A stretch of DNA of 64,000 nucleotides. It comes from Marivirga tractuosa DSM 4126 (lineage in GTDB: Bacteria > Bacteroidota > Bacteroidia > Cytophagales > Cyclobacteriaceae). Location of the stretch: assembly GCF_000183425.1 (NCBI RefSeq), contig NC_014759.1, forward strand, positions 806,001 through 870,000, written 5' to 3'. Shown here one piece after another: positions 1 to 64,000 of this stretch. The translations under genes and the position numbers were made by a program. Below the pieces are notes generated by a model, which saw nothing but the letters and a program-made list of their open reading frames with translations, did no database searches and was not told the origin of the DNA. Numbering within the stretch: position 1 is the stretch's first letter; each line of letters begins with the position of its first letter.

Positions 1-1808
1 CAAAATATGACGGAGAAGGCACAGCGGGTATTATCAACATTATCACCAAAAAACAGACCCCACAAGGATTTGCAGGCAATGTAGATGTCACTGCTGGCAC
101 CCGTATCAACCGAGCAGTGGTTGGAATTAATGCCGGCAAAGGACGATTGGGATTTAATGCCAATGGTAGTTCCTTCTATTCTTGGCCGCAATACGCCACT
201 ACAGATTTTTATCAAAAAACTGTAGTAAATGGTCAGACTAATATCAGAGAGCAAAATGGGGAAAACCTTAGCAATAGATTAGGGTATTTCGGAAATATGG
301 GTGCATTTTATGACTTCAATGCTTTTCATAGTTTATCAACAAGTTTACGTTTAAGAGGTTTTAACAGCAAGTCTGAGGGAACCAATACGGTTTCTCAAAA
401 TTTAGGGGGTGATGAAACTTCATTCCAGAGATTTCAAGATAACTTCTCTCAAAACTGGGGGTACGAATGGTCTTTAGATTACGTAATGAAATTTCCAAAT
501 CAAGAAGGACGAGAATTTTCTGCATCTTATAAAATCGATGGGAATGTTAGAGATCAAGAATTTGAAATAAATCAAGACACCCCATTGAATTATGAGGTAG
601 CTCGAAATATCAATGACGGTAATAATAGAGAAAATACAGTACAGATTGATTATACTCATCCAATGGGTGAAAAATTCAAACTGGAAACAGGTTTCAAATC
701 AATTATAAGAGATATTGATAGTGATTTCAAATATGAACAGCGGCCTGAAGGTTCAAATGACTATCAAGTTGTTGATAATAGAACAGATATATTTTACTAT
801 AATCAAGATGTATTTGCTGGGTATATTTCCACACAAACTAACATAACAAAAAAGCTTGGCGTAATAGCTGGAGTAAGGTACGAATACACAGGATTAGAGG
901 GTAGTTTTGAAGAAGCAACTGAACGTGATTTTGATCCTATTTCTTACGAAAATTGGTTGCCAAGCATCATAGTAAATCAGAAATTTGGCAAGTTCAATTC
1001 AGTAAAATTATCCTATAATAGAAGGATTCAAAGACCTAGTTTGGGTAATGTAAACCCATATGAAGAAATCGGAAATATTAGAAATATTAGTTTTGGTAAT
1101 CCTGAACTTAATCCAGAGCTATCGGATAATTATGAATTAGGCTTTAGTACCTTTTTGAAAGGGACATCTGTAAATCTATCATTCTTCTACAACGATATCA
1201 GTGAAGTAATTCAGTCGGTAATTTTTGAAGATGCTGAAAGAAATGCAACAGTAACGACATTTGAAAACGTGGGGACACAGCAAAATATTGGTTCTAATTT
1301 GTTTATCTCTACAGAACTATTTAAAATCTGGACTATAAGAGGTGGAGTAAACGCAAATTACTTTATGTCTGAAGGTTTAATTCAAGGACAGGAAGTAGAA
1401 AATAATGCGTGGTTATTCAGTGGAAATATCAATTCCAATATCAAATTACCAAATGATTGGATGATTGATGCCTTTGGCTTTGCCAGACCTAGAAGACAAA
1501 CCTTACAAGGATATAATCCAGCGTTCTCCATTTTCGGTTTGGGTGTTAAAAAGCAAATTTGGGATAAAAGAGGAAGTATAGGTTTATCTATAATTGAGCC
1601 TTTTAAAGAAAGAAAACCATTTGAAAGCGAATTAGGTAGTGAAGACAGCGATTTCTATCAAAGAAACGTATTTGCTATTCCGTTCCGTTCTTTTGGAATT
1701 AATTTCAGTTATAAATTTGGTCAGCTAGATTATAAAGCCAGACAAAAAAGAAGTCGAATTTCCAATGATGACCAAAAATCAGGCGGGGATGATGGGCAGA
1801 GTTTTTAA
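1..1808 (+). CDS. TonB-dependent receptor, beta-barrel family (5' end missing)
   Basis: The gene enters from the left edge; the open frame runs unbroken from base 3. The first residues read KYDGEGTAGIINIITKK, the end of a TonB plug domain, so the GTG at 117 is internal and not the start. The remainder, about 600 residues, is rich in alternating aromatic and polar stretches like an outer-membrane beta-barrel, and ends with a FGQLDYK strand followed by a charged tail (KRSRISNDDQKSGGDDG). That tail is typical of the Bacteroidota outer membrane beta-barrel family (PF14905), which are usually uptake receptors energised by TonB. The substrate cannot be told from this fragment. The stop codon is followed directly by a MITE-like insertion, which separates it from the hairpin terminator at 2100-2136. 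Confidence 0.85.
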   Translation, partial: KYDGEGTAGIINIITKKQTPQGFAGNVDVTAGTRINRAVVGINAGKGRLGFNANGSSFYSWPQYATTDFYQKTVVNGQTNIREQNGENLSNRLGYFGNMGAFYDFNAFHSLSTSLRLRGFNSKSEGTNTVSQNLGGDETSFQRFQDNFSQNWGYEWSLDYVMKFPNQEGREFSASYKIDGNVRDQEFEINQDTPLNYEVARNINDGNNRENTVQIDYTHPMGEKFKLETGFKSIIRDIDSDFKYEQRPEGSNDYQVVDNRTDIFYYNQDVFAGYISTQTNITKKLGVIAGVRYEYTGLEGSFEEATERDFDPISYENWLPSIIVNQKFGKFNSVKLSYNRRIQRPSLGNVNPYEEIGNIRNISFGNPELNPELSDNYELGFSTFLKGTSVNLSFFYNDISEVIQSVIFEDAERNATVTTFENVGTQQNIGSNLFISTELFKIWTIRGGVNANYFMSEGLIQGQEVENNAWLFSGNINSNIKLPNDWMIDAFGFARPRRQTLQGYNPAFSIFGLGVKKQIWDKRGSIGLSIIEPFKERKPFESELGSEDSDFYQRNVFAIPFRSFGINFSYKFGQLDYKARQKRSRISNDDQKSGGDDGQSF

Positions 1809-1810
1809 AT

Positions 1811-2075
1811 AGGGCTTGCTTAAAAACAGCTACCTTAAAAAATAAATTGAATATAGTATCCTCGAGAGGATTATTATGAAATAGTTTTTAAGCATGTGCA
1901 AGGCTTTTAAGGGAAAATAATCATCTCTTTTGCACTAGAAAATCAAAATTTTGATTTTCTAGTGCTTTAGCCTCAGGCACGTTATCTACTGCCCGGCCGA
2001 AGATTGAGGTATAATTATACATCTTCACTTCGCCCGATTGTATCTAACGCACCTGAGACTTTTTAAGCAGACCCT
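1811..2075. mobile_element. MITE-like element with terminal inverted repeats
   Basis: A 265-bp non-coding segment has ends that are inverted repeats: AGGGCTTGCTTAAAAA at 1811-1826 and TTTTTAAGCAGACCCT at 2060-2075, 14 of 16 positions complementary. The 4-bp sequence AAAT lies directly outside both ends (1807-1810 and 2076-2079), as expected of a target-site duplication. The inside is full of secondary structure, including a perfect 34-bp palindrome and an imperfect inverted pair around 1970-1985 and 2043-2056. It has no open frame. It sits between the receptor stop codon and the receptor's likely terminator. The reading as a non-autonomous transposon is inference; no transposase is nearby. 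Confidence 0.55.
1932..1965. repeat. 34-bp perfect palindrome
   Basis: GCACTAGAAAATCAAAA (1932-1948) is followed immediately by its exact reverse complement (1949-1965), with no loop. It lies inside the MITE-like element. A related but decayed sequence is seen near 28560-28600. Confidence 0.85.
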
Positions 2076-2099
2076 AAATAAATCTTCAAAAATATTTTT

Positions 2100-2136
2100 A
2101 AAGCTTTTTCAAAGATTACTACTTTGGAAAAGCTTT
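2100..2136. terminator. Bidirectional hairpin terminator
   Basis: Arms AAAGCTTTTTCAAAG (2100-2114) and CTTTGGAAAAGCTTT (2122-2136) pair with one mismatch around a 7-base loop, followed by a T-run on the plus strand. It lies between the convergent TonB-receptor and SanA-like genes and could serve both. Confidence 0.6.
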
Positions 2137-2157
2137 TTTACTGCTTATCATTTTGTT

Positions 2158-2772
2158 TTACTCTGCTGACCAAGAATTCAGCACATACAAATCCAATAAG
2201 GCTTTCGGACGAGCAAAAAATTCACGAATAGTTACTTTTGTGGAAGAATAAACGGGTACTTCTGCTGCCGGAAATGCAATGGCATCCATTTCGTAATACT
2301 GGCTAATATACAGAGCCCTAAAAGCATGGAATTCTTGCGTAATAATAGCTACATCTTGATGCTTGAAGATTTCTTTACAACGATAGACGCTTTCGATAGT
2401 GCTCAAGCCAGCCGTATCTATTGATATGACATTTTCTGGCACACCTTTCTTCATCAATGCCTTTTTCATGTCACTAGGCTCATTATAATAGCGCGTTCTA
2501 TTATCGCCACTCAACAAGAGGCCTTTCACTTTGCCTTTATGGAAAAGTTCTGCCGCAGCATCCATTCTATTATCAAAAAAACTGTTGGCTTCCCCTTTCA
2601 TATTGCGCTTGCTAGTACCTAAAACTAATGCAATCTCTTTTTCAGGAATATTATTTATATTCTCATAGATATAAGAACTAGTTTTAGTGATAATGAAAAC
2701 ATTGGAAAATATTGCAAATACTATGGCGGATATTAAAAGAAATAAGCCAAGACGAATGAAGAACTTAATCAT
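2158..2772 (-). CDS. SanA/YdcF-like DUF218 membrane-anchored protein
   Basis: The 204-residue product has one N-terminal membrane segment (residues 5-27) and then a DUF218-type domain: ALVLGTSK near residue 50, a GLLLSGDN motif near 85, and IITQEFHAFRAL near 142. These match the SanA/YdcF group, whose E. coli member SanA affects envelope permeability to vancomycin. The reaction is unknown. Its start overlaps the trmH stop by 4 bases (ATGA), so it is probably translated from the same mRNA as the last gene of the parE-to-sanA block. Family call is good; exact role is open. Confidence 0.8.
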   Translation of the reverse strand: MIKFFIRLGLFLLISAIVFAIFSNVFIITKTSSYIYENINNIPEKEIALVLGTSKRNMKGEANSFFDNRMDAAAELFHKGKVKGLLLSGDNRTRYYNEPSDMKKALMKKGVPENVISIDTAGLSTIESVYRCKEIFKHQDVAIITQEFHAFRALYISQYYEMDAIAFPAAEVPVYSSTKVTIREFFARPKALLDLYVLNSWSAE

Positions 2773-3464
2773 TTTATTTTTTCTAATTCAAATGCCTTAA
2801 CGAAAAACTTTTCGTAATCGTCAGGTCTAGCCATACATTTTTTATACCACTGCAAACGGTAATCTGCTTTAGTTTGCTCATCAAATTGCCAATTTTCTAC
2901 GAATGACCGCATTTTGCTGACTAAACTATAAAATGTGATGCCCGATGCAACGGATACATTATAGCTTTCCGTAAACCCATGCATAGGAAGACGAACAAAT
3001 TCATCCGCCATGGATTTTGCTTCTTCACTAATTCCATCTCTTTCATTTCCCATCACTATAGCAATTGGCTGATCCAAAGCTAACTCTTCTGGTGCACATG
3101 CTTCCTTATTTGGACTAGTCACTACAATCTTATAACCTTGTGATTTCAAATCATGTAAAGCATCAGCTGTAGGCGTTTTACTTTCTGGGTATTGATGAAC
3201 ATCCACCCATTTAATAGCACCTCTGCTTACACCTCTTCCTAGTTTAAATACATTTTCATTTTCAATGATATGATAGTGCTGAATTCCTAAACATTCCCCA
3301 GATCGTATAATCGCATTGGCATTATGAGGATCTCGGATATCTTCCAAGACCACTCTAATGAAATCAGTTCGGTTTTCTAAAACAGATTCAATAAACTGCT
3401 TTCGTTCATCTGATAGAAATTCACCAAATTTTTGGGTAAGAAAATGATTTAAATCAGCCCTCAT
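2769..3464 (-). CDS. trmH: tRNA (guanosine-18-2'-O)-methyltransferase, SpoU/TrmH family
   Basis: The 231-residue protein should methylate the 2'-OH of G18 in the tRNA D-loop using S-adenosylmethionine. The three SPOUT motifs are in place: the N-terminal segment DIRDPHNANAIIRSGECLG (near 42-60) with the catalytic Arg, IAVVMGNERDGIS (near 133-145), and PMHGFTESYNVSVASGI (near 159-175) forming the SAM-binding knot. Length and the C-terminal helical extension match E. coli TrmH rather than the 23S rRNA enzyme RlmB, which has an extra N-terminal domain. It lies 6 bases after parC and overlaps the downstream SanA-like gene by 4 bases, so it is likely co-transcribed. Confidence 0.85.
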   Translation of the reverse strand: MRADLNHFLTQKFGEFLSDERKQFIESVLENRTDFIRVVLEDIRDPHNANAIIRSGECLGIQHYHIIENENVFKLGRGVSRGAIKWVDVHQYPESKTPTADALHDLKSQGYKIVVTSPNKEACAPEELALDQPIAIVMGNERDGISEEAKSMADEFVRLPMHGFTESYNVSVASGITFYSLVSKMRSFVENWQFDEQTKADYRLQWYKKCMARPDDYEKFFVKAFELEKIK

Positions 3465-3470
3465 TTCCTT

Positions 3471-6074
3471 CTAAAATAAACCTAATTGCTCTTTATCATC
3501 ATCCACATCAAGCTCTACTGAATCACCAGTCTTGTATTCTTTTGCTTTCTCTTCCTTCTTGCTTTCCAATAATTTCACTTTAGTAACATCATACTGAGAA
3601 AGCTTATTTCCGATGGCTTTCCAGCCTTTTACATCAATCAGCATATCGAAATCATAGGTTGCTGACTCTTTTTCTCTGCCTTTTCCTTTACGGAATTCAA
3701 TCTCCAATTGTGGGTCTTTATCGGTACTCACAACTGTTAAAGTTGATTTTTTATGTTCAGAAATAAACACGAATGGCTTGTTCATAGTGCGTGTTTCAAT
3801 CTGAAAACGCTTCACAAAATAGTTTTTTGAAGCCCCATCAAAATAAACACACGAGATAATGCTATTTGGATCAAATTTCTCAATTAATTCTACTTTCTCC
3901 CCATCAAAGCGATTGGTTAATTCATAATTGCTGAGTTCATAAGAACCATCTTTATAAATCACCAAAATATTATCATCGCCATGGAAAGAACCAATCAACT
4001 GACCTCTTTCATCTGTATTCAACTTGCCTACAGATTGGTCATAAAAGATTTTCAATCCACCGAAACTGCTTTCTCCAAGCAATTTAAATTCAATTTTCTT
4101 AACAGGATATTTTGTTAAAATATTTCCTCCTGCACCTCTTCCTTTGATCTCCAACTCAGCAAAATCAAAATCAAAAACTTTTACCCTTGCTCGGCAGGAA
4201 TTTGATAGTTTCACATTAATTACTTCCGACTCGCCATTAGGACGTGCTTCCAGATACGATACTTTTGAACCTTTTGCTCCTTTTGTCAAATCATATTCTC
4301 TATCTCGAGTTACAGACAACACCTGAAATCTTTTAACCATTGTTCGACCTGTCTTTCCATCCAAATAAGCCGCATTATATACCCTACGCTCATCATTCTT
4401 ACGGAAAATATCGACATGAATAATATCTTTTCCTACGAAAACCTTTTCTTCAATTCGAACAACTTTATAAGTTCCATCACGCTTGAAGGCAATCACATCA
4501 TCCAAATCCGAGCAGTCGGTAACAAACTCATCCTTCTTCATTCCATATCCAATAAAGCCCTCTTGTCTGTTAACAAAAAGCTTTTGATTATTGGCAGCAA
4601 CGGTATGAGCTTGAATATTGTCAAAGCTCTTGATTTCAGTTTTACGCTCTTTTCCTTTACCGTATTTTTCTAATAAGCCTTTATAATAATCAATGGCATA
4701 TTCGGTTAAGTTTTTCAAATGATGCTCTACCTGAGCTAGCTCATCTTCCAATTTGCGCATCAATTCATCTGCCTTGAATTTATCAAACTTGGAAATTCGC
4801 TTGATTTTGATTTCTGTCAAGCGGATGATGTCATCCTGTGTGATTTCTCTATAGAATTGTGGTTTGAAAGGCTCTAATCCTTTATCAATAGTTTCTAAAA
4901 CAGCTTCCCAAGTTTCGCATTCTTCAATATTGCGGTAAATTCTATTTTCAATAAATATTTTTTCCAAAGAGGAGAATAAGATTTTCTCCATTAACTCTCC
5001 TCTTCTAATCTCCAATTCACGTTCTAATAAACCTAAGGTATCCTCTACATTTTTCTTTAAAATCTCATTTACTGGAAGGAAAATAGGTTTATCCTCTATA
5101 ATCACACAAGCATTGGGTGAAATGGAAATCTCACAATCTGTAAAGGCATACAAAGCATCAATAGTGATATCAGGAGACTGCCCAGCTGCCAATTGAACTT
5201 CAATTTCAACATCTTTAGCCGTATTATCCACCACTTTCTTCACCTTGATTTTCCCCTTATCATTTGCTTTAATGATGGATTCAATCAAGCCTGTGGTGGT
5301 AGTTCCAAATGGAATATTCTTGATTAATAGCGTACGCTTCTCCCCTTCTTCAATCTTTGCTCTTACCCTGATTTTTCCGCCTCTTAAGCCTTGATTATAT
5401 TCAGAAAAATCAGCCATACCACCTGTTGGAAAATCAGGATAGATTTCAATCTTTTTATTCTTTAATACATCAATACATGCTTTGATTAACTCGCAGAAGT
5501 TGTGCGGAAGAATCTTCGTGGAAAGTCCTACTGCGATCCCTTCTACACCCTGTGCTAATAGTAATGGGAATTTTACAGGTAAAGTAACTGGTTCCTTTTT
5601 ACGGCCATCATAAGATAATTGCCATTCCGTTGTTTGTGGATTGAAGACCACGTCCAAAGCAAATTTCGAAAGTCTGGCTTCAATATACCTTGGTGCCGCT
5701 GAACTATCACCCGTTCTAATATCTCCCCAGTTTCCCTGCGTTTCAATCAGAATATCTTTTTGCCCCATGTTCACAATGGAATCTCCTATAGAAGCATCAC
5801 CATGGGGGTGATATTGCATGGTTTGCCCGATAATGTTGGCCACCTTATTGAAACGCCCATCATCCATTTCCTTCATGGCGTGCATGATACGCCTCTGAAC
5901 AGGCTTAAAACCGTCTTCATTGGCAGGTACTGCTCGCTCAAGGATTACGTAGGAAGCATAATCCAAAAACCAGTTTTCGTACATACCCGAAACCGCAATC
6001 ACATTATGTAATTTGTCCTTATCCTCTCCGTTTTGGTTGTTATTCGGTTCTTTATTTTCGTTATTTTCTTCCAT
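3471..6074 (-). CDS. parC: DNA topoisomerase IV subunit A
   Basis: The 867-residue protein is the DNA-cleaving subunit of a type IIA topoisomerase that decatenates daughter chromosomes. The winged-helix domain carries the quinolone-resistance region HPHGDASIGDSI (residues 89-100) and the catalytic tyrosine at residue 130 in APRYIEARLSK. A coiled-coil part and a C-terminal beta-pinwheel-like region follow. The first 22 residues are a low-complexity Asn/Glu/Lys tail, and the C-terminus is acidic. Pairing with parE upstream, lack of a clear GyrA-box and sequence character favour ParC over GyrA. A SatD-like gene and a small membrane gene are wedged between parE and parC; the gap to the membrane gene is one base. 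Confidence 0.9.
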   Translation of the reverse strand: MEENNENKEPNNNQNGEDKDKLHNVIAVSGMYENWFLDYASYVILERAVPANEDGFKPVQRRIMHAMKEMDDGRFNKVANIIGQTMQYHPHGDASIGDSIVNMGQKDILIETQGNWGDIRTGDSSAAPRYIEARLSKFALDVVFNPQTTEWQLSYDGRKKEPVTLPVKFPLLLAQGVEGIAVGLSTKILPHNFCELIKACIDVLKNKKIEIYPDFPTGGMADFSEYNQGLRGGKIRVRAKIEEGEKRTLLIKNIPFGTTTTGLIESIIKANDKGKIKVKKVVDNTAKDVEIEVQLAAGQSPDITIDALYAFTDCEISISPNACVIIEDKPIFLPVNEILKKNVEDTLGLLERELEIRRGELMEKILFSSLEKIFIENRIYRNIEECETWEAVLETIDKGLEPFKPQFYREITQDDIIRLTEIKIKRISKFDKFKADELMRKLEDELAQVEHHLKNLTEYAIDYYKGLLEKYGKGKERKTEIKSFDNIQAHTVAANNQKLFVNRQEGFIGYGMKKDEFVTDCSDLDDVIAFKRDGTYKVVRIEEKVFVGKDIIHVDIFRKNDERRVYNAAYLDGKTGRTMVKRFQVLSVTRDREYDLTKGAKGSKVSYLEARPNGESEVINVKLSNSCRARVKVFDFDFAELEIKGRGAGGNILTKYPVKKIEFKLLGESSFGGLKIFYDQSVGKLNTDERGQLIGSFHGDDNILVIYKDGSYELSNYELTNRFDGEKVELIEKFDPNSIISCVYFDGASKNYFVKRFQIETRTMNKPFVFISEHKKSTLTVVSTDKDPQLEIEFRKGKGREKESATYDFDMLIDVKGWKAIGNKLSQYDVTKVKLLESKKEEKAKEYKTGDSVELDVDDDKEQLGLF

Positions 6075-6075
6075 C

Positions 6076-6405
6076 TTATCCTGTTAAAAGAATATGTTGT
6101 TCAATCAGTAATGTATATAAAATTGCTAAGGAAACTGAAACCAAATTACCAATGAAATAATAATCATTAGAGATTTTGGATTCATCTTTTATCCTCGTTG
6201 CAATTTTTAAAGCTGCAAATAAAGTTAAAACATGAGGATAGCCCACCAAAAGTGAAAAACAAATAAAAGCCCTTTCGAGCAATCCTTTCATTATACTTGA
6301 AAGGCTTATTTTATCCTTATTGTATTTGGCTAGAAACCAAAAAAACAAAATGCTTCCCAATTCGGAAAGAATGATTAAACTGATGTAAATAAGGCTTAAG
6401 TTCAC
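6076..6405 (-). CDS. Small membrane protein linked to SatD-like regulator
   Basis: The 109-residue protein has three or four hydrophobic segments (about residues 4-24, 42-66 and 83-106) and no recognisable catalytic motif. Its ATG overlaps the stop of the SatD-like gene (ATGA type), so the two are translationally coupled and probably work together. A SatD gene beside a gene for a small membrane protein is a pairing I recall from other bacteria (the partner is often a DUF3307-type protein), but I cannot confirm that this one belongs to that family. It ends one base before parC starts. Confidence 0.65.
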   Translation of the reverse strand: MNLSLIYISLIILSELGSILFFWFLAKYNKDKISLSSIMKGLLERAFICFSLLVGYPHVLTLFAALKIATRIKDESKISNDYYFIGNLVSVSLAILYTLLIEQHILLTG

Positions 6406-7019
6406 TTTAATAACAATTTAATCAGTTGCTTAGCTATCTTAAATTCCTTTAAATTCAAGCTTTTTTCCTTTCTCCACATAGTTGAATTATCTTTTTGGAA
6501 AATCTCAGCTACTTTTTTGTACTCCTTACCCAGAAGAAATTGATAGACTATTGACTTTTCCTTTTCCGACCAACTCATATAGAAAAAATCATAAAGCATA
6601 AATGCTTTATCTAGCTTTTCATTTAGTAAATCATCATAACCTGAAACTGAAAACCTTTTATTTTCTTCTTTCCCATATTGCAAATTTTCTCTTGCCATAG
6701 TCAGCCCATTTCCCAACATTCCGTAAGCAATGTTTTTATTTATGGGCGTTTCTATTTCACCTAATTGTAGAGCATATCGTAACTGAAATTCAGATTTCAA
6801 TAATTCCTGGTCTAAATAAAAAACCAACTCTACAGCAGAATTTAAATCCTTAACTACACCTTGAAATTCATCTCCTAGCGTTATAGTCAAGGGTGAAATT
6901 ATTTGCTTTTCAAATAACTTATTTGCTTTCTCTATTAATTTTTTAAAATCTTTCATCAATGCGCTACCCGAAAAAGTAGAACTATTGATAACATCTGCCA
7001 TTATAATTTGATAATTCAT
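6402..7019 (-). CDS. SatD-family protein with C-terminal HTH
   Basis: The 205-residue product starts with MADVINSSTFSG and has ITLGDEFQGVV near residue 45 and QLGEIETPIN near 107, the pattern of the SatD family. The last 50 residues (about 148-200) read like a helix-turn-helix of the sigma-70 region 4 type (WSEKEKSIVYQFLLGKEYK, then VAEIFQKDNSTMWR). The family takes its name from the S. mutans sat locus; its activity is not well defined. Two near-identical dyads lie directly upstream (7021-7065), which suggests that it or a partner binds there. It is placed 50 bases after parE and is followed by a coupled membrane gene. Confidence 0.7.
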   Translation of the reverse strand: MNYQIIMADVINSSTFSGSALMKDFKKLIEKANKLFEKQIISPLTITLGDEFQGVVKDLNSAVELVFYLDQELLKSEFQLRYALQLGEIETPINKNIAYGMLGNGLTMARENLQYGKEENKRFSVSGYDDLLNEKLDKAFMLYDFFYMSWSEKEKSIVYQFLLGKEYKKVAEIFQKDNSTMWRKEKSLNLKEFKIAKQLIKLLLK

Positions 7020-7020
7020 A

Positions 7021-7065
7021 TTGTAAAAATATTACAATAATTATTATTTTGCAATATTTTTACAA
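7021..7065 (-). promoter_or_regulatory. Double operator-like dyad upstream of satD-like gene
   Basis: TTGTAAAAATATTACAA (7021-7037) and TTGCAATATTTTTACAA (7049-7065) are inverted copies of one another at 16 of 17 positions. Each is itself a dyad of the form TTG(T/C)AA-N5-TTACAA. They occupy almost the whole gap between the parE stop and the SatD-like start, ending 2 bases before the start codon. Seen directly; the binding protein is inferred. Confidence 0.55.
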
Positions 7066-7069
7066 TAAA

Positions 7070-8929
7070 TCAGGCCTCCGCTAACTCTTCCTCTAAATCC
7101 TTCTCTACCCTCAATTTATCAATGATGAACTGTTGCCTTTCCATGGTATTGGTTCCCATATAAAAAGTCAAGAGATCCTTTATCTTGGTTTGGTTATTTA
7201 AAATAATAGGATCCAACTTTATATTTTCATTGATAAATTCACCAAATTCCTCTGGAGAAATCTCCCCTAATCCTTTAAATCGAGTTATTTCTGCCGCCTT
7301 TCCAATTTTCTCAATCGCTCTTCTTCTTTCTTCATCTGAATAGCAATAAATAGTTTCCTTTTTATTTCTCACCCTAAATAAAGGTGTATCAAGGATATAC
7401 AAATGTCCATCACGAACTAAATCGGGGAAAAACTGAAGGAAAAAGGTCATTAAAAGCAATCGGATATGCATACCATCCACATCAGCATCTGTGGCAATAA
7501 TAACTTTTCTGTAGCGCAAACCTTCTAAACCTTCTTCAATATTCAATGCATGTTGCAGAAGATTGAATTCTTCATTTTCGTAAACCAGCTTTTTAGTCTT
7601 ACCATAGCAATTCAAAGGTTTACCTCTTAGACTAAATACAGCCTGTGTTTGCACATCACGTGATTTGGTAATAGAACCAGAGGCAGAATCTCCCTCCGTG
7701 ATGAAAATCATGGTATCATCTTTTCTATCATGCTTATTATCATCATAATGAACACGACAATCCCTTAATTTCTTATTATGAAGATTAGCTTTTTTGGCTC
7801 TTTCGTTGGCTAATTTTTTGATTCCTGCCATGTCTTTGCGCTCCCGCTCCGACTGCATGATTCTCTTTTGTATCGCTTCAGCCGTTTTAGGGTTTCTATG
7901 CAAGAAATCATCTAATGCTTTCTTCACGAAATCATTGATGAAAGTACGCATTGTGGGGCCATCAGGTGCCACATTCTGTGACCCTAATTTAGTTTTTGTT
8001 TGAGATTCAAAAACAGGTTCTTGCACACGGACAGCCACTGCAGCAACAATTGCTTGTCTAATATCAGAAGGATCATAATTCTTGCCATAAAAATCACGAA
8101 TGGTTTTTACTATGGCTTCCTTAAAAGCAGTCAAATGGGTTCCACCCTGCGTTGTGTTTTGACCGTTTACGAATGAATAATATTCTTCACCATATTGGTT
8201 GGCATGCGTCATCGCCATTTCAATATCCTCTCCTTTTAGGTGGATAATGGGATATCGATTTGTTTCTTCATCTGATTTTCTGTCCAATAAATCTGCTAAA
8301 CCATTAGCAGAATGGAATTTATCACCATTAAAATTAATAGTTAAACCAGAATTCAAGAAAGCATAATTCCACATTTGCTCTTCCAAAAAACCTGGAATAA
8401 AATGATAATTCTTGAAAACAGTTTCATCAGGCTCAAAAGCTATTAATGTTCCGTTTCTGCCACTGGATGAAGTCACCTGAGCATCATTCGTTAATACCCC
8501 TCTTTGGAATTCAGCAACTTTAGTTTGTCCCTCTCGAAAAGCTTGAACTTTAAAATAGTTAGACAGCGCATTCACCGCTTTGGTACCAACTCCATTTAAA
8601 CCTACTGATTTTTGGAAAGCGCCTGTATCATACTTACCACCAGTATTGATTTTGGAGACACAATCCACCACTTTTCCAAGCGGGATTCCTCTTCCATAAT
8701 CTCTAACCTCTACCCTTTGGTCGGTAATTTTTATTTCTATTGTTTTACCAAACCCCATCATATGTTCATCAATGGAGTTATCAATCACTTCTTTTACCAA
8801 TACGTATATTCCATCATCAGGAGAAGAACCGTCTCCCAATTTACCGATATACATACCAGGTCGCATACGAATATGCTCCCGCCAATCCAGTGATTTTATA
8901 CTATCCTCGTCATATTGAAATTCTGCCAT
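7070..8929 (-). CDS. parE: DNA topoisomerase IV subunit B
   Basis: The 619-residue ATPase subunit of topoisomerase IV. The GHKL ATP site shows as [14 protein letters not shown] (near residue 45), DYGRGIPLG (near 76) and [14 protein letters not shown] (near 109). The transducer domain follows, then the TOPRIM domain with [11 protein letters not shown] (near 413) and [17 protein letters not shown] (near 478), which hold the Mg2+ acids. Length matches ParE rather than longer GyrB forms. It heads a minus-strand block leading through the SatD-like pair to parC. Confidence 0.92.
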
Positions 8930-9152
8930 CGCATTTATTGGATTGAAAGTTTAAACCTACTCAAATTTTAAAATTACAAAGCTTTTTCTAATTGTAAAGC
9001 TTTTTGGAATTCACTCTTCTACAAATTAGGCATGGAAAGCCATCTAAACAGATAAAGTCCTACATCAAGCAAAGCCAAGAAAATATTTGAATATGAGACA
9101 ATTAAAGCAAGCAAAACATCTTACTAATAGCTAAGAAAAATATTTTAAAAAA

Positions 9153-9614
9153 TTATTTATTTCTTCTTAAAATGAATGGTAACCATAATACCCAGAATAA
9201 TATAATCAACAGGCTTATGATAATTAAAGGAAGATAGCCACTTTGAGTAATGCCTTCTTCATTGTTTACAAAAAGAAAAACAGTCAAAAGACTAGCAAAG
9301 AACAAATTGAAGGTTCCAGCTAAACTTCTAGCCCAATTCGCAAGTGTGTTTCTTGCTTTCTCATTTTTAAAATAAAATTTAGAACCAATTGGTTGGCTTT
9401 TGATCACTACTGCAAGAGCAACACAGATAAGTACAATTATAATAGGAATTATTAAACCAGTATAGAATAATGTATTATTACTAAACTGAATAACGTTATC
9501 TAATACCTTGATTTTCACTACTGATAACTCCGCAAAATATGCATAGGTATAAAATAAAACAGCTAAATAAGCGATGCTCGTAGCAATCAAAAAAGCTCTT
9601 GAAATTCTCTCCAT
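9153..9614 (-). CDS. Four-helix integral membrane protein, unknown
   Basis: The 153-residue product has four predicted transmembrane segments at about residues 7-28, 48-71, 97-117 and 126-147, and ends in RRNK. No conserved polar motif stands out and I do not recognise the family. It stands alone between parE and the divergent sterol-desaturase gene. Upstream and downstream gaps are AT-rich without a visible hairpin. Confidence 0.6.
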   Translation of the reverse strand: MERISRAFLIATSIAYLAVLFYTYAYFAELSVVKIKVLDNVIQFSNNTLFYTGLIIPIIIVLICVALAVVIKSQPIGSKFYFKNEKARNTLANWARSLAGTFNLFFASLLTVFLFVNNEEGITQSGYLPLIIISLLIILFWVLWLPFILRRNK

Positions 9615-9745
9615 AATTTTTATTTGCTGGCAAAATTAATTTTATTCATGAGTATTTCAGCATTTTTTCAAGGAAGTTTTTATTCAAAATGTTATATTTC
9701 GAAACGAACATGAGTTTTGAAATGTTAAAAGCTTAAATTGTAGAA

Positions 9746-10990
9746 ATGGATTTTAACCCAATTATATTATCAATTCCGATTTATTTCGCCCTTATCGGTA
9801 TTGAATTACTCATTCAAGCTGTAAAAAGATATAGAATTTATAGATTGAATGACGCTATTACCAACATCAGTTGCGGAATTACGCAGCAAGTAACCGGTAT
9901 ATTTTTTAAAATTTTAAGTATAGCAGCTTATCAATGGGTATTTGAGAATTTCGCATTATTCTCAATTGCCCCTACCTGGTACAATCTCATTTTACTTTTT
10001 GTATTGGCTGATTTTTTCTATTACTGGGCACATAGGAAAAGTCACGAAATCAATTTATTCTGGGGAGGACATGTGGTTCATCACCAAAGCGAGGATTACA
10101 ATTTTTCAGTAGCCTTACGCCAAGGTTCCTTTCAAATTATTTGGACCTTCTTCTTTTATTTCCCTTTGGCTATCATTGGCTTTGATACTGTAAGCTTTGT
10201 ATTGATGTCTGGCTTAGTAACCGTCTATCAATTCTGGATTCATACTGAAACAATAGGAAAATTAGGACCAGTTGAATGGATTTTCAACACACCATCTCAC
10301 CACAGAGTTCACCATGGACGAAATCCTAAATATATCGACAAAAATCATGCGGGTGTTTTTATCATTTGGGATAAAATGTTCGGCACCTTTCAGGAAGAAG
10401 AAGAAAGACCGACTTATGGGATTACCAAACAAACGGCAAGTTGGAATCCTGTTTGGGTAAACCTACAGCATTATGTAGAAATGGGTAGAGGAATTAAGCA
10501 ATTAAACGGCTTTAAAAATAAACTCAAGTACATTTTCTACCCTCCTGGATGGCAGCCAAAAGAGCTAGGGGGACAACTTCCAATTCCGGAAGTTGATCCG
10601 GAAAATGATAGAAAGTATGACAAGCAAACTTCGGGGGCTTTTAGTTTGTACGTGTTAATTCAATACATCATCATTTTAGGGGGAACTGCACTCTTCCTTT
10701 TCAACGCTGACAACTTTAACATTTGGGAACAGATTTTAGCAGTATCACTTATCATTTTAGGTGTTACGGGTGCAGGTGTTATTTTAGAAGAAAAGAAATA
10801 TTCATTTGCACTTGAAGTTTTTAGGGTACTCCTTACTCCTATTATTATTGCATTTGTATTAATCCCTAACGCTGGATCATTGATTATATATTCAATTTTA
10901 GCATATGGGGTTATTTCTTTTGCATCTTTAATTTTTATTAAAAAATCTTCTTCAACAATAAAACAACCTTCCACAAAATCAATTTCATGA
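9746..10990 (+). CDS. Sterol desaturase / fatty acid hydroxylase family membrane enzyme
   Basis: The 414-residue membrane protein carries the eight-histidine di-iron pattern of the fatty acid hydroxylase superfamily: H96 and H100 (AHRKSH), H109/H112/H113 (HVVHH), H166 (IHTE), H185/H186/H189/H190 (HHRVHH) and H201. The catalytic domain covers about residues 80-220 between membrane helices. The C-terminal 110 residues add four hydrophobic helices that the core family lacks. Such enzymes oxidise lipid chains or sterol-like compounds using O2; in Bacteroidota the substrate is usually unknown. The stop overlaps the start of a small lipoprotein gene by 4 bases. Confidence 0.85.
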   Translation: MDFNPIILSIPIYFALIGIELLIQAVKRYRIYRLNDAITNISCGITQQVTGIFFKILSIAAYQWVFENFALFSIAPTWYNLILLFVLADFFYYWAHRKSHEINLFWGGHVVHHQSEDYNFSVALRQGSFQIIWTFFFYFPLAIIGFDTVSFVLMSGLVTVYQFWIHTETIGKLGPVEWIFNTPSHHRVHHGRNPKYIDKNHAGVFIIWDKMFGTFQEEEERPTYGITKQTASWNPVWVNLQHYVEMGRGIKQLNGFKNKLKYIFYPPGWQPKELGGQLPIPEVDPENDRKYDKQTSGAFSLYVLIQYIIILGGTALFLFNADNFNIWEQILAVSLIILGVTGAGVILEEKKYSFALEVFRVLLTPIIIAFVLIPNAGSLIIYSILAYGVISFASLIFIKKSSSTIKQPSTKSIS

Positions 10991-11364
10991 AGATAAACGG
11001 AATCATTGCCTTTGCCATTTTTGCACTATGTATTGCCTGTGCAGAAATACCTGAAATAAAAAATATTGATTTGAAGAAATGGAAAGAGGATAAAGATGCT
11101 TGTAATGAGTACAGAATTGAAGTTGTAGAAAATCTCCTTTCTCAAAAAGAAAAATTGAAAGGCCTATCGCAAAATGAAATGATAAACATTTTAGGTACAG
11201 CAGATAAGCATCAGTTATATGAAAGAAGTCAGAAATTCTTCATTTATTACCTAGAACCAAATGAAAATTGCAGCCAATATACAGAAGGTTATATAAAAGC
11301 TTTATATATTCGTTTTAATTCATTAGATCAGGCAGTGGATTTTAATATTCAAAAAGTACAATAG
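10987..11364 (+). CDS. Small lipoprotein, unknown
   Basis: The 125-residue product has a signal peptide with lipobox LCIAC (Cys near 18), so it should be a lipid-anchored envelope protein. The mature part is polar, with NEMINILGTADKHQLYERSQKFFIYYLEP resembling SmpA/BamE-like small domains in its order (a Leu-Gly-x-Ala/Pro-Asp turn followed by a Tyr-rich strand); that resemblance is only suggestive. Its ATG overlaps the desaturase-like gene stop, so the pair is coupled. Confidence 0.65.
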   Translation: MKINGIIAFAIFALCIACAEIPEIKNIDLKKWKEDKDACNEYRIEVVENLLSQKEKLKGLSQNEMINILGTADKHQLYERSQKFFIYYLEPNENCSQYTEGYIKALYIRFNSLDQAVDFNIQKVQ

Positions 11365-11401
11365 GAATTACATTTTTATAACGCTATACCATCAATTTAT
11401 T

Positions 11402-13723
11402 ATGGCAAACTGGAGAAGAAGACTTTACGATTGGAAAATTAGAAATTTGGCTTATTCAATGGGCTTTGGAATCTTTCTACTTGCAATTGCTATTTATTTG
11501 GTCATTATGCATACGGGTATTAATGAACAAAGCGTACTCAGAACAAAAACCATAGGTAGTCTGGACAATATCAGTACACCCCTTTCACCAAAATATATAG
11601 ACCTTCACAAAGAGAATATAGGCTCAAATGTTAGAGCCGTAGAAAAAATATTATTCACCTATACCAAAGGAGGAGAACTTGGCGAGGAAAAAATTGAAGT
11701 TAAAATTGATAAAAAACTAAAAGCTGAAGTTGAGGATCTAATAGTTTACTGGAATCCTCTAAAAGAAGTTCTCTATAGTATTCAAGATGGGGAAACTTCT
11801 ATTAGTGATGCAAAGGAGAACCATCAAAAAAAATACAATGCTTTCATTAAACAACTGGGCAATGTTAAAGAATTGGTTAATGAGATAAATCAAGAAGAGG
11901 AAGAAGCAGAAACCTTGTACACCATTCTTCTATTTCTATACGTTTTTCTACTTAGTTCTTTCATATATTGGATTGTAAAGTACTTGATACTCAATCCAAT
12001 TTACAAAATATCACTCTCTGCAAGGGAATTAGCCAAAGGAAACTTAACTGAAAAAATTAATTACAAGAGCAAGAATGAATTGGGTTATATCGCCCAAAAC
12101 ATCAACTCAATGGCAGAGATTCTAGAAAACGCAACTGATTTCACAACTAAAATAGGCGAAGGAAAACTAGATGCTGATTATAAGGGTTTAGATGAAGACC
12201 ACGATAATTCTTTAGCTTCTTCTTTACTTCAGATGCGTGAAAAAATGCAAGCATCTGCAAAAGCCGATAAAGAGAGAAGCTGGGTCAATGAAGGCTTGGC
12301 TAAGTTTGCTGATATTCTAAGAAACAATAATGACAATATTGAAGAATTATCATACCAAATCATTTCTAATTTGGTGAAATTTATGGAGGCTAATCAAGGA
12401 GCTTTGTTTGTTTTGACAGAGCCAGATGATGAAAATGAAGAATCAAAAATTATTTTGGAAGCTGCCTATGCCTACGAGCGAAGAAAAAGAATTAAGAAAG
12501 AAATTGCAATAGGTGAAGGATTAGTGGGACAGTCTGTTCAAGAAGGTGATAGAATCTATCTGACGGAAGTACCAGAAGACTATATAGAAATAAAATCTGG
12601 TTTAGGTGAAACATTGCCAAGGTGCGTACTAATTGTGCCATTGAAAATTAATGAAGAAATAAAGGGAGTGGTAGAAATTGCTTCAATTCAAGATATCCCA
12701 GAATATAAAATTGATTTTGTTGAGAAATTAGGTGAAAATATAGCTTCCACTATTTCAAATGCTAAAACCAATGAACGCACCAAAAAACTCCTTATAGAAT
12801 CTCAAGAAATGACGGAGCAAATGCGTTCCCAAGAAGAGGAAATGCGTCAGAACATGGAGGAAATGGAAGCCACACAGGAAGAAATGGGCAGAGCCCAAAC
12901 TGAAATGGCTGAAAAGGAGGCAAATCTTAATGCTTTGATTAATAATACTACCGATTCCATTATATTAATCGACACTGACTACAAAATCATTTTGATGAAT
13001 GATGTAATCAAAAACAGGTATAAAGGTACTCAGTATGAGAAAATGAAAGAAGGAAGTAATGCTCTTGAAATGCTCGGAGATGTTAGAGACGAATGGAAGA
13101 GTTACTATGACAGAGTCTTCAAAGGTGAGTTTCTTTCATTTACCATTAAAAGTAGTGTGAAAGGTGAAGATTCTTATCGTCATTATGACATACATCCGAT
13201 TAAGCAAAAAGATGGTACAATTACTGGTGCTTCTGTATTCTCTCGAGATATTACCAAAGAGAAGCAAGTTGAACTACAACGAGAGGAAAATGCTATAAAA
13301 CTAGCCCAAAGGGAATTTGTATTACATGGTATGATCAACAATACTGATGATACTTATTTCGCTATAAACACCGACTATGAAATACTCGTTGTTAATGATG
13401 TTCTAAAGAAAAGATTCAATGAATCAGGAGTTGATTTAAAGCCTGGCTTAAGCATCTTAAGTATTCTACCAAAAGAGCAATTAGACAAATGGAAAGCACG
13501 CTATGACAAAGCTCTTGCTGGCGAAAAACTTAGAATTGAAGAAATTAGAGAATTAAAAACAGGTAACTTAACCATAGAAACTCGCTGTGAACCTATTTTG
13601 AATGATAAAAGTGAGGTTATTGGGGTTTCTACCGTTTCTAAAGATATTACTGAGCTTAAAAAGGCTCAAGAAGAAAAAGAAAAACTTCAGAAGGAAGTAG
13701 AAAGACTTAAAGGCAAAAAATAG
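11402..13723 (+). CDS. HAMP-GAF-PAS-PAS transmembrane sensor without output domain
   Basis: The 773-residue protein has two membrane helices (about 17-37 and 171-193) flanking a 130-residue extracytoplasmic helical region. A HAMP domain follows (about 193-245), then a GAF domain (about 305-460), a Glu/Met-rich coiled coil (about 465-510) and two PAS domains. The PAS units are related to one another: NNTTDSIILIDTDYKIILMN and NNTDDTYFAINTDYEILVVN. It ends in a Lys/Glu coiled coil. No histidine-kinase, GGDEF or methyl-accepting signalling domain is present, so it must act through a partner. It stands 38 bases after the small lipoprotein gene; a VapBC operator follows its stop. Confidence 0.8.
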   Translation: MANWRRRLYDWKIRNLAYSMGFGIFLLAIAIYLVIMHTGINEQSVLRTKTIGSLDNISTPLSPKYIDLHKENIGSNVRAVEKILFTYTKGGELGEEKIEVKIDKKLKAEVEDLIVYWNPLKEVLYSIQDGETSISDAKENHQKKYNAFIKQLGNVKELVNEINQEEEEAETLYTILLFLYVFLLSSFIYWIVKYLILNPIYKISLSARELAKGNLTEKINYKSKNELGYIAQNINSMAEILENATDFTTKIGEGKLDADYKGLDEDHDNSLASSLLQMREKMQASAKADKERSWVNEGLAKFADILRNNNDNIEELSYQIISNLVKFMEANQGALFVLTEPDDENEESKIILEAAYAYERRKRIKKEIAIGEGLVGQSVQEGDRIYLTEVPEDYIEIKSGLGETLPRCVLIVPLKINEEIKGVVEIASIQDIPEYKIDFVEKLGENIASTISNAKTNERTKKLLIESQEMTEQMRSQEEEMRQNMEEMEATQEEMGRAQTEMAEKEANLNALINNTTDSIILIDTDYKIILMNDVIKNRYKGTQYEKMKEGSNALEMLGDVRDEWKSYYDRVFKGEFLSFTIKSSVKGEDSYRHYDIHPIKQKDGTITGASVFSRDITKEKQVELQREENAIKLAQREFVLHGMINNTDDTYFAINTDYEILVVNDVLKKRFNESGVDLKPGLSILSILPKEQLDKWKARYDKALAGEKLRIEEIRELKTGNLTIETRCEPILNDKSEVIGVSTVSKDITELKKAQEEKEKLQKEVERLKGKK

Positions 13724-13742
13724 TGAGTTTTGAATTATTTTG

Positions 13743-13767
13743 AACATACGATACAATATCGTATGTT
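13743..13767 (+). promoter_or_regulatory. vapBC operator dyad
   Basis: Perfect 11-bp arms AACATACGATA (13743-13753) and TATCGTATGTT (13757-13767) with a 3-base centre lie 28 bases before the antitoxin start. This is the usual place and form of the autoregulatory operator of a ribbon-helix-helix antitoxin. Confidence 0.7.
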
Positions 13768-13795
13768 TGATGTGTAAACCAAAACTAAATGCACT

Positions 13796-14011
13796 ATGAA
13801 AGTTACCGCCTTAATACCAGATAAATTAATAGAAAAGGTAAAGGCTAAAAGTGGTGGCAAAAATATCACTGAAAGTTTAATCATCGCGCTTAATGAATAC
13901 CTTAACGAGAAAAAGGTAGATGACCTTATTGATCAGGTAAATGAAAACCCTTTAGTTTGGAATGATAAATTTACTGCTGACGGAATTCGCAAAATAAACA
14001 GGTCCAGATGA
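13796..14011 (+). CDS. vapB: VapB-type antitoxin, ribbon-helix-helix
   Basis: The 71-residue protein begins MKVTALIPDKLIEKVKAKSG and continues NITESLIIALNEYLNE, the strand-helix-helix layout of an RHH DNA-binding domain. The C-terminal part (DDLIDQVNENPLVWNDKF) should wrap the toxin. It would bind the dyad upstream and neutralise the PIN-domain toxin encoded next, whose start overlaps this stop by 4 bases. Confidence 0.8.
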   Translation: MKVTALIPDKLIEKVKAKSGGKNITESLIIALNEYLNEKKVDDLIDQVNENPLVWNDKFTADGIRKINRSR

Positions 14012-14388
14012 TTATAGTGGACACTTCTGTTTGGATTGAATATTTCAAGGGTAATGAGCATTATCGAGATGTTCTTCCTAAATATTTAAAAGAGAAACAT
14101 GTTGTAGCCATTAGTGCTGTTTTTGGCGAATTACTACAAGGAGTAAAGAATAAAAGAGAACATGAAATCATAATAGGTTTCTGGGAGAGTTTACCGAAAA
14201 TAAATGAAGAAGAGTTGTTTATTGAGGCTGGTAAACTTTTCCATGAATTTAAATTTTATAATTCTGGCGTTGGTTTGATAGACACTTATTTATTGGCAGC
14301 AGCCTTAAAACATGATTATGCACTTTGGTCTTTAGATAAAAAATTGAATAAAGCGATTGATATAATCGAAAATAAACAAATTTCATGA
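14008..14388 (+). CDS. vapC: VapC-type PIN-domain ribonuclease toxin
   Basis: The 126-residue PIN-domain protein has the acidic metal-binding set D5 (MIIVDTSVWIEYF), E41 (VFGELLQG), D92 (GLIDTYLLAAAL) and D110 (WSLDKKL), all as expected for an active Mg2+-dependent endoribonuclease. VapC toxins cleave tRNA or rRNA when freed from the antitoxin. It is coupled to vapB by overlap, and its own stop overlaps the start of the transglutaminase lipoprotein gene by 4 bases, an unusual extension of a toxin-antitoxin operon. Confidence 0.85.
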   Translation: MIIVDTSVWIEYFKGNEHYRDVLPKYLKEKHVVAISAVFGELLQGVKNKREHEIIIGFWESLPKINEEELFIEAGKLFHEFKFYNSGVGLIDTYLLAAALKHDYALWSLDKKLNKAIDIIENKQIS

Positions 14389-15755
14389 TAAAGAACACTT
14401 CCCTCCTATTACTAATTTCTTTTTTTCTATTTGCTTGTCAACCCGGTGAAAAACAAAACTCGAAAGAAAAGAAGTCCAATAATAATGAAATAAGCAAGCC
14501 AGTTCCTACAGTTGATATAGCAGATATTGAAACGGGAATAAAACACTATATCCAAAATAAAACTGAAGAGGCTGATGGCTATTTTCATGTGAAAGATGAG
14601 AATAAGGAATTGCGATTAAAACTTGTAAGAGTCCATACGGAATATCTTTCCAATCTAGGACCAAACCGGCATTTTGCTTGCGTTGATTTAGCAGATGAAA
14701 AAGGTGATGTCTATGATGTGGATTTTTTCATGGAAGGAAAGCCTGGTGCCATGGATGTTACGGAAACGACAGTTCACAAGTTAAATGGAAAGCCCTATTA
14801 CAGCTGGAAGCAAAAGAAAGATAAAACCTGGCATAGAGTACCTATTGAATCAGCCTCAAACGAATTGCTAGGAGTAATTGAAGAAAAAGATGAGTTTGAA
14901 TTTTATTATGAAACTACTTTACCTAACATTAAAAATGAAGCTAAGGTATGGATTCCCATAGCTCAATCTGATAAATTTCAGGACATAGAAATAAAAAGTA
15001 TGCAAATCCATGGCGAGGATGAAATGCTAAAGGAGACTGAATTCGGAAATAAAGTATTGTTTCTACAATTGAATCAAGAGCACAGCAATAAAAAAGTTCG
15101 AATAACTTATCAAGTCATAAGAAGAGAGAAAAGTGCATATTCCGAAGAAAATCCAAATTTAGTTAAATATTTGAATGAGAATGTGTTGATGCCGGTTGGC
15201 ACAGATCGATTCAAAGAAATAGTTGCGGAAGCTACTGCTGGCATGGAAAATGACAATAAGCTTATTCAGGCACGAGCAATTTACGACTATATTATTGACA
15301 ATATGCGCTATGCAAAAAATATAAAATATGGAACGGGTGATGCTGTTTATGCATGTGATTCCAAAACTGGAAATTGTACGGAATTTCATTCACTCTTCAT
15401 TTCCTTAGCTAGAACAGCCAATATTCCAGCGCGTTTTGCCATCGGTGCAGCTATTCCATCTGACCGAGATGAAGGTGGTATCAATGGTTATCATTGCTGG
15501 GCAGAGTTCTATGCAGAAGATAAATGGTGGCCTGTAGATATTAGTGAAGGCAACAAGTACACTGCCTTGGCAACCTACTACTTTGGAAGGCACCCAGCCA
15601 ATAGAATTGAGTTTACTAAAGGGCGTGACTTGAGATTTGAACCTGCCCCTCAATCAAGTCCAGTAAAGTTTATGGCATACCCAATCTTTGAAGTGGATGG
15701 TGAAAGCCAGGTAAGTAACGCTAAATTCAGTTTTGAAAGAAGAAACATAAATTAA
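14385..15755 (+). CDS. Transglutaminase-like lipoprotein
   Basis: The 456-residue protein has a lipobox ending at C18 (FFLFAC), so it should be anchored in the envelope. The C-terminal half holds a transglutaminase-core domain with the triad C331 (GNCTEFHSLF), H370 (GYHCWAEF) and D385 (WPVDISEG). The N-terminal half contains a segment (about 60-160) that may be a separate beta-rich domain. Prokaryotic members are often proteases, amidases or crosslinkers acting on peptides; the substrate here is unknown. The start overlaps vapC, which links it to the toxin-antitoxin transcript. A hairpin terminator follows at 15761. Confidence 0.8.
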   Translation: MIKNTSLLLLISFFLFACQPGEKQNSKEKKSNNNEISKPVPTVDIADIETGIKHYIQNKTEEADGYFHVKDENKELRLKLVRVHTEYLSNLGPNRHFACVDLADEKGDVYDVDFFMEGKPGAMDVTETTVHKLNGKPYYSWKQKKDKTWHRVPIESASNELLGVIEEKDEFEFYYETTLPNIKNEAKVWIPIAQSDKFQDIEIKSMQIHGEDEMLKETEFGNKVLFLQLNQEHSNKKVRITYQVIRREKSAYSEENPNLVKYLNENVLMPVGTDRFKEIVAEATAGMENDNKLIQARAIYDYIIDNMRYAKNIKYGTGDAVYACDSKTGNCTEFHSLFISLARTANIPARFAIGAAIPSDRDEGGINGYHCWAEFYAEDKWWPVDISEGNKYTALATYYFGRHPANRIEFTKGRDLRFEPAPQSSPVKFMAYPIFEVDGESQVSNAKFSFERRNIN

Positions 15756-15760
15756 GCACA

Positions 15761-15793
15761 AAATAACCCAGAATTAAATATTCTAGGTTATTT
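15761..15793. terminator. Bidirectional hairpin
   Basis: Arms AAATAACCCAGAAT (15761-15774) and ATTCTAGGTTATTT (15780-15793) pair with one mismatch around TAAAT. It lies between the converging transglutaminase gene and the small acidic lipoprotein gene, with T-rich flanks on both strands. Confidence 0.6.
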
Positions 15794-15817
15794 ATTTGAC
15801 CGCTTTAACTGTAAAAA

Positions 15818-16084
15818 TTAGTTGCTTGGGTGCTCGCCTCCACCAGAAGGATGTTCTTCCTTCGTTGAATCAGAATCCTCACCATCAGAAGGATGTTCAT
15901 GATCTCCATCAGTAGGGTGCTCACTTCCTGTTTCTTCTTCCATTTGCATTACCTCCTCTGTTTCTTCCTCCTCAGATGCAGCCTCTTTTTTCTCACCTCC
16001 ACATGAAATCAATGTAGCTGATAAAAAGAAAATAGTAACTAAAGCAATTCGACTCATTGACTTAAATTTTCCTAATATTTTCAT
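15818..16084 (-). CDS. Small acidic lipoprotein with EHP repeats
   Basis: The 88-residue product has a signal peptide and lipobox LISC (Cys near 28), or near 19 if the Met at 16057 is the start. The mature 60 residues are almost entirely Glu, Asp, Ser, Gly and His, with four copies of a short unit: EHPTDG, EHPSDG, EHPSGG, EHPSN. It is probably unstructured. His and acid content would allow metal binding, which is inference only. I do not recognise a family. Confidence 0.65.
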   Translation of the reverse strand: MKILGKFKSMSRIALVTIFFLSATLISCGGEKKEAASEEEETEEVMQMEEETGSEHPTDGDHEHPSDGEDSDSTKEEHPSGGGEHPSN

Positions 16085-16169
16085 AGTTAGTTAATTGGTT
16101 ATGATTATTGATAGGGAAAGTTAGGGAAATATGACCTTAACGCAATTAAAAGGTTAAAAAAAATCTAGA

Positions 16170-16934
16170 CTAAATAGAATCTCTTTCCAAAACTTGGATC
16201 AATTTTTCAATGTATATAGATTGCCTTCTATTCCAATAATTTATGTTGCTAAGTCTACTATTATGACCCTCTAATAAGGTATTGATTTCGTTAATCTTCT
16301 TTTGAAATTTTGTCAAATTCTCCTTTCGTCTCAATTCCTGATTTTGAATTTGCTTGGAAAGCAAACCAATTTTTAGAGTTTGCTTCTCTAAATCATTACC
16401 AATTGCTTCTTGTTTAAGTCTTATTCTGTTACTATCAACATATGATTGATAACCAATTGCGCCTATAAAAATGAATAACAGTAATAAAATAATACCAGGA
16501 ATGAGGAAATTAGCCTTCAACCCTCCTTTAGAAATTTGTTCTGGTTGACCAGCTTTGGGTGCAATCACATATTTCTTACCCGCATATTGAAATAACTGAA
16601 TCAATAAGTCACTATCTGCAATGGTTTGTTGTTGATAATCTTGAAAATCACGATTACCAATAATAATTAAATTATCTTGTAAAGGAGTATAGGGAATAGA
16701 AAAACAAGATCCATTTTCTTCTAACTTTTTTAAAAACACAACCAACTGAAAATATTCTGACAATGCTGATTGCATATTATCACCTAATTGAATGTAGGCA
16801 GTTTGTGTATAAGTAGAAATCTGCAGACAACTTTTTGAAATAAAATATGGAGCTATATCTTTCAAGTACAAAACATCCCCAGCTCGTTCTTCAAGCTCTT
16901 TTATAACGGTATGTTCGAAAGTTGTATAGTTCAT
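16170..16934 (-). CDS. Membrane protein with coiled coil, unknown
   Basis: The 254-residue protein has a cytoplasmic-looking N-terminal domain (about 1-138), one membrane helix (about 143-166) and a charged coiled-coil region (about 170-250). No signal peptide or catalytic motif is evident. It starts 16 bases after the alanine racemase stop, so it is probably the last gene of the papain-like/racemase unit. The family is not known to me. Confidence 0.6.
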   Translation of the reverse strand: MNYTTFEHTVIKELEERAGDVLYLKDIAPYFISKSCLQISTYTQTAYIQLGDNMQSALSEYFQLVVFLKKLEENGSCFSIPYTPLQDNLIIIGNRDFQDYQQQTIADSDLLIQLFQYAGKKYVIAPKAGQPEQISKGGLKANFLIPGIILLLLFIFIGAIGYQSYVDSNRIRLKQEAIGNDLEKQTLKIGLLSKQIQNQELRRKENLTKFQKKINEINTLLEGHNSRLSNINYWNRRQSIYIEKLIQVLERDSI

Positions 16935-16950
16935 GATTTAAATTATTCAA

Positions 16951-18108
16951 TCATCGTACAATAGTCCTAGGTATTGCCGAAGGCAATCTACTTAACATTT
17001 CATTATTTAACAATTGGGTAGAATTAGTAAAGCTACTTACATTAATAACATTATTCTTCTGCCTTCCAATGAGTACCACTTCATCACCCACTTTTGCTTG
17101 AGGTATATGAGTTATGTCTACCATAAATAAGTTCATATTAATCAATCCCACTATAGGTGCTTTTTTCCCAGCAATCAAAACATACCCCCTATTAGAAAGT
17201 GCTCTGGGATAGCCATTAGAGTAACCCAATGGCATTACTGCTATTTTCATTTTATGGCTGGCCTGAAAGGCTGTTCCATAACCAATGAAATCTCCTTCAG
17301 GTACATCTCTAATATCCATAATATCCGTTTTCCAGCTAAAAATACGCTTTAAAGCACCATCGGATTTCTTATCTGTTTCTTGTAAATGATGATAGTATAT
17401 ATCAGGACTAGGCCAAAAACCATATTGAGCAACCCCCACCCTTACCAAATCGTAAACCGTATCTGGCATAGCTAAAGCAGCTGCCGAACATGCAATATGT
17501 CTAATTTTGGGCTCATACTTTTTATCCCTGCAGATTTTAAGAAACTCTTTATACTTTGCTTTTTGCTTATCGATTTTGAACTGATTACTCAAACTCTCAG
17601 CACCTCCAAAATGTGTACACAATCCTTGAAAAACAACATGTTCCTTATTTTTCTTTAAGAAGCTAATTGCTTTGGGGAATTCTTCGGCAGGCATGCCTGT
17701 CCGGTTTGCGCCTGTTTCTACTTCTATATGGACTTTAGCTGATTTCCCAACTTTTTTAGCTGCTTCTAGAGTGATAGGTAATCTGTCATAGTTATAAACA
17801 AAAAACTCAATATTATTTTCAATTGCCCACGGGATATCCTCTTCATAGATTATCCCCATGATCATGATCTCGCTTTTCTCGTGGCAAGCATTGAGCACCT
17901 CTTCTGCTTCAAAAGACGAAGCTACAGAAAAATGGTGCACGCCAGCTTTTTCAGCCATGGGCACAAAAGACTCAATCCCATGTCCATAGGCATTAGCTTT
18001 GACCACCGAAGATAGGATAGCGTTCTTTCCTATCTTCTTTTTTATAAAATTAATATTTGCTTTTAAGGCTGATTGTTTCAGCTCTATTCTCGAAGAGTGT
18101 TTTACCAT
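16951..18108 (-). CDS. alr: Alanine racemase family, PLP-dependent
   Basis: The 385-residue protein has the PLP-binding lysine K37 in VVKANAYGHG, the RVGVAQYG motif (223-230) and the catalytic tyrosine Y277 in FIGYGTAF. It should interconvert L- and D-alanine or a related amino acid. Two usual acids are Asn here: GYSNGYPR (295-302) instead of GYADGYPR, and NMN (324-326) where MD is common. In many Bacteroidota the housekeeping racemase is fused to MurF, so a free-standing one may be dedicated to another pathway; the fused gene cannot be checked here. It overlaps the 664-residue gene upstream by 7 bases and is 16 bases from the next gene. Confidence 0.85.
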   Translation of the reverse strand: MVKHSSRIELKQSALKANINFIKKKIGKNAILSSVVKANAYGHGIESFVPMAEKAGVHHFSVASSFEAEEVLNACHEKSEIMIMGIIYEEDIPWAIENNIEFFVYNYDRLPITLEAAKKVGKSAKVHIEVETGANRTGMPAEEFPKAISFLKKNKEHVVFQGLCTHFGGAESLSNQFKIDKQKAKYKEFLKICRDKKYEPKIRHIACSAAALAMPDTVYDLVRVGVAQYGFWPSPDIYYHHLQETDKKSDGALKRIFSWKTDIMDIRDVPEGDFIGYGTAFQASHKMKIAVMPLGYSNGYPRALSNRGYVLIAGKKAPIVGLINMNLFMVDITHIPQAKVGDEVVLIGRQKNNVINVSSFTNSTQLLNNEMLSRLPSAIPRTIVR

Positions 18109-20096
18109 TTTTTCTTTGTTTCCAGCCAGGTATATGATTTCCCCCAGCTATCTTTTGCTAATGTTTTAACTTTTTCTACTTCTGAGGCAGGTATATTATC
18201 TACCATATTTTCTGCTTCCAAATCATTGAAATGGAATGCATAAGTTCTTGCAGCAAATTGATGCAATGGAAGAGATGATTCCCCGTGATACTCTCCATTT
18301 CCGAATACTGACGGTTTAATATTCTGGCCCCAGTCCTGTCGCCCTTCATTGTTAGGATTAAGAAAATAAGCTCTATATTCTCCTGATGGATCCTTGTCAA
18401 CTCTCAATAATGAAACTGCATGAAAGCCTAACATCTCACCTTTTGAACTTGTTATAAAAATCCCAACTGGATTTGGATAAATTAATTTATGTCCTCCATT
18501 ATAATTAGGGTGACACATGGCATAAAAAACTCTTACAAAACCATCAAAATCGACTATTGCATTGGAGAAATAATCATATGCTGAGGCAAATCCAATCTGA
18601 ATCCATTGTCCATAAAGCGCTGGGTTAACCCATTTATGGGGATCCTCCGCTCTTCCTGAGCCACGCAACATCATCTCATTATAGATTCTGTCTAACATTG
18701 GTACAAGCGTGACAGAGACTGCATCCAAATTATAATCAAGATTTTGTACTAAACCTTGCCCGGTCACAGATGCTTTGATTTCCTGTCCTTCGAAGCGGAA
18801 AGTAATATCATTTGTAACTGCTGCCGTTTGCACCATGTTGATCAATTTAGCAGGAGCATGTTGACTCCACATGCTAATCCCTCGGGCACTCTGGCAGGTA
18901 GGATTGTTTCCTTGACCAACACCTAATGGCTGTCCTAATATTCTAAAGAGCGCTCCAATCAAATATTGTCTAGCACTCACTGCCTGATGTGGGTTTCTAG
19001 TAGATTTCAATATCCTTTCCTCTACGTGAGGATGAATCTTGATTCCACTTAGATTAGATAAGCCAGATCTTACAGCTTCCCTTGCAATGGTACCATTTTC
19101 AAGCATCTTAGCCAAACCATAGATACATTGTGCATTGTAAATATGGACAGTTTTTAGGATTAGATCAGATAGATATTCTGTAAGCTCATTCCATCTCGTT
19201 TCACCTACAGGCGTTAATCCTAATGCGACAGGAACAGTTTGAAAATGCTCATTTTCAATTAAAAACTTTAGTATTACAGCATGATATTGACTGACCAAGC
19301 CATATTTCAGCATTGATTCCCCCATTTCTTCTGACTCAATATAAAGCTCTGTGTTATTTAAGCTCTCTAGCACTGCTTGATATTCAGTCACATTTTTACC
19401 TTCAGTATTGTTTGTTGGTCTATAAATGCATCGCTGAAAACTTAATAATTTTTGGTCTCCCTCCTTATTAGGATCTAGTTCTATTTTCTCCTTAACTAAA
19501 GCAATAATTTTTCTTTGCTTCTCGGTAACTACGGGTCTTTGTTCACAAATCAGCGTAAGTTCTTCTGCCAATGTTTCCTTTACATCATCTAGATGAATAT
19601 GCTGAGAAAGAAAATTGAAAAGATTGTGAACCTTATGTAATTCATGCTCGCTCATGGTAAGGCGAGTTTCTTCTACAGGATCGTTGAAAACAAATTCTAA
19701 ATTTGCTACGATTACCTCCTGTATGAAACCTTCAGCATCTTCTGCAGAAATGATATCTGTTTTGTAATCGCCTTTTGCTATTGCGAGTAATCTGAGTTCA
19801 CTTAAAAGTTCAATTGTGGAGTTAGGATGACCGCTTTTCAAAGTTCCATTTACTAAGCCTGCAACCAATTTAGAAGGATCAGCCCAAGGCGATTCATTAA
19901 AAATACCACCTTCAGATATTTCTTCAATCAAATCATATACTAAAGCTAATCCTTCTACAGAATCACTTAAAATATCGATTTGTCCCATTAGACGGTTCGC
20001 CTTCTCCGGTCTTGTTAAGGAAGTCGCAGAGGAGAACTCCTCTAATAGTTCTTGTAATTTTTGATTACTATTATCAATTAATGTTTGATTCCCCAT
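18102..20096 (-). CDS. Large protein with papain-like Q-C-H-N set, unknown
   Basis: I do not recognise this 664-residue family. Residues 1-380 look helical and soluble; no signal peptide is seen. The C-terminal part (about 380-620) has Q395 and C401 in GQGNNPTCQSARG, H559 in GFHAVSL and N580 in YFLNPNNEG. Order, and the six-residue step from Gln to Cys, match papain (Q19, C25, H159, N175), which suggests a cysteine peptidase or transpeptidase/ligase fold. It overlaps the alanine racemase gene by 7 bases and follows an ATP-grasp gene, though a hairpin separates it from the latter. The enzymatic role is inference. Confidence 0.6.
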   Translation of the reverse strand: MGNQTLIDNSNQKLQELLEEFSSATSLTRPEKANRLMGQIDILSDSVEGLALVYDLIEEISEGGIFNESPWADPSKLVAGLVNGTLKSGHPNSTIELLSELRLLAIAKGDYKTDIISAEDAEGFIQEVIVANLEFVFNDPVEETRLTMSEHELHKVHNLFNFLSQHIHLDDVKETLAEELTLICEQRPVVTEKQRKIIALVKEKIELDPNKEGDQKLLSFQRCIYRPTNNTEGKNVTEYQAVLESLNNTELYIESEEMGESMLKYGLVSQYHAVILKFLIENEHFQTVPVALGLTPVGETRWNELTEYLSDLILKTVHIYNAQCIYGLAKMLENGTIAREAVRSGLSNLSGIKIHPHVEERILKSTRNPHQAVSARQYLIGALFRILGQPLGVGQGNNPTCQSARGISMWSQHAPAKLINMVQTAAVTNDITFRFEGQEIKASVTGQGLVQNLDYNLDAVSVTLVPMLDRIYNEMMLRGSGRAEDPHKWVNPALYGQWIQIGFASAYDYFSNAIVDFDGFVRVFYAMCHPNYNGGHKLIYPNPVGIFITSSKGEMLGFHAVSLLRVDKDPSGEYRAYFLNPNNEGRQDWGQNIKPSVFGNGEYHGESSLPLHQFAARTYAFHFNDLEAENMVDNIPASEVEKVKTLAKDSWGKSYTWLETKKKW

Positions 20097-20199
20097 GGGA
20101 TTCTAAAAATTTATAAGATTCATTGCCAAAGATAAAAAATGACAAGCGTTATTAATATTCAATTTCGCATCAAATAATGCTTAGAATATGAAAGTAAAG

Positions 20200-20233
20200 A
20201 AAATTAGCACAAGTTGATGCTTGCGCTAATTTT
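20200..20233 (-). terminator. Hairpin between ATP-grasp and papain-like genes
   Basis: Arms AAAATTAGCACAAG (20200-20213) and CTTGCGCTAATTTT (20220-20233) pair with one mismatch around a 6-base loop; on the minus strand it is followed by a T-rich run. It would end or reduce transcription from the ATP-grasp gene before the 664-residue gene. Confidence 0.6.
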
Positions 20234-20286
20234 TGATTTTAAATAAGTGGGACACAGGCAAGATGCTTGCACCACATATTTGTTTC

Positions 20287-21507
20287 TTAATGATAGAAAT
20301 CTACGTTTTCATAATGTAATAACAGTTCTGTCATTCTATCAGGATCTTCTCCTTTAAAGTTTACTGTACCAAAATGGTTCCCGAAACCAGCTCTATCACT
20401 AATTTTCTGTGTAGTCATTGGAGGTACCAAATTATGGTCTAAGAAGTAAGGCTCCTCTTTCAGCTCTTCTGGAATCTCTAGTTTGGAAATAGAATTTTTA
20501 TGAGGATAAATCATCACATTTCCGTAGAAATTCTTAGGTCTGGCATCAGGAGCAGGTAATACTTCATTCAATTCTTCTTCTGATAAATTAGGGTCATGGC
20601 ATAAAACAAATGCTCCTAAAGCATCAAAATCATATGCTTTCCCAGCTAATTCTAGGATATGACCGCCTGGAATTCTGCAGGCCACCTCGCCAAAACTCAA
20701 TGTATCGTCTTCGGTCAAGAACCATTCCGGATGAATCATACCATATTCTATACCAAATAGATCTACTAATTTCTGCATCTCTTTCATGATTTTTTCGCGC
20801 TTGGTATGCAGATAATTCCCTTCTGGAATAAAATTAGAATAGCCTAATTTTACATATTCCGTGATATTTAGGAATCTGATTTTTCCTTTATGCACAAAGG
20901 CCTCGCAAGAAAATTCTCTTCCTGGTAAGTGGCTTTCCGCTAAACATGGAAAATCGTCCTCTTCACATTTTTCTTCTATGTCAGCCTGCGAACGCAATAG
21001 ACGGTGTCCTACAGTACCTGCGGATGCAAATGGTTTAATATGAACCCAGCTATCTTCTTCTCCATCAATTTGGAGATTAGCCTGATTCAATCGTTTCATA
21101 AAGGCTTTAACACCTTCTTTATTATAAACCTCTTCAAATAACCCTACACGTAAACCACCAATTAAAGCTTTACGCTTCATCATGGCTTTATTTCTAAATA
21201 AAAATGCACGGTTTAATACACGAGGATCATCTCTATAAATAGAGTTTAATGCACCCGCCCATTCCACTGTTTCTTCAAAAAGCGGAACAGCTACGTCCAC
21301 ATTAAAGGGTTTTAATTTCTCATGTAAATCTAAAGAATTGGAGGTATCACTCCATTCATCAAATTGATAAGCAACAAATGGAATATCATGTTCTTTAGCA
21401 TATTCCTCGAAATCAGGAAATGATACCACTACATAAGGTTTGTTGAGTTTTTGCATACTTTCGATCACGGGTAAACTCCAACCCATTAGTGCAAAACAAT
21501 TTGCCAT
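20287..21507 (-). CDS. ATP-grasp domain carboxylate-amine ligase
   Basis: The 406-residue protein has an N-terminal Rossmann-like half and a typical ATP-grasp half: K111/K113 and K158 (HIKPFASAGTVG) for ATP phosphates, hinge E191 (CLAESHLPGREFSCEAF), and metal-binding E261 (HPEW) and E274 with R278 (GEVACRIPGG). Enzymes of this kind join an acyl phosphate to an amine, often amino acid to amino acid or peptide. The substrate is not evident. It is followed on the same strand by a hairpin and then the papain-like and racemase genes, which together suggest peptide or D-amino-acid chemistry; that link is inference. Confidence 0.8.
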   Translation of the reverse strand: MANCFALMGWSLPVIESMQKLNKPYVVVSFPDFEEYAKEHDIPFVAYQFDEWSDTSNSLDLHEKLKPFNVDVAVPLFEETVEWAGALNSIYRDDPRVLNRAFLFRNKAMMKRKALIGGLRVGLFEEVYNKEGVKAFMKRLNQANLQIDGEEDSWVHIKPFASAGTVGHRLLRSQADIEEKCEEDDFPCLAESHLPGREFSCEAFVHKGKIRFLNITEYVKLGYSNFIPEGNYLHTKREKIMKEMQKLVDLFGIEYGMIHPEWFLTEDDTLSFGEVACRIPGGHILELAGKAYDFDALGAFVLCHDPNLSEEELNEVLPAPDARPKNFYGNVMIYPHKNSISKLEIPEELKEEPYFLDHNLVPPMTTQKISDRAGFGNHFGTVNFKGEDPDRMTELLLHYENVDFYH

Positions 21508-21851
21508 AGTTTTTATAGTTTTTAGTTTAGTATTGATTTATAGTAATTAGTTAATATAAACTATAAAATTCCCAAGTCCGATATAATACTATGTTATCTG
21601 TAAATATGACAAGCTAGGAAGTCGGGAGATAGAATCGAACTGTTTGGCTACCTGGAGTGCTAAGAAAAGGGTCTTAAGTGTTGAATAGATGCCAAATATG
21701 AAGATCGAAACATGGGAAGATCATGCTAAGCCTTGCGTTTAGAGTCTATGTTCTTCTAAACCGTTCATAAACCTATTAGTTCATATAAAATAAAGTACTT
21801 CATTGTTTGGAATAAAGGTGCTAATTTGATCTAAATAAAAAAGCTAAATAT
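21508..21851. other. Intergenic region between divergent genes
   Basis: This 344-base gap separates the divergent ATP-grasp and S10 peptidase genes and must hold both promoters. I see no open frame above about 20 codons, no strong hairpin and no exact TAnnTTTG element. Confidence 0.5.
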
Positions 21852-23330
21852 ATGAGAAGAATTATACTATTATTAATGATTGGTTTAATGCTAAGTTACC
21901 AGTCCTATTCTCAAGAGAGAAAATTAGAAGCTGAAAAAGAGGTGGTTACCAATCATCAGGTAACTATAAAAGGACAGAAAATATCCTATTCAGCTCGGAC
22001 AGGAACGCAACCCGTTTGGGACAAGGACGGCAAACCCATTGCAGCTGTTCATTACACTTATTATAAGCGGTCAGATGTTTCAAATATGGGAAAAAGACCT
22101 TTGGTTATTTCCTTTAATGGAGGCCCAGGTTCAGCTTCCGTTTGGATGCATTTAGCCTATACTGGTCCTAAAATTCTAAATATAGATGATGAAGGATATC
22201 CTATCCAACCCTATGGAATAAAAGACAATCCGCATTCTGTTTTAGATGTAGCAGACATTGTTTATGTAAACCCAGTCAACACGGGTTATTCAAGAATTTT
22301 AGATCCCGAAACCAAAAAAGAAACATTTTTCGGTGTTAATCAAGATATTGAATACTTAGCGGAATGGTTGAATACATTTGTAACAAGAGCAAATAGATGG
22401 AACTCCCCAAAATATTTAATTGGGGAAAGCTATGGCACAACTAGGGTTTCAGGCTTAGCTTTGGAATTGCAAAATAGTCAGTGGATGTATTTAAATGGAG
22501 TGATTTTGGTATCCCCAACTGAATTAGGCATTGAACGGTCAGGTGCTGTTGAAGCAGCAAATAGATTACCTTATTTCACAGCAGCAGCTTGGTATCATGA
22601 AAAATTGCCTTCCGAACTACAAAAGAAAGATTTAGATGAAGTACTAGCAGAATCTGAATCTTATACACTTAATCATCTCCTTCCGGCTATAGCCAAGGGA
22701 GCATGGGTTTCGGAAGATGAAAAGAAGAAAGCGATTGAAAATTTCAGTAAATATTCAGGTCTGTCAGAAAAAGTAATTGCACAGCATAATTTAGATGTTC
22801 CAACTTCTTTCTTTTGGAAAGAACTACTTAGAGAAGAAGGCTATACTATAGGGAGATTAGATTCACGCTACAAAGGTATTGATAGGACTGATGCAGGCAC
22901 AAGACCCGATTTCAACTCTGAACTAACTTCTTGGCTACATTCATTTACTCCAGCCATAAATTATTACTTTCCCAATGTTCTGAACTACAAAACTGATATA
23001 AAATACAATATGTTCGGGCCGGTTAGACCATGGGATAATAGCAATGACAATACAGGCGAAAATTTAAGACAAGCTATGGCTCAGAATCCCTATTTACATA
23101 CCATGGTGCAAAGTGGATACTACGATGGTGCTACTACTTATTTTGATGCAAAGTATACGATGTGGCACATTGATCCAAGCGGAAAGATGAAAGACCGACT
23201 TTCATTTAAAGGATACCGAAGCGGCCATATGATGTATTTAAGAAGTGAAGATTTGGCTACCTCAAATGAGGATATAAGAGAATTTATTAAGAAAAGTTTA
23301 CCAACTGCAGGAACACCTGCTAAATATTAA
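21852..23330 (+). CDS. S10 family serine carboxypeptidase-like protein
   Basis: The 492-residue exported protein has a signal peptide (cleavage near SYSQ, residue 20) and the alpha/beta-hydrolase triad of peptidase family S10: S193 in GESYGTTR, D425 in SGYYDGATTY and H459 in YRSGHMMY. The oxyanion segment FNGGPGSAS (88-96) is intact. Such enzymes remove C-terminal residues from peptides, usually at acidic pH, in the periplasm. It is monocistronic: a strong hairpin follows. Confidence 0.88.
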   Translation: MRRIILLLMIGLMLSYQSYSQERKLEAEKEVVTNHQVTIKGQKISYSARTGTQPVWDKDGKPIAAVHYTYYKRSDVSNMGKRPLVISFNGGPGSASVWMHLAYTGPKILNIDDEGYPIQPYGIKDNPHSVLDVADIVYVNPVNTGYSRILDPETKKETFFGVNQDIEYLAEWLNTFVTRANRWNSPKYLIGESYGTTRVSGLALELQNSQWMYLNGVILVSPTELGIERSGAVEAANRLPYFTAAAWYHEKLPSELQKKDLDEVLAESESYTLNHLLPAIAKGAWVSEDEKKKAIENFSKYSGLSEKVIAQHNLDVPTSFFWKELLREEGYTIGRLDSRYKGIDRTDAGTRPDFNSELTSWLHSFTPAINYYFPNVLNYKTDIKYNMFGPVRPWDNSNDNTGENLRQAMAQNPYLHTMVQSGYYDGATTYFDAKYTMWHIDPSGKMKDRLSFKGYRSGHMMYLRSEDLATSNEDIREFIKKSLPTAGTPAKY

Positions 23331-23336
23331 ATTTGA

Positions 23337-23374
23337 TTCTTCCATATGGCTTATTTTTGAGCCATATGGAAGAA
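23337..23374. terminator. Strong bidirectional hairpin terminator
   Basis: Perfect 15-bp arms TTCTTCCATATGGCT (23337-23351) and AGCCATATGGAAGAA (23360-23374) flank an 8-base T-rich loop, between the converging S10 peptidase and tex genes. Confidence 0.7.
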
Positions 23375-23408
23375 ATCTAACCAACATTATTCTATGAATT
23401 ACACCAAA

Positions 23409-25655
23409 TCAACCAAATTTACCTTTCAATGCTGCTAATTTAGCTTGCAAATCACCTTCTGGAGCTTTTTCTTCAGCTTTCCTTTTAAATTTACCTTTTG
23501 GTTTCTCCTCTTTAGATTGTTGCTTGAAAGGATCTTTCTTCATAGAGAAGGAAATTCTCTTTCTGCCCTCATCCACTTCCAAAACGGTTACTTCTACTTT
23601 TTGCGCCACATTGACCACTTCAGCTGGATTGCTTACAAATTTATCTGCAATATGGCTTACATGAACCAATCCATCCTGATGAACACCTACATCCACAAAT
23701 GCACCAAAATTGGTAATATTAGTAATAATACCAGGCAATTTCATCCCTACTTTTAAATCCTTGATTCCATTAATGCCTTCAGTGAAAGAAAAAGCTTCAA
23801 ATTGTTCACGTGGATCGCGACCTGGTTTAGCTAATTCCTGCATAATATCCTGCAGAGTTGGAAGACCTACAGTTTCTGTTACATATTGCTTCATATCCAA
23901 CTTCTCACGCAATTCTTTGCTACTCATCAAATCAGTTATGGAAGCCTGGACGTCCTTAGCCATTTTATTAACTAAATCATAACGCTCTGGGTGAACAGCA
24001 CTGCTATCTAATGGATTTGTAGCGTCACTAATGCGCAAGAAACCAGCAGCCTGCTCGAAGGCTTTATCTCCTAAACGTGGCACTTTCTTCAATTCTTCTT
24101 TGCTCTTGAAAGCACCATTTTCATTTCTATATTTCACTATATTTTCTGCTATGGAAGGTCCTAAACCAGAAACATAAGTTAATAATTGCTTACTCGCTGT
24201 ATTCAATTCAACACCCACATTATTCACACAACTAACAACTGTATCATCCAAGCCCGCTTTTAATAAATTCTGATCAACATCATGTTGGTACTGTCCTACT
24301 CCTATAGATTTCGCATCAATTTTAACCAATTCAGCCAAAGGATCCATTAATCTTCTGCCAATAGATACTGCTCCACGAACTGTCAGATCGTAATCTTTAA
24401 ATTCCTCTCTAGCTACTTCAGATGCCGAATAAACGGAAGCCCCACTTTCGTTTACCATTACAGCGGTCACTGAACTGGGTAAACCTATGGAATTAATAAA
24501 TTTTTCAGTTTCTCTACCTGCAGTACCGTTTCCTATGGCAATTGCTTCTACATTGTATTTCTCTACTAATTGCAATATCAAAGCTGCTGCCTTGGCGGTT
24601 TGTCTTTGCGGCTCATGTGGATAAATGGCTTCATTAAATAATAATTTACCTTGTCTGTCCAGACAAACTAGCTTACATCCTGTCCTAAAACCAGGGTCTA
24701 CGGCCATTACATTTTTCTGACCCATTGGAGCAGCTAAAAGCAATTGTCTTAAGTTATCAGAGAAAACTTTGATTGCTTCTTCATCCGCTTTTTTCTTAGT
24801 GAAAATACGAATTTCAGTTTCCATGCTTGGTTTCAATAACCTTTTGTAAGCATCTGATAATGCGATTTTCACTTGCTGAGCTGCTTCATTATCCGCTTTC
24901 ACAAAATGTTTCTCCATTATGAAAAGAGCATCTTCCTCTTCCGGACTGATGTCCAACATCAGGATCATTTCCTTCTCTCCTCTTCGCATGGCTAAAATCC
25001 TATGAGAAGGAGCAGTTTTAACATTTTCTTCCCATTCGAAATAATCTTTATATTTCTGCCCTTCAGTCTCTTTCCCACTTAAAACTTTTGATCGAAATTT
25101 TCCATTTTCCAAGAATAATTCTCTGATGTCTTCTCTTAGCTCTGCATTTTCATTTGCCCATTCTGCAATGATATCCCTTGCTCCGTGCAATGCAGATTCA
25201 ATATCAGCCACTGCTTTTTCCTCATCAATATACTTTCCAGCTTCAAGCTCTAAGTCAATATTTGCTTGTTCGAAAATAAGCTTAGCTAAAGGTTCCAAAC
25301 CCTTTTCTCTTGCAATGGTCGCTTTGGTTCTTCTCTTAGGCTTATAGGGAAGATAAATATCCTCCAGCTTAGCCATAGTCTCCGCTGCATTAATTTCCTT
25401 TTCCAGCTCAGGAGTTAGTTTTTCCTGTTCTTTTATAGATTTCAAGATAGCTTCCCTCCTTTTGTCCAAATCGCGTAATTGTTGCACACGGTCACGGACA
25501 TCAGCAACAGCTACTTCATCCAAACTACCAGTCATTTCTTTTCTGTAGCGGGAAATAAAAGGCACCGTAGCACCGCCATCCAATAATTCTACTACTGATT
25601 TTACTTGTTGGGGACGCACATTTAATTCCCCTGCAATTTTAATTATGTGATCCAT
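23409..25655 (-). CDS. tex: Tex-family transcription accessory / RNA-binding protein
   Basis: The 748-residue protein follows the Tex layout: N-terminal helical region (VPFISRYRKEMTGSLDE near 30), YqgF-like RNase H fold (NVMAVDPGFRTGCKLVCLD near 320), helix-hairpin-helix segment (VSGLGPSIAENIVKYRNENG near 500) and a C-terminal S1 RNA-binding domain (about 640-710, LPGIITNITNFGAFVDVGVHQDGLVHVS). The last 40 residues are Lys-rich. Tex proteins bind nucleic acid and influence transcription and stress tolerance. The upstream gap carries inverted arrays of TCTAGA-type heptads. Confidence 0.9.
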   Translation of the reverse strand: MDHIIKIAGELNVRPQQVKSVVELLDGGATVPFISRYRKEMTGSLDEVAVADVRDRVQQLRDLDKRREAILKSIKEQEKLTPELEKEINAAETMAKLEDIYLPYKPKRRTKATIAREKGLEPLAKLIFEQANIDLELEAGKYIDEEKAVADIESALHGARDIIAEWANENAELREDIRELFLENGKFRSKVLSGKETEGQKYKDYFEWEENVKTAPSHRILAMRRGEKEMILMLDISPEEEDALFIMEKHFVKADNEAAQQVKIALSDAYKRLLKPSMETEIRIFTKKKADEEAIKVFSDNLRQLLLAAPMGQKNVMAVDPGFRTGCKLVCLDRQGKLLFNEAIYPHEPQRQTAKAAALILQLVEKYNVEAIAIGNGTAGRETEKFINSIGLPSSVTAVMVNESGASVYSASEVAREEFKDYDLTVRGAVSIGRRLMDPLAELVKIDAKSIGVGQYQHDVDQNLLKAGLDDTVVSCVNNVGVELNTASKQLLTYVSGLGPSIAENIVKYRNENGAFKSKEELKKVPRLGDKAFEQAAGFLRISDATNPLDSSAVHPERYDLVNKMAKDVQASITDLMSSKELREKLDMKQYVTETVGLPTLQDIMQELAKPGRDPREQFEAFSFTEGINGIKDLKVGMKLPGIITNITNFGAFVDVGVHQDGLVHVSHIADKFVSNPAEVVNVAQKVEVTVLEVDEGRKRISFSMKKDPFKQQSKEEKPKGKFKRKAEEKAPEGDLQAKLAALKGKFG

Positions 25656-25659
25656 ATTT

Positions 25660-25826
25660 TAGATTTTAGATTCTAGAACCTAGATTCTAGACTGTGGATT
25701 TATGATTTTAGGAAGAGTTTAATTGAAAGTTTTTGTTTTTGTACTTAATTAAATTGAAGAACTATCCATATCTTAATAACAGTTTCTAAACTCTAGGTTC
25801 TAGACTCTAGACTCTAGACTCTAGGT
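25660..25826. repeat. Two inverted heptamer arrays
   Basis: The plus strand carries TAGATTT, TAGATTC, TAGAACC, TAGATTC, TAGAC in tandem at 25660-25692, and TCTAAAC, TCTAGGT, three TCTAGAC and TCTAGGT at about 25784-25826. The second array is the reverse-complement form of the first, so the two can pair across a 90-base spacer. Both lie between tex and trpS. The repeat spacing of 7 is strict. Confidence 0.75.
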
Positions 25827-25832
25827 TCTCCT

Positions 25833-26801
25833 TTAATATCCCAATACTTTCCGTACTCTACCCAATGTCTTGCTTGCTATTTCGGAAGCTTTTGCTTCGC
25901 CTTTTTCCAACTTTTTATGAAGCTCATCTAAATTTTCCATATAGTGATTATAAAGTTCTCTTTCTTTAGCATACTTTTCCACTATCAATTCAAAAAGGGC
26001 TTGTTTAGCATGACCATAGCCATAATTACCGCCTTCATAATTTCTTCTCATTTCAGCTATTTGCTCATCTGAAGCCAGTAATTTATAGATATTGAATACA
26101 TTACATTTATCAGGATTTTTTGGCTCTTCCATTGGTGTACTGTCTGTGATAATCTGCATCACATTTTTCCTTAGCTTTTTATCTGTCTGGAAAATATCGA
26201 TAGTGTTGCCGTAGGATTTACTCATTTTCTGTCCATCAGTACCAGGGATTGTCATGATTTGCTCATCAATTCTAGCCTCTGGCAGCACAAAAACATCTCC
26301 ATATCGATGATTGAAAGCACTTGCTATATCACGAGTCATTTCCAAATGCTGCTTCTGATCTTTGCCCACAGGAACTATGTCAGCATCATATAAAATGATA
26401 TCACAAGCCATTAATACAGGATATGTAAATAAGCCAGCATTCACATCAGCCAAACGATCAGATTTATCTTTGAAGGAATGAGCATTTGCTAACATAGGGA
26501 AAGGCGTATAACAACTCATATACCAGTTCAATTCCGTTACCTGAGGTACCTTAGATTGTCTGTAAAATAAATTTTTATCCGTATCAAAGCCAAAAGCCAA
26601 CCAAGCAGCCGCTACTGCATTGACATTATCCTTCCGTACCTCAGCATCTTTAATGGTGGTTAATGAATGCAAATCAGCTATAAAAAAGAAGCTTTCATTT
26701 TTGGGGTCTTGGGATAATTTAATAGCTGGAATAATAGCTCCCAGCAAATTTCCTAAGTGTGGTTTTCCAGAGCTTTGAATACCAGTTAAAATTCTTGACA
26801 T
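25833..26801 (-). CDS. trpS: Tryptophanyl-tRNA synthetase
   Basis: The 322-residue class I synthetase charges tRNA-Trp. The HIGH-type signature is PHLGN (residues 14-18) and the KMSKS loop is intact (GQKMSKSYG near 193). GIQSSGKPHLGNLLGA at the start and ADLHSLTT near 44 are typical of bacterial TrpS. The length fits. It begins one base after the DoxX-family gene's stop, so these two are probably co-transcribed. No leader peptide or T-box was seen upstream. Confidence 0.93.
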   Translation of the reverse strand: MSRILTGIQSSGKPHLGNLLGAIIPAIKLSQDPKNESFFFIADLHSLTTIKDAEVRKDNVNAVAAAWLAFGFDTDKNLFYRQSKVPQVTELNWYMSCYTPFPMLANAHSFKDKSDRLADVNAGLFTYPVLMACDIILYDADIVPVGKDQKQHLEMTRDIASAFNHRYGDVFVLPEARIDEQIMTIPGTDGQKMSKSYGNTIDIFQTDKKLRKNVMQIITDSTPMEEPKNPDKCNVFNIYKLLASDEQIAEMRRNYEGGNYGYGHAKQALFELIVEKYAKERELYNHYMENLDELHKKLEKGEAKASEIASKTLGRVRKVLGY

Positions 26802-26802
26802 T

Positions 26803-27189
26803 TTATATATTTTTCTTTCTAATGATTTTATCTAAACTATAATTACCACCTCCATTTAAAGCTGTAATTGAAAAAATTGCTGCATATAGTAAGCCAAGCT
26901 CCTGCTTTCCAAACGGGTCACCACTATGAACCACCAAAGCCGCAATTAGCATTGTAAACAAAATAGGGACACTTGCCAAACGGGTGTAAAGTCCTAAAGC
27001 TACTAAAATTGAACAAATAAATTCTGCAAAAACGGTGGCAACTAAACTAAATTCTTCACCTAAACCAATAGGGTCTGCAAAACTAAAATCACCAGAAAGT
27101 AATTTTCTGAATTTAGGATAACCATGAGTAAGCATCATGAGTCCACCAGCTAATCGAAGTATCAACAAACTTAAATTCTTAAACGGCAT
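26803..27189 (-). CDS. DoxX family membrane protein
   Basis: From the Met at 27189 the product is 128 residues with four membrane helices (LSLLILRLAGGLMMLTHGYPKF, then VATVFAEFICSILVALGLY), matching the DoxX family of small quinone- or redox-linked membrane proteins of uncertain function. An upstream ATG at 27225 would add 12 residues that the family lacks, so the later start is preferred. It lies directly before trpS. Confidence 0.8.
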   Translation of the reverse strand: MPFKNLSLLILRLAGGLMMLTHGYPKFRKLLSGDFSFADPIGLGEEFSLVATVFAEFICSILVALGLYTRLASVPILFTMLIAALVVHSGDPFGKQELGLLYAAIFSITALNGGGNYSLDKIIRKKNI

Positions 27190-27322
27190 ATTGATTATTG
27201 TTATAGAAAATTGAGCACTTAACAAACACTTTAATCCCTACTTAATTTGCAATCAAAATAAAATTAAGGGATGAAAAAAAGTGAAGAAATGTGTATCTTC
27301 GTTTATATTAAAAAACGAATTT

Positions 27323-28423
27323 ATGAAGAATATTCATTTGCTAAAAAGTTCAATTGCTATTGTTTTTCTATTTTTTATCCACATTTCGGTATATGCACAA
27401 AATAATACCGCTAAAATCACATTCTTAGAAGAAAAGTACGACTTTGGAACAATAGAAGAGAGCAATGGTCAAGTAACACATTCATTCAAATTTGTAAATA
27501 CAGGTACGGATTCTATTAGATTAACATCCGTTAGGGCATCTTGTGGATGTACTACTCCATACTGGTTGAAATCTGCTTTATCTCCAGGAGATACAGGAAA
27601 AATCGAAGTAGCCTTCAATCCCTTAAACCGGCCAGGGAAATTTGCCAAAACGGTTACAGTCAGGACGTCAGGGGAGCCAGAAACCAAATTACTAAGAATA
27701 TCAGGCTATGTGGATCCCAAACCAAAGACGATTAAAGATGAATTCTCCACTGAAATGGGTGGAATTAGACTTAAAAGCAAGTTTATCAACTTTGGAAACA
27801 TATCTACAGAGAAGCCTGTTTCTCAGAAGGTAGAAGTTTATAACCAGTCGGAAGATACCATCATTGTTTTAGATCGTTTTGTTTCTGGAGATTTTATAAA
27901 AGTCACAAAACTGCCCGCTGTAATACCACCAAATAAATCAACTTCAATTGAAGTTAATTATCTACCTAAAATCAAGAACGATTTAGGTTTCATGAATGAT
28001 CCATTAACCTTATTTACAGATGAGGTGGAAAACAGTAATAAGGCATTGAATATTATTGCAACAATTAATGAGTACTTCCCACCTATGACCGAAAAAGAAT
28101 TGGCCAATGCTCCCCATATTGAATTCGAATCATTGGAATATGATTTTGGACATATTAACGAAGGAGAACAATTAAGCCACAGTTTTATTTTTAGTAATAC
28201 AGGCAAAGACACTTTAAACATAAGAAAAACAAATACGACTTGTGGATGCACTGTATCTGAATTAGAAAAAATGGATTATCTTCCAAACGAACAAGGTGAA
28301 ATCAAAATCACATTCGATTCAAAGGGAAGAAGAGGCACCCAAATTAAAAGAATTACTTTATTTACTAATGATCCCACAGCTCCTACGCAGGATTTGATTA
28401 TAAAGGCTTATGTGAGAGATTAA
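27323..28423 (+). CDS. Exported protein with two DUF1573 domains
   Basis: Starting at 27323 gives a clean signal peptide (cleavage near VYAQ). The protein of 366 residues has one DUF1573 domain at the N-terminus (YDFGTIEESNGQVTHSFKF ... VRASCGCTTP) and one at the C-terminus (YDFGHINEGEQLSHSFIF ... TTCGCTVSE), with a related immunoglobulin-like middle part. Each DUF1573 unit has a CGCT motif. These are common periplasmic or surface proteins in Bacteroidota with no assigned role. A near-consensus -7 element TATCTTCG sits at 27294-27301. The longer frame from 27281 lacks a sensible signal sequence. Confidence 0.85.
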   Translation: MKNIHLLKSSIAIVFLFFIHISVYAQNNTAKITFLEEKYDFGTIEESNGQVTHSFKFVNTGTDSIRLTSVRASCGCTTPYWLKSALSPGDTGKIEVAFNPLNRPGKFAKTVTVRTSGEPETKLLRISGYVDPKPKTIKDEFSTEMGGIRLKSKFINFGNISTEKPVSQKVEVYNQSEDTIIVLDRFVSGDFIKVTKLPAVIPPNKSTSIEVNYLPKIKNDLGFMNDPLTLFTDEVENSNKALNIIATINEYFPPMTEKELANAPHIEFESLEYDFGHINEGEQLSHSFIFSNTGKDTLNIRKTNTTCGCTVSELEKMDYLPNEQGEIKITFDSKGRRGTQIKRITLFTNDPTAPTQDLIIKAYVRD

Positions 28424-28808
28424 TATAAAAATCAAAACTACATCTTCTAATCATTGGGAGGCTAACAAAAGCTTGCTAAATAAAACAGATTAAATAATGA
28501 AAATTAAACAGAATCTGTCAGTAATCATTGAGTACCATTTTATATTAGGAAAAAATCCTTCGCACTAGACAAGCAATAGCTTTAATTTTCTAGTATTAAA
28601 TTGTTAAGCCTCTGATCCCCTCAGTCTTTATTAGTATGAGCTTACCAGTAAATGGCTTAAAAGCATTTTTTTTCAACTCTAATATTCTGACTATAAACAA
28701 TTTATTACTATCTTCATCGGACAAATTTCAAGGTTTTATGTTGCTATTCAATTAGGAATTATCAGATTTTGAATTTTAAAACATCTACAATACATAAAAC
28801 CAATCATT
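28424..28808. other. Structured intergenic region, possible decayed MITE-like copy
   Basis: The 385-base gap has no open frame above about 25 codons. Part of it resembles the element at 1811-2075: GCTTGCTAAATAAAACAG at 28471 compares with GCTTGCTTAAAAACAG at the left end there, GCACTAGA (28561) and TTTTCTAGT (28586) recall its palindrome, and TTAAGCCTC compares with TTTAGCCTC. The match is loose and no target duplication is visible. Confidence 0.3.
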
Positions 28809-30857
28809 ATGAAAACACACTCCATTTTTTATTTTGTATTGATGATCTCGATGATCTCATTCATTTCTTGCACGACCGAAGAACAGAAAAGTAAAGAAAC
28901 TAATCTTCCAGCAAAAGAAGCTTACAGCGTTCTCATCGGAGGAACAGAAGTAGGTTATTTAAAAGTATCTCGCCACGCAGATAGTCTATTTACGGATTAC
29001 GATTATAAAGATAATGGTCGAGGCCCAAGCATAAAAGACACCATTATCTTAAATGAAAAGGGTTTTCCAGTAAATTGGACAATTTCAGGCAATACCACTT
29101 TTGGAAATACCATTGATGAGCATTTTCAATTTAAAGGCAAAAAAGCTACTTGGACTGATGCCACTGGAAGTAGTGAGGCCAGCGTTAGCGCAGATGCCCT
29201 TTATATTGCCGAAGGCGGCAGCCCATATATGGCATTTTTGGGAGCAAGAGTTTTATTAAATGCAAAAGATAGCACCATTAAAGCCTTACCGGCAGGCGAA
29301 TTAAAAATTACTGCTATGGAAAGCTTTAAAGCAAAAGCGGATAGTATTGAAGTTAGTTTAACAAGTTATGCCATCTCTGGCAGTGACCTCAATCCTACCT
29401 ATATCATTTTAGACGATCAGCAACTATTCTTCGCTCTTATTAGTCCCCGCTTTATTTTAATCAGGGAGGGATTTGAACAGGAAGAAAAGCGAATGCGCGG
29501 TCTGGCGGAGAAATATGGAGCCGAGCGCTTTCAATCTTTACAAGCCCAATTTGCTCATAATTATGACGGTCAAGTAAGAATTAAAAATGTAAGAATTTTT
29601 AATCCTAAAACACTTTCATTAAGTGAACCATCCTCTGTGGTAATTTTAGATGATAAAATTCTAAGCATAGAAGCAGCTGATGCTGAGCCTCAGGAAAATG
29701 AAACTGTAATTGAAGGGAACGGTGGCACCTTAGTGCCAGGCTTATACGATATGCATTCACATATGGGTGAAAATGCGGCTTTACTTAATGTTTTGGCAGG
29801 AGTCACTAGCGTTAGGGATATGGGTAATAACAATGAAGTTTTAGATGAACTCATCAAAAAGATTGAAAGTGGTGTATTAGCGGGTCCACGTATTACCAGA
29901 TTAGGATTTATTGAAGGGAAAAGTCCTTTTAACAGCAATAATGGGATTTTGGTAACTAGTGAGGAAGAAGCCTTAGCAGCGGTACAAACTTATGCTGATA
30001 AAGGTTTTTATGGTATCAAACTCTACAACAGTATGAACGGTGACTGGGCACCTAACATTATCAAAAAAGCACACGAACTAGACTTATTTGTGACAGGACA
30101 CGTACCTGCCTTTTCTAATGCTAATAACATGATTAGGGCCGGCTATGATGAAATGACCCATATCAACCAAGTAATGCTAGGTTGGGTATTAGATGCAGAA
30201 GAAGATACACGAACCTTATTAAGACTTACTGCCTTAAAGCGCCTACCTGCCTTGGAAATCCAAGATCCAAAAATCAAGGAGACAATAGAACTTATGGTGA
30301 AAAACAAAGTAGCGATGGATCCTACACTTGGAATTCATGAAGCCTTAATGCTGGGACGAAATGGTGAGATAAGAGCAGGAGTTGTAGACTACATCGATCA
30401 TATGCCAGCTAATGTACAGAGAAGTTTCAAAGTGGCCTTAGCTAACGTAGCGGACTCAGTAGAAGACCAAGAATACAGAGAAGCTTATGATAAAATTGTT
30501 TCAACCTTGAAGGTAATGAAAGAAAAGGACATTCTAATTGTTCCGGGAACAGATATGGGCGGTGCATTTACACTACACCGAGAGTTGGAATTGTATCAGC
30601 AGCTTGGTTATAGCCCTGCCGAATTGGTTAAACTTGGTAGTTTTGATATGGCGCAGTATCTGAGTCATAATGATAGAGGAATTATAGAGGAAGGTAAACT
30701 GGCTGATTTTTTCTTAGTCCCAGGGAATCCAATTGAAGATATAAAGGCAATTAAAACAATCTCAATGGTTTCACGCGGTGGCACTATATATTATCCTACT
30801 GAAATATATCCTGCCTTTGGTATTGAACCTTTTACTAAGTTACCAGCTGTAAAATAG
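28809..30857 (+). CDS. Amidohydrolase-family lipoprotein
   Basis: The 682-residue protein has a lipobox ending at C21 (ISFISC). Residues 35-260 form an N-terminal domain unlike the hydrolase core. The metal-dependent amidohydrolase barrel follows: MHSHMG (HxH), GIKLYNS with the bridging lysine, TGHVPA and THINQ with metal histidines, and PGTDMGG with the catalytic aspartate, ending with the ADFFLVPGNP strand of the composite beta domain. It would hydrolyse an amide or related bond outside the inner membrane; the substrate is unknown, with prolidase- or imidazolonepropionase-like members as relatives. Confidence 0.85.
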   Translation: MKTHSIFYFVLMISMISFISCTTEEQKSKETNLPAKEAYSVLIGGTEVGYLKVSRHADSLFTDYDYKDNGRGPSIKDTIILNEKGFPVNWTISGNTTFGNTIDEHFQFKGKKATWTDATGSSEASVSADALYIAEGGSPYMAFLGARVLLNAKDSTIKALPAGELKITAMESFKAKADSIEVSLTSYAISGSDLNPTYIILDDQQLFFALISPRFILIREGFEQEEKRMRGLAEKYGAERFQSLQAQFAHNYDGQVRIKNVRIFNPKTLSLSEPSSVVILDDKILSIEAADAEPQENETVIEGNGGTLVPGLYDMHSHMGENAALLNVLAGVTSVRDMGNNNEVLDELIKKIESGVLAGPRITRLGFIEGKSPFNSNNGILVTSEEEALAAVQTYADKGFYGIKLYNSMNGDWAPNIIKKAHELDLFVTGHVPAFSNANNMIRAGYDEMTHINQVMLGWVLDAEEDTRTLLRLTALKRLPALEIQDPKIKETIELMVKNKVAMDPTLGIHEALMLGRNGEIRAGVVDYIDHMPANVQRSFKVALANVADSVEDQEYREAYDKIVSTLKVMKEKDILIVPGTDMGGAFTLHRELELYQQLGYSPAELVKLGSFDMAQYLSHNDRGIIEEGKLADFFLVPGNPIEDIKAIKTISMVSRGGTIYYPTEIYPAFGIEPFTKLPAVK

Positions 30858-30921
30858 CTTAATTAAAACTCGCAAAACATTACTTATTGTGTAATCTTAT
30901 TTTAGGACGAGACAACTAAAT

Positions 30922-30952
30922 AAAAAAGGCCTGCAAACTGCAAGCCTTTTTT
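30922..30952. terminator. Bidirectional hairpin terminator
   Basis: AAAAAAGGC (30922-30930) pairs with GCCTTTTTT (30944-30952), with an inner TGCA/TGCA stem. It gives an A-run/T-run on each strand between the converging amidohydrolase and NSS-transporter genes. Confidence 0.8.
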
Positions 30953-30976
30953 ATTAGACAATATTATTGATAAATA

Positions 30977-32365
30977 TTAAAACAAAGAGATATTAAAGAA
31001 GATTTGCAAGACACTAATAATGAAAATTGCTCCTACTACAAAAGGTGACACAAATCTTACCATAAATAAAATCATCTTCTCTAAGAAAGTACCTTCTAGT
31101 GCAGCATTTCCAAAGTAAAGCTCTTTTTGGAAGCCTTTATTTTTCCAAGACCACCCAGCAAAAATTGCTATCAAAAATCCGCCTAATGGCAATGCCAAAT
31201 CTGAGAACACATTTTCAATCAATGTAAAGAAATCTTTGCTCTCCCCTCCGTAATAAGTGAAATTGGTAAAGAAATCAGAAGCCCCTTGTGAGAGCATTGT
31301 TGGTAAGCCAACGAAGAAGATAAAGGTCGCAACAAAATAAACTGTTTTCTTCCGGTTGGTTTTGAATTGATCCGTTACGAAAGCAACCGGAACTTCCAAT
31401 AAAGAAACTGTAGATGTTAAGGCCGCAAAACACAATAACAAAAAGAAAGATGCTCCTATAAAAGGACCAATACTACCCATTGTTTCAAATATTCCCGGTA
31501 AGGCAAAGAAAACCAATCCAGGGCCAGCATTTGCTTCAATAGTAGGCTGACTGAACACTAAAGGAAAAATCATTAAGCCTGCTAAGAAAGCGATCGAGAT
31601 ATCTGCAATGGTAATTAAAGCTGCAGCTCCTACTATACTGTCATCTTTTCCAACGTATGAGCCATATGTGATTAGCGCTCCCATACCCAAAGATAAAGAG
31701 AAGAAAGCCTGAGCAAGTGCAGTATAGAAGGTATTAGCTGTAATTTCACTGAAATCAGGAACTAAATAAAAGGACAATCCATCCATGGCTCCATCCAATG
31801 TTAATCCATAAGATATCAAGCCTACAATCATAATCACCAATAAAGGCATTAATATCTTAGTCCATCTTTCAATTCCTTTTTGGACTCCACCTGCTACTAT
31901 TAGAGCAGTGATTACCATGAAACCTATCGAATAGAATAGATTGTCGGTTATATTAGAAACAAAGCCGCCAAAGTAATCACCGTAGTGAACACCTTCACTT
32001 AGAAGTCCTCCAAAACCGATTTGGATAAAATATCCGAAAGCCCAACCTGCCACTACATTGTAGAAACTAAGGATCATAATGCCAGACAAAACACCCAATA
32101 AACCAACTAATCCCCACCTTCGGTTTCCTATTTTATTAAAAGCTCCGAATGGATTTAGTCTTGTATTTCGACCAATAGCTGTTTCAGCCAACATAATGGG
32201 TAAACATATTAAAAATGCACAAGCCAAATAAATAACTAAAAATGCAGCCCCCCCATTTTCTCCTACTTCGTAAGGGAACTTCCAAATGTTACCTAAACCT
32301 ACTGCAGAACCTGCTGCTGCTGCTATAAAACCTAAACGGTTAGAAAAACCTCCTCTTGATGCCAT
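30977..32365 (-). CDS. Na+-dependent transporter, NSS (SNF) family
   Basis: The 462-residue membrane protein starts with SNRLGFIAAAAGSAVGLGNIWKFPYEVGENGG, the first-helix signature of neurotransmitter:sodium symporters (LeuT fold), where Na+ and substrate bind at the unwound GLGN stretch. About 11-12 helices follow, as in many bacterial members. The substrate is probably an amino acid, but cannot be told from sequence. Confidence 0.9.
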   Translation of the reverse strand: MASRGGFSNRLGFIAAAAGSAVGLGNIWKFPYEVGENGGAAFLVIYLACAFLICLPIMLAETAIGRNTRLNPFGAFNKIGNRRWGLVGLLGVLSGIMILSFYNVVAGWAFGYFIQIGFGGLLSEGVHYGDYFGGFVSNITDNLFYSIGFMVITALIVAGGVQKGIERWTKILMPLLVIMIVGLISYGLTLDGAMDGLSFYLVPDFSEITANTFYTALAQAFFSLSLGMGALITYGSYVGKDDSIVGAAALITIADISIAFLAGLMIFPLVFSQPTIEANAGPGLVFFALPGIFETMGSIGPFIGASFFLLLCFAALTSTVSLLEVPVAFVTDQFKTNRKKTVYFVATFIFFVGLPTMLSQGASDFFTNFTYYGGESKDFFTLIENVFSDLALPLGGFLIAIFAGWSWKNKGFQKELYFGNAALEGTFLEKMILFMVRFVSPFVVGAIFIISVLQIFFNISLF

Positions 32366-32459
32366 GTATTAAATTTTAGGTCGTAAATATATAGGATTAA
32401 TCCAATAGCGCAATATGAAATCTGTCCGGATGTGAAGAAATTGTTATGAAAGGGTCAAA

Positions 32460-33344
32460 TCAAACTCTAAAACCGGGAATTAGTTGCCTTTGAATTAAGA
32501 ATGCAAGACCAAAAGTTGTGATGAATGAAAAACTGCTATACAAAATTGCCATGGTGCTTATTGCAGAATCTCCGACTACTTGATTAGCAATAAAGAGTGC
32601 CAACACACTATTCTGTAAGCCCATTTCAATGGCAATGGTATAGTTAGATTCATGTTTCAACCCTAACAGCTTCCCGACTCTATATCCGGAAAGCATGGTA
32701 ATGATATTGAAAATAATCAAGGGGATGAATAAATTCAGATGATCTAAATAATTCACTTCCCTATTATCTTCATCCAAGAAAACAACAGCTAAAAGCGCAA
32801 CAATTAAAATAATAGGTAAAACATATTTCATAGGCTTTTTAAGCGGGGTGGTAAAGCTATCAGAAGTAAATTCATTTACTAAAATCCCAATGGATACGGG
32901 TATAATTACGGTATAGAAGACTTGAGCAGTGGTTTGCCAAAAACTCAAATCAATGGTTTGCTCTTTACCTATAAATAGACTAAAGCTTAATTGTAGAATG
33001 GCTGGAATTGTAAAAAGGATAATAAAACTATTAAATGCAGTCATTGAAATGGATAGAGCCACTCTCCCACCCAATAGTTTGGTCACCAAATTGGAAGCCG
33101 TTCCCCCTGGGCAAGCCGCCAATAACATCAATCCCACTTTATAAATAGGATCAATTGGCCAAAAATATATGAGTGCAAGTGCTATGATTGGCATCAAGAC
33201 CATTTGACTTAAAACACCTGTAAAAACTGCCTTTGGCTGAATGAAAACCCTATAAAAATCTTTAAACTTTAGTTCCAAGCCAATACCGAACATAATAAAC
33301 GAAATGGCAAATGGCATGATAAAGTCTACAAAGGATTGTTGCAT
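32460..33344 (-). CDS. Bile acid:Na+ symporter (BASS) family protein
   Basis: The 294-residue protein has about nine or ten hydrophobic helices with the family motifs MFGIGLELKFKDF (18-30), CPGGTASNLVTKLLGG (79-94) and EMGLQNSVLALFI (about 239-251). Bacterial BASS proteins carry sodium-coupled organic anions; bile acid itself is not implied. It stands alone on the minus strand, divergent from the thioredoxin gene. Confidence 0.88.
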   Translation of the reverse strand: MQQSFVDFIMPFAISFIMFGIGLELKFKDFYRVFIQPKAVFTGVLSQMVLMPIIALALIYFWPIDPIYKVGLMLLAACPGGTASNLVTKLLGGRVALSISMTAFNSFIILFTIPAILQLSFSLFIGKEQTIDLSFWQTTAQVFYTVIIPVSIGILVNEFTSDSFTTPLKKPMKYVLPIILIVALLAVVFLDEDNREVNYLDHLNLFIPLIIFNIITMLSGYRVGKLLGLKHESNYTIAIEMGLQNSVLALFIANQVVGDSAISTMAILYSSFSFITTFGLAFLIQRQLIPGFRV

Positions 33345-33447
33345 GTAAAAAACTATTTAAACCTAAAGAAATAGTAATAATGTGTGAATATGCTTGGAAA
33401 AAAAATAAGCAATCCTTTAATTTAAAATTTAACGAAAATATAGAACC

Positions 33448-34260
33448 ATGAAAAGAATTTTACCCTTATTATTTACGCTGATTTTAGTTTTAAGTTCCTC
33501 TGGGAACGCTCAAGTTAGTTGGCTAACATCTGAAAAGTTGGCCAAGGCCATCGCTGCCGAAAAAGATCAATTAATTTTAATGGATTTCTGGGCTACTTGG
33601 TGTGGACCATGCAAGAAAATGGACAGTGATATGTGGGATACTGAAGAATTTAAAGTATTATCTGAAAATTTTGTAGCTTTCAAAATAGACATTGATCTAG
33701 AAAGAGGACTAGCGGCTACTTATAACATCAGATCAATTCCACATGTTGTACTAGCAACCGCTTCTGGAGATATAATATGGGAACGCACTGGATATAGTCA
33801 TTCTTCTCCTTATAAAAAGGTTTTAGAAAACTTGCCGAAAAGTTTAAATGGGCTAAATCTAAAACTATTGGAATTAGGTGAAGAATATGAAGATGATGAA
33901 TACTTTTCGATTGCAGAAGAATATTTCAAATTGGCTTTAGGAAGTATTGATGATTTGAAAAACGGATTTTTGACACAAAGTGATAAGTATTTAAAGGAAA
34001 TAACAAAGAACAGCGAGAATGAAGAAAAAATAGCTTTGGCTGAAATGAAAATGTTACTTAATGACGCTTATCAAGGCAGATATAAAAGGGCAATCAGAAA
34101 AGTTGATAAGATGGAGGCAGGTAAGAATAAAGAATTAGCTGATATGAAGCAGTTCATAAAAGCCTATTGCTTTAAATGTGAAGGAAATGTTGATTCTTTC
34201 GAAAAAGCTAAAGCAAAAATAAAATCAGCAGAATATTTATCGCATTTAGAAAAAAATTAA
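33448..34260 (+). CDS. Exported thioredoxin-domain protein
   Basis: The 270-residue protein has a signal peptide (cleavage near GNAQ) and a thioredoxin domain with active site WCGPCKK (about residues 51-57) in MDFWATWCGPC. The cis-proline is in IRSIPHV. The C-terminal 120 residues are helical and charged, possibly TPR-like. It probably handles disulfides in the periplasm. A hairpin terminator follows. Confidence 0.82.
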   Translation: MKRILPLLFTLILVLSSSGNAQVSWLTSEKLAKAIAAEKDQLILMDFWATWCGPCKKMDSDMWDTEEFKVLSENFVAFKIDIDLERGLAATYNIRSIPHVVLATASGDIIWERTGYSHSSPYKKVLENLPKSLNGLNLKLLELGEEYEDDEYFSIAEEYFKLALGSIDDLKNGFLTQSDKYLKEITKNSENEEKIALAEMKMLLNDAYQGRYKRAIRKVDKMEAGKNKELADMKQFIKAYCFKCEGNVDSFEKAKAKIKSAEYLSHLEKN

Positions 34261-34284
34261 CCGTACTATCTACTACTAAAATAG

Positions 34285-34328
34285 AAAAATGGAATCTCAG
34301 AAATTTAAAAATCAGAGATTCCATTTTT
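34285..34328. terminator. Hairpin terminator after thioredoxin gene
   Basis: Perfect 14-bp arms AAAAATGGAATCTC (34285-34298) and GAGATTCCATTTTT (34315-34328) with a 16-base loop and a T-run on the plus strand. Confidence 0.75.
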
Positions 34329-34359
34329 TTAAAGTAAAGGATGCTAATTGACCAAAATC

Positions 34360-34530
34360 TTAATAGAAAAAGCCATTTAACTTTTGGAATCTCAATTTAA
34401 TAAGCCAATGTCCGTGAGTATGGTGACCTGCATCAAATGACTGTACTAAAAACTTATATGATTCTATCAAAGCTTTGTCGTCTTGTTCAAAAATAGCTTC
34501 CTCAAGCTTCTCAAAAGCCATATTTTTCAT
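34360..34530 (-). CDS. Small 56-residue His-rich protein, unknown
   Basis: On the minus strand an ATG at 34530 opens a 56-codon frame: MKNMAFEKLEEAIFEQ..., then ...SFDAGHHTHGHWLIKL. Amphipathic helix residues 5-30 followed by a GHHTHGH cluster are not what random AT-rich sequence gives, and the frame sits alone in a 620-base gap. It could be a real small protein or a remnant of a larger one. No family recognised. Confidence 0.45.
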   Translation of the reverse strand: MKNMAFEKLEEAIFEQDDKALIESYKFLVQSFDAGHHTHGHWLIKLRFQKLNGFFY

Positions 34531-34911
34531 AATTATCACTAAACGAGAAATAGCCTATATTTCAACTACTAATTAAGCTTACTCAATCTCCTCTGTTTCT
34601 TGTGAATAAAACCCTGATAGCTCTCAATTTTCATTCTTAGTAGCTAAATAAAGTTCATGTTTGCAGCTATCTGATAGCGCTCATTATTTATAAAGATTTT
34701 GGCACATACTCCTTGCAGACTTGTTTGTAGATTCTCTATTCTTTGATTCTCTGTAATGCTCTTTAGCTCTAGACTTCTTAGCACTTCATAATTTTAATCT
34801 TCCAGTTAATAATGTTGGATACAGAATTGTTTTATAACCAATGGCAAAAAAAATATAAATTAATTAATACCTAATTTCCTTATGCATAAGAAAATTTTGT
34901 ATACTTGCATC
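34531..34911. other. AT-rich intergenic stretch before padR
   Basis: I see no open frame on either strand and only a minor GCTATC-TGATAGC inverted repeat near 34660. TATACTTG at about 34899-34906, close to the PadR start at 34912, resembles the TAnnTTTG promoter element with one mismatch, but lies too near the start to be sure. Confidence 0.4.
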
Positions 34912-35250
34912 ATGGCAAATCAGCAATTGATAAAAGGAAGTCTGACCACTATTGTACTGCATCTGTTGCAAACCACTGGAGAAATGTACGGTTATGAAAT
35001 TACGCAGAAAGTAAAACAACTAACTTCTGATGAAATCAAGTTGACTGAGGGTGCCCTCTATCCTACTTTGCATAAATTAGAAGCTGAAGGCACACTCACC
35101 ACCGAAAGTAGAAAAGTAGATGGCAGGATCCGGAAATATTACCGTCTGACAGAAGATGGAAAGAAAGCCACAGCTGAGAAAATGCAGGAACTGGAGGCTT
35201 TCCTCTTGAATATGCAAAGAGTTTTAGGACTTAATTTAAAATTACGCTGA
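34912..35250 (+). CDS. PadR-family transcriptional regulator
   Basis: From the ATG at 34912 the product is 112 residues: a winged helix-turn-helix with GSLTTIVLHLLQTTGEMYGYEITQ, then EGALYPTLHKLEAEGTL and a C-terminal dimerisation helix. This is the short PadR form common in Bacteroidota, usually controlling the membrane protein genes next to it. The stop overlaps the start of the first membrane gene by one base (TGATG). The upstream ATG at 34882 would add an unlikely tail. Confidence 0.85.
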   Translation: MANQQLIKGSLTTIVLHLLQTTGEMYGYEITQKVKQLTSDEIKLTEGALYPTLHKLEAEGTLTTESRKVDGRIRKYYRLTEDGKKATAEKMQELEAFLLNMQRVLGLNLKLR

Positions 35251-35918
35251 TGAGAACTTTAACAGGCAAACAAAAAGAGCAGTTAGCTAATCATATTGCT
35301 AAAAAGCCTATTGAATACATTGAACTTTACAATGAATTGTATGATCATTATGCTTCTGCTTATGAAACAGGAGAAAATGATTTTGAAGCAACATTGGAAG
35401 CTTTAGATCAAGAATTTGATTACTATAAGCTTGTGAGTATAAATAGAAATTTAGTAGGTAAAACCATGAAAATGGCTAATACAATCTATCTTACAGAATT
35501 TAAAAAGTTTTGGCGGTGGCCACAAATTATTTCAACACTGGCTATAATTTTTTTAGGGTATACAATTATAGAATTTCTTCCTATGGATTTTATTTTTTGG
35601 GGTATCCTAATTCCACTTTCAGTATTGACAATCGGAATTCCTGCTTACGGATATATCTTATCTAGATTCAAAAAATATGGCAATAAAAGACTAAATTCAG
35701 CTCATTTGAGTGCCACTACTCATTTTATAATTTTGCCAACATCACTTTTTAATTTATCAGCATCTTTACCAGCATTTTTCTTAGAGCCTTATCAATCTAG
35801 AGAAGAATTTTACGTGCAACATCCTGTTGTGCCTTTATTTATGATTTTGTTATTCCTTTCACTGGCCTTCATTGGCTTAAAAGTTTTCAGAACTAAAATT
35901 AAAGTACAGTATTTATGA
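35250..35918 (+). CDS. PadR-operon membrane protein 1
   Basis: The 222-residue protein has a soluble N-terminal region (about 1-85) with the motif YNELYDHYASAYE, then four hydrophobic helices (about 90-110, 115-135, 155-175, 195-215). The next protein has a similar N-terminus (YEIIDHVASAIEE), so the two are distant paralogs. The arrangement of a short PadR and partners with this N-terminal helical segment is common; the partners' function is not known, although they may sense envelope stress. Confidence 0.65.
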   Translation: MRTLTGKQKEQLANHIAKKPIEYIELYNELYDHYASAYETGENDFEATLEALDQEFDYYKLVSINRNLVGKTMKMANTIYLTEFKKFWRWPQIISTLAIIFLGYTIIEFLPMDFIFWGILIPLSVLTIGIPAYGYILSRFKKYGNKRLNSAHLSATTHFIILPTSLFNLSASLPAFFLEPYQSREEFYVQHPVVPLFMILLFLSLAFIGLKVFRTKIKVQYL

Positions 35919-36571
35919 CATTATCAACCGAACAAATAGCCCAAATCAAATCCTGGATCTCGAAGCGAGGATTTACTCACACGGATGTTCAATATGAAAT
36001 AATTGACCATGTAGCTTCTGCCATTGAAGAAAAAATGGAACAACAACCTGAATTAGATTTAGAACAAGCTTTTTCTGAGGTCCATAAATCATTTGGGGTA
36101 TTTGGATTTAGTACCATAGAAGATTCTATTAATGGAAGAATTCGTAAGCAACTATTTAAGGCATACCTAAAATCAGGGAAAGAGCTTTTGACTGGCTACA
36201 AAGTCCTAATTCCTCTATTAACTATTTTATGTTTAATCACATTTTATCAGCAGTTACCTAAATTCTTTGATATAGCTTCCTTAGTCATATTCTATACTTT
36301 TTGCTTCTTTAGTTTACTATATTCTATTACATATTATCTTCGGAAAAAACATATCAAAAGATATCTTAGCTTTAAAATGGCAATCAGTTTTATTTTTCTT
36401 ATCACCATTCAACTATTTAACGTTCAAGCTAACATTTTAATGAAACTTGATCCAGGGTATAAAATAGCATGCTATGGTATACTTATAATAATAGCATTTT
36501 CAATTTATGGGGGTACGGAGAAAATGATTCAAAAAACTGAAAAGTTACACGAACTTTACCAATCAAATTGA
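35915..36571 (+). CDS. PadR-operon membrane protein 2
   Basis: The 218-residue protein has a soluble N-terminus (about 1-85) with the motif YEIIDHVASAIEEKME and four hydrophobic segments (about 92-111, 120-140, 152-170, 180-195). It overlaps the preceding gene by 4 bases (ATGA), and the two are paralogs by their shared YE(L/I)xDHxASAxE motif. Likely to act with its partner under PadR control. Confidence 0.65.
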   Translation: MTLSTEQIAQIKSWISKRGFTHTDVQYEIIDHVASAIEEKMEQQPELDLEQAFSEVHKSFGVFGFSTIEDSINGRIRKQLFKAYLKSGKELLTGYKVLIPLLTILCLITFYQQLPKFFDIASLVIFYTFCFFSLLYSITYYLRKKHIKRYLSFKMAISFIFLITIQLFNVQANILMKLDPGYKIACYGILIIIAFSIYGGTEKMIQKTEKLHELYQSN

Positions 36572-36663
36572 ACTTGAAAAGGATATAAAGTTCTTGACAT
36601 GTAAAAATGTTTAATATTTTTACTTATTTATTAAACACTTCGAACTCTTCCGTGTTATTGCCG

Positions 36664-36671
36664 TATATTTG
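36664..36671 (+). promoter_or_regulatory. -7 promoter element (TAnnTTTG)
   Basis: TATATTTG matches the Bacteroidota sigma-A -7 consensus exactly, 21 bases before the start of the PTPS gene. A -33 element is not clear. Confidence 0.45.
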
Positions 36672-36692
36672 ACCTTCAGTAAATAAATATTA

Positions 36693-37103
36693 ATGAAAGT
36701 AGCAGTTTTCAGGAAAGAACATTTTAATGCCGCCCATAGGTTAAACAATCCAAACTGGTCGGAAGAAAAAAACCAGAAGGTTTTTGGTAAATGTAACAAT
36801 CCCAATTTTCATGGTCATAATTACGAACTTATCGTTAAAGTAACAGGAGAAGTGGATCCTGATACCGGTTATGTTATGGATATGAAAGTGTTGAGTGATT
36901 TGATTAAAGAGAGGGTATTGGACAGATTTGATCACAAAAATTTGAATCTTGATACAAAGGAATTCTTAGATCTCAATCCCACCGCTGAAAACATTGCAGT
37001 TGTAATTTTTAATTTGTTGAGGGAAAAAATTGACCCTAAAAAAGAATTAAAAATCAAGTTATACGAAACGGAAAGAAACTATGTCGAATACCCCACAGAA
37101 TAA
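36693..37103 (+). CDS. 6-pyruvoyltetrahydropterin synthase-like (PTPS/QueD family)
   Basis: The 136-residue COG0720 protein has zinc histidines H15 (AAHRL), H40 and H42 (HGHNY), catalytic C34, and D80/H81 (FDHKNLNLD) plus E126. The motif is C34-x5-HGH (CNNPNFHGH), as in animal PTPS, not C-x3-HGH as in E. coli QueD. Together with the DHKNLNLD and TAEN segments this favours PTPS activity (dihydroneopterin triphosphate to 6-pyruvoyltetrahydropterin) over the queuosine enzyme, though the two are known to overlap. It overlaps folE by 23 bases, which supplies its substrate. Confidence 0.8.
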   Translation: MKVAVFRKEHFNAAHRLNNPNWSEEKNQKVFGKCNNPNFHGHNYELIVKVTGEVDPDTGYVMDMKVLSDLIKERVLDRFDHKNLNLDTKEFLDLNPTAENIAVVIFNLLREKIDPKKELKIKLYETERNYVEYPTE

Positions 37104-37782
37104 AAATAGAGATTTGGAAAATATTAATGAGCTTGAAGAATTCGGTGATGATCATGTAGCATCAAATTTTGAAACTCCATTAAGAGCCGATGCCTTTGAA
37201 ATGGATGATGACTTGAAAATGGAAATGATTGCTAAGCATTTTAAGGAAATCATGCACATTCTGGGTATGGATTTAAGCGATGATAGCTTGAAAGGAACTC
37301 CAAACAGAGTGGCTAAAATGTATGTAAAAGAAGTATTCAGTGGATTGAACCCAAAAAACAAACCACAACCGAAGCTTTTTGAGAATAAATATAAGTACAG
37401 TCAAATGTTAGTAGAAAAGGATATCACCTTCTACTCGCATTGTGAGCATCACTTTGTTCCAATTTATGGAAAAGCGCATGTGGCATATATTTCAAGTGGG
37501 AAGGTTATTGGTTTATCAAAAATCAATAGAATTGTTCAGTACTATTCGAAAAGACCACAAGTGCAGGAAAGACTAACAGTTCAAATTGCTGAGGAATTGA
37601 AAGAAGTAATGCAAACGGAAGATGTAGCAGTTGTTATGGATGCGAATCACATGTGTGTTTCTTCCCGTGGCGTAGGGGATACCAATAGCCGCACAGGAAC
37701 TTCTTATTTTGGTGGTAAATTTAATGATGAAGCTACAAGAAGAGAATTTTTGGATTACATTAATTCTCCTAATAATAGCTAA
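37081..37782 (+). CDS. folE: GTP cyclohydrolase I
   Basis: The 233-residue protein converts GTP to 7,8-dihydroneopterin triphosphate. The zinc site is in FYSHCEHHFVPIYGKAHVAYI, and the GTP-binding stretch KINRIVQYYSKRPQVQERL and SSRGVGDTNSRT are present. The start codon lies within the PTPS gene, overlapping by 23 bases in another frame, so both come from one mRNA. The first 45 residues are polar, as in many FolE. A hairpin terminator follows at 37807. Confidence 0.93.
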   Translation: MSNTPQNKNRDLENINELEEFGDDHVASNFETPLRADAFEMDDDLKMEMIAKHFKEIMHILGMDLSDDSLKGTPNRVAKMYVKEVFSGLNPKNKPQPKLFENKYKYSQMLVEKDITFYSHCEHHFVPIYGKAHVAYISSGKVIGLSKINRIVQYYSKRPQVQERLTVQIAEELKEVMQTEDVAVVMDANHMCVSSRGVGDTNSRTGTSYFGGKFNDEATRREFLDYINSPNNS

Positions 37783-37806
37783 AATCATTTATGAATTAAA
37801 TAGTGT

Positions 37807-37840
37807 AAAGCCAGTTTCGATTTTGAAGCTGGCTTTTTTA
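37807..37840 (+). terminator. Hairpin terminator after folE
   Basis: Arms AAAGCCAGTTTC (37807-37818) and GAAGCTGGCTTT (about 37825-37836) with a T-run after it. Ends the PTPS-folE transcript. Confidence 0.75.
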
Positions 37841-38006
37841 GTTTAAAATCAAGTATAATCACTTAACAGCATACCTGCAATTACAGAATTACTTTGAATC
37901 TCTAATCTTTAAAAAGTTAATCATATCCAATATCTAAAAATCAGCTGAAATTTGTAAACAATAGCTCTTGTTTAATGTTATAACTTATAAAATTAAACAA
38001 GATAAT

Positions 38007-38717
38007 ATGTCATTTAAGGATAAAAATATTTTAATAGTTGGAGCAAGCTCAGGAATTGGCTTAAGTCTTGCCAAAAAATTGAAAAAAGAAGGTGCCAATT
38101 TAATTTTGGCATCTCGAAATAAACCAGATTTATCAGGTGATTTCCACTACATTCAATTAGATGTTTTGGATATGAAGGATGAACTCAAACAGTTACCAGA
38201 TACACTGCATGGATTGGCTTACTGTCCCGGTAGCATTAATCTTAAGCCTTTTCAGAGCATCAAAGAGAATGATTATATCAACGACTTCAGATTGAACACA
38301 GTAGGTGCCGCCATGGTCATTCAGCAATCATTAAAGGCTTTAAAGAATGCTAAAGGGGCTAGCGTTGTACTGTTCAGTACCGTAGCCGCCAATACAGGAT
38401 TATCATTTCACGCTTCCATTGCCTCAGCAAAAGGTGCTTTACAAGGTTTTGGCTTGAGCATTGCAGCTGAGCTGGCCTCTAAACAAATCAGAGTAAATAT
38501 GGTAGCTCCCAGCCTAACTGATACCCCGCTAGCTGAAAATCTATTATCTAATGATGAGAAAAAAGAAGCTTCTAACAAAAGGCATCCAATTGGCCGATTT
38601 GGTAAACCCGAAGATATTTCAAATGCTGCTTGCTTCTTACTAGATAGTGAGAACAGTTGGATTACTGGGCAAATCATTGGAGTAGATGGTGGAATGGAAC
38701 GAATCAGAAATATTTAA
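38007..38717 (+). CDS. SDR-family oxidoreductase-like protein lacking the catalytic Tyr
   Basis: Starting at 38007, the 236-residue protein has the NAD(P)-binding GASSGIG (12-18), a catalytic-type N97 (RLNTVGAA) and S124 (FSTVAA), and the C-terminal ITGQIIGVDGG. The usual YxxxK is I138-x-x-x-K142 (SIASAKGAL), so the catalytic tyrosine is replaced by Ile. The fold is sound, but reductase activity is in doubt. It lies downstream of PTPS-folE, across a terminator; a pterin reductase role is possible but the missing Tyr argues for caution. The longer frame from 37968 adds an unlikely tail. Confidence 0.8.
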   Translation: MSFKDKNILIVGASSGIGLSLAKKLKKEGANLILASRNKPDLSGDFHYIQLDVLDMKDELKQLPDTLHGLAYCPGSINLKPFQSIKENDYINDFRLNTVGAAMVIQQSLKALKNAKGASVVLFSTVAANTGLSFHASIASAKGALQGFGLSIAAELASKQIRVNMVAPSLTDTPLAENLLSNDEKKEASNKRHPIGRFGKPEDISNAACFLLDSENSWITGQIIGVDGGMERIRNI

Positions 38718-38811
38718 GAGAACATCAAACATTTCAGCTAAGTGAATGTTACAACACCAAATAAATTTTTATTAAAAACAAATATTTTTTAAACCAATAT
38801 TAAATAAGATT

Positions 38812-39252
38812 ATGAGCAACGAAACAGAAACTTTGAAAGACAAGCTTGTCTCCCATCATGAAGGAACACATGCGAAAATTTCTTTTGTTGAGGGTAAACC
38901 TATTGCGGTTGTGGAAGCAAATAGTACATACATTCCAATTGAAGAGTTCAAGAAAACTTTTGAAGAGATTGGTAAATTAGTAGAGTCCAAAAAGATATCG
39001 AAATTAATCTTTGACAAAAGAAAATTAACTGTTTTCCATCAACCTTCAATGGAGTGGTATTTTACAGAATGGAAAGAGCAAATGTGGCACAAAGGCCTGA
39101 AAACACACAGAAAAATTTTGCCTGATAATAAAGTCTTTCAGCAAAGTGTTAAAATTGGAAGAGAAAAAATCAAAGAAGAAAATCCCAATTTGAAATTCAA
39201 TGAGATGGATATTCAATATAAAGATTCTCTCCAAGACGCAATTGATAATTGA
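38812..39252 (+). CDS. STAS-like protein, unknown
   Basis: The 146-residue protein has no signal or membrane segment. Strand/helix alternation (IAVVEANSTYIPIEEFKKTFEEIGKL, then ISKLIFDKRKL) is like SpoIIAA/STAS-type domains found in Bacteroidota, but I cannot name a family. It lies 4 bases upstream of a coiled-coil gene, and a paralog of that gene follows. The 46152 gene has a similar fold outline. Confidence 0.6.
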   Translation: MSNETETLKDKLVSHHEGTHAKISFVEGKPIAVVEANSTYIPIEEFKKTFEEIGKLVESKKISKLIFDKRKLTVFHQPSMEWYFTEWKEQMWHKGLKTHRKILPDNKVFQQSVKIGREKIKEENPNLKFNEMDIQYKDSLQDAIDN

Positions 39253-39256
39253 GTTT

Positions 39257-39505
39257 ATGGCCGTTGATACTGTAGAAAAGTTAAAATTAGAGCTAGAGAA
39301 ATCCAATAATGAAATTAAGATTCTTAAATCGAAATATGAGAATCAAGTTGGAGAGCTCAAGAAAGAAGTTTCGTATTTGAAAGAGCAACTAATGGCTCAA
39401 CAAGATATGCTTAAAATGGCAGTGGATTATGCGAATAAATTAGGGAAAGAATTAAAAGGATTAAAAAAGAGAATAGATTCAGGTAATTTTCAAAGCATAC
39501 ATTAA
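39257..39505 (+). CDS. Small coiled-coil protein, first of a paralog pair
   Basis: From the ATG at 39257 the product is 82 residues, nearly all a heptad-patterned coiled coil (VEKLKLELEKSNNEIKIL ... EVSYLKEQLMAQQDMLKMAV). It is a paralog of the next gene's product: EVSYLKEQLMAQQDMLKMAVDYANKL against EISFLKEQIQAQHTMIEQSIDYVMKL. The start is four bases after the STAS-like gene. Function unknown. Confidence 0.65.
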   Translation: MAVDTVEKLKLELEKSNNEIKILKSKYENQVGELKKEVSYLKEQLMAQQDMLKMAVDYANKLGKELKGLKKRIDSGNFQSIH

Positions 39506-39578
39506 AAGTAAGAGAATAACGCTAAAAAAAAGGTTACGTTTTTTTAAACAATTTTGATAAACGGCTTATTATTATTGC

Positions 39579-39824
39579 ATGAGTAGAATTCCAGAATCGT
39601 ACTATTTCTATAAAGATCAGCTTCGAAGAGCAAAAGAAGAAAAAGCTAAGCTTCAAAAAGAGTATGAATCAAAAATAAATGGATTAAATGATGAAATATC
39701 ATTTTTAAAGGAGCAAATTCAAGCGCAACATACTATGATTGAGCAATCGATTGATTATGTAATGAAACTAGAACAGCAGATCAAGACTTTTGATTTAGAA
39801 CTCTCTACTGATAAGGAGAAATAA
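39579..39824 (+). CDS. Small coiled-coil protein, second paralog
   Basis: The 81-residue protein is a coiled coil (KDQLRRAKEEKAKLQKEYE ... EISFLKEQIQAQHTMIEQ) and is related to the previous gene's product through most of its length, differing mainly in its N-terminal SRIPESYYFY. The pair suggests a duplicated or hetero-oligomerising unit. Two hairpins follow it. Confidence 0.65.
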   Translation: MSRIPESYYFYKDQLRRAKEEKAKLQKEYESKINGLNDEISFLKEQIQAQHTMIEQSIDYVMKLEQQIKTFDLELSTDKEK

Positions 39825-39860
39825 TCAAAAAAAAACAGAAGACAAAGTACGGTTTACTAA

Positions 39861-39888
39861 AAGGCACATGTTATGCGGCATGTGCCTT
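39861..39888 (+). terminator. Hairpin terminator
   Basis: AAGGCACATG (39861-39870) and CATGTGCCTT (39879-39888) are perfect arms, followed by TTATATTTTT. Ends the coiled-coil gene transcript. Confidence 0.75.
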
Positions 39889-39913
39889 TATATTTTTAAA
39901 TACAGCCAACAAA

Positions 39914-39942
39914 AAAACATCCGCACTTTAAACGGATGTTTT
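39914..39942. terminator. Second hairpin, possibly bidirectional
   Basis: AAAACATCCG (39914-39923) and CGGATGTTTT (39933-39942) are perfect arms around a 9-base loop, with an A-run upstream. It may stop minus-strand transcription leaving hflC. Confidence 0.6.
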
Positions 39943-39964
39943 GCTATTTCTATAAAAACAAATA

Positions 39965-40257
39965 ACCTGAATTCCACATTAATTTGGTAATTCAGATTAT
40001 TCACCCAAGGGGTTACCAGCTTATGGCTGGCATCCAAGAATATACTGCGTGGTCTTTTTTAAGATATAGCGAGCTATATAGAGTAAAGACAACGCAATAT
40101 ATTGGATTTACGTAGAAAAGCTTTTTTGATTCCGCTTGTAAATAGCGATTTTCTTCCTAAAATTTTCCTACAAAAGCTCGCTATTGCTACAATATTTTTA
40201 GTTGAATCTCACTACTTACAAACGGTCTGAATCGTGAATTAATAATCGAATTCAGGT
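39965..40257. mobile_element. MITE-like element with target-site duplication
   Basis: The 293-bp non-coding segment starts ACCTGAATTC and ends GAATTCAGGT, an exact inverted pair. The similarity continues inward over about 35 bases (ATTAATT and ATTCAGA shared). The 5-bp AAATA is found directly outside both ends (39960-39964 and 40258-40262). Internally there is a long imperfect hairpin (about 40030-40110). No open frame is present. It lies two bases beyond the hflC stop codon. The nature as a non-autonomous transposon is inferred. Confidence 0.65.
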
Positions 40258-40263
40258 AAATAC

Positions 40264-41205
40264 TTAGTCCATAGATTTTAAATACTTATAGAGATCACTA
40301 TCTGTAGATAAAATCACAGTAGTTTCGCTATTAAAAGTCCTCTGAAATGTTTCCATGGATTTTAAAAAGGAGTACAATTCTCTTGAGGCATTATTTTTAT
40401 TATATGCATTAGCATAAATAGCAGCGGCCTCTGCATCCGCTTTACCTTTTATCTGCTCAGCAATTTTAAAGGCTTCTGATTGAATACTTTTCAATTCGCG
40501 CTCTTTCTCCCCGTTAATTCTAGAAGCTTCCCCCTGACCTTCTGAACGGAATTTATCAGCTATTCTGAAACGCTCAGATTTCATTCTTTCATATACCTGG
40601 GTTCTAACTTCCTCAACATAATTGATTCTTTTAAAACGGAAATCGAGAATTTCAATTCCTAAGTCTTGAGTCTGCAAATTAGCTGACTTTTGAATGTATT
40701 CTTGAATGCTATCACGACCAACATTTATCTGTACCAAGCTATCCTCTACGATTTCACTTATTGCACCACTAGAGATTGGTGTTCTATTACTTGTTCTTAC
40801 TGCTTCTTCAAGATAGTTGTTGGCAATAAAATCACGCGTTTCCCCATCCAAAATATCATCTAAACGAGACTGTGCCCCACGTTCATTAGTCAAACGTTTG
40901 AAAAACTGAAGTGGGTCTGTAATTTGCCAACGGGCATAAGTATCCACAAAAATAAATTTCTTATCTTTTGTCGGTACTTGATTTGGATCACCATCCCACT
41001 CTAAATATCGCTTATCGAAGAAATTTGCTGTTTGCACAAAGGGAACTTTGAAATGAATTCCAGCATCTTTTACTGCATCACCTACAGGCTTTCCGAACTG
41101 GGTGATGATCACCTGTTCCGATTCGCGAACTATATATGCACTCTGAGCAATTACTATTAAAGCAACTACTACTATGACTAATATGGTTATTAATGATTTT
41201 TTCAT
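40264..41205 (-). CDS. hflC: HflC, SPFH-domain membrane protein
   Basis: The 313-residue protein has one N-terminal membrane helix (about 5-24) and an SPFH/prohibitin domain (SEQVIITQFGKPVGDAVKDAG, near 28), with a long helical C-terminal part (ERMKSERFRIADKFRSEGQGEA). With HflK, encoded just upstream, it forms the ring complex that encloses and modulates the FtsH protease. The gene follows hflK by 27 bases; its stop is almost touched by the MITE-like element. Confidence 0.88.
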   Translation of the reverse strand: MKKSLITILVIVVVALIVIAQSAYIVRESEQVIITQFGKPVGDAVKDAGIHFKVPFVQTANFFDKRYLEWDGDPNQVPTKDKKFIFVDTYARWQITDPLQFFKRLTNERGAQSRLDDILDGETRDFIANNYLEEAVRTSNRTPISSGAISEIVEDSLVQINVGRDSIQEYIQKSANLQTQDLGIEILDFRFKRINYVEEVRTQVYERMKSERFRIADKFRSEGQGEASRINGEKERELKSIQSEAFKIAEQIKGKADAEAAAIYANAYNKNNASRELYSFLKSMETFQRTFNSETTVILSTDSDLYKYLKSMD

Positions 41206-41232
41206 ATTTCCTATTTCAATTTTTTAAAATAA

Positions 41233-42222
41233 TTACTGATTAATTTTCTTACCTGATTGCGTAGCCATATTTAACAATGGCAATACATTTCCTCCTTTTT
41301 CATCAGTAATAATTTTATCTCCTAATTTAGGTACTACTTCCTGCATGGTTTCTAGATAAATCCTAGTTTTAGTAACACCTGGTGCTTTAATGTACTCAGT
41401 ATAAAGTTCATTAAACCTAGCTACCTCACCTTCAGAATTGTTCACTCTTTCTGTTGCATAACCTTCAGCTTTTTGAATAGTCTCCTCAGCCTGACCTCTT
41501 GCTTTAGGAATAACCTTATTATACTCAGATTTAGCCTGGTTAATCAAAGTCTCTTTTTCCTGTTGCGCTTCATTAACCGCATTAAATGCTCCTCTAACAG
41601 GCTCAGGTGGTGTCACATCTTGTAAAACCACTTGCTCAACCCTAATCCCTAATTCATAATCATTAGAAATCTCTTGAATTAAAACTTTCAATTTCCCAGC
41701 AATTTCTGCTCTACCAACTGTAAGCACTTCATTCACGGTTCTGTCACCAACTATTTGTCTCATCCCAGATTCTGAAATATCCCTTAAAGTTTCTTCTGGG
41801 TTTCTTACTTTGAATAGGAAATTATAGGGGTTATCAATTCGATATTGGACTACCCATTCTACATCTGCTAAATTTAAATCTCCAGTCAGCATTAAAGATT
41901 CACCTTCTGCACCTCTTTTAGAAAATGTAGATTGAACACCTGCACTGGTCGTTCTAAAACCAAATTCCTGCTTTTGTTGACGTTCAACCGGAACTTTAGT
42001 CACTGATTCCACAAATGGAATTTTAAAGTTCAACCCAGACTCAAGCGTTCTATTGTAAGCTCCCAACCGGGTTACAACCCCGACTTCTTCTGCTCCTACT
42101 TGAAAGAAAGTACTGATAACAGCTGCTAGAACTACTACCACCACTACTATCAAGCGTATGTTTTTTACTATTTTTTGAAAGGACTCTTTTGCTTTGTCCC
42201 CATCAAATTCAAATTCTGCCAT
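41233..42222 (-). CDS. hflK: HflK, SPFH-domain membrane protein
   Basis: The 329-residue protein has a membrane helix (about 24-45) and an SPFH domain (VGVVTRLGAYNRTLESGLNFKIPF near 48). The Gly-rich N-terminal tail of proteobacterial HflK is missing, as is common in Bacteroidota. It pairs with HflC downstream. Confidence 0.87.
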   Translation of the reverse strand: MAEFEFDGDKAKESFQKIVKNIRLIVVVVVVLAAVISTFFQVGAEEVGVVTRLGAYNRTLESGLNFKIPFVESVTKVPVERQQKQEFGFRTTSAGVQSTFSKRGAEGESLMLTGDLNLADVEWVVQYRIDNPYNFLFKVRNPEETLRDISESGMRQIVGDRTVNEVLTVGRAEIAGKLKVLIQEISNDYELGIRVEQVVLQDVTPPEPVRGAFNAVNEAQQEKETLINQAKSEYNKVIPKARGQAEETIQKAEGYATERVNNSEGEVARFNELYTEYIKAPGVTKTRIYLETMQEVVPKLGDKIITDEKGGNVLPLLNMATQSGKKINQ

Positions 42223-42323
42223 AAATATGCTTTTTATTGGTTAATTGTTTTTACTATATAAACTCGTTTTTACTAAATTTTTAATTCGTAACTATTAATT
42301 AATCCATTACTAATTATTAATTA

Positions 42324-43793
42324 TTACTCACCCCACTTCCATTCGTTCCCTAACTCCAATTCTTCTTTTAAACCTTGTTCAATTAAAAAATCTTTGGTTT
42401 GCTCAAAATCTAATTTCTTGGTAGGGATTTCCTCTAAATTAGCCAACTCCCATAAGAACATGCCTGCAAAACGTACGGTATTCTTAAGATGTTCCTCATT
42501 TACCAATGAAAAATCATCTCCATTAGAATGATAATAGCTATAAACTTTTCTTTCTAAGTTCCCAACTAAGCCGACTACGGGAACACCTTCCATCATAAAT
42601 GACTGATGATCGCTATGTAGGCCTGCTTTATTGGCATTTGTATTTTCATAACTTGAATCAACCGCCTGTATTTTTGCACCAATCTCATCAAACAAAGGTA
42701 GCATCTCTGTTCTTCCAGCAGCATTAAACCCTTTCGGGTTGCCACTCATGTCAATATTCATCATATAAGAAACATTGCCTAGCTCACCTTGATCAGCCAA
42801 CATTTTCACCATTTCCTTTGAGCCTAACAAGCCTTGCTCCTCTCCCATAAACATCACAAATTTTATATTTCTTTTAGGTTGTAAATCAAGTGCTTTATAA
42901 GTTCTGGCAATATCCAAAATTGCAGCTATCCCTATTCCATTATCAATGGCGCCAGTGGACAAATCCCAACTATCTAAATGACCTCCAAGAATGATATTTT
43001 CATTCGTTTTCTCTTTGGCTGGTAAAGTAGCAATCACATTTCTTGACTTGATCATTTCACTTTTATTACTCATTTGAATATGAGCGGAAATTTCCTCTCC
43101 GTTTTTTAGTTGCTTCTTCAAATCCATCCCTTTTTCATAGCTTATACAAATAGCAGGAATATCAATCAAGCTCCCAGTTACGGATGCCGTTCCCGTCAAT
43201 AACACTCCACCTGGAACTTGATTTATAATTATGATCCCTTCAGCTCCGTATTCAATTGCCAATGCAGTTTTTTCAGATCGATGGATATTTTTCAGACCTT
43301 CAGGACTGTCCTCTAAAATTCCTATATAAACCAAAGCAATTTTACCTTTTACTTCATTCTTTAAGCTGTCAAAATCAGCTCTCAAACCATTATTCACATC
43401 AATTACTTGATGCTCAACATCAGCTGACACTGGAGAATGGCCCAAGGATACAACTTCTTCTACTTCTTGTTTATTAATTTCAAGTCTTACCGAATCACGA
43501 GCCCAAGCCTCTACTTCAAACTCATGATATTGAACATCTTCATATCCATAAGATTTGAATAACTCATAAGTGTATTCCTCTGCTTCAGCACCATTATCAG
43601 AACCTGTCAAACGGTGACCTATTTCTGAAGTCATTTTCTCTAAGTTTGTGTAAGCTTTACTGTTGCTTTGAACTTCCTTATTTATTGCATTTAAAACATT
43701 TTGCTCTTCTTTTTGATCGGTAACACAGGATACAAGAAGAAAAAGTGGTAGGCTGAAAATTAGTAGTTTAATGGTTTTCTGTTTATTTTTCAT
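42324..43793 (-). CDS. M28-family metallopeptidase lipoprotein
   Basis: The 489-residue protein has a lipobox (FLLVSC, Cys near 23). A PA-type inserted domain (about 110-240) precedes the peptidase core, where the zinc ligands lie in GGHLDSWDLSTGAIDNGIG (His, Asp), MGEEQGLLGS (Glu pair), NIDMSG (Asp) and GLHSDHQSF (His). It should release N-terminal amino acids from peptides in the envelope. Confidence 0.87.
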   Translation of the reverse strand: MKNKQKTIKLLIFSLPLFLLVSCVTDQKEEQNVLNAINKEVQSNSKAYTNLEKMTSEIGHRLTGSDNGAEAEEYTYELFKSYGYEDVQYHEFEVEAWARDSVRLEINKQEVEEVVSLGHSPVSADVEHQVIDVNNGLRADFDSLKNEVKGKIALVYIGILEDSPEGLKNIHRSEKTALAIEYGAEGIIIINQVPGGVLLTGTASVTGSLIDIPAICISYEKGMDLKKQLKNGEEISAHIQMSNKSEMIKSRNVIATLPAKEKTNENIILGGHLDSWDLSTGAIDNGIGIAAILDIARTYKALDLQPKRNIKFVMFMGEEQGLLGSKEMVKMLADQGELGNVSYMMNIDMSGNPKGFNAAGRTEMLPLFDEIGAKIQAVDSSYENTNANKAGLHSDHQSFMMEGVPVVGLVGNLERKVYSYYHSNGDDFSLVNEEHLKNTVRFAGMFLWELANLEEIPTKKLDFEQTKDFLIEQGLKEELELGNEWKWGE

Positions 43794-43990
43794 TGTTATA
43801 AATTTTCAAAATTGAAGTTAAGCAAATCTAAGCACAATATTGAAATTCCAATGCACCATAAATAAAAAAGCCAGTGAAATGACTTGAAATCAATCTATCC
43901 AAATCAAAACACAAAACAAGTATGGATTGACGATAACCTCAACAAGAGGATTAGGTGAAAATTTTGATCAATGAAAATAGACATAAAGAA

Positions 43991-44407
43991 ATGAATATTG
44001 AATTTTGGATGAAACTGGCTATTGATTTAGCCAAGGAGCGCAAAACACCATTCGGAGCAGTATTGGTAGATCCTGAAGGACAGCATGTGAGTGGCTACAA
44101 CACTACTATTTTGGATGGTGCTGTAGCACATGCTGAAATTAACGCAATCAGCAAAATCAAGCAACTTGATTATGACAGAGCTGAAGAATTGACACTATTC
44201 ACTACTGTAGAACCTTGTCCCATGTGTATGTCTGCCATTATTTGGGCAGGCATTGGAGAAGTGATTTATGGGTGTGATATTTCAACTGCTTCAAAATATG
44301 GCAATCAAATAAACATAAGAGCTAAAAAAATCGCTTCTGAATCATGGTATGCGCCCATTATTAAGGGTGGCCTTTTAGCAATAGAATGTGAGGGATTATT
44401 TAAATAG
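43991..44407 (+). CDS. Nucleoside/nucleobase deaminase (CDA superfamily)
   Basis: Starting at 43991 the product is 138 residues with the zinc deaminase motifs HAEINA and PCPMCMSAIIWAGI. WMKLAIDLAKERKTPFGAVLV matches the guanine deaminase/TadA-like branch. It could be a guanine deaminase; tRNA adenosine deaminase is less likely because the usual TadA C-terminus is absent. The upstream Met at 43955 adds residues outside the domain. Confidence 0.85.
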   Translation: MNIEFWMKLAIDLAKERKTPFGAVLVDPEGQHVSGYNTTILDGAVAHAEINAISKIKQLDYDRAEELTLFTTVEPCPMCMSAIIWAGIGEVIYGCDISTASKYGNQINIRAKKIASESWYAPIIKGGLLAIECEGLFK

Positions 44408-44440
44408 AATTACTTAAAAATGACCAGTATTTGAACTACA

Positions 44441-45061
44441 TTAGTATTTAGTTGAACTTAGAAAACTTTTGAATTCTAAAAATTCCTCTAATTGATGTTC
44501 TGGAATTTTATGGAGCTGCAACTGCTCGTAATATTCATAAAAAACCGCATCAGTGATTTTCTCCCCCAATAAGATTTGCAATAAATAACTCCTTTGACAG
44601 AGTTTAAACAAATTGGGCTTTCTTTTAACACTTGAAAATATCACCTCTTTCAAATGCTCCGATAAATTATTCAAGTTTGATAAGTCATCCAACCATTTAA
44701 ACCCTTCTTTGACAAAGGCATTTTCTATTTCTGAGAGGATTTTTGAAAGCTCAATTTCATTCTGAATTAAATTTCTTTTTGAGATCCCTAGTGAAATTTG
44801 GGAATGATTCTCCCAATAGCTTAAACTGAGTTTTTCTGTTTCCTGTTGTTTGTAAAAGCGAAAAATATTTGCTTCAATCTCATCGACTCTAATCGCCAAT
44901 TGAACTTCAAGCATCAATCCATCTTCATAGGCAGTAGCATTCAACACCACTATTTTACTGCCCCTCTTGAACAATTGTTGGAAGGCATTATGTCCTTCAA
45001 TTTTATAATAGTGAAAGTCATTTAAAAAATTTTCTAATTTCCGTATGACCTCCTGTTTCAT
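44441..45061 (-). CDS. Hypothetical protein, 206 residues
   Basis: The protein is soluble, helix-rich in its C-terminal half, with no catalytic motif and no signal peptide. I do not recognise it. Its start overlaps the stop of the YheT-like hydrolase gene by one base, so the two are translationally coupled. Charge pattern and composition match neighbouring genes. Confidence 0.6.
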   Translation of the reverse strand: MKQEVIRKLENFLNDFHYYKIEGHNAFQQLFKRGSKIVVLNATAYEDGLMLEVQLAIRVDEIEANIFRFYKQQETEKLSLSYWENHSQISLGISKRNLIQNEIELSKILSEIENAFVKEGFKWLDDLSNLNNLSEHLKEVIFSSVKRKPNLFKLCQRSYLLQILLGEKITDAVFYEYYEQLQLHKIPEHQLEEFLEFKSFLSSTKY

Positions 45062-46032
45062 TACAATTCATTTAATGTTTTAGTAAAAAAAGAAAGAGCC
45101 CTTTCTTCTGCATAGGTGTAAGGTTTCCCCTTCTGAAGAAAGCCTACATGACCGCCATGCTTAGTTAATTCCAATTCAATATTACCATTCCTCTCTGCTT
45201 CCGATTCAGGATAACAATCGCCTGTTAACATTGGGTCGTTTAACGAATTTAAAATTAAGGTGGGGATAGCAATCTTTTTCAAATGAGGAAAACATTGCAC
45301 ATTATCGTAGAAATCTTGAGCATCCTTGTAACCAAATATTTTCGCACTATAATGTGTATCAAATTCATGAAAATCTGCAAAGGATTGCCAAGGTTTAATA
45401 TGAATGAGATTTGGATATTGTTCATTCTTTTCTCTCAACTTTACATCTAATTTTCGCATAAAGCGATTCTGATAAAATTTGTTTTTCTTGAGTGCCAACA
45501 TTCGAGAACTGCTTGACAAATTGCATGGGACACTAACAGCCATTGCTCCTTTTATTTCTGGATATAAATCCTTACCATTTTCTCCCACATATTTTAAAGT
45601 TAGACTCCCTCCCATACTAAAGCCGATCATTACAATTTCCTTGTAACCTTCTTTTAAAGCTTTTTGAACTACCTCTTCTACATCCTGTGTAAATCCATGA
45701 TGGTAAAGAAATTCTCTACGATTCATTTCACCACTGCAGCTTCTACAGTTCCATGCCAATACATCCCATTTATTTTGACTAAACAATTTGGCAATACCCA
45801 TTATATAAGGTCTATCAGAACTACCTTCCAATCCATGGGAAGCTATTATGAGGCGGGAATTACCATTTTTCACCCAATCGATATCCAAAAAGTCATCATC
45901 TCTGGTCTCAATTCTTTCACGTTCATACTGAACACCTTTCACTTTTCTTAAAGCACTAGGAAAAATAGTTTCCATATGCTGATTAAATAAATAAAATGGT
46001 GGTTTATATTGACTATTTTTAATTACTGGCAT
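45061..46032 (-). CDS. YheT-type alpha/beta hydrolase
   Basis: The 323-residue protein has the nucleophile elbow GFSMGGSL (about 138-145), an N-terminal FNQHMETIFPSALRK that is typical of the YheT/ABHD1 esterase group, and triad acid and His late in the sequence (LNDPM; KHGGHVGFL). It is a predicted cytosolic esterase of unknown substrate. Coupled by overlap to the following hypothetical gene. Confidence 0.82.
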   Translation of the reverse strand: MPVIKNSQYKPPFYLFNQHMETIFPSALRKVKGVQYERERIETRDDDFLDIDWVKNGNSRLIIASHGLEGSSDRPYIMGIAKLFSQNKWDVLAWNCRSCSGEMNRREFLYHHGFTQDVEEVVQKALKEGYKEIVMIGFSMGGSLTLKYVGENGKDLYPEIKGAMAVSVPCNLSSSSRMLALKKNKFYQNRFMRKLDVKLREKNEQYPNLIHIKPWQSFADFHEFDTHYSAKIFGYKDAQDFYDNVQCFPHLKKIAIPTLILNSLNDPMLTGDCYPESEAERNGNIELELTKHGGHVGFLQKGKPYTYAEERALSFFTKTLNEL

Positions 46033-46093
46033 GCTTTACTTTTTAAACAAAGCCGAAGATAATAAACACTTTCCTCTGCTTCATTAAAAAGCA

Positions 46094-46122
46094 TAAAAAA
46101 ACCCAATTGTTTCCAATTGGGT
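46094..46122 (-). terminator. Hairpin terminator
   Basis: ACCCAATTG (46101-46109) and CAATTGGGT (46114-46122) pair around TTTC; the A-run at 46094-46100 becomes a T-run on the minus strand. It ends the STAS-like gene transcript. Confidence 0.7.
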
Positions 46123-46151
46123 AAATAATAATTTCTACAAAGATAATTACC

Positions 46152-46544
46152 TTATGCAGTTGCAGATTGTTTTGAGGTACTCATTTCATATTCATACAAC
46201 CATTTTTGTCCTTCTTCCACAGAATCAAATAATTTCATCTTTCTACCTGTGGCAGCAATTATTGAATTCAAAATTAATGTAGATAGTTTACTTAAACCAC
46301 AAACCACAGTTGCTTTGGACTTTGGGTTATTCTTTTTAACGGTCTCTTTAATTTTAGATAAGAGTTCTTTGTTAAATCTTGCATTAGTAGCATTAACACA
46401 AGATAAAACAGATTTATCTGGAAATTCAGCCACTAATTTTTGAACTGCATCAAAAGTAGGAATTGCTTCTCCACCATTTGTATTTTCAATATCGGTATAA
46501 ACCATTTTCACTCCTTTATAATCGATAACTTTACAATATGACAT
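46152..46544 (-). CDS. STAS/SpoIIAA-like protein
   Basis: The 130-residue protein has alternating strands and helices (VIDYKGVKMVYTDIEN, then KSVLSCVNATNARFNKELLSKI) like a SpoIIAA/STAS-like domain. No catalytic motif. Possibly a small signalling or lipid-binding protein. Family is a tentative call. Confidence 0.6.
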   Translation of the reverse strand: MSYCKVIDYKGVKMVYTDIENTNGGEAIPTFDAVQKLVAEFPDKSVLSCVNATNARFNKELLSKIKETVKKNNPKSKATVVCGLSKLSTLILNSIIAATGRKMKLFDSVEEGQKWLYEYEMSTSKQSATA

Positions 46545-46768
46545 AATGAAATTTATTTAATATTTTTTATCACTTATTTAATTTTTATCTAATTAAGTAA
46601 TTTTTTTACTTATAAGAAAAAAACTTCATTAAATGATTTTATAAAAACCTATATTTTAGACAAAGCGACCGAAAATTACGATAAAGTATAGCTGAAAAGT
46701 TTAATTATCATGAATTATCGTTACTACAGAATTTCAAAAAGCAACTAAAGAAAGTAAGCCGGATTATT

Positions 46769-47446
46769 TTAATTATTTTCAGTGTGATTGCAGATTACCT
46801 CAGTACTAGTACTTCCGCTTCCAAGACAATTTGGGCAGTAAGTATACAATTCCATATCTCCTTCACAAACTGGACATTCGTTGATGCCTTCTCCTTTGCA
46901 CTGATGACATGTTTTATAACTTCTATTACCCATAGCCCCCAATTGAATCAGAACACCATCCCCACTGCATGCTGTGCACCCTACTTTTCCTTTGGCTTCA
47001 CAATAATCACATTTTTTAAGCAATTGTTTTTCGCCATGGCAAGTAGCGCATGTTTCCAACCTGTAGCCACTTAAATCACAATATTGGCAAGACAAGCTCT
47101 TATTAAGTTGAAGTTCCAATAATTCTTTCAACTCTTGGGCATTTTCATAATAGGTTCCCGCCTTACCCATTATTTCAAAATATTTATTCAAAAAACTTTG
47201 GCTATTTTGATATTGCCCAATTTCGTACAGTGTTTTTGAAAATAGGTAGGGCATCTCAGATGGCAATTTAACTCCTAATCTCAGGATTTTACGGAATTGG
47301 GTGTTGGCACTTTCGTAATCGCCCTTTTGCATTGCTGTTTGTGCATTTTCATAATGGAAATTAAGTGTTTCTTTCTGATTTTGGGCAAATGAGTATTCAC
47401 ATGTAAATACAGAAAGGGAAAATAGAATTAGAAAACAATATTTCAT
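46769..47446 (-). CDS. Exported TPR protein with DnaJ-type CxxC zinc repeats
   Basis: The 225-residue protein has a signal peptide (cleavage near FAQN), a short TPR-like region (about 28-100) and about seven CxxC units (122 to 218): CQYC, CATC, CDYC, CTAC, CHQC, CPVC, CPNC, mostly in the CxxCxGxG style of the DnaJ cysteine-rich domain. No J-domain is present. It could be a secreted zinc-binding chaperone-like protein. That two CxxCxGxG clusters bind zinc is family knowledge; the role here is inferred. Confidence 0.75.
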   Translation of the reverse strand: MKYCFLILFSLSVFTCEYSFAQNQKETLNFHYENAQTAMQKGDYESANTQFRKILRLGVKLPSEMPYLFSKTLYEIGQYQNSQSFLNKYFEIMGKAGTYYENAQELKELLELQLNKSLSCQYCDLSGYRLETCATCHGEKQLLKKCDYCEAKGKVGCTACSGDGVLIQLGAMGNRSYKTCHQCKGEGINECPVCEGDMELYTYCPNCLGSGSTSTEVICNHTENN

Positions 47447-47537
47447 TTCAAAATCAACAATAAATTAACAGGATTGGTAAATAATCTCTTATCGTAAACG
47501 CACAAAACTAATAAAGATTCCTTAAAAGTTAGATAAA

Positions 47538-47927
47538 TTAACCTCCCACTATTTCCTTTAAATTATTGATTAGACCTTCCCACACCTCATATTGTTCCTG
47601 TTCATCTTCGAAATCAGAATAATCAACTACTTTCATATACATGGATTGAGTCAGTTCATTCTCATCCAAATGAATTTCTACATAAGCAGGATCATCTTCC
47701 TCCCCTTCCTCTGGAAATTCAAATTTCACAAATTGATTAACCCGATGCCCAGCCATAATTGCAGGATGGTCTTCCTCGTCATATATAAAATTATATTCCT
47801 TATCTTCATTTATATTTACATCATCTGCAAACCATTGTGACAAGCCACTAGCTGTACTGATATAAGGATACAGCATTTTTTTGGAAGCGTTAATTTCGAA
47901 ATCACCTGTGAATTTTTTCAAGCCCAT
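47538..47927 (-). CDS. START-like (SRPBCC) domain protein
   Basis: From the Met at 47927 the product is 129 residues: MGLKKFTGDFEINASKKMLYPYISTASGLSQWF is the standard opening of the small START-like domain common in Bacteroidota. Mid-region is very acidic. The ligand is unknown. The longer frame from 47972 adds residues outside the domain. Confidence 0.78.
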   Translation of the reverse strand: MGLKKFTGDFEINASKKMLYPYISTASGLSQWFADDVNINEDKEYNFIYDEEDHPAIMAGHRVNQFVKFEFPEEGEEDDPAYVEIHLDENELTQSMYMKVVDYSDFEDEQEQYEVWEGLINNLKEIVGG

Positions 47928-48096
47928 AATCAGTTCATTTTTTGTAGTGGATAAGTTAGGATTAAATATCATATATCACAATAAATTCTTTTTCATTTTT
48001 ATTTGGAATTTGAAATCATAATTCATTATGTTTGCACTCCAATTTCGGATATGCTATTAAATCAAACGGATTTATAGTAGTAAAAATTGTTATTTT

Positions 48097-48177
48097 GGCG
48101 AGGTAGCTCAGTTGGTTAGAGCGCAGGATTCATATCCGCTAGCTAGCGGACTGCAGTTTCAAATCTGCTTCTCGCTT
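48097..48177 (+). pseudogene. Damaged tRNA-Met copy with palindrome insert
   Basis: The first 38 bases are identical to the intact tRNA-Met at 48215 up to the anticodon (ATTCATA). Then 12 bases of the normal 3' anticodon arm and variable loop are replaced by the palindrome TCCGCTAGCTAGCGGA plus two bases, the T-loop has an extra T, and the last base is T in place of A. The anticodon stem keeps only about three pairs. It is unlikely to be a working tRNA. Confidence 0.75.
48135..48150. repeat. 16-bp perfect palindrome in tRNA-like sequence
   Basis: TCCGCTAGCTAGCGGA is its own reverse complement. The same sequence is found again at 48674-48689 in the same place relative to tRNA-Met sequence, directly after ATTCATA. 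Confidence 0.85.
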
Positions 48178-48214
48178 TAAAATTATTTGAGTATTTGATG
48201 TAATGATCTTATTT

Positions 48215-48288
48215 GGCGAGGTAGCTCAGTTGGTTAGAGCGCAGGATTCATAACCCTGAGGTCGGCAGTTCAAATCTGCTTCTCGCTA
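48215..48288 (+). tRNA. tRNA-Met (CAT)
   Basis: The 74-base sequence folds as a cloverleaf: acceptor GGCGAGG with TCTCGCT, D-arm GCTCAGTTGGTTAGAGC, anticodon arm CAGGATTCATAACCCTG with anticodon CAT, T-arm GGCAGTTCAAATCTGCT, discriminator A. It is the elongator type by the G1 acceptor start. CCA is not encoded. The upstream copy at 48097 is damaged. Confidence 0.9.
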
Positions 48289-48294
48289 CTATTT

Positions 48295-48316
48295 AAAGGC
48301 AGCTTCGGCTGCCTTT
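48295..48316 (+). terminator. UUCG hairpin terminator after tRNA-Met
   Basis: AAAGGCAGC (48295-48303), loop TTCG, GCTGCCTTT (48308-48316), then a T-run. Ends the tRNA transcript and precedes the GIY-YIG gene. Confidence 0.85.
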
Positions 48317-48340
48317 TTTGTTTCAACCAAAGTAAAGAAA

Positions 48341-48598
48341 ATGTTTAAGGTTTACGTACTTTATAGCCCAAACCATCATAAGATTTATATCGGATATACT
48401 TCTGACCTGCCTAATCGAATGGAAAGCCATAATATTTATTCCAAAAAAGGATATACTGTAAAATACAGACCTTGGGAAATCCTATTCACTGAAGTTTATG
48501 ATTCCAAAAAAGAGGCTATCATTAGAGAAAAACAACTCAAATCTGCAAAGGGTAGAGAATATATTTGGGAAGTGGTCTATGAAAAATACAAACTGTAA
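48341..48598 (+). CDS. GIY-YIG nuclease, copy A
   Basis: The 85-residue single-domain protein has the GIY-YIG core: FKVYVLYSPNHHKIYIGYTSDLPNRMESHN, with the YIG-like IYIGYT and the catalytic Arg in NRMESHN, then PWEILFTEVYDSKKEAI and the Glu-bearing REKQLKS. It belongs to the short UPF0213/YhbQ-like group, whose biological role is not settled. It is directly downstream of tRNA-Met, in a unit that has been duplicated. Confidence 0.85.
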   Translation: MFKVYVLYSPNHHKIYIGYTSDLPNRMESHNIYSKKGYTVKYRPWEILFTEVYDSKKEAIIREKQLKSAKGREYIWEVVYEKYKL

Positions 48599-48664
48599 TT
48601 TACCTTCTAACCTGATTTTCTTACTCACTTGATTATCCCCATAGGAATCCCTTCGAGGAGCGAA

Positions 48665-48715
48665 GGATTCATATCCGCTAGCTAGCGGACGGCAGTTCAA
48701 ATCTGCTTCTCGCTA
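48665..48715 (+). pseudogene. 3' fragment of tRNA-Met with palindrome
   Basis: GGATTCATA (48665-48673), then TCCGCTAGCTAGCGGA, then CGGCAGTTCAAATCTG...TCTCGCTA. It has the anticodon, the T-arm and acceptor 3' half of tRNA-Met, but no 5' half. The palindrome is at the same position as in the copy at 48097. Confidence 0.75.
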
Positions 48716-48721
48716 CTATTT

Positions 48722-48743
48722 AAAGGCAGCTTCGGCTGCCTTT
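48722..48743 (+). terminator. UUCG hairpin, second copy
   Basis: Same AAAGGCAGC-TTCG-GCTGCCTTT hairpin as after the intact tRNA, duplicated with the GIY-YIG gene. Confidence 0.75.
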
Positions 48744-48768
48744 TTTGTTTCAACCAAAAGTAGAGAAA

Positions 48769-49026
48769 ATGTTTAAGGTTTACGTACTTTATAACCCAAA
48801 CCATCATAAGATTTATATCGGATATACTTCTGACCTGCCTAATCGAATGGAAAGCCATAATATTTATTCCAAAAAAGGATATACTGTAAAATACAGACCT
48901 TGGGAAATCCTATTCACTGAAGTTTATGATTCCAAAAAAGAGGCTATCATTAGAGAAAAACAACTCAATTCTGCAAAGGGTAGAGAATATATTTGGGAAG
49001 GGGTCTATGAAAAATACAAACTGTAA
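48769..49026 (+). CDS. GIY-YIG nuclease, copy B
   Basis: This 85-residue protein is identical to copy A except for three changes, S10N, K74N and V83G (approximate numbering), all from single-base changes. The catalytic motifs are unaltered. The ATG at 48769 corresponds to that of copy A; the frame upstream of it (from 48745) is non-coding leader. Confidence 0.83.
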   Translation: MFKVYVLYNPNHHKIYIGYTSDLPNRMESHNIYSKKGYTVKYRPWEILFTEVYDSKKEAIIREKQLNSAKGREYIWEGVYEKYKL

Positions 49027-49221
49027 TTAATCTGCTAGCTCCGTTGCTTAACTCAAATCAATCACTTCGAAGGAGCTCAACATTCATACCCGCTCAGTAT
49101 GCTTAGAAGAAAACTGTTTTCCCTTGTTACATGATGGAAACTTTGATTTTATTTTTTTACCATTGACCAAAAAAAAGGGATGAATAAACATCCCTTCATC
49201 AGGTCCATACAAAGCTGATTT

Positions 49222-49815
49222 CTATTTACAATATTGACCATATAAATCAGCGGCCCCCTCGTAGCCAATATTTTTAGCCATTTGAATATCATTACATCCG
49301 CCCGGTTGATTTAAATGTAATTTTAATGCACCTCTATATAAAAAGGCTTCAGCATTCTCTCCGTCATTATTGATAGCAATATCGTAATATTCCATCGCCT
49401 CATTGACTTTTCCTGATTTATGAAAAGCTCTAGCTAATAGGGTCGCTGCTTGAGAAGAGTTTGTATTGAGTTTATAAGCCTTTTCAAATTGAAATGCTGC
49501 ATTTTCATAATCCTTCTCTCTATAAAAATGCTTACCATAACTTAGATAAGCACCCATATTTCGAGGGTTGATATCAATTACTTTCAGAAAATCATCTACT
49601 GCTTTTTCATATTGACCAAGTTCTTCATAAGCCCGCCCTCGGTTATAAATTGCAATTTCATGTGACGGCTTCATTTCCAAATGTTTATTATAAAATTGAA
49701 CAGCCTTATTATAATCACCTGAATTATAGTATTGATTTGCTTTTTCCAATTCATCCTTGTCCTCACACGATATCAAACAAATTGAAAAAAATAATAGAAT
49801 AGATAAATACTTCAT
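49222..49815 (-). CDS. TPR lipoprotein
   Basis: The 197-residue protein has a lipobox (CLISC, Cys near 17) and four tandem TPR units (about 24-160) with the usual pattern (ANQYYNSGDYNKAVQFYNKHLEMKP). The last 30 residues contain a Cys pair (GGCNDIQ ... GQYC), typical of a C-terminal extension in this lipoprotein group. It is likely to bind a protein partner in the envelope. Confidence 0.82.
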   Translation of the reverse strand: MKYLSILLFFSICLISCEDKDELEKANQYYNSGDYNKAVQFYNKHLEMKPSHEIAIYNRGRAYEELGQYEKAVDDFLKVIDINPRNMGAYLSYGKHFYREKDYENAAFQFEKAYKLNTNSSQAATLLARAFHKSGKVNEAMEYYDIAINNDGENAEAFLYRGALKLHLNQPGGCNDIQMAKNIGYEGAADLYGQYCK

Positions 49816-49895
49816 TTTTGACTAATAAAATTTAAAATGCAAAAATAATTGAATTGATATGGAATTACTAAATAATGAAGGAATTGTTAGCTAGA

Positions 49896-50750
49896 CTAAT
49901 TACTCATATCAAAGTTGATTGGATACTTAATATTTCGGAAAGATGTTATTTCCAAACCTCCAGAACCCACATAAAGATCAGCATTAATCTTTAAAGGTAT
50001 TTTATTCTTATCTGCAGAAAACCATCCCATAACTGAATTTTCACCATCAAATATTTTCGTCTTAGGCATTACTGGAGATACTTTATGTGCCCTTACCTTC
50101 CCTATCGCTAAATCCAAAGTTTCATCACCCAAATACACTATTTCCAAATTATAAAAAGTATCTTCAAAAAATGCTGGGATTTTAATGGTATCATTAGGCA
50201 TTAAAGTATCAAAATCAATTGCTCGGAAATAAGCAAAGCCACTAATAAGATCCCTTATTTGAGGGGGGAATTCATAATACATATGATTACCATACTCATC
50301 CTCATTTTTACCTCTAGTTTTAACTTCTAGCATTTGAGAATTATGATCGTAAGAAACAATTTCATTTTTCCGATAATTCCCTTCTTTTATAAATCTGTAA
50401 GCTTGATGTGGCACTAACGATGCAGTATCAATGTAGCCACCCCAATGATCATCTATTTTAGCCACCCAATCAACCATTCCAGTAGTTTTTGCTCTTACAT
50501 CTACTTTATAGGCCGCTCTATTGTTAATTTTATATGGGTTTTTGTGAACTTTTAGTTGTCCTCTACCTACAGTAATAAAACTATAATAAATTTTATATTC
50601 TATTTCCTCACCAGCTTCAAAGGGCACATATTCAATTTCCGGAAAATCTTCCTGTGGAATCTCAGAATACAAGTCCTCATAATTTTTCTGCGCTGAAACA
50701 GAAAAAACTGATAAACAAAAAAGGATAACTAAGATCAAATTTTTCTTCAT
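49896..50750 (-). CDS. Exported DUF3108-domain protein
   Basis: Starting at 50750, the 284-residue protein has a signal peptide (cleavage near VSAQ) and a DUF3108 domain (about 40-280), including FEAGEEIEYKIYYSFITVGRGQLKV and GFAYFRAIDFDTL. The family is periplasmic and of unknown function, with a lipocalin-like beta fold. An upstream Met at 50780 adds ten residues of no clear use. It is 45 bases downstream of dapD. Confidence 0.8.
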   Translation of the reverse strand: MKKNLILVILFCLSVFSVSAQKNYEDLYSEIPQEDFPEIEYVPFEAGEEIEYKIYYSFITVGRGQLKVHKNPYKINNRAAYKVDVRAKTTGMVDWVAKIDDHWGGYIDTASLVPHQAYRFIKEGNYRKNEIVSYDHNSQMLEVKTRGKNEDEYGNHMYYEFPPQIRDLISGFAYFRAIDFDTLMPNDTIKIPAFFEDTFYNLEIVYLGDETLDLAIGKVRAHKVSPVMPKTKIFDGENSVMGWFSADKNKIPLKINADLYVGSGGLEITSFRNIKYPINFDMSN

Positions 50751-50795
50751 AGATAGGCTTATTCTCAAATTAAATGCCAAACATTTTGCTAACGA

Positions 50796-51611
50796 CTAAA
50801 CCGCTACATTATTCTCTCTTAGCGCAGCATTTAAAGAGGTCTTTTTATCAGTGCTTTCTTTACGTTTTCCGATTATTAAAGCGCAAGGAACATTATATTC
50901 TCCTGCTGGGAATTTTTTGGTAAATGAACCTGGAATTACTACAGACCTTTCTGGAACATAACCAATATGCTCAACTGGCTTTTCTCCTGTTACATCTATA
51001 ATTTTTGAGCTGGCAGTTAAGGTGACATTAGCTCCCAAAACAGCTTCCTTTCCTATTCGTACTCCCTCAACTATGATACAACGGGAACCTATAAAAGCAT
51101 TGTCTTCAACAATCACTGGAGCAGCTTGCACCGGCTCCAAAACTCCACCTATTCCAACGCCCCCACTTAGGTGAACATTCTTTCCAATCTGTGCGCAACT
51201 ACCGACCGTTGCCCAAGTATCAACCATGGTTCCGCTATCAACATAGGCTCCAATATTTACATATGAAGGCATCATAACTACACCTGAATTTACGAAAGAA
51301 CCGTAGCGAGCTATTGCATGTGGAACGACTCTAACACCTAATTTTTCGTAACCTTTTTTTAGCTTAATTTTATCATGGAATTCAAAAGGGCCAACATTAA
51401 TAGATTGCATTTTTTGAAGAGGGAAGTATAAAATTACCGCCTTTTTTATCCACTCATTCACTTTCCAATTTCCCTCACCATCAGGCTCCGCAACTCTGAT
51501 TTTACCATGATCTAATTCTTCCACTACAGTCTTCACTGCAATCTGAGTATCTTTATCTTTTAACAATTCTCTATTGTCCCAAGCCTTTTCAATAAATTCT
51601 TTAAATTCCAT
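50796..51611 (-). CDS. dapD: Tetrahydrodipicolinate N-succinyltransferase
   Basis: The 271-residue protein is a left-handed beta-helix acyltransferase (hexapeptide repeats from GVVMMPSYVNIGAYVDSGTMVDTWATVGSCAQIG to about 210) of the lysine/diaminopimelate pathway. N-terminal helical domain and length match DapD. Its start lies only 22 bases from that of the divergent glycosyltransferase gene. Confidence 0.92.
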   Translation of the reverse strand: MEFKEFIEKAWDNRELLKDKDTQIAVKTVVEELDHGKIRVAEPDGEGNWKVNEWIKKAVILYFPLQKMQSINVGPFEFHDKIKLKKGYEKLGVRVVPHAIARYGSFVNSGVVMMPSYVNIGAYVDSGTMVDTWATVGSCAQIGKNVHLSGGVGIGGVLEPVQAAPVIVEDNAFIGSRCIIVEGVRIGKEAVLGANVTLTASSKIIDVTGEKPVEHIGYVPERSVVIPGSFTKKFPAGEYNVPCALIIGKRKESTDKKTSLNAALRENNVAV

Positions 51612-51633
51612 TTTCTGTTTATATCTTTAATCT

Positions 51634-52764
51634 GTGGATGATAAAATTAAAATCTTAATCGCTTCGGTTCTTAAACCTGCTGATGATGTTCGTTCTTATT
51701 CTAAGATTGGACAATCATTAGCGCAAACAAATAAATATGAGGTAAATATCATAGGCTTTGATTCAAAAAAGAAAGATGAGACCAAAAATATTTTCCTATA
51801 TCCCATCTTTAAATTCAAAAGAAATTCAATTAAGCGGCTCTTCGCACCTCTATATGTCATAAAAAAATACCTTCAACTAAAACCTGAACTTATAATCGTC
51901 AATACACCTGAATTACTGTGGGTTATATACTTGATCAAAATTTTATTTGGTACTAAAATCATCTATGATATACCTGAAAATTATCAATTTAATGTAAAAC
52001 AAAATCACATTTACAGAGGAGTTATTAAATCAATAACTCTACTCTATTTACATGTAACTGAATACTTAACTAAATACTTTACGGAAGGATTTTTTGTTGC
52101 TGAAGAGATATATGTCACACAGCTCAAATTCATTCATAAAAGACCATTTATCATGCTTTTGAATAAATCGGTCATTCCTCATGAGGAAAAATTCAACTCA
52201 ATAAATTTTACATCGAAACAATCTTTAAAATTCATTTACAGCGGAACTATAGGTGAAGAATATGGTACAATAGAAGCAATAGATTTTTGTAAAAAACTAC
52301 ACAGTTCGAATCCCAACATCACTTTAACTATTATTGGATACTCTTCTGATAATCAATATCTTGAATCAATACAAAATAAAATTAATCAAATAGAATTTAT
52401 TCAATTAATAACAGAAGACAAACCAATTCCACAAGCACAAATAATAAATGAAATCAAAAATTCAGATATAGCATTACTGCCCTATCAGTTAAATCCCAAC
52501 ATATCAGGACGATTTCCCACAAAAATATACGATTATCTAGCTTTAGGTATACCTATGATAATCCCGCCTCACACTCACTGGAAGGCCTATTTGGATCAAT
52601 ATCATGCTGGATTATGCTTAAACTACATTAATCCTGACATCGAAAAGTTCATTAGGGAATTACCAACCGTAACATTCTATAAAACATATCCCAAAGAGGA
52701 AATCCGATGGAAAAGCCAAGAACAAACCATGTTAACATTTGTAGAAAATATAGTATCTAAATAA
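51634..52764 (+). CDS. Glycosyltransferase family 4-like protein
   Basis: The 376-residue protein has a two-domain GT-B layout: KILIASVLKPADDVRSYSKIGQSL at the start, LLWVIYLIKILFGTKIIYDIPENY near 95-120, and a C-terminal domain with SGTIGEEYGTIEAI and the sugar-nucleotide site region NISGRFPTKIYDYLALGIPMI. It starts at a GTG codon, the first possible start because an in-frame stop lies three bases before it (51628-51630). It transfers a sugar to an unknown acceptor. Confidence 0.78.
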   Translation: MDDKIKILIASVLKPADDVRSYSKIGQSLAQTNKYEVNIIGFDSKKKDETKNIFLYPIFKFKRNSIKRLFAPLYVIKKYLQLKPELIIVNTPELLWVIYLIKILFGTKIIYDIPENYQFNVKQNHIYRGVIKSITLLYLHVTEYLTKYFTEGFFVAEEIYVTQLKFIHKRPFIMLLNKSVIPHEEKFNSINFTSKQSLKFIYSGTIGEEYGTIEAIDFCKKLHSSNPNITLTIIGYSSDNQYLESIQNKINQIEFIQLITEDKPIPQAQIINEIKNSDIALLPYQLNPNISGRFPTKIYDYLALGIPMIIPPHTHWKAYLDQYHAGLCLNYINPDIEKFIRELPTVTFYKTYPKEEIRWKSQEQTMLTFVENIVSK

Positions 52765-52892
52765 ATTTTTAGACATGTCTTACAATCTATAGAAAAGCAT
52801 ATCAGAACTAATTTAAGAGGCTTTTAATAAATAATGAAAAATATTTTTAGATTAACCTAATTTTATTTTACCTTGCATTAAATTTAGAATAA

Positions 52893-53555
52893 ATGAAGAG
52901 ACTTAGTTTTGCGGAGGAGAATTATTTGAAAGCGGTTTATCATCTCTCCAATGCTGGGGAACTGGATGTGACCACTAACTCTATTGCCGAAGAAATGGAC
53001 ACCAAAGCTGCCTCTGTTTCGGATATGTTGAGAAGACTTTCGGAAAAAGAAATGGTGGTTTATAGAAAATATCAGGGAGTTAAAATTTCAGAAAAAGGAA
53101 AAACAGCTGCCTTACAAGTCATCCGAAAACATAGACTTTGGGAAGTCTTTTTAGTAGAAAAGTTAAAGTTCAATTGGGATCAAGTTCATGAAATCGCTGA
53201 GCAATTAGAACATATTAAGTCCCCCCTACTAATTCAAAGATTAGATGATTTTTTAGGGCATCCAAAGTTCGATCCTCATGGAGATCCTATTCCAGACGAA
53301 AATGGATTATTCAAAGAAAAGCCTCAAGTACCTTTAGCGGAAGTCGAAGTTTCTGGAGACGGAATTGTAGTAGCGGTAAAGGATACAAATTCTATGTTTT
53401 TACAACACTTAGATCGGATAGGAATTTACCTCGGAGCTAAAACTAAAGTCACCGAAAAAGTTGAGTTTGATGGTTCGATGGAAATTCTAGTAGACGGTAA
53501 AAATAAATTATTCATTAGTAAAGAAGTTGCAGAAAATGTACTGGTCACACACTAA
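52893..53555 (+). CDS. DtxR/MntR-family metal-dependent regulator
   Basis: The 220-residue protein has an N-terminal winged helix (about 1-65), a metal-binding dimerisation domain (RKHRLWEVFLVEKL ... QVHEIAEQLEHI, then GHPKFDPHGDPIP) and a C-terminal FeoA-like domain (about 145-215). It should repress the ABC operon in response to Mn2+, Fe2+ or Zn2+. Its stop overlaps the next gene by 29 bases. Confidence 0.87.
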   Translation: MKRLSFAEENYLKAVYHLSNAGELDVTTNSIAEEMDTKAASVSDMLRRLSEKEMVVYRKYQGVKISEKGKTAALQVIRKHRLWEVFLVEKLKFNWDQVHEIAEQLEHIKSPLLIQRLDDFLGHPKFDPHGDPIPDENGLFKEKPQVPLAEVEVSGDGIVVAVKDTNSMFLQHLDRIGIYLGAKTKVTEKVEFDGSMEILVDGKNKLFISKEVAENVLVTH

Positions 53556-54480
53556 AAAATTACTCTTCACTTCGCTTGTTTTTTTAGCATTTTCATGTGC
53601 TCCTCTAGATAAAAATGAAGGTCAAACTTACATAGTTTGCACCACTGGTATGATCAAGGATGCAGTGGAAAATATTGTAGGAGATAAAGCTAAAATTGTA
53701 GCCTTGATGGGGCCGGGTGTAGATCCCCATTTATACAAAGCAACTCAGGGCGATTTGAAGAAATTACAACAAGCAGATATCATTGTATACAACGGTCTTT
53801 TTTTAGAAGGTAAAATGGGGGATGTACTACAAAAATTAGATCGTAAAAAAACGGTGATTGCCATGGCGGAATTACTCCCCAAAAAAGCCTTCATAAATAA
53901 CACGGAATTTCAAGGAGCTTTCGATCCGCATATCTGGTTTGATGTAGATTTATGGAAAGATGCAGTTCAATTATTAAATCACGAATTAGTGAAAACAGAT
54001 AGCGCCAACAAAACCTTTTATACTAAAAATACTGATCAATATTCACTTCAACTGGATAGTCTCGATAAAGCAGTGAAATCTCAAATTAATGTAATACCTA
54101 AATCAAAAAGAGTTTTGGTCACCGCACACGATGCATTTGCTTACTTCGGAAGAGCTTATGGGGTGGATGTTAGAGGTCTTCAAGGTATTTCAACGCTTTC
54201 AGAGTTTGGCTTAAGAGATGTTAGCAATTTGGTGGATTATATTGTGGAAAATGAAATACCGGCCATATACACGGAGACCTCTGTATCTGAAAAAGCAATC
54301 AAGGCAGTGCTAGAAGGATCTAAAAGTAAGGGGCACGATGTAGTAATTGGAGGCAGTTTATATTCTGACGCCATGGGTGAATACGGCACATTTGAAGGCA
54401 CTTACATTGGAATGGTACACTCCAATGTAGAAAAAATAGTAAGTGGATTAACACTGGATTTAAAAGAAGAGAAAAAATGA
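53527..54480 (+). CDS. Metal ABC transporter substrate-binding lipoprotein
   Basis: The 317-residue protein is of the TroA/ZnuA cluster A-I family, with a lipobox (FSCAP, Cys near 24) and metal ligands in DPHLYK (His near 63), DPHIWFDVDLW, TAHDAFAYFGRAYG, and the late Asp in SLYSDAMG. The His/Asp-rich loop of ZnuA is absent, so Mn2+ or Fe2+ is as likely as Zn2+. The start lies within the DtxR gene (29-base overlap); its stop overlaps the ATPase gene. Confidence 0.87.
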   Translation: MQKMYWSHTKKLLFTSLVFLAFSCAPLDKNEGQTYIVCTTGMIKDAVENIVGDKAKIVALMGPGVDPHLYKATQGDLKKLQQADIIVYNGLFLEGKMGDVLQKLDRKKTVIAMAELLPKKAFINNTEFQGAFDPHIWFDVDLWKDAVQLLNHELVKTDSANKTFYTKNTDQYSLQLDSLDKAVKSQINVIPKSKRVLVTAHDAFAYFGRAYGVDVRGLQGISTLSEFGLRDVSNLVDYIVENEIPAIYTETSVSEKAIKAVLEGSKSKGHDVVIGGSLYSDAMGEYGTFEGTYIGMVHSNVEKIVSGLTLDLKEEKK

Positions 54481-55262
54481 TCAGACAAGTTGATAATCCC
54501 ATTTTAGAAATCCATGATTTATCTGTTGCATATGAACGCAAGCCTGTCCTTTGGGACGTTGATTTAAGTTTGCCTGAAGGTCAATTAATTGGCATAATAG
54601 GACCGAATGGCGCTGGAAAATCCACTTTATTAAAAGCAATAATGGGGCTATTACCTCTCAATAGCGGCTATATACAAATAAACGGAAAGCCTTTGGAAGA
54701 TATGCGCCACAAGATCAGTTATGTCCCGCAAAGAGAGAGTGTCGATTGGGACTTCCCGACCTCTGTTTATGAAGTTGTCATGATGGGCAGATATGGACAA
54801 CTTGGTTTATTCAATAGACCAAAAAAAGCAGATAAAGAGATCGTGATGGATAGCTTGAGGAAAGTGGGGATGGATAATTACAAAGATCGACAGATCTCTC
54901 AGCTTTCTGGAGGTCAGCAACAGAGAGTATTCTTAGCACGTGCATTAGCGCAACAAGCAGATATCTACTTTATGGATGAACCCTTCGCTGGCGTTGATGC
55001 TGCAACTGAAAAAGCTATCATCAAATTACTTGGAGAGATGTCTGCACAAAATAAAACCGTGATTGTTGTACATCATGATTTGCAATCCGTTGCCAAATAT
55101 TTTGATTGGATTATTCTACTGAATATGAGATTAGTAGCATCTGGACCTATTAACGAAGCATTTACACCTGAACTACTGCAGGAAACCTATGGTGGTAAAT
55201 TGACTTTATTAACAGAAATAAGCGATCTAATTCAAAAACATAGATTTCCAAACCGAGAATAA
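54477..55262 (+). CDS. Metal ABC transporter ATPase
   Basis: The 261-residue ATPase has Walker A GPNGAGKST, signature LSGGQQQR, Walker B DIYFMDEPFAG and the switch His (VHHD). It is the energy subunit of the metal importer; its start overlaps the substrate-binding protein gene by 4 bases (ATGA). Confidence 0.9.
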   Translation: MIRQVDNPILEIHDLSVAYERKPVLWDVDLSLPEGQLIGIIGPNGAGKSTLLKAIMGLLPLNSGYIQINGKPLEDMRHKISYVPQRESVDWDFPTSVYEVVMMGRYGQLGLFNRPKKADKEIVMDSLRKVGMDNYKDRQISQLSGGQQQRVFLARALAQQADIYFMDEPFAGVDAATEKAIIKLLGEMSAQNKTVIVVHHDLQSVAKYFDWIILLNMRLVASGPINEAFTPELLQETYGGKLTLLTEISDLIQKHRFPNRE

Positions 55263-55263
55263 T

Positions 55264-56556
55264 ATGTGGGAAAACGCACTAAGTTTTTTTGATTTTGATG
55301 ATACAAATGTAATCTATGTGTCACTAGGCACTGTTATTTTGGGAGCAGGTGCTGCAGTGGTAGGCGCCTTTACATTCTTCAGAAAAAAAGCTTTAATTGG
55401 AGATGCAATAGCCCATGCAATTTTACCTGGGGTTTGCCTTGCCTTCATATTAAGTGGGACTAAAAATTACTTTTTACTCATACTAGGAGCATTTTTCACT
55501 GGCTGGCTTTCCATTATAGCGGTTGATTACATTGTTAAAAAATCAAAAATCAAAGAAGATACTGCGATAGGGCTTATTCTATCGGTGTTTTTTGGTGTAG
55601 GTATAATGCTCCTGACCTACATCCAACAAACAGGCAATGCTGCTCAAACTGGTTTAGATTCATTTCTATTTGGTAAAGCGGCAAGTATGCTAGCTCAAGA
55701 TGTTATCATTTTTTCAGCAATAAGTATCATGCTGATGATTATGATTTTCCTTTTCTATAAAGAATTAAAACTCATTACTTATGATAAAGATTTTGCCCAA
55801 TCCGTTGGCTTACCTGTCAAATGGATTGAGTTTCTATTAAGCTCCTTGACTGTTTTGGCTGTAGTAACTGGTATTCAAGCAGTAGGAGTTGTTTTGATGG
55901 CTGCGCTACTAATAACTCCTACTGCAGCTGCAAAGTATTGGTCTGGCAGTTTATCAATTATTTTAGTTTTAGCAGCTTTCATAGGCGGCTTCTCAGGTGT
56001 TTCAGGAGCCTTCATCAGTTATATTGCACCCAATATGCCCACAGGGCCTTGGGTGGTGATGGTGCTTTCTTTATTTGCTATTTTTTCAATTCTTTTCGCA
56101 CCTAGGAAAGGCTATTTTTCGAGATTATGGCAACAATTAAAAAATAGAAGACAAATCCAAGATGAAAATATATTAAAAGCATTCCATCAAATTGCTGAAT
56201 CCGAAAATAGTTTCGGAGCGGCTAAGACAATAGAGAAATTGAGAGAAAAGCGGTATTATTCCTTACCGTTAATGAAAAGAATTCTTCAAAGACTAAAAAG
56301 GCAAGGTTATTTAAAAAAGACTGTCGAAGGATACTTTCTTTCTGACTATGGACAAAGAAAAGCAGCTCGTTTAGTCAAATTACACAGGTTGTGGGAGTTA
56401 TACCTAACTGAATATTTAAGAATTGCTCCTGATCACGTTCATGAAGATGCCGATACAATAGAGCACATAATAACTCCAGAGTTAGAGAAAAAATTAGAAG
56501 AAAAATTGGGATATCCTGAAGTGGGCCCCCATAACTCAAAAATACCTTACAATTAA
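55264..56556 (+). CDS. Metal ABC permease fused to a DtxR-like domain
   Basis: The 430-residue protein has an ABC-3 permease part (residues 1-290, about eight helices, with GDAIAHAILPG) and a cytosolic C-terminal part (about 298-430). The latter is a winged helix (NILKAFHQIAESENSFGAAK ... QRKAARL) and the DtxR metal-binding/dimerisation segment, LVKLHRLWELYLTEYL ... PDHVHEDADTIEHI, with H374, H391, H393 and H401. It stops where the full regulator begins its linker (GYPEVGPHNSKIP against GHPKFDPHGDPIP). The FeoA domain is missing. The same fusion is known as YtgCR in Chlamydia, where the regulator half is cleaved off. Confidence 0.85.
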   Translation: MWENALSFFDFDDTNVIYVSLGTVILGAGAAVVGAFTFFRKKALIGDAIAHAILPGVCLAFILSGTKNYFLLILGAFFTGWLSIIAVDYIVKKSKIKEDTAIGLILSVFFGVGIMLLTYIQQTGNAAQTGLDSFLFGKAASMLAQDVIIFSAISIMLMIMIFLFYKELKLITYDKDFAQSVGLPVKWIEFLLSSLTVLAVVTGIQAVGVVLMAALLITPTAAAKYWSGSLSIILVLAAFIGGFSGVSGAFISYIAPNMPTGPWVVMVLSLFAIFSILFAPRKGYFSRLWQQLKNRRQIQDENILKAFHQIAESENSFGAAKTIEKLREKRYYSLPLMKRILQRLKRQGYLKKTVEGYFLSDYGQRKAARLVKLHRLWELYLTEYLRIAPDHVHEDADTIEHIITPELEKKLEEKLGYPEVGPHNSKIPYN

Positions 56557-56627
56557 CTGATTTGACAAAACATATGTGCTAATCATACGATTGTATAGTA
56601 AAAGTATTAGTTAAAATTTTAAATATA

Positions 56628-57203
56628 ATGACCATGAGATTACTAAAATTAACACTCAGCATTTTAAGTATTAGTTTATTTATTGCGTGCGGAGGAAGTG
56701 AATCTAAAGAAGATTCTGGTTCAGATGAAAAAACTATGACTTCCAAAGAAATCATGCAGCAAAAAGCTAAAGAAAAAGAAAATTTGCCTAAAGAAGAGGC
56801 CGTAAAAGAAAAGAAAAGTGAGTCAGATGTGGTAGAAGTTACCATCGAAGGAAATGACCAAATGCAATTCAATTTAGATGAGATAAAAGTAAAAGCAGGA
56901 AGTACTGTGAAACTTACTTTGAAGCACGTTGGTGAAATGTCTATTGCACAAATGGGACATAATTGGGTCTTGCTAAAACAAGGGACAGATATAATGGAAT
57001 TCGGTCAAAAAGCAGCTACTGCTAAAGAAAGAGGTTATATTCCTGAATCTGAAGAAGATAAAGTGATCGTCTCAACCAGTTTATTAGGTGGAGGTGAAGA
57101 AGATACAATTGAATTTGAAGCACCAGCCAAAGGCACTTACGATTTCATTTGCTCCTTCCCTGGTCACGTAGCTTTAATGAAAGGAAAATTTATAGTTGAA
57201 TAA
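56628..57203 (+). CDS. Azurin/plastocyanin-like cupredoxin lipoprotein
   Basis: The 191-residue protein has a lipobox ending at C21 (FIAC), a Lys/Glu-rich linker (25-70) and a blue-copper domain with ligands H111 (MGHNW), C175, H180 and M184 (FICSFPGHVALMKG), as in azurin. ATG at 56634 is an equally good start. It carries electrons in the envelope. It lies inside the metal-transport operon, between the two permease genes, with a hairpin after it. Confidence 0.85.
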   Translation: MTMRLLKLTLSILSISLFIACGGSESKEDSGSDEKTMTSKEIMQQKAKEKENLPKEEAVKEKKSESDVVEVTIEGNDQMQFNLDEIKVKAGSTVKLTLKHVGEMSIAQMGHNWVLLKQGTDIMEFGQKAATAKERGYIPESEEDKVIVSTSLLGGGEEDTIEFEAPAKGTYDFICSFPGHVALMKGKFIVE

Positions 57204-57212
57204 TTCTTAGTA

Positions 57213-57240
57213 AGGCGTCATTTTCAAAAATGGCGCCTTT
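57213..57240 (+). terminator. Hairpin terminator after cupredoxin gene
   Basis: AAGGCGTCATTT (57213-57224) and AAATGGCGCCTT (57229-57240) pair with one mismatch; a T-rich run follows. It may attenuate reading into the second permease gene. Confidence 0.6.
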
Positions 57241-57253
57241 TATATAACATTCC

Positions 57254-58135
57254 ATGTCAGATTTTTACATTATTCTTACAGGTTCATTGGTAGCCATAGC
57301 TTGTGGCATTTTAGGCTGTTTTTTGATTTTGAGAAAAATGGCGATGGTAGGGGATGCCATTTCCCATGCTATTTTGCCAGGTATAGTAATGGCTTTTTTA
57401 TGGTCTGGCAGCAGAGACTCACTCACCATGCTCTTAGGTGCTGGGACATTAGGAGTATTAACCACTATCATAATAGAATTTTTACACAAAAAGGGTAAAC
57501 TTCAAACAGATGCCTCAATAGGTGTAACTTTCACCTGGCTATTTGCTTTAGGTGTGATTTTGATTTCCGCCTACACTGGCCAGGTAGATTTAGATCAAGA
57601 ATGTGTGCTTTACGGGGAAATAGCTTATGTCCCATTGGATACTATAATCCTTTCATCGGGAACTGACATAGGTCCAAAAGCACTTTACTTGATCGGAAGC
57701 GTCCTATTTTTTGTTATTCTATTCGTAACAATAGGATTTAAGCAATTGAAAATCACTTCTTTTGATCCAGAATATGCGGTGGCTTTAGGTATTTCTGCCA
57801 CACTTTGGAATTACCTTTTAATGGCTTTTGTATCCTTCACTACAGTAGCCTCTTTTGAATCAGTTGGGGCAATATTGGTGGTTGCATTCCTAATTGCACC
57901 TGCCGCCACAGCTTATTTGATAAGCAAAAAACTGAAAACCATGATTCTGTTAACTTGCTTGATTGGATTTTTAAGTGCTTTTTTAGGTTATTATTTAGCA
58001 GTAGCATTAAATGCATCCATTGCAGGCGCAATGGCAACCGTTTGTGGATTAATATTTGCTTTAGTTTTTACGTACGTAAGAATAATCAGTAAAAAAGTCA
58101 CAAAGGTTACAAATTTTGAATCTGCAAAGGCTTAA
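57254..58135 (+). CDS. Metal ABC transporter permease, second
   Basis: The 293-residue ABC-3 permease has about eight helices and the GDAISHAILPG motif (33-43). It pairs with the fused permease to form a heterodimeric membrane channel. The position, after the cupredoxin gene and a hairpin, suggests partly separate expression. No regulator domain is attached. Confidence 0.85.
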   Translation: MSDFYIILTGSLVAIACGILGCFLILRKMAMVGDAISHAILPGIVMAFLWSGSRDSLTMLLGAGTLGVLTTIIIEFLHKKGKLQTDASIGVTFTWLFALGVILISAYTGQVDLDQECVLYGEIAYVPLDTIILSSGTDIGPKALYLIGSVLFFVILFVTIGFKQLKITSFDPEYAVALGISATLWNYLLMAFVSFTTVASFESVGAILVVAFLIAPAATAYLISKKLKTMILLTCLIGFLSAFLGYYLAVALNASIAGAMATVCGLIFALVFTYVRIISKKVTKVTNFESAKA

Positions 58136-58165
58136 ATTTGTTACATCTATAAATATGGAACATAT

Positions 58166-58627
58166 ATGAAAACCATTTTAACAAGCATAGGGATTTTAAT
58201 AACTATTACATTCTTCTCTTTTATTAGCAAACCTGAAAAAAAAGAACAAAAAGAAATTAATTGGTTAACTATTACTGAAGCCTACAAAAAGAACCAAAAA
58301 GAGCCCAGAAAGATATTTGTAGATGTTTACACAAATTGGTGTGGCTGGTGCAAAAAAATGGATAAAGAGACCTTTTCAGACCCAGAAGTAGTCGATATGG
58401 TGAATGAAAAATTCTATGCCGTAAAACTGAATGCTGAGAATACTGAGCCTATTACCATGGCAGGCGATACAACCACAGCACAAATGATTGCAAGGTCAAT
58501 GGGCGTTACTGGCTACCCTACAATAGTTTATATCAAAGAAGATTTTAAAACCATTCAACCCGTTCCCGGCTATCAAAATGCGAAAAAATTTAAGGATACT
58601 CTAGAGAAGATTTTAGAGTGGGAATAA
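58166..58627 (+). CDS. Exported thioredoxin-like protein
   Basis: The 153-residue protein has an N-terminal hydrophobic signal segment (6-24) and a thioredoxin-like domain with active site WCGWCKK (VDVYTNWCGWCKKMDKETF, DUF255-like) and cis-Pro in VTGYPTIVYI. It probably reduces disulfides or metal sites in the periplasm. It lies 30 bases after the permease gene, which may link it to the operon. Confidence 0.82.
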   Translation: MKTILTSIGILITITFFSFISKPEKKEQKEINWLTITEAYKKNQKEPRKIFVDVYTNWCGWCKKMDKETFSDPEVVDMVNEKFYAVKLNAENTEPITMAGDTTTAQMIARSMGVTGYPTIVYIKEDFKTIQPVPGYQNAKKFKDTLEKILEWE

Positions 58628-58839
58628 ATAAGTTGGAATGTCTTCAGGTTGTCGAGTTGACAGGTTTAATTTGCTAATGAATTGATTATTTGATATGCTG
58701 ATAATTTTAAATCTCATTATGGTAACTTCATTACTAGATTGCAATAATCAATTGAATTCATCGAAACGCATTTCATATACCTACACTAACAGATTATCAG
58801 AAATCTAGAATCTTGATTCTTATATCCTTATTCTTTCTA

Positions 58840-60900
<2,061 letters not shown>

Positions 60901-60972
60901 TTATATAATCTTTTTTAAAAGCCTTAAAATATCGTGATTTTATCTGTAATTTCACCACCAAATTAAAAGAAT

Positions 60973-61434
60973 ATGCAAGTAATCACCAATCATAAGGTTA
61001 TCAGAAATAATTTTGAAAAGGCAGTAGAAAAAGTCAAAGAAGCTGATTTAGTTATGATTCCTGCTGGTTTCAATAATCATATTATTTGGAATATAGGTCA
61101 TGCGGTTGTCACACAGAATGTATTGCTATATGGAATGTCAGGTTTGGATTTTACACTTCCTACTGATTTTATAAAACGATATAAAAAAGGGAGCTTTCCA
61201 TCTGAGATAGAAAATCCTAAAACTGAATTGGATAATATATTTGAATTAGGCAAAATTGCTAATGAGCAATTGGGTTATGATATAAGAGAAATGAGATTTG
61301 GTGATTATCAAAAATATGAGACCAGTTTTGGCATAACTTTAAATAGCTTTAATGATGCTTTACAGTTTAACAATATACATGAAGCAGTGCATTTAGGGTA
61401 TGTGATGGCTATTAAGAGGGCTCTGGGCTACTGA
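60973..61434 (+). CDS. DinB-like metal-binding four-helix protein
   Basis: The 153-residue protein fits the DinB/YfiT-like four-helix bundle, with the metal His residues in NNHIIWNIGHAVVTQN (near 32-48) and EAVHLGYVMAIKRAL near the C-terminus. Such proteins often act as thiol transferases or bind metal; no reaction can be given. Confidence 0.72.
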   Translation: MQVITNHKVIRNNFEKAVEKVKEADLVMIPAGFNNHIIWNIGHAVVTQNVLLYGMSGLDFTLPTDFIKRYKKGSFPSEIENPKTELDNIFELGKIANEQLGYDIREMRFGDYQKYETSFGITLNSFNDALQFNNIHEAVHLGYVMAIKRALGY

Positions 61435-61489
61435 GTTTAACCACAAAGGTCACGGTGGTTTCACAAAGTTGCACCAAGAAAATTTTTAA

Positions 61490-62563
61490 TCATAATTCCT
61501 CCCATTTCTTTACAACATCATAAAAAGTCTCGCCATTGGCAATGCTGATGGGTGAGGCAATATTGTTATGATATAACTGACCAGTGCCCAAGCCTTGTGG
61601 CATTTTTACTTTTAAATAAGATGCTAATTGACAAATAGCATTTAAGCCGATATTAGATTCTAGCATACTAGTCATCCACCAGCCAATCTTCAATGATTCA
61701 GCAACCTTTATCCATTCCAAAGTAGATTGGATGCCCCCTATTAAACTAGGTTTTAGAATAATATATTGCGGTTGAGTTTGCTTTAATAGCTTTATTTTAT
61801 CCTCATAAGCATTTACTCCTATCAGCTCTTCATCTAAGGCAATGGGCAATGGGGTTGCAGCGCATAGTTTTGCCATTTCTTTTACCTGACCTGCTTTTAT
61901 AGGCTGTTCTATGGAATGTAAATCCATTTCTGCCAATTGAGTTAGTTTACTTATAGCCTCATCAGGTAAAAAAGCCCCGTTTGCATCCACTCTTAAGGTG
62001 ATTTCATTTTTGCTGTATTTAGCACGAATGGATTTTAAAAGTTTTAATTCGGTTTCAAAATCAATAGCACCTATTTTCATTTTAATGCAGTCAAAACCTG
62101 CTTCCAATTTTTCCCGAATCTGCTTTTTCATAAAATCCTCACTTCCCATCCATATTAATCCATTGATCGGAATTCTTTCTTTTCCTTGGTAAAAAGGGGT
62201 ATCAAAAATTAGTTTCTTACCGCCATGCAAAGCATCCAATAAAGCAGTCTCTACTGCAAATCGAATCGATGGAAAGCCTTCAGTTGAAACATCTTGAGCC
62301 ATTTCAAATACTTCATCCATTGATTTTGGAATTTGCATGCCAATCAATTGCTCGCAAACCTTTTCTAATTCAGTTTCCATTTGATCTAAAGGCTCTATGC
62401 TCAGACCTTTTAATGGTCCTGCCTCTCCTATTCCTATTAATTTATTTTCTGAAAATAGCTTCAAGTACCAGCTGTCTTTTTCCTTTAAAGTACCGCGAGA
62501 AGTACCTGCCTCAAATTTGAATTGGAGCGTATGGCGTTGAATGGAAGCAGATGTTATTTGCAT
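61490..62563 (-). CDS. menC: o-Succinylbenzoate synthase (enolase superfamily)
   Basis: The 357-residue enolase-superfamily protein has CIKMKIG (catalytic Lys), RVDANGAF (metal Asp), SIEQPI (metal Glu), ALDEELIG (metal Asp), ILKPSLIGG (catalytic Lys) and TSMLESNIGLNA. It matches MenC of the Bacteroidota, which makes o-succinylbenzoate for menaquinone. Dipeptide epimerase relatives cannot be excluded on sequence, but SMLESNIGL favours OSBS. Divergent from queA. Confidence 0.8.
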   Translation of the reverse strand: MQITSASIQRHTLQFKFEAGTSRGTLKEKDSWYLKLFSENKLIGIGEAGPLKGLSIEPLDQMETELEKVCEQLIGMQIPKSMDEVFEMAQDVSTEGFPSIRFAVETALLDALHGGKKLIFDTPFYQGKERIPINGLIWMGSEDFMKKQIREKLEAGFDCIKMKIGAIDFETELKLLKSIRAKYSKNEITLRVDANGAFLPDEAISKLTQLAEMDLHSIEQPIKAGQVKEMAKLCAATPLPIALDEELIGVNAYEDKIKLLKQTQPQYIILKPSLIGGIQSTLEWIKVAESLKIGWWMTSMLESNIGLNAICQLASYLKVKMPQGLGTGQLYHNNIASPISIANGETFYDVVKKWEEL

Positions 62564-62636
62564 ATTGAATGAATATTTATGCTAATTTATAAAGCTTTTC
62601 TCTGTCATTTTAACTGAATTTGAAAAATATGCCCAC

Positions 62637-62644
62637 TATCTTTG
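62637..62644 (+). promoter_or_regulatory. -7 promoter element (TAnnTTTG) of queA
   Basis: TATCTTTG matches the Bacteroidota -7 consensus exactly, 12 bases before the first queA start codon (62657) and 21 before the second (62666). The close distance supports the 62666 start. The -33 element is unclear. Confidence 0.45.
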
Positions 62645-62656
62645 TGCTGAAATCTA

Positions 62657-63886
62657 ATGGTTAAAATGAATTTATTAGAAAAAGCGTCTCAAATCGACTT
62701 AAATAAATATCAATACGAACTTCCTGAAGAAAGAATTGCAAAATTCCCTCTAGAAAAAAGAGATCATTCTCAATTATTGGTTTATCAGAAGGGAAATATT
62801 CAGCATCAGCATTTTTATGATATAAAGTCACATTTGCCTGAAAATAGCAGCCTTATATTCAACAATACTAAAGTTATCCCTGCCCGAATTCATTTTCAAA
62901 AGCAAAGTGGGGCCAAAATTGAAATCTTTTTGCTTTCCCCACTTGAACCAACTCCAGAAGTGGCTCAAGCCATGTTGGCAAAGAAAAAATGCATTTGGCA
63001 TTGCATGGTAGGCAATCGTAAAAGATGGAAAATCCAAGACCAGCTAGAAAGATTTTTTGAAACGGAATACGGGAAAATTCAAGTAACGGCTACTTATGCC
63101 GATTACGAACAAAACCATATTCAATTTGAATGGGATAATGACGCAGTTCCTTTTGTGGAGATAGTGGAACTGATGGGAACTACTCCTCTTCCTCCCTACT
63201 TAAATCGCACAGCAACGGACGAAGATAAGCCTCGATATCAAACCGTTTACTCTAAAAATGAAGGTGCTGTGGCTGCTCCTACTGCTGGCTTGCATTTTAC
63301 GGATACGATATTAAAAGACATTCAGAAATCACATTCTATTCACGAACTAACTTTGCATGTTGGGGCAGGAACTTTTCAGCCCATAAAAGCGGAAAATGTA
63401 TTGGAGCATGATATGCATTGCGAACAAATCCAAATAGATAAATCTACAATAGAATTTTTAGCTCAAAGTGAAAATCCAATTACTGCTGTGGGTACAACAT
63501 CTATCAGAAGTCTGGAAAGTGCTTATTGGTTTGGGGTACAATTGATTAATAAGGAAGCCAGAACATTTCATATCACAAAGCTTTACCCTTATGAGAAGGG
63601 CTTTGATGAGCTACCGAGGAGGAAAGAAAGTTTTCAGGCTATATTGAATTACATGAAAGCAGAAAATGTGGAAAGCCTACATGGCGATACTGAGATTTTT
63701 ATTTTCCCAGGCTACGAATTCCAGGTCGTGAATGGATTAATCACGAATTTTCATCAGCCAGAATCAACTTTGATATTACTGATTGCGGCATTTATTGGTG
63801 AAAAATGGCAAAAAGTTTACGATGAAGCCTTAAAAAACGACTATAGATTTCTCTCTTATGGAGATTCTTCCTTATTATTACCTTAA
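62657..63886 (+). CDS. queA: S-adenosylmethionine:tRNA ribosyltransferase-isomerase
   Basis: The 409-residue enzyme transfers the ribosyl group of SAM to preQ1 in tRNA, making epoxyqueuosine. The N-terminal YELPEERIAKFPLEKRDHSQLLV, NNTKVIPARI, GAVAAPTAGLHFT and LHVGAGTFQPI segments are typical of QueA. An ATG at 62666 gives the usual length and is 21 bases from the promoter-like element, so it may be the true start. About 60 residues around 95-160 are less conserved. Confidence 0.9.
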   Translation: MVKMNLLEKASQIDLNKYQYELPEERIAKFPLEKRDHSQLLVYQKGNIQHQHFYDIKSHLPENSSLIFNNTKVIPARIHFQKQSGAKIEIFLLSPLEPTPEVAQAMLAKKKCIWHCMVGNRKRWKIQDQLERFFETEYGKIQVTATYADYEQNHIQFEWDNDAVPFVEIVELMGTTPLPPYLNRTATDEDKPRYQTVYSKNEGAVAAPTAGLHFTDTILKDIQKSHSIHELTLHVGAGTFQPIKAENVLEHDMHCEQIQIDKSTIEFLAQSENPITAVGTTSIRSLESAYWFGVQLINKEARTFHITKLYPYEKGFDELPRRKESFQAILNYMKAENVESLHGDTEIFIFPGYEFQVVNGLITNFHQPESTLILLIAAFIGEKWQKVYDEALKNDYRFLSYGDSSLLLP

Positions 63887-63903
63887 ATCATTATATTCGA
63901 TTT

Positions 63904-64000
63904 ATGGAATCATTTGAAACAGGAATAAAAGACTTTTGGGCAAAATTAAACGAATTGCTCAATGTGGTAATCTTTGATATTAAAGGCAGCGATTTTACAT
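63904..64000 (+). CDS. Start of an unidentified gene (truncated at window edge)
   Basis: Frame from ATG 63904 reads MESFETGIKDFWAKLNELL... and continues to the end. 32 codons are visible. It follows queA by 17 bases. No family can be assigned. Confidence 0.5.
   Translation, partial: MESFETGIKDFWAKLNELLNVVIFDIKGSDFT

Follow-up and report, generated by a model that had tools for sequence, protein, structure and literature searches.

The glutathionylspermidine synthetase/amidase is a make-and-break pair, papain carries Gln, Cys, His and Asn as its own catalytic residues, and the serine racemase VanT carries a membrane domain. Among ligases that join amino acids without the ribosome, the L-amino-acid ligases BL00235 (solved as 3vot) and RizA (4wd3) are the closest solved relatives of the ligase described below. 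The NAGGN osmolyte system, as set out in the available part of its source, likewise combines a non-ribosomal ligase with a second enzyme, and comprises the acetyltransferase/ligase Ngg, AsnO and a peptidase (PMC8070244). NAGGN is named among the uncharged solutes in a solute review, the accessible text of which makes no mention of "D-alanine" or "D-amino" (PMC1224877). Among open-licence papers, no title or abstract beginning was found that deals with a cluster of the kind described here.

We analysed a window of 64,000 nucleotides of the Marivirga tractuosa DSM 4126 genome (contig NC_014759.1, positions 806,001 to 870,000), in which four genes lie on the minus strand with open reading frames exactly as a preliminary description had given them. 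The two core genes encode an ATP-grasp ligase of 406 aa (GRASP, 20287-21507) and an unclassified cysteine enzyme of 664 aa (PAP, 18102-20096). They are followed by a divergent alanine-racemase-family gene (ALR, 16951-18108, 385 aa) that overlaps PAP by 7 bases and, after a gap of 16 bases, by an optional fourth gene (COIL, 16170-16934, 254 aa). COIL encodes a probable single-span membrane protein with a coiled-coil-like tail, both features being recognised by eye; a membrane span was computed in the COIL homologues of loci L041, L042 and L062, and within the genus, as well as in L062 and L010, a COIL homologue lies 3′ of the racemase gene.

GRASP matched the Pfam family ATP-grasp_4 with an E-value of 1.7e-5 and 24.9 bits, slightly below the cut-off of 27, and its best solved relative was 4wd3, at a modest E 7.7e-7; the match to BL00235 had an E-value of 0.008. 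GRASP aligns with these ligases across residues 62-309 and retains the Glu...Glu-x3-Arg terminus of the ATP-grasp site, with E261, E274 and R278 under the E/E/R of 4wd3. These three residues together with K158 and E191, all of which presumably have ATP or metal roles, show at least 97% conservation across 73 loci. The matches support the ATP-grasp identity first proposed and a predicted place for GRASP in the L-amino-acid-ligase (RizA/BL00235) branch. Unlike RizA and BL00235, GRASP always came with PAP in those Bacteroidota genomes that were searched.

PAP had no matches in Pfam, NCBIfam or PADLOC and no PDB profile match. There were 1730 homologues at E ≤0.001 among 8000 candidates scored, and those named among the 120 listed were all "hypothetical" or "uncharacterized". 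Gln395, Cys401, His559 and Asn580, located in the C-terminal part, were invariant in 63 of 63 rows, and their order (Gln-x5-Cys...His...Asn) is that of papain, with Gln six residues ahead of the nucleophile Cys in both; in PAP the Cys-to-His and His-to-Asn spacings are 158 and 21 residues, respectively. However, PAP differs from the papain family (C1, PF00112) in having neither profile similarity nor a signal or pro-peptide visible by eye. When the catalytic part was aligned by hhalign with C1 domains from 24 of the 30 C1 loci fetched, the probability was 0.9%, compared to 0.1-0.4% for unrelated control pairs. Therefore, the papain-like catalytic set of the preliminary description holds as a set of residues and not as a family link, and PAP is best described as a putative cysteine enzyme with residues in papain order and no detectable homology to papain. 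Two length classes were seen, one of 653-664 aa and one of 606-614 aa (PAP2). A single metagenome protein (P0283), in which part of a truncated ArgJ is joined to PAP2, was set aside as a functional clue, being a likely product of assembly or local deletion.

The papain-like protein might have turned out to be widespread without the ligase. Instead, the genomes with GRASP were the very genomes with PAP, both in the sample from the family of the window (34 of 148) and in that from its phylum (4 of 395), and PAP is there wherever GRASP is (34/34 and 4/4, respectively). Of the 34 family genomes, 32 show the order GRASP-PAP-ALR on a single contig, and in the remaining two the locus is broken by contig ends. 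The two genes are also neighbours in Halomonas sp. PA16-9, in 29 of the 34 Bacillota loci that were fetched and in 6 of 7 distinct Gemmatimonadota loci, the seventh of which has a contig edge at its start. Distances of GRASP and PAP co-varied with r=0.83 over 73 loci, and with ALR included the three pairs reached r=0.90-0.92 over the 34 loci that have it, with 0 of 999 permutations as high. GRASP and PAP thus behave as one unit, and their adjacency across phyla is kept far beyond chance.

Besides GRASP, PAP and ALR, no gene family of at least 60 aa recurred in more than 12 of the 83 loci, which leaves the surroundings without a conserved carrier protein, precursor peptide or exporter of that size. 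The Gemmatimonadota neighbours, a DAO-type FAD oxidoreductase (L015, L016) and a Pyr_redox_2 protein (L014, L018), differ from locus to locus and for this reason were rejected as members. No phage record matched PAP and the sole "plasmid" match was a 1.83-Mb Halomonas record, on which grounds an origin in mobile elements was discarded; an anti-phage defence role was set aside in the absence of PADLOC matches for all four proteins.

The preliminary description had seen a weak point in the hairpin between GRASP and the other genes. This terminator-like hairpin (20200-20233, minus strand, 3′ of GRASP) is present, with 14 pairs, a 6-base loop, a T-rich tail and a predicted fold of -16.4 kcal/mol, and it is the longest of 4 terminator-like sites found in 6.1 kb, compared to 3.4 expected from shuffles; such sites are therefore not rarer than chance there. 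It is also a local feature, as the GRASP-PAP spacing has a median of 46 bp over 75 rows and most relatives are tighter than the window. A TAnnTTTG element (20127-20134, minus strand), which we take to be a Bacteroidota -7-like element, lies 38 bases 5′ of PAP. It was found at -37/-38 of PAP in all three genus loci scanned, namely the window, L041 and L042 (the scan left aside L004, L006 and L008), and inside the GRASP-PAP gap in only 3 of 33 other rows. Rfam scans, in which a riboswitch or T-box would have been a clue to the substrate, gave no element leading the operon in the window, and ten matches in 16 Bacillota loci, none of them leading GRASP. Two c-di-AMP riboswitches were observed 3′ of PAP2, one at about 300 bases (L093) and one past a three-gene transporter (L019).

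ALR is homologous to alanine racemases over its full length, scoring 290 bits against TIGR00492 (cut-off 168) and 245 bits against the VanT-G model, below the cut-off of 460, and it lacks the membrane domain of VanT. It is not the only racemase of the genome, which holds three, one of them a MurF-Alr fusion, and each of the 25 surveyed Bacteroidota genomes with the operon gave at least two further Alr matches. The 42 rows from operon ALR genes, of which one is a duplicate, group in a single clade that also takes in two non-operon duplicates (96/85). All 42 keep the Lys39-site Lys (the PLP lysine), the Tyr265-site Tyr and Arg136, whereas they differ from alanine racemase in having Glu at the site of the carbamylated Lys129 and Thr at that of Leu137; these two changes are common to most second-Alr genes and hence are not operon-specific. 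At the Tyr354 site, 41 of 42 have Asn (Asn369 in the window) and one has Ala. Tyr354 is an inner-gate site that helps to set alanine specificity, and VanT serine racemase has Asn there, according to the part of the source available (PMC3485190). The substrate of ALR may thus be other than alanine, and the free-standing alanine racemase of the preliminary description keeps its family and perhaps not its substrate. The Asn does not prove a non-alanine activity, because 4y2w, named alanine racemase 1, also aligns without Tyr at this site.

An ALR-like gene lies 3′ of PAP in every Bacteroidota locus whose contig extends there, that is, in all 32 family genomes with the locus on one contig and in all 3 distant genomes of the phylum, with 55% to 96% identity to the ALR of the window, and by ORF start it overlaps PAP in 31 of 35 distinct loci. 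No such gene was found next to GRASP-PAP in the loci of Bacillota, Gemmatimonadota and Halomonas, and as a third gene it was seen only in Bacteroidota (Balneolia included). Therefore, of the proposed cluster of ligase, peptide-bond-acting enzyme and racemase, the first two stand as a unit with the ATP-grasp gene kept next to PAP across phyla, and ALR is a lineage-specific third member outside the core, which itself needs no D-amino acid.

We consider the chances about even that these genes form a conserved biosynthetic module in which GRASP would ligate, PAP would carry out an acyl-enzyme step and, in the Bacteroidota, ALR would supply a D-residue. On the best reading, the unit would make and tailor, or turn over, a small peptide or amide of amino acids without an NRPS, and in the Bacteroidota this compound would contain a D-residue; the D-amino-acid peptide suggested earlier is kept in this conditional form. 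We infer the substrates, the direction of the PAP reaction and the product as follows. GRASP would activate a carboxylate with ATP and join it to an amine, the partner being an amino acid or dipeptide-like. The Cys-His-Asn set of PAP would form an acyl-enzyme on the GRASP amide, leading to transfer or cyclisation that finishes the product, or to hydrolysis for recycling. In the Bacteroidota, the D-amino acid would come from a dedicated racemase whose pocket is relaxed; alanine is no more likely here than serine or another polar residue. The module probably yields a small, soluble metabolite of the cytosol, because no carrier, precursor or exporter of 60 aa or more is conserved and the N-termini of the proteins, judged by eye, are not signal-peptide-like.

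A tentative alternative, after the model of the glutathionylspermidine synthetase/amidase, is that GRASP makes an amide for storage or protection, which PAP only hydrolyses again. A ligase next to a cysteine enzyme suits such a make-and-break pair, and a degradative role would fit the lone PAP genes found in 5 of 34 fetched Bacillota loci, all of them extra copies in genomes that have a GRASP-PAP locus as well. A dipeptidase-family gene (f23; one member scanned matched PRK08201 with 720 bits against a cut-off of 441) divergently adjoins four of these five, with a short ORF between in L115, and lies about 5 kb from the fifth (L126). The P. aeruginosa NAGGN operon has a peptidase too, as far as the available text of its source goes (PMC8070244). 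However, a hydrolase could be lost or swapped, yet PAP is always with GRASP in the 34 family and 4 phylum genomes.

It is unlikely that the target of GRASP is a protein, an end or side chain of which would receive an amino acid that PAP then removes or transfers. The long N-terminal part of PAP, about 375 residues, could bind a protein, and in graspetides ATP-grasp enzymes act on peptides, according to the part of the source seen (PMC8939145); against this, a fourth family of at least 60 aa recurs in no more than 12 of 83 loci, and graspetide ligases are absent among the NCBIfam and solved-structure matches of GRASP. Quite improbable is a role in cell-wall tailoring, in which the D-residue from the racemase would be built by GRASP into the precursors or cross-bridges of peptidoglycan. 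The wall is where D-amino acids are mostly used, and a dedicated Alr-family enzyme bearing a VanT-like Asn would agree with it, but the racemase-free core is found in phyla whose walls differ, Gram-positive as well as Gram-negative, the matches of GRASP are amino-acid ligases and not D-Ala-D-Ala ligase, and the flanking families, which are partly annotated, include no conserved wall gene. No link to the cell wall was found that would support the cell-wall compound of the preliminary description. That ALR is an unrelated passenger with no D-amino-acid role, as its absence beside the pair outside the Bacteroidota might suggest, is very improbable given its constant place 3′ of PAP, its overlap with PAP and its co-divergence with both partners.

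The likeliest physiological use of the biosynthetic module, which we propose tentatively, is in salt stress, with the product as a compatible solute; such a role is plausible though circumstantial. The named carriers and the 653-664-aa PAP class come largely from genera that we take to be marine or halophilic. Sampled ORFs of operon-positive genomes were more acidic (median pI 5.62 compared to 6.06, 20 and 18 genomes, p=0.004) in a comparison of pooled ORFs uncorrected for ancestry, whereas the MurF-Alr protein alone gave no pI difference (p=0.68), and shared ancestry is a confounder of the salt link. Counting against it, Lysinibacillus endophyticus and Bacillus sp. T33-2 likewise have GRASP-PAP together with a second PAP, and the PAP2 class comes for the most part from Neobacillus, Lysinibacillus, Ureibacillus and Peribacillus, presumably not halophiles. 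In seven Bacillota loci, GRASP-PAP adjoins a GNAT resembling the beta-lysine acetyltransferase AblB of the N-acetyl-beta-lysine pathway (one member scanned matched TIGR03827 with 242 bits, cut-off 205). Its partner AblA was above cut-off in only 1 of these 7 genomes, compared to 22 of 31 others, and 2 of the 6 without it hold a weaker match. Like GRASP-PAP, the NAGGN system sometimes has a GNAT and a peptidase nearby and belongs to bacteria often exposed to salt, as the accessible part of its description has it (PMC8070244). In contrast to Ngg, a fused acetyltransferase-ligase, GRASP (406 aa) matches ATP-grasp only and is not a fusion, PAP is a different, cysteine enzyme, and no AsnO-type amidotransferase was found among the flanking proteins scanned.

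Taken together, these results describe a ligase and cysteine-enzyme pair, not previously described, that is common to several phyla and has many bearers from salty places, and a set of "hypothetical proteins" becomes a testable metabolic unit. A fuller picture, which we regard as rather unlikely in its entirety, would be a phylum-crossing route to a peptide or amide compatible solute, made by an ATP-grasp ligase and the founding member of a cysteine acyltransferase family, rendered D-configured in the Bacteroidota by a racemase for serine or another polar residue, and capped in some Bacillota by the AblB-like acetyltransferase. A D-configured product, if true, would be invisible to the ribosome and to peptidases. 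If the reading is right, ATP-grasp peptide chemistry would gain a new enzyme family, a racemase whose pocket is predicted to suit substrates other than alanine would come to light, and marine and salt-lake bacteria may prove to have an osmolyte so far overlooked.

The four genes lie on the minus strand in the order GRASP (the ATP-grasp ligase gene; 20287-21507, 406 aa), PAP (the gene of an unclassified cysteine enzyme; 18102-20096, 664 aa), ALR (the alanine-racemase-family gene; 16951-18108, 385 aa), which overlaps PAP by 7 bases, and COIL (16170-16934, 254 aa), a probable membrane/coiled-coil protein gene 16 bases beyond ALR. The gene positions in the preliminary description matched minus-strand ORFs exactly, and the hairpin that it had placed between GRASP and the other genes (20233-20200) was confirmed in the sequence, where it resembles a terminator following GRASP. 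The sequence TAnnTTTG, which we take to be the Bacteroidota -7 motif, was found 37-38 bases upstream of PAP in all three scanned loci of the genus (the window, L041 and L042), and anywhere in the GRASP-PAP gap in 3 of the 33 remaining rows. Because the motif recurs before PAP in the Marivirga lineage, PAP, ALR and COIL may have their own promoter there. A sigma-70-type scan gave 18 sites, below the shuffled expectation of 22.2, and is therefore given no weight. Elsewhere, the GRASP-PAP gap, measured from the GRASP stop to the first aligned PAP residue, had a median of 46 bp (range -1 to 480; 75 rows, two of them the same region), and ALR overlapped PAP in 31 of 35 distinct loci as judged by ORF start, the true start possibly lying further downstream.

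COIL homologues follow ALR in the genus, in L062 (E 2.4e-7 against the window COIL) and in L010 (E 2.8e-36 against L062), and a membrane span, to which the window COIL aligns, was computed in the homologues of L041, L042 and L062. In the other loci examined the gene after ALR belongs to different families, and therefore COIL is an optional operon member. Elsewhere in the window, a PIN-domain gene (14008-14388) shares 4 bases with a transglutaminase-core gene (14385-15755) whose start, by eye, resembles a lipoprotein signal, and ARAGORN called a tRNA-SeC (anticodon tca; 48097-48177) beside tRNA-Met.

GRASP scored 24.9 bits against Pfam ATP-grasp_4, below the cut-off of 27, and the solved structures closest to it are those of L-amino-acid ligases (4wd3, E 7.7e-7). 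PAP had no match in Pfam, NCBIfam or PADLOC, nor by profile in the PDB. In an alignment of 63 rows (the window protein, 45 of 120 listed homologues and 17 locus translations; L014, which has stop codons, was left out), Gln395, Cys401, His559 and Asn580 were invariant, as were N398, P399 and Q402 flanking Cys401. A Gln six residues ahead of the Cys, followed by the order Cys-His-Asn, is what we take to be the papain arrangement. The papain-like catalytic set proposed earlier thus holds for the residues and their order; homology to C1 domains did not emerge, since hhalign of the PAP catalytic part against C1 domains taken from 24 of the 30 C1 loci retrieved from the same taxonomic order gave a probability of 0.9%, with four control pairs at 0.1-0.4%. 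PAP is therefore very likely a cysteine enzyme, judged from its conserved residues, and its papain fold stays putative. In a 928-aa metagenome protein (P0283), about the first 280 ArgJ profile positions are joined to a protein of the second, shorter PAP-type class (PAP2); this single fusion is possibly an assembly artefact.

GRASP and PAP occur as a unit. PAP matched 4 of 395 genomes sampled from the phylum and 34 of 148 from the family, and a GRASP search, limited to these Bacteroidota samples, returned the identical 4 and 34 genomes. GRASP, PAP and ALR stood in that order on a single contig in 32 of the 34 family genomes; in the other two (G494 and G414) the contig break falls within PAP and leaves GRASP and ALR on the flanking contigs. 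All three genes were also present in the distant phylum genomes G211, G104 and G227 and in the Balneolia bin L011. Distances covaried between GRASP and PAP (r=0.83, 73 loci) and among the three pairs of GRASP, PAP and ALR (r=0.90-0.92, 34 ALR-bearing loci; permutations as high, 0 of 999), correlations to which a common history contributes along with functional coupling.

Outside Bacteroidota, PAP was found in 35 of 249 genomes of one Bacillota order. In 34 loci fetched from 28 of these genomes, GRASP was directly upstream of PAP in 29 and ALR in none; the five lone PAP genes (L101, L115, L117, L119 and L126) come from genomes that also hold a GRASP-PAP locus. The named Bacillota loci L019-L024 all had GRASP-PAP (6/6), with a second PAP nearby in three, and two of their genomes belong to the set of 35, so that gene context covers 30 of the 35. 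Gemmatimonadota had PAP in 5 of 200 genomes, with GRASP-PAP at six of seven distinct loci (L076 and L123 being one region, and L014 and L122 another, each counted once); the seventh begins at a contig edge, stop codons interrupt PAP in one of the six (L014/L122), and ALR was at none of the seven. Halomonas sp. PA16-9 also has GRASP-PAP, and ALR was not found within the 25.8 kb examined. In some Bacillota, genes of a polar amino-acid ABC transporter are found close to PAP (L019:9339-11576, comprising binding protein, permease and ATPase; a few genes away in L099 and L103).

ALR encodes a full-length alanine-racemase-family protein. The cluster idea had presupposed that it is not the sole racemase of the genome, and this was borne out by three Alr-family genes: ALR, a second free-standing gene 45% identical to it, and a MurF-Alr fusion. 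In a survey of 50 genomes (25 operon-positive and 22 operon-negative Bacteroidota, and three Bacillota), all 25 operon-positive Bacteroidota had the operon ALR and at least two more Alr matches, including a second free-standing gene, which was closer to ALR in G406, G480 and G521 (55-58%) and split into two pieces in G421. Among the operon-negative genomes, which come from that family or its order, 16 had one match and 6 had a second free-standing gene; the Bacillota genomes had one or two matches each. The second Alr of Marivirga sits in a separate cluster (L129, C2:3825000-3840000) with the order SSS-type symporter (by eye), GNAT, ornithine-racemase-like enzyme (NF040742, 305 bits, below the cut-off of 480), M20 amidohydrolase and Alr, and an M20 gene partners Alr in 11 of the 16 second-Alr loci retrieved.

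The 42 rows of operon ALR sequences (L009 and L051 being one genome) formed one clade (support 96/85), which also takes in two of the three closer second genes as non-operon duplicates. At position 369, corresponding to GsAlr Tyr354, ALR has Asn in 41 of 42 rows and Ala in one (Ekhidna), and the second genes have Tyr in 14 of 16, the exceptions being those duplicates. Glu at the carbamylated-Lys129 site and Thr at the Leu137 site were found in 42/42, and are common to most second genes (14/16 and 15/16). According to one study, the Tyr354 site contributes to racemase specificity; it is occupied by Thr or Ala in racemases that act on lysine or have broad specificity, and by Asn, as in ALR, in the VanT serine racemase (PMC3485190). 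In our alignment 4y2w, named alanine racemase 1, likewise lacks Tyr at this site, and so our prediction is kept to a relaxed pocket with serine as the first candidate substrate, short of a proven serine racemase. Two genomes (L132 and L133) have, away from GRASP-PAP, a further free-standing racemase that groups with the ALRs of the operon and likewise has Asn at this site.

The physiological setting offers a lead to salt. The named holders and the 653-664-aa PAP class are, we presume, largely of marine, soda-lake or halophile genera (Marivirga, Cyclobacterium, Indibacter, Halobacillus, Salibacterium, Gracilibacillus, Pontibacillus and Halomonas). ORFs around MurF-Alr (up to 18 kb) had a median pI of 5.62 in operon-positive versus 6.06 in operon-negative family genomes (20 versus 18 genomes, Mann-Whitney p=0.004, relatedness ignored), and the MurF-Alr protein alone showed no pI difference (p=0.68). 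Counted against this link are the presence of GRASP-PAP and a second PAP in Lysinibacillus endophyticus and Bacillus sp. T33-2, the shorter PAP2 class, which we take to be mostly from non-halophile genera, and the lack of an Rfam element leading the operon in the window or in 16 Bacillota loci. c-di-AMP riboswitches (RF00379) lie downstream of GRASP-PAP-PAP2 in two of the 16 scanned Bacillota loci (L019:11694-11841 and L093:6006-6146). In seven Bacillota loci GRASP-PAP adjoins a GNAT that belongs to the beta-lysine acetyltransferase family (TIGR03827; the one member scanned scored 242 bits, cut-off 205). This GNAT may serve another amine, because AblA was over cut-off in one of these seven genomes (with a weaker match in two more) versus 22 of 31 other GRASP-PAP genomes.

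No paper describing the GRASP-PAP-ALR cluster was found in the open-licence literature. The nearest functional analogue is the NAGGN osmolyte operon, in which a ligase that also acetylates is encoded along with an amidotransferase and a peptidase (PMC8070244); GRASP lacks the fused acetyltransferase of the NAGGN ligase, and hence the likeness is only an analogy. The main rival reading, a make-and-break pair in which PAP would be an amidase, we regard as rather unlikely. The reading that we prefer, though belief and doubt are evenly balanced, is a two-step small-molecule pathway in which GRASP would form an amide, PAP would transfer, cyclise or hydrolyse it through Cys401, and ALR, in Bacteroidota, would supply a D-residue.
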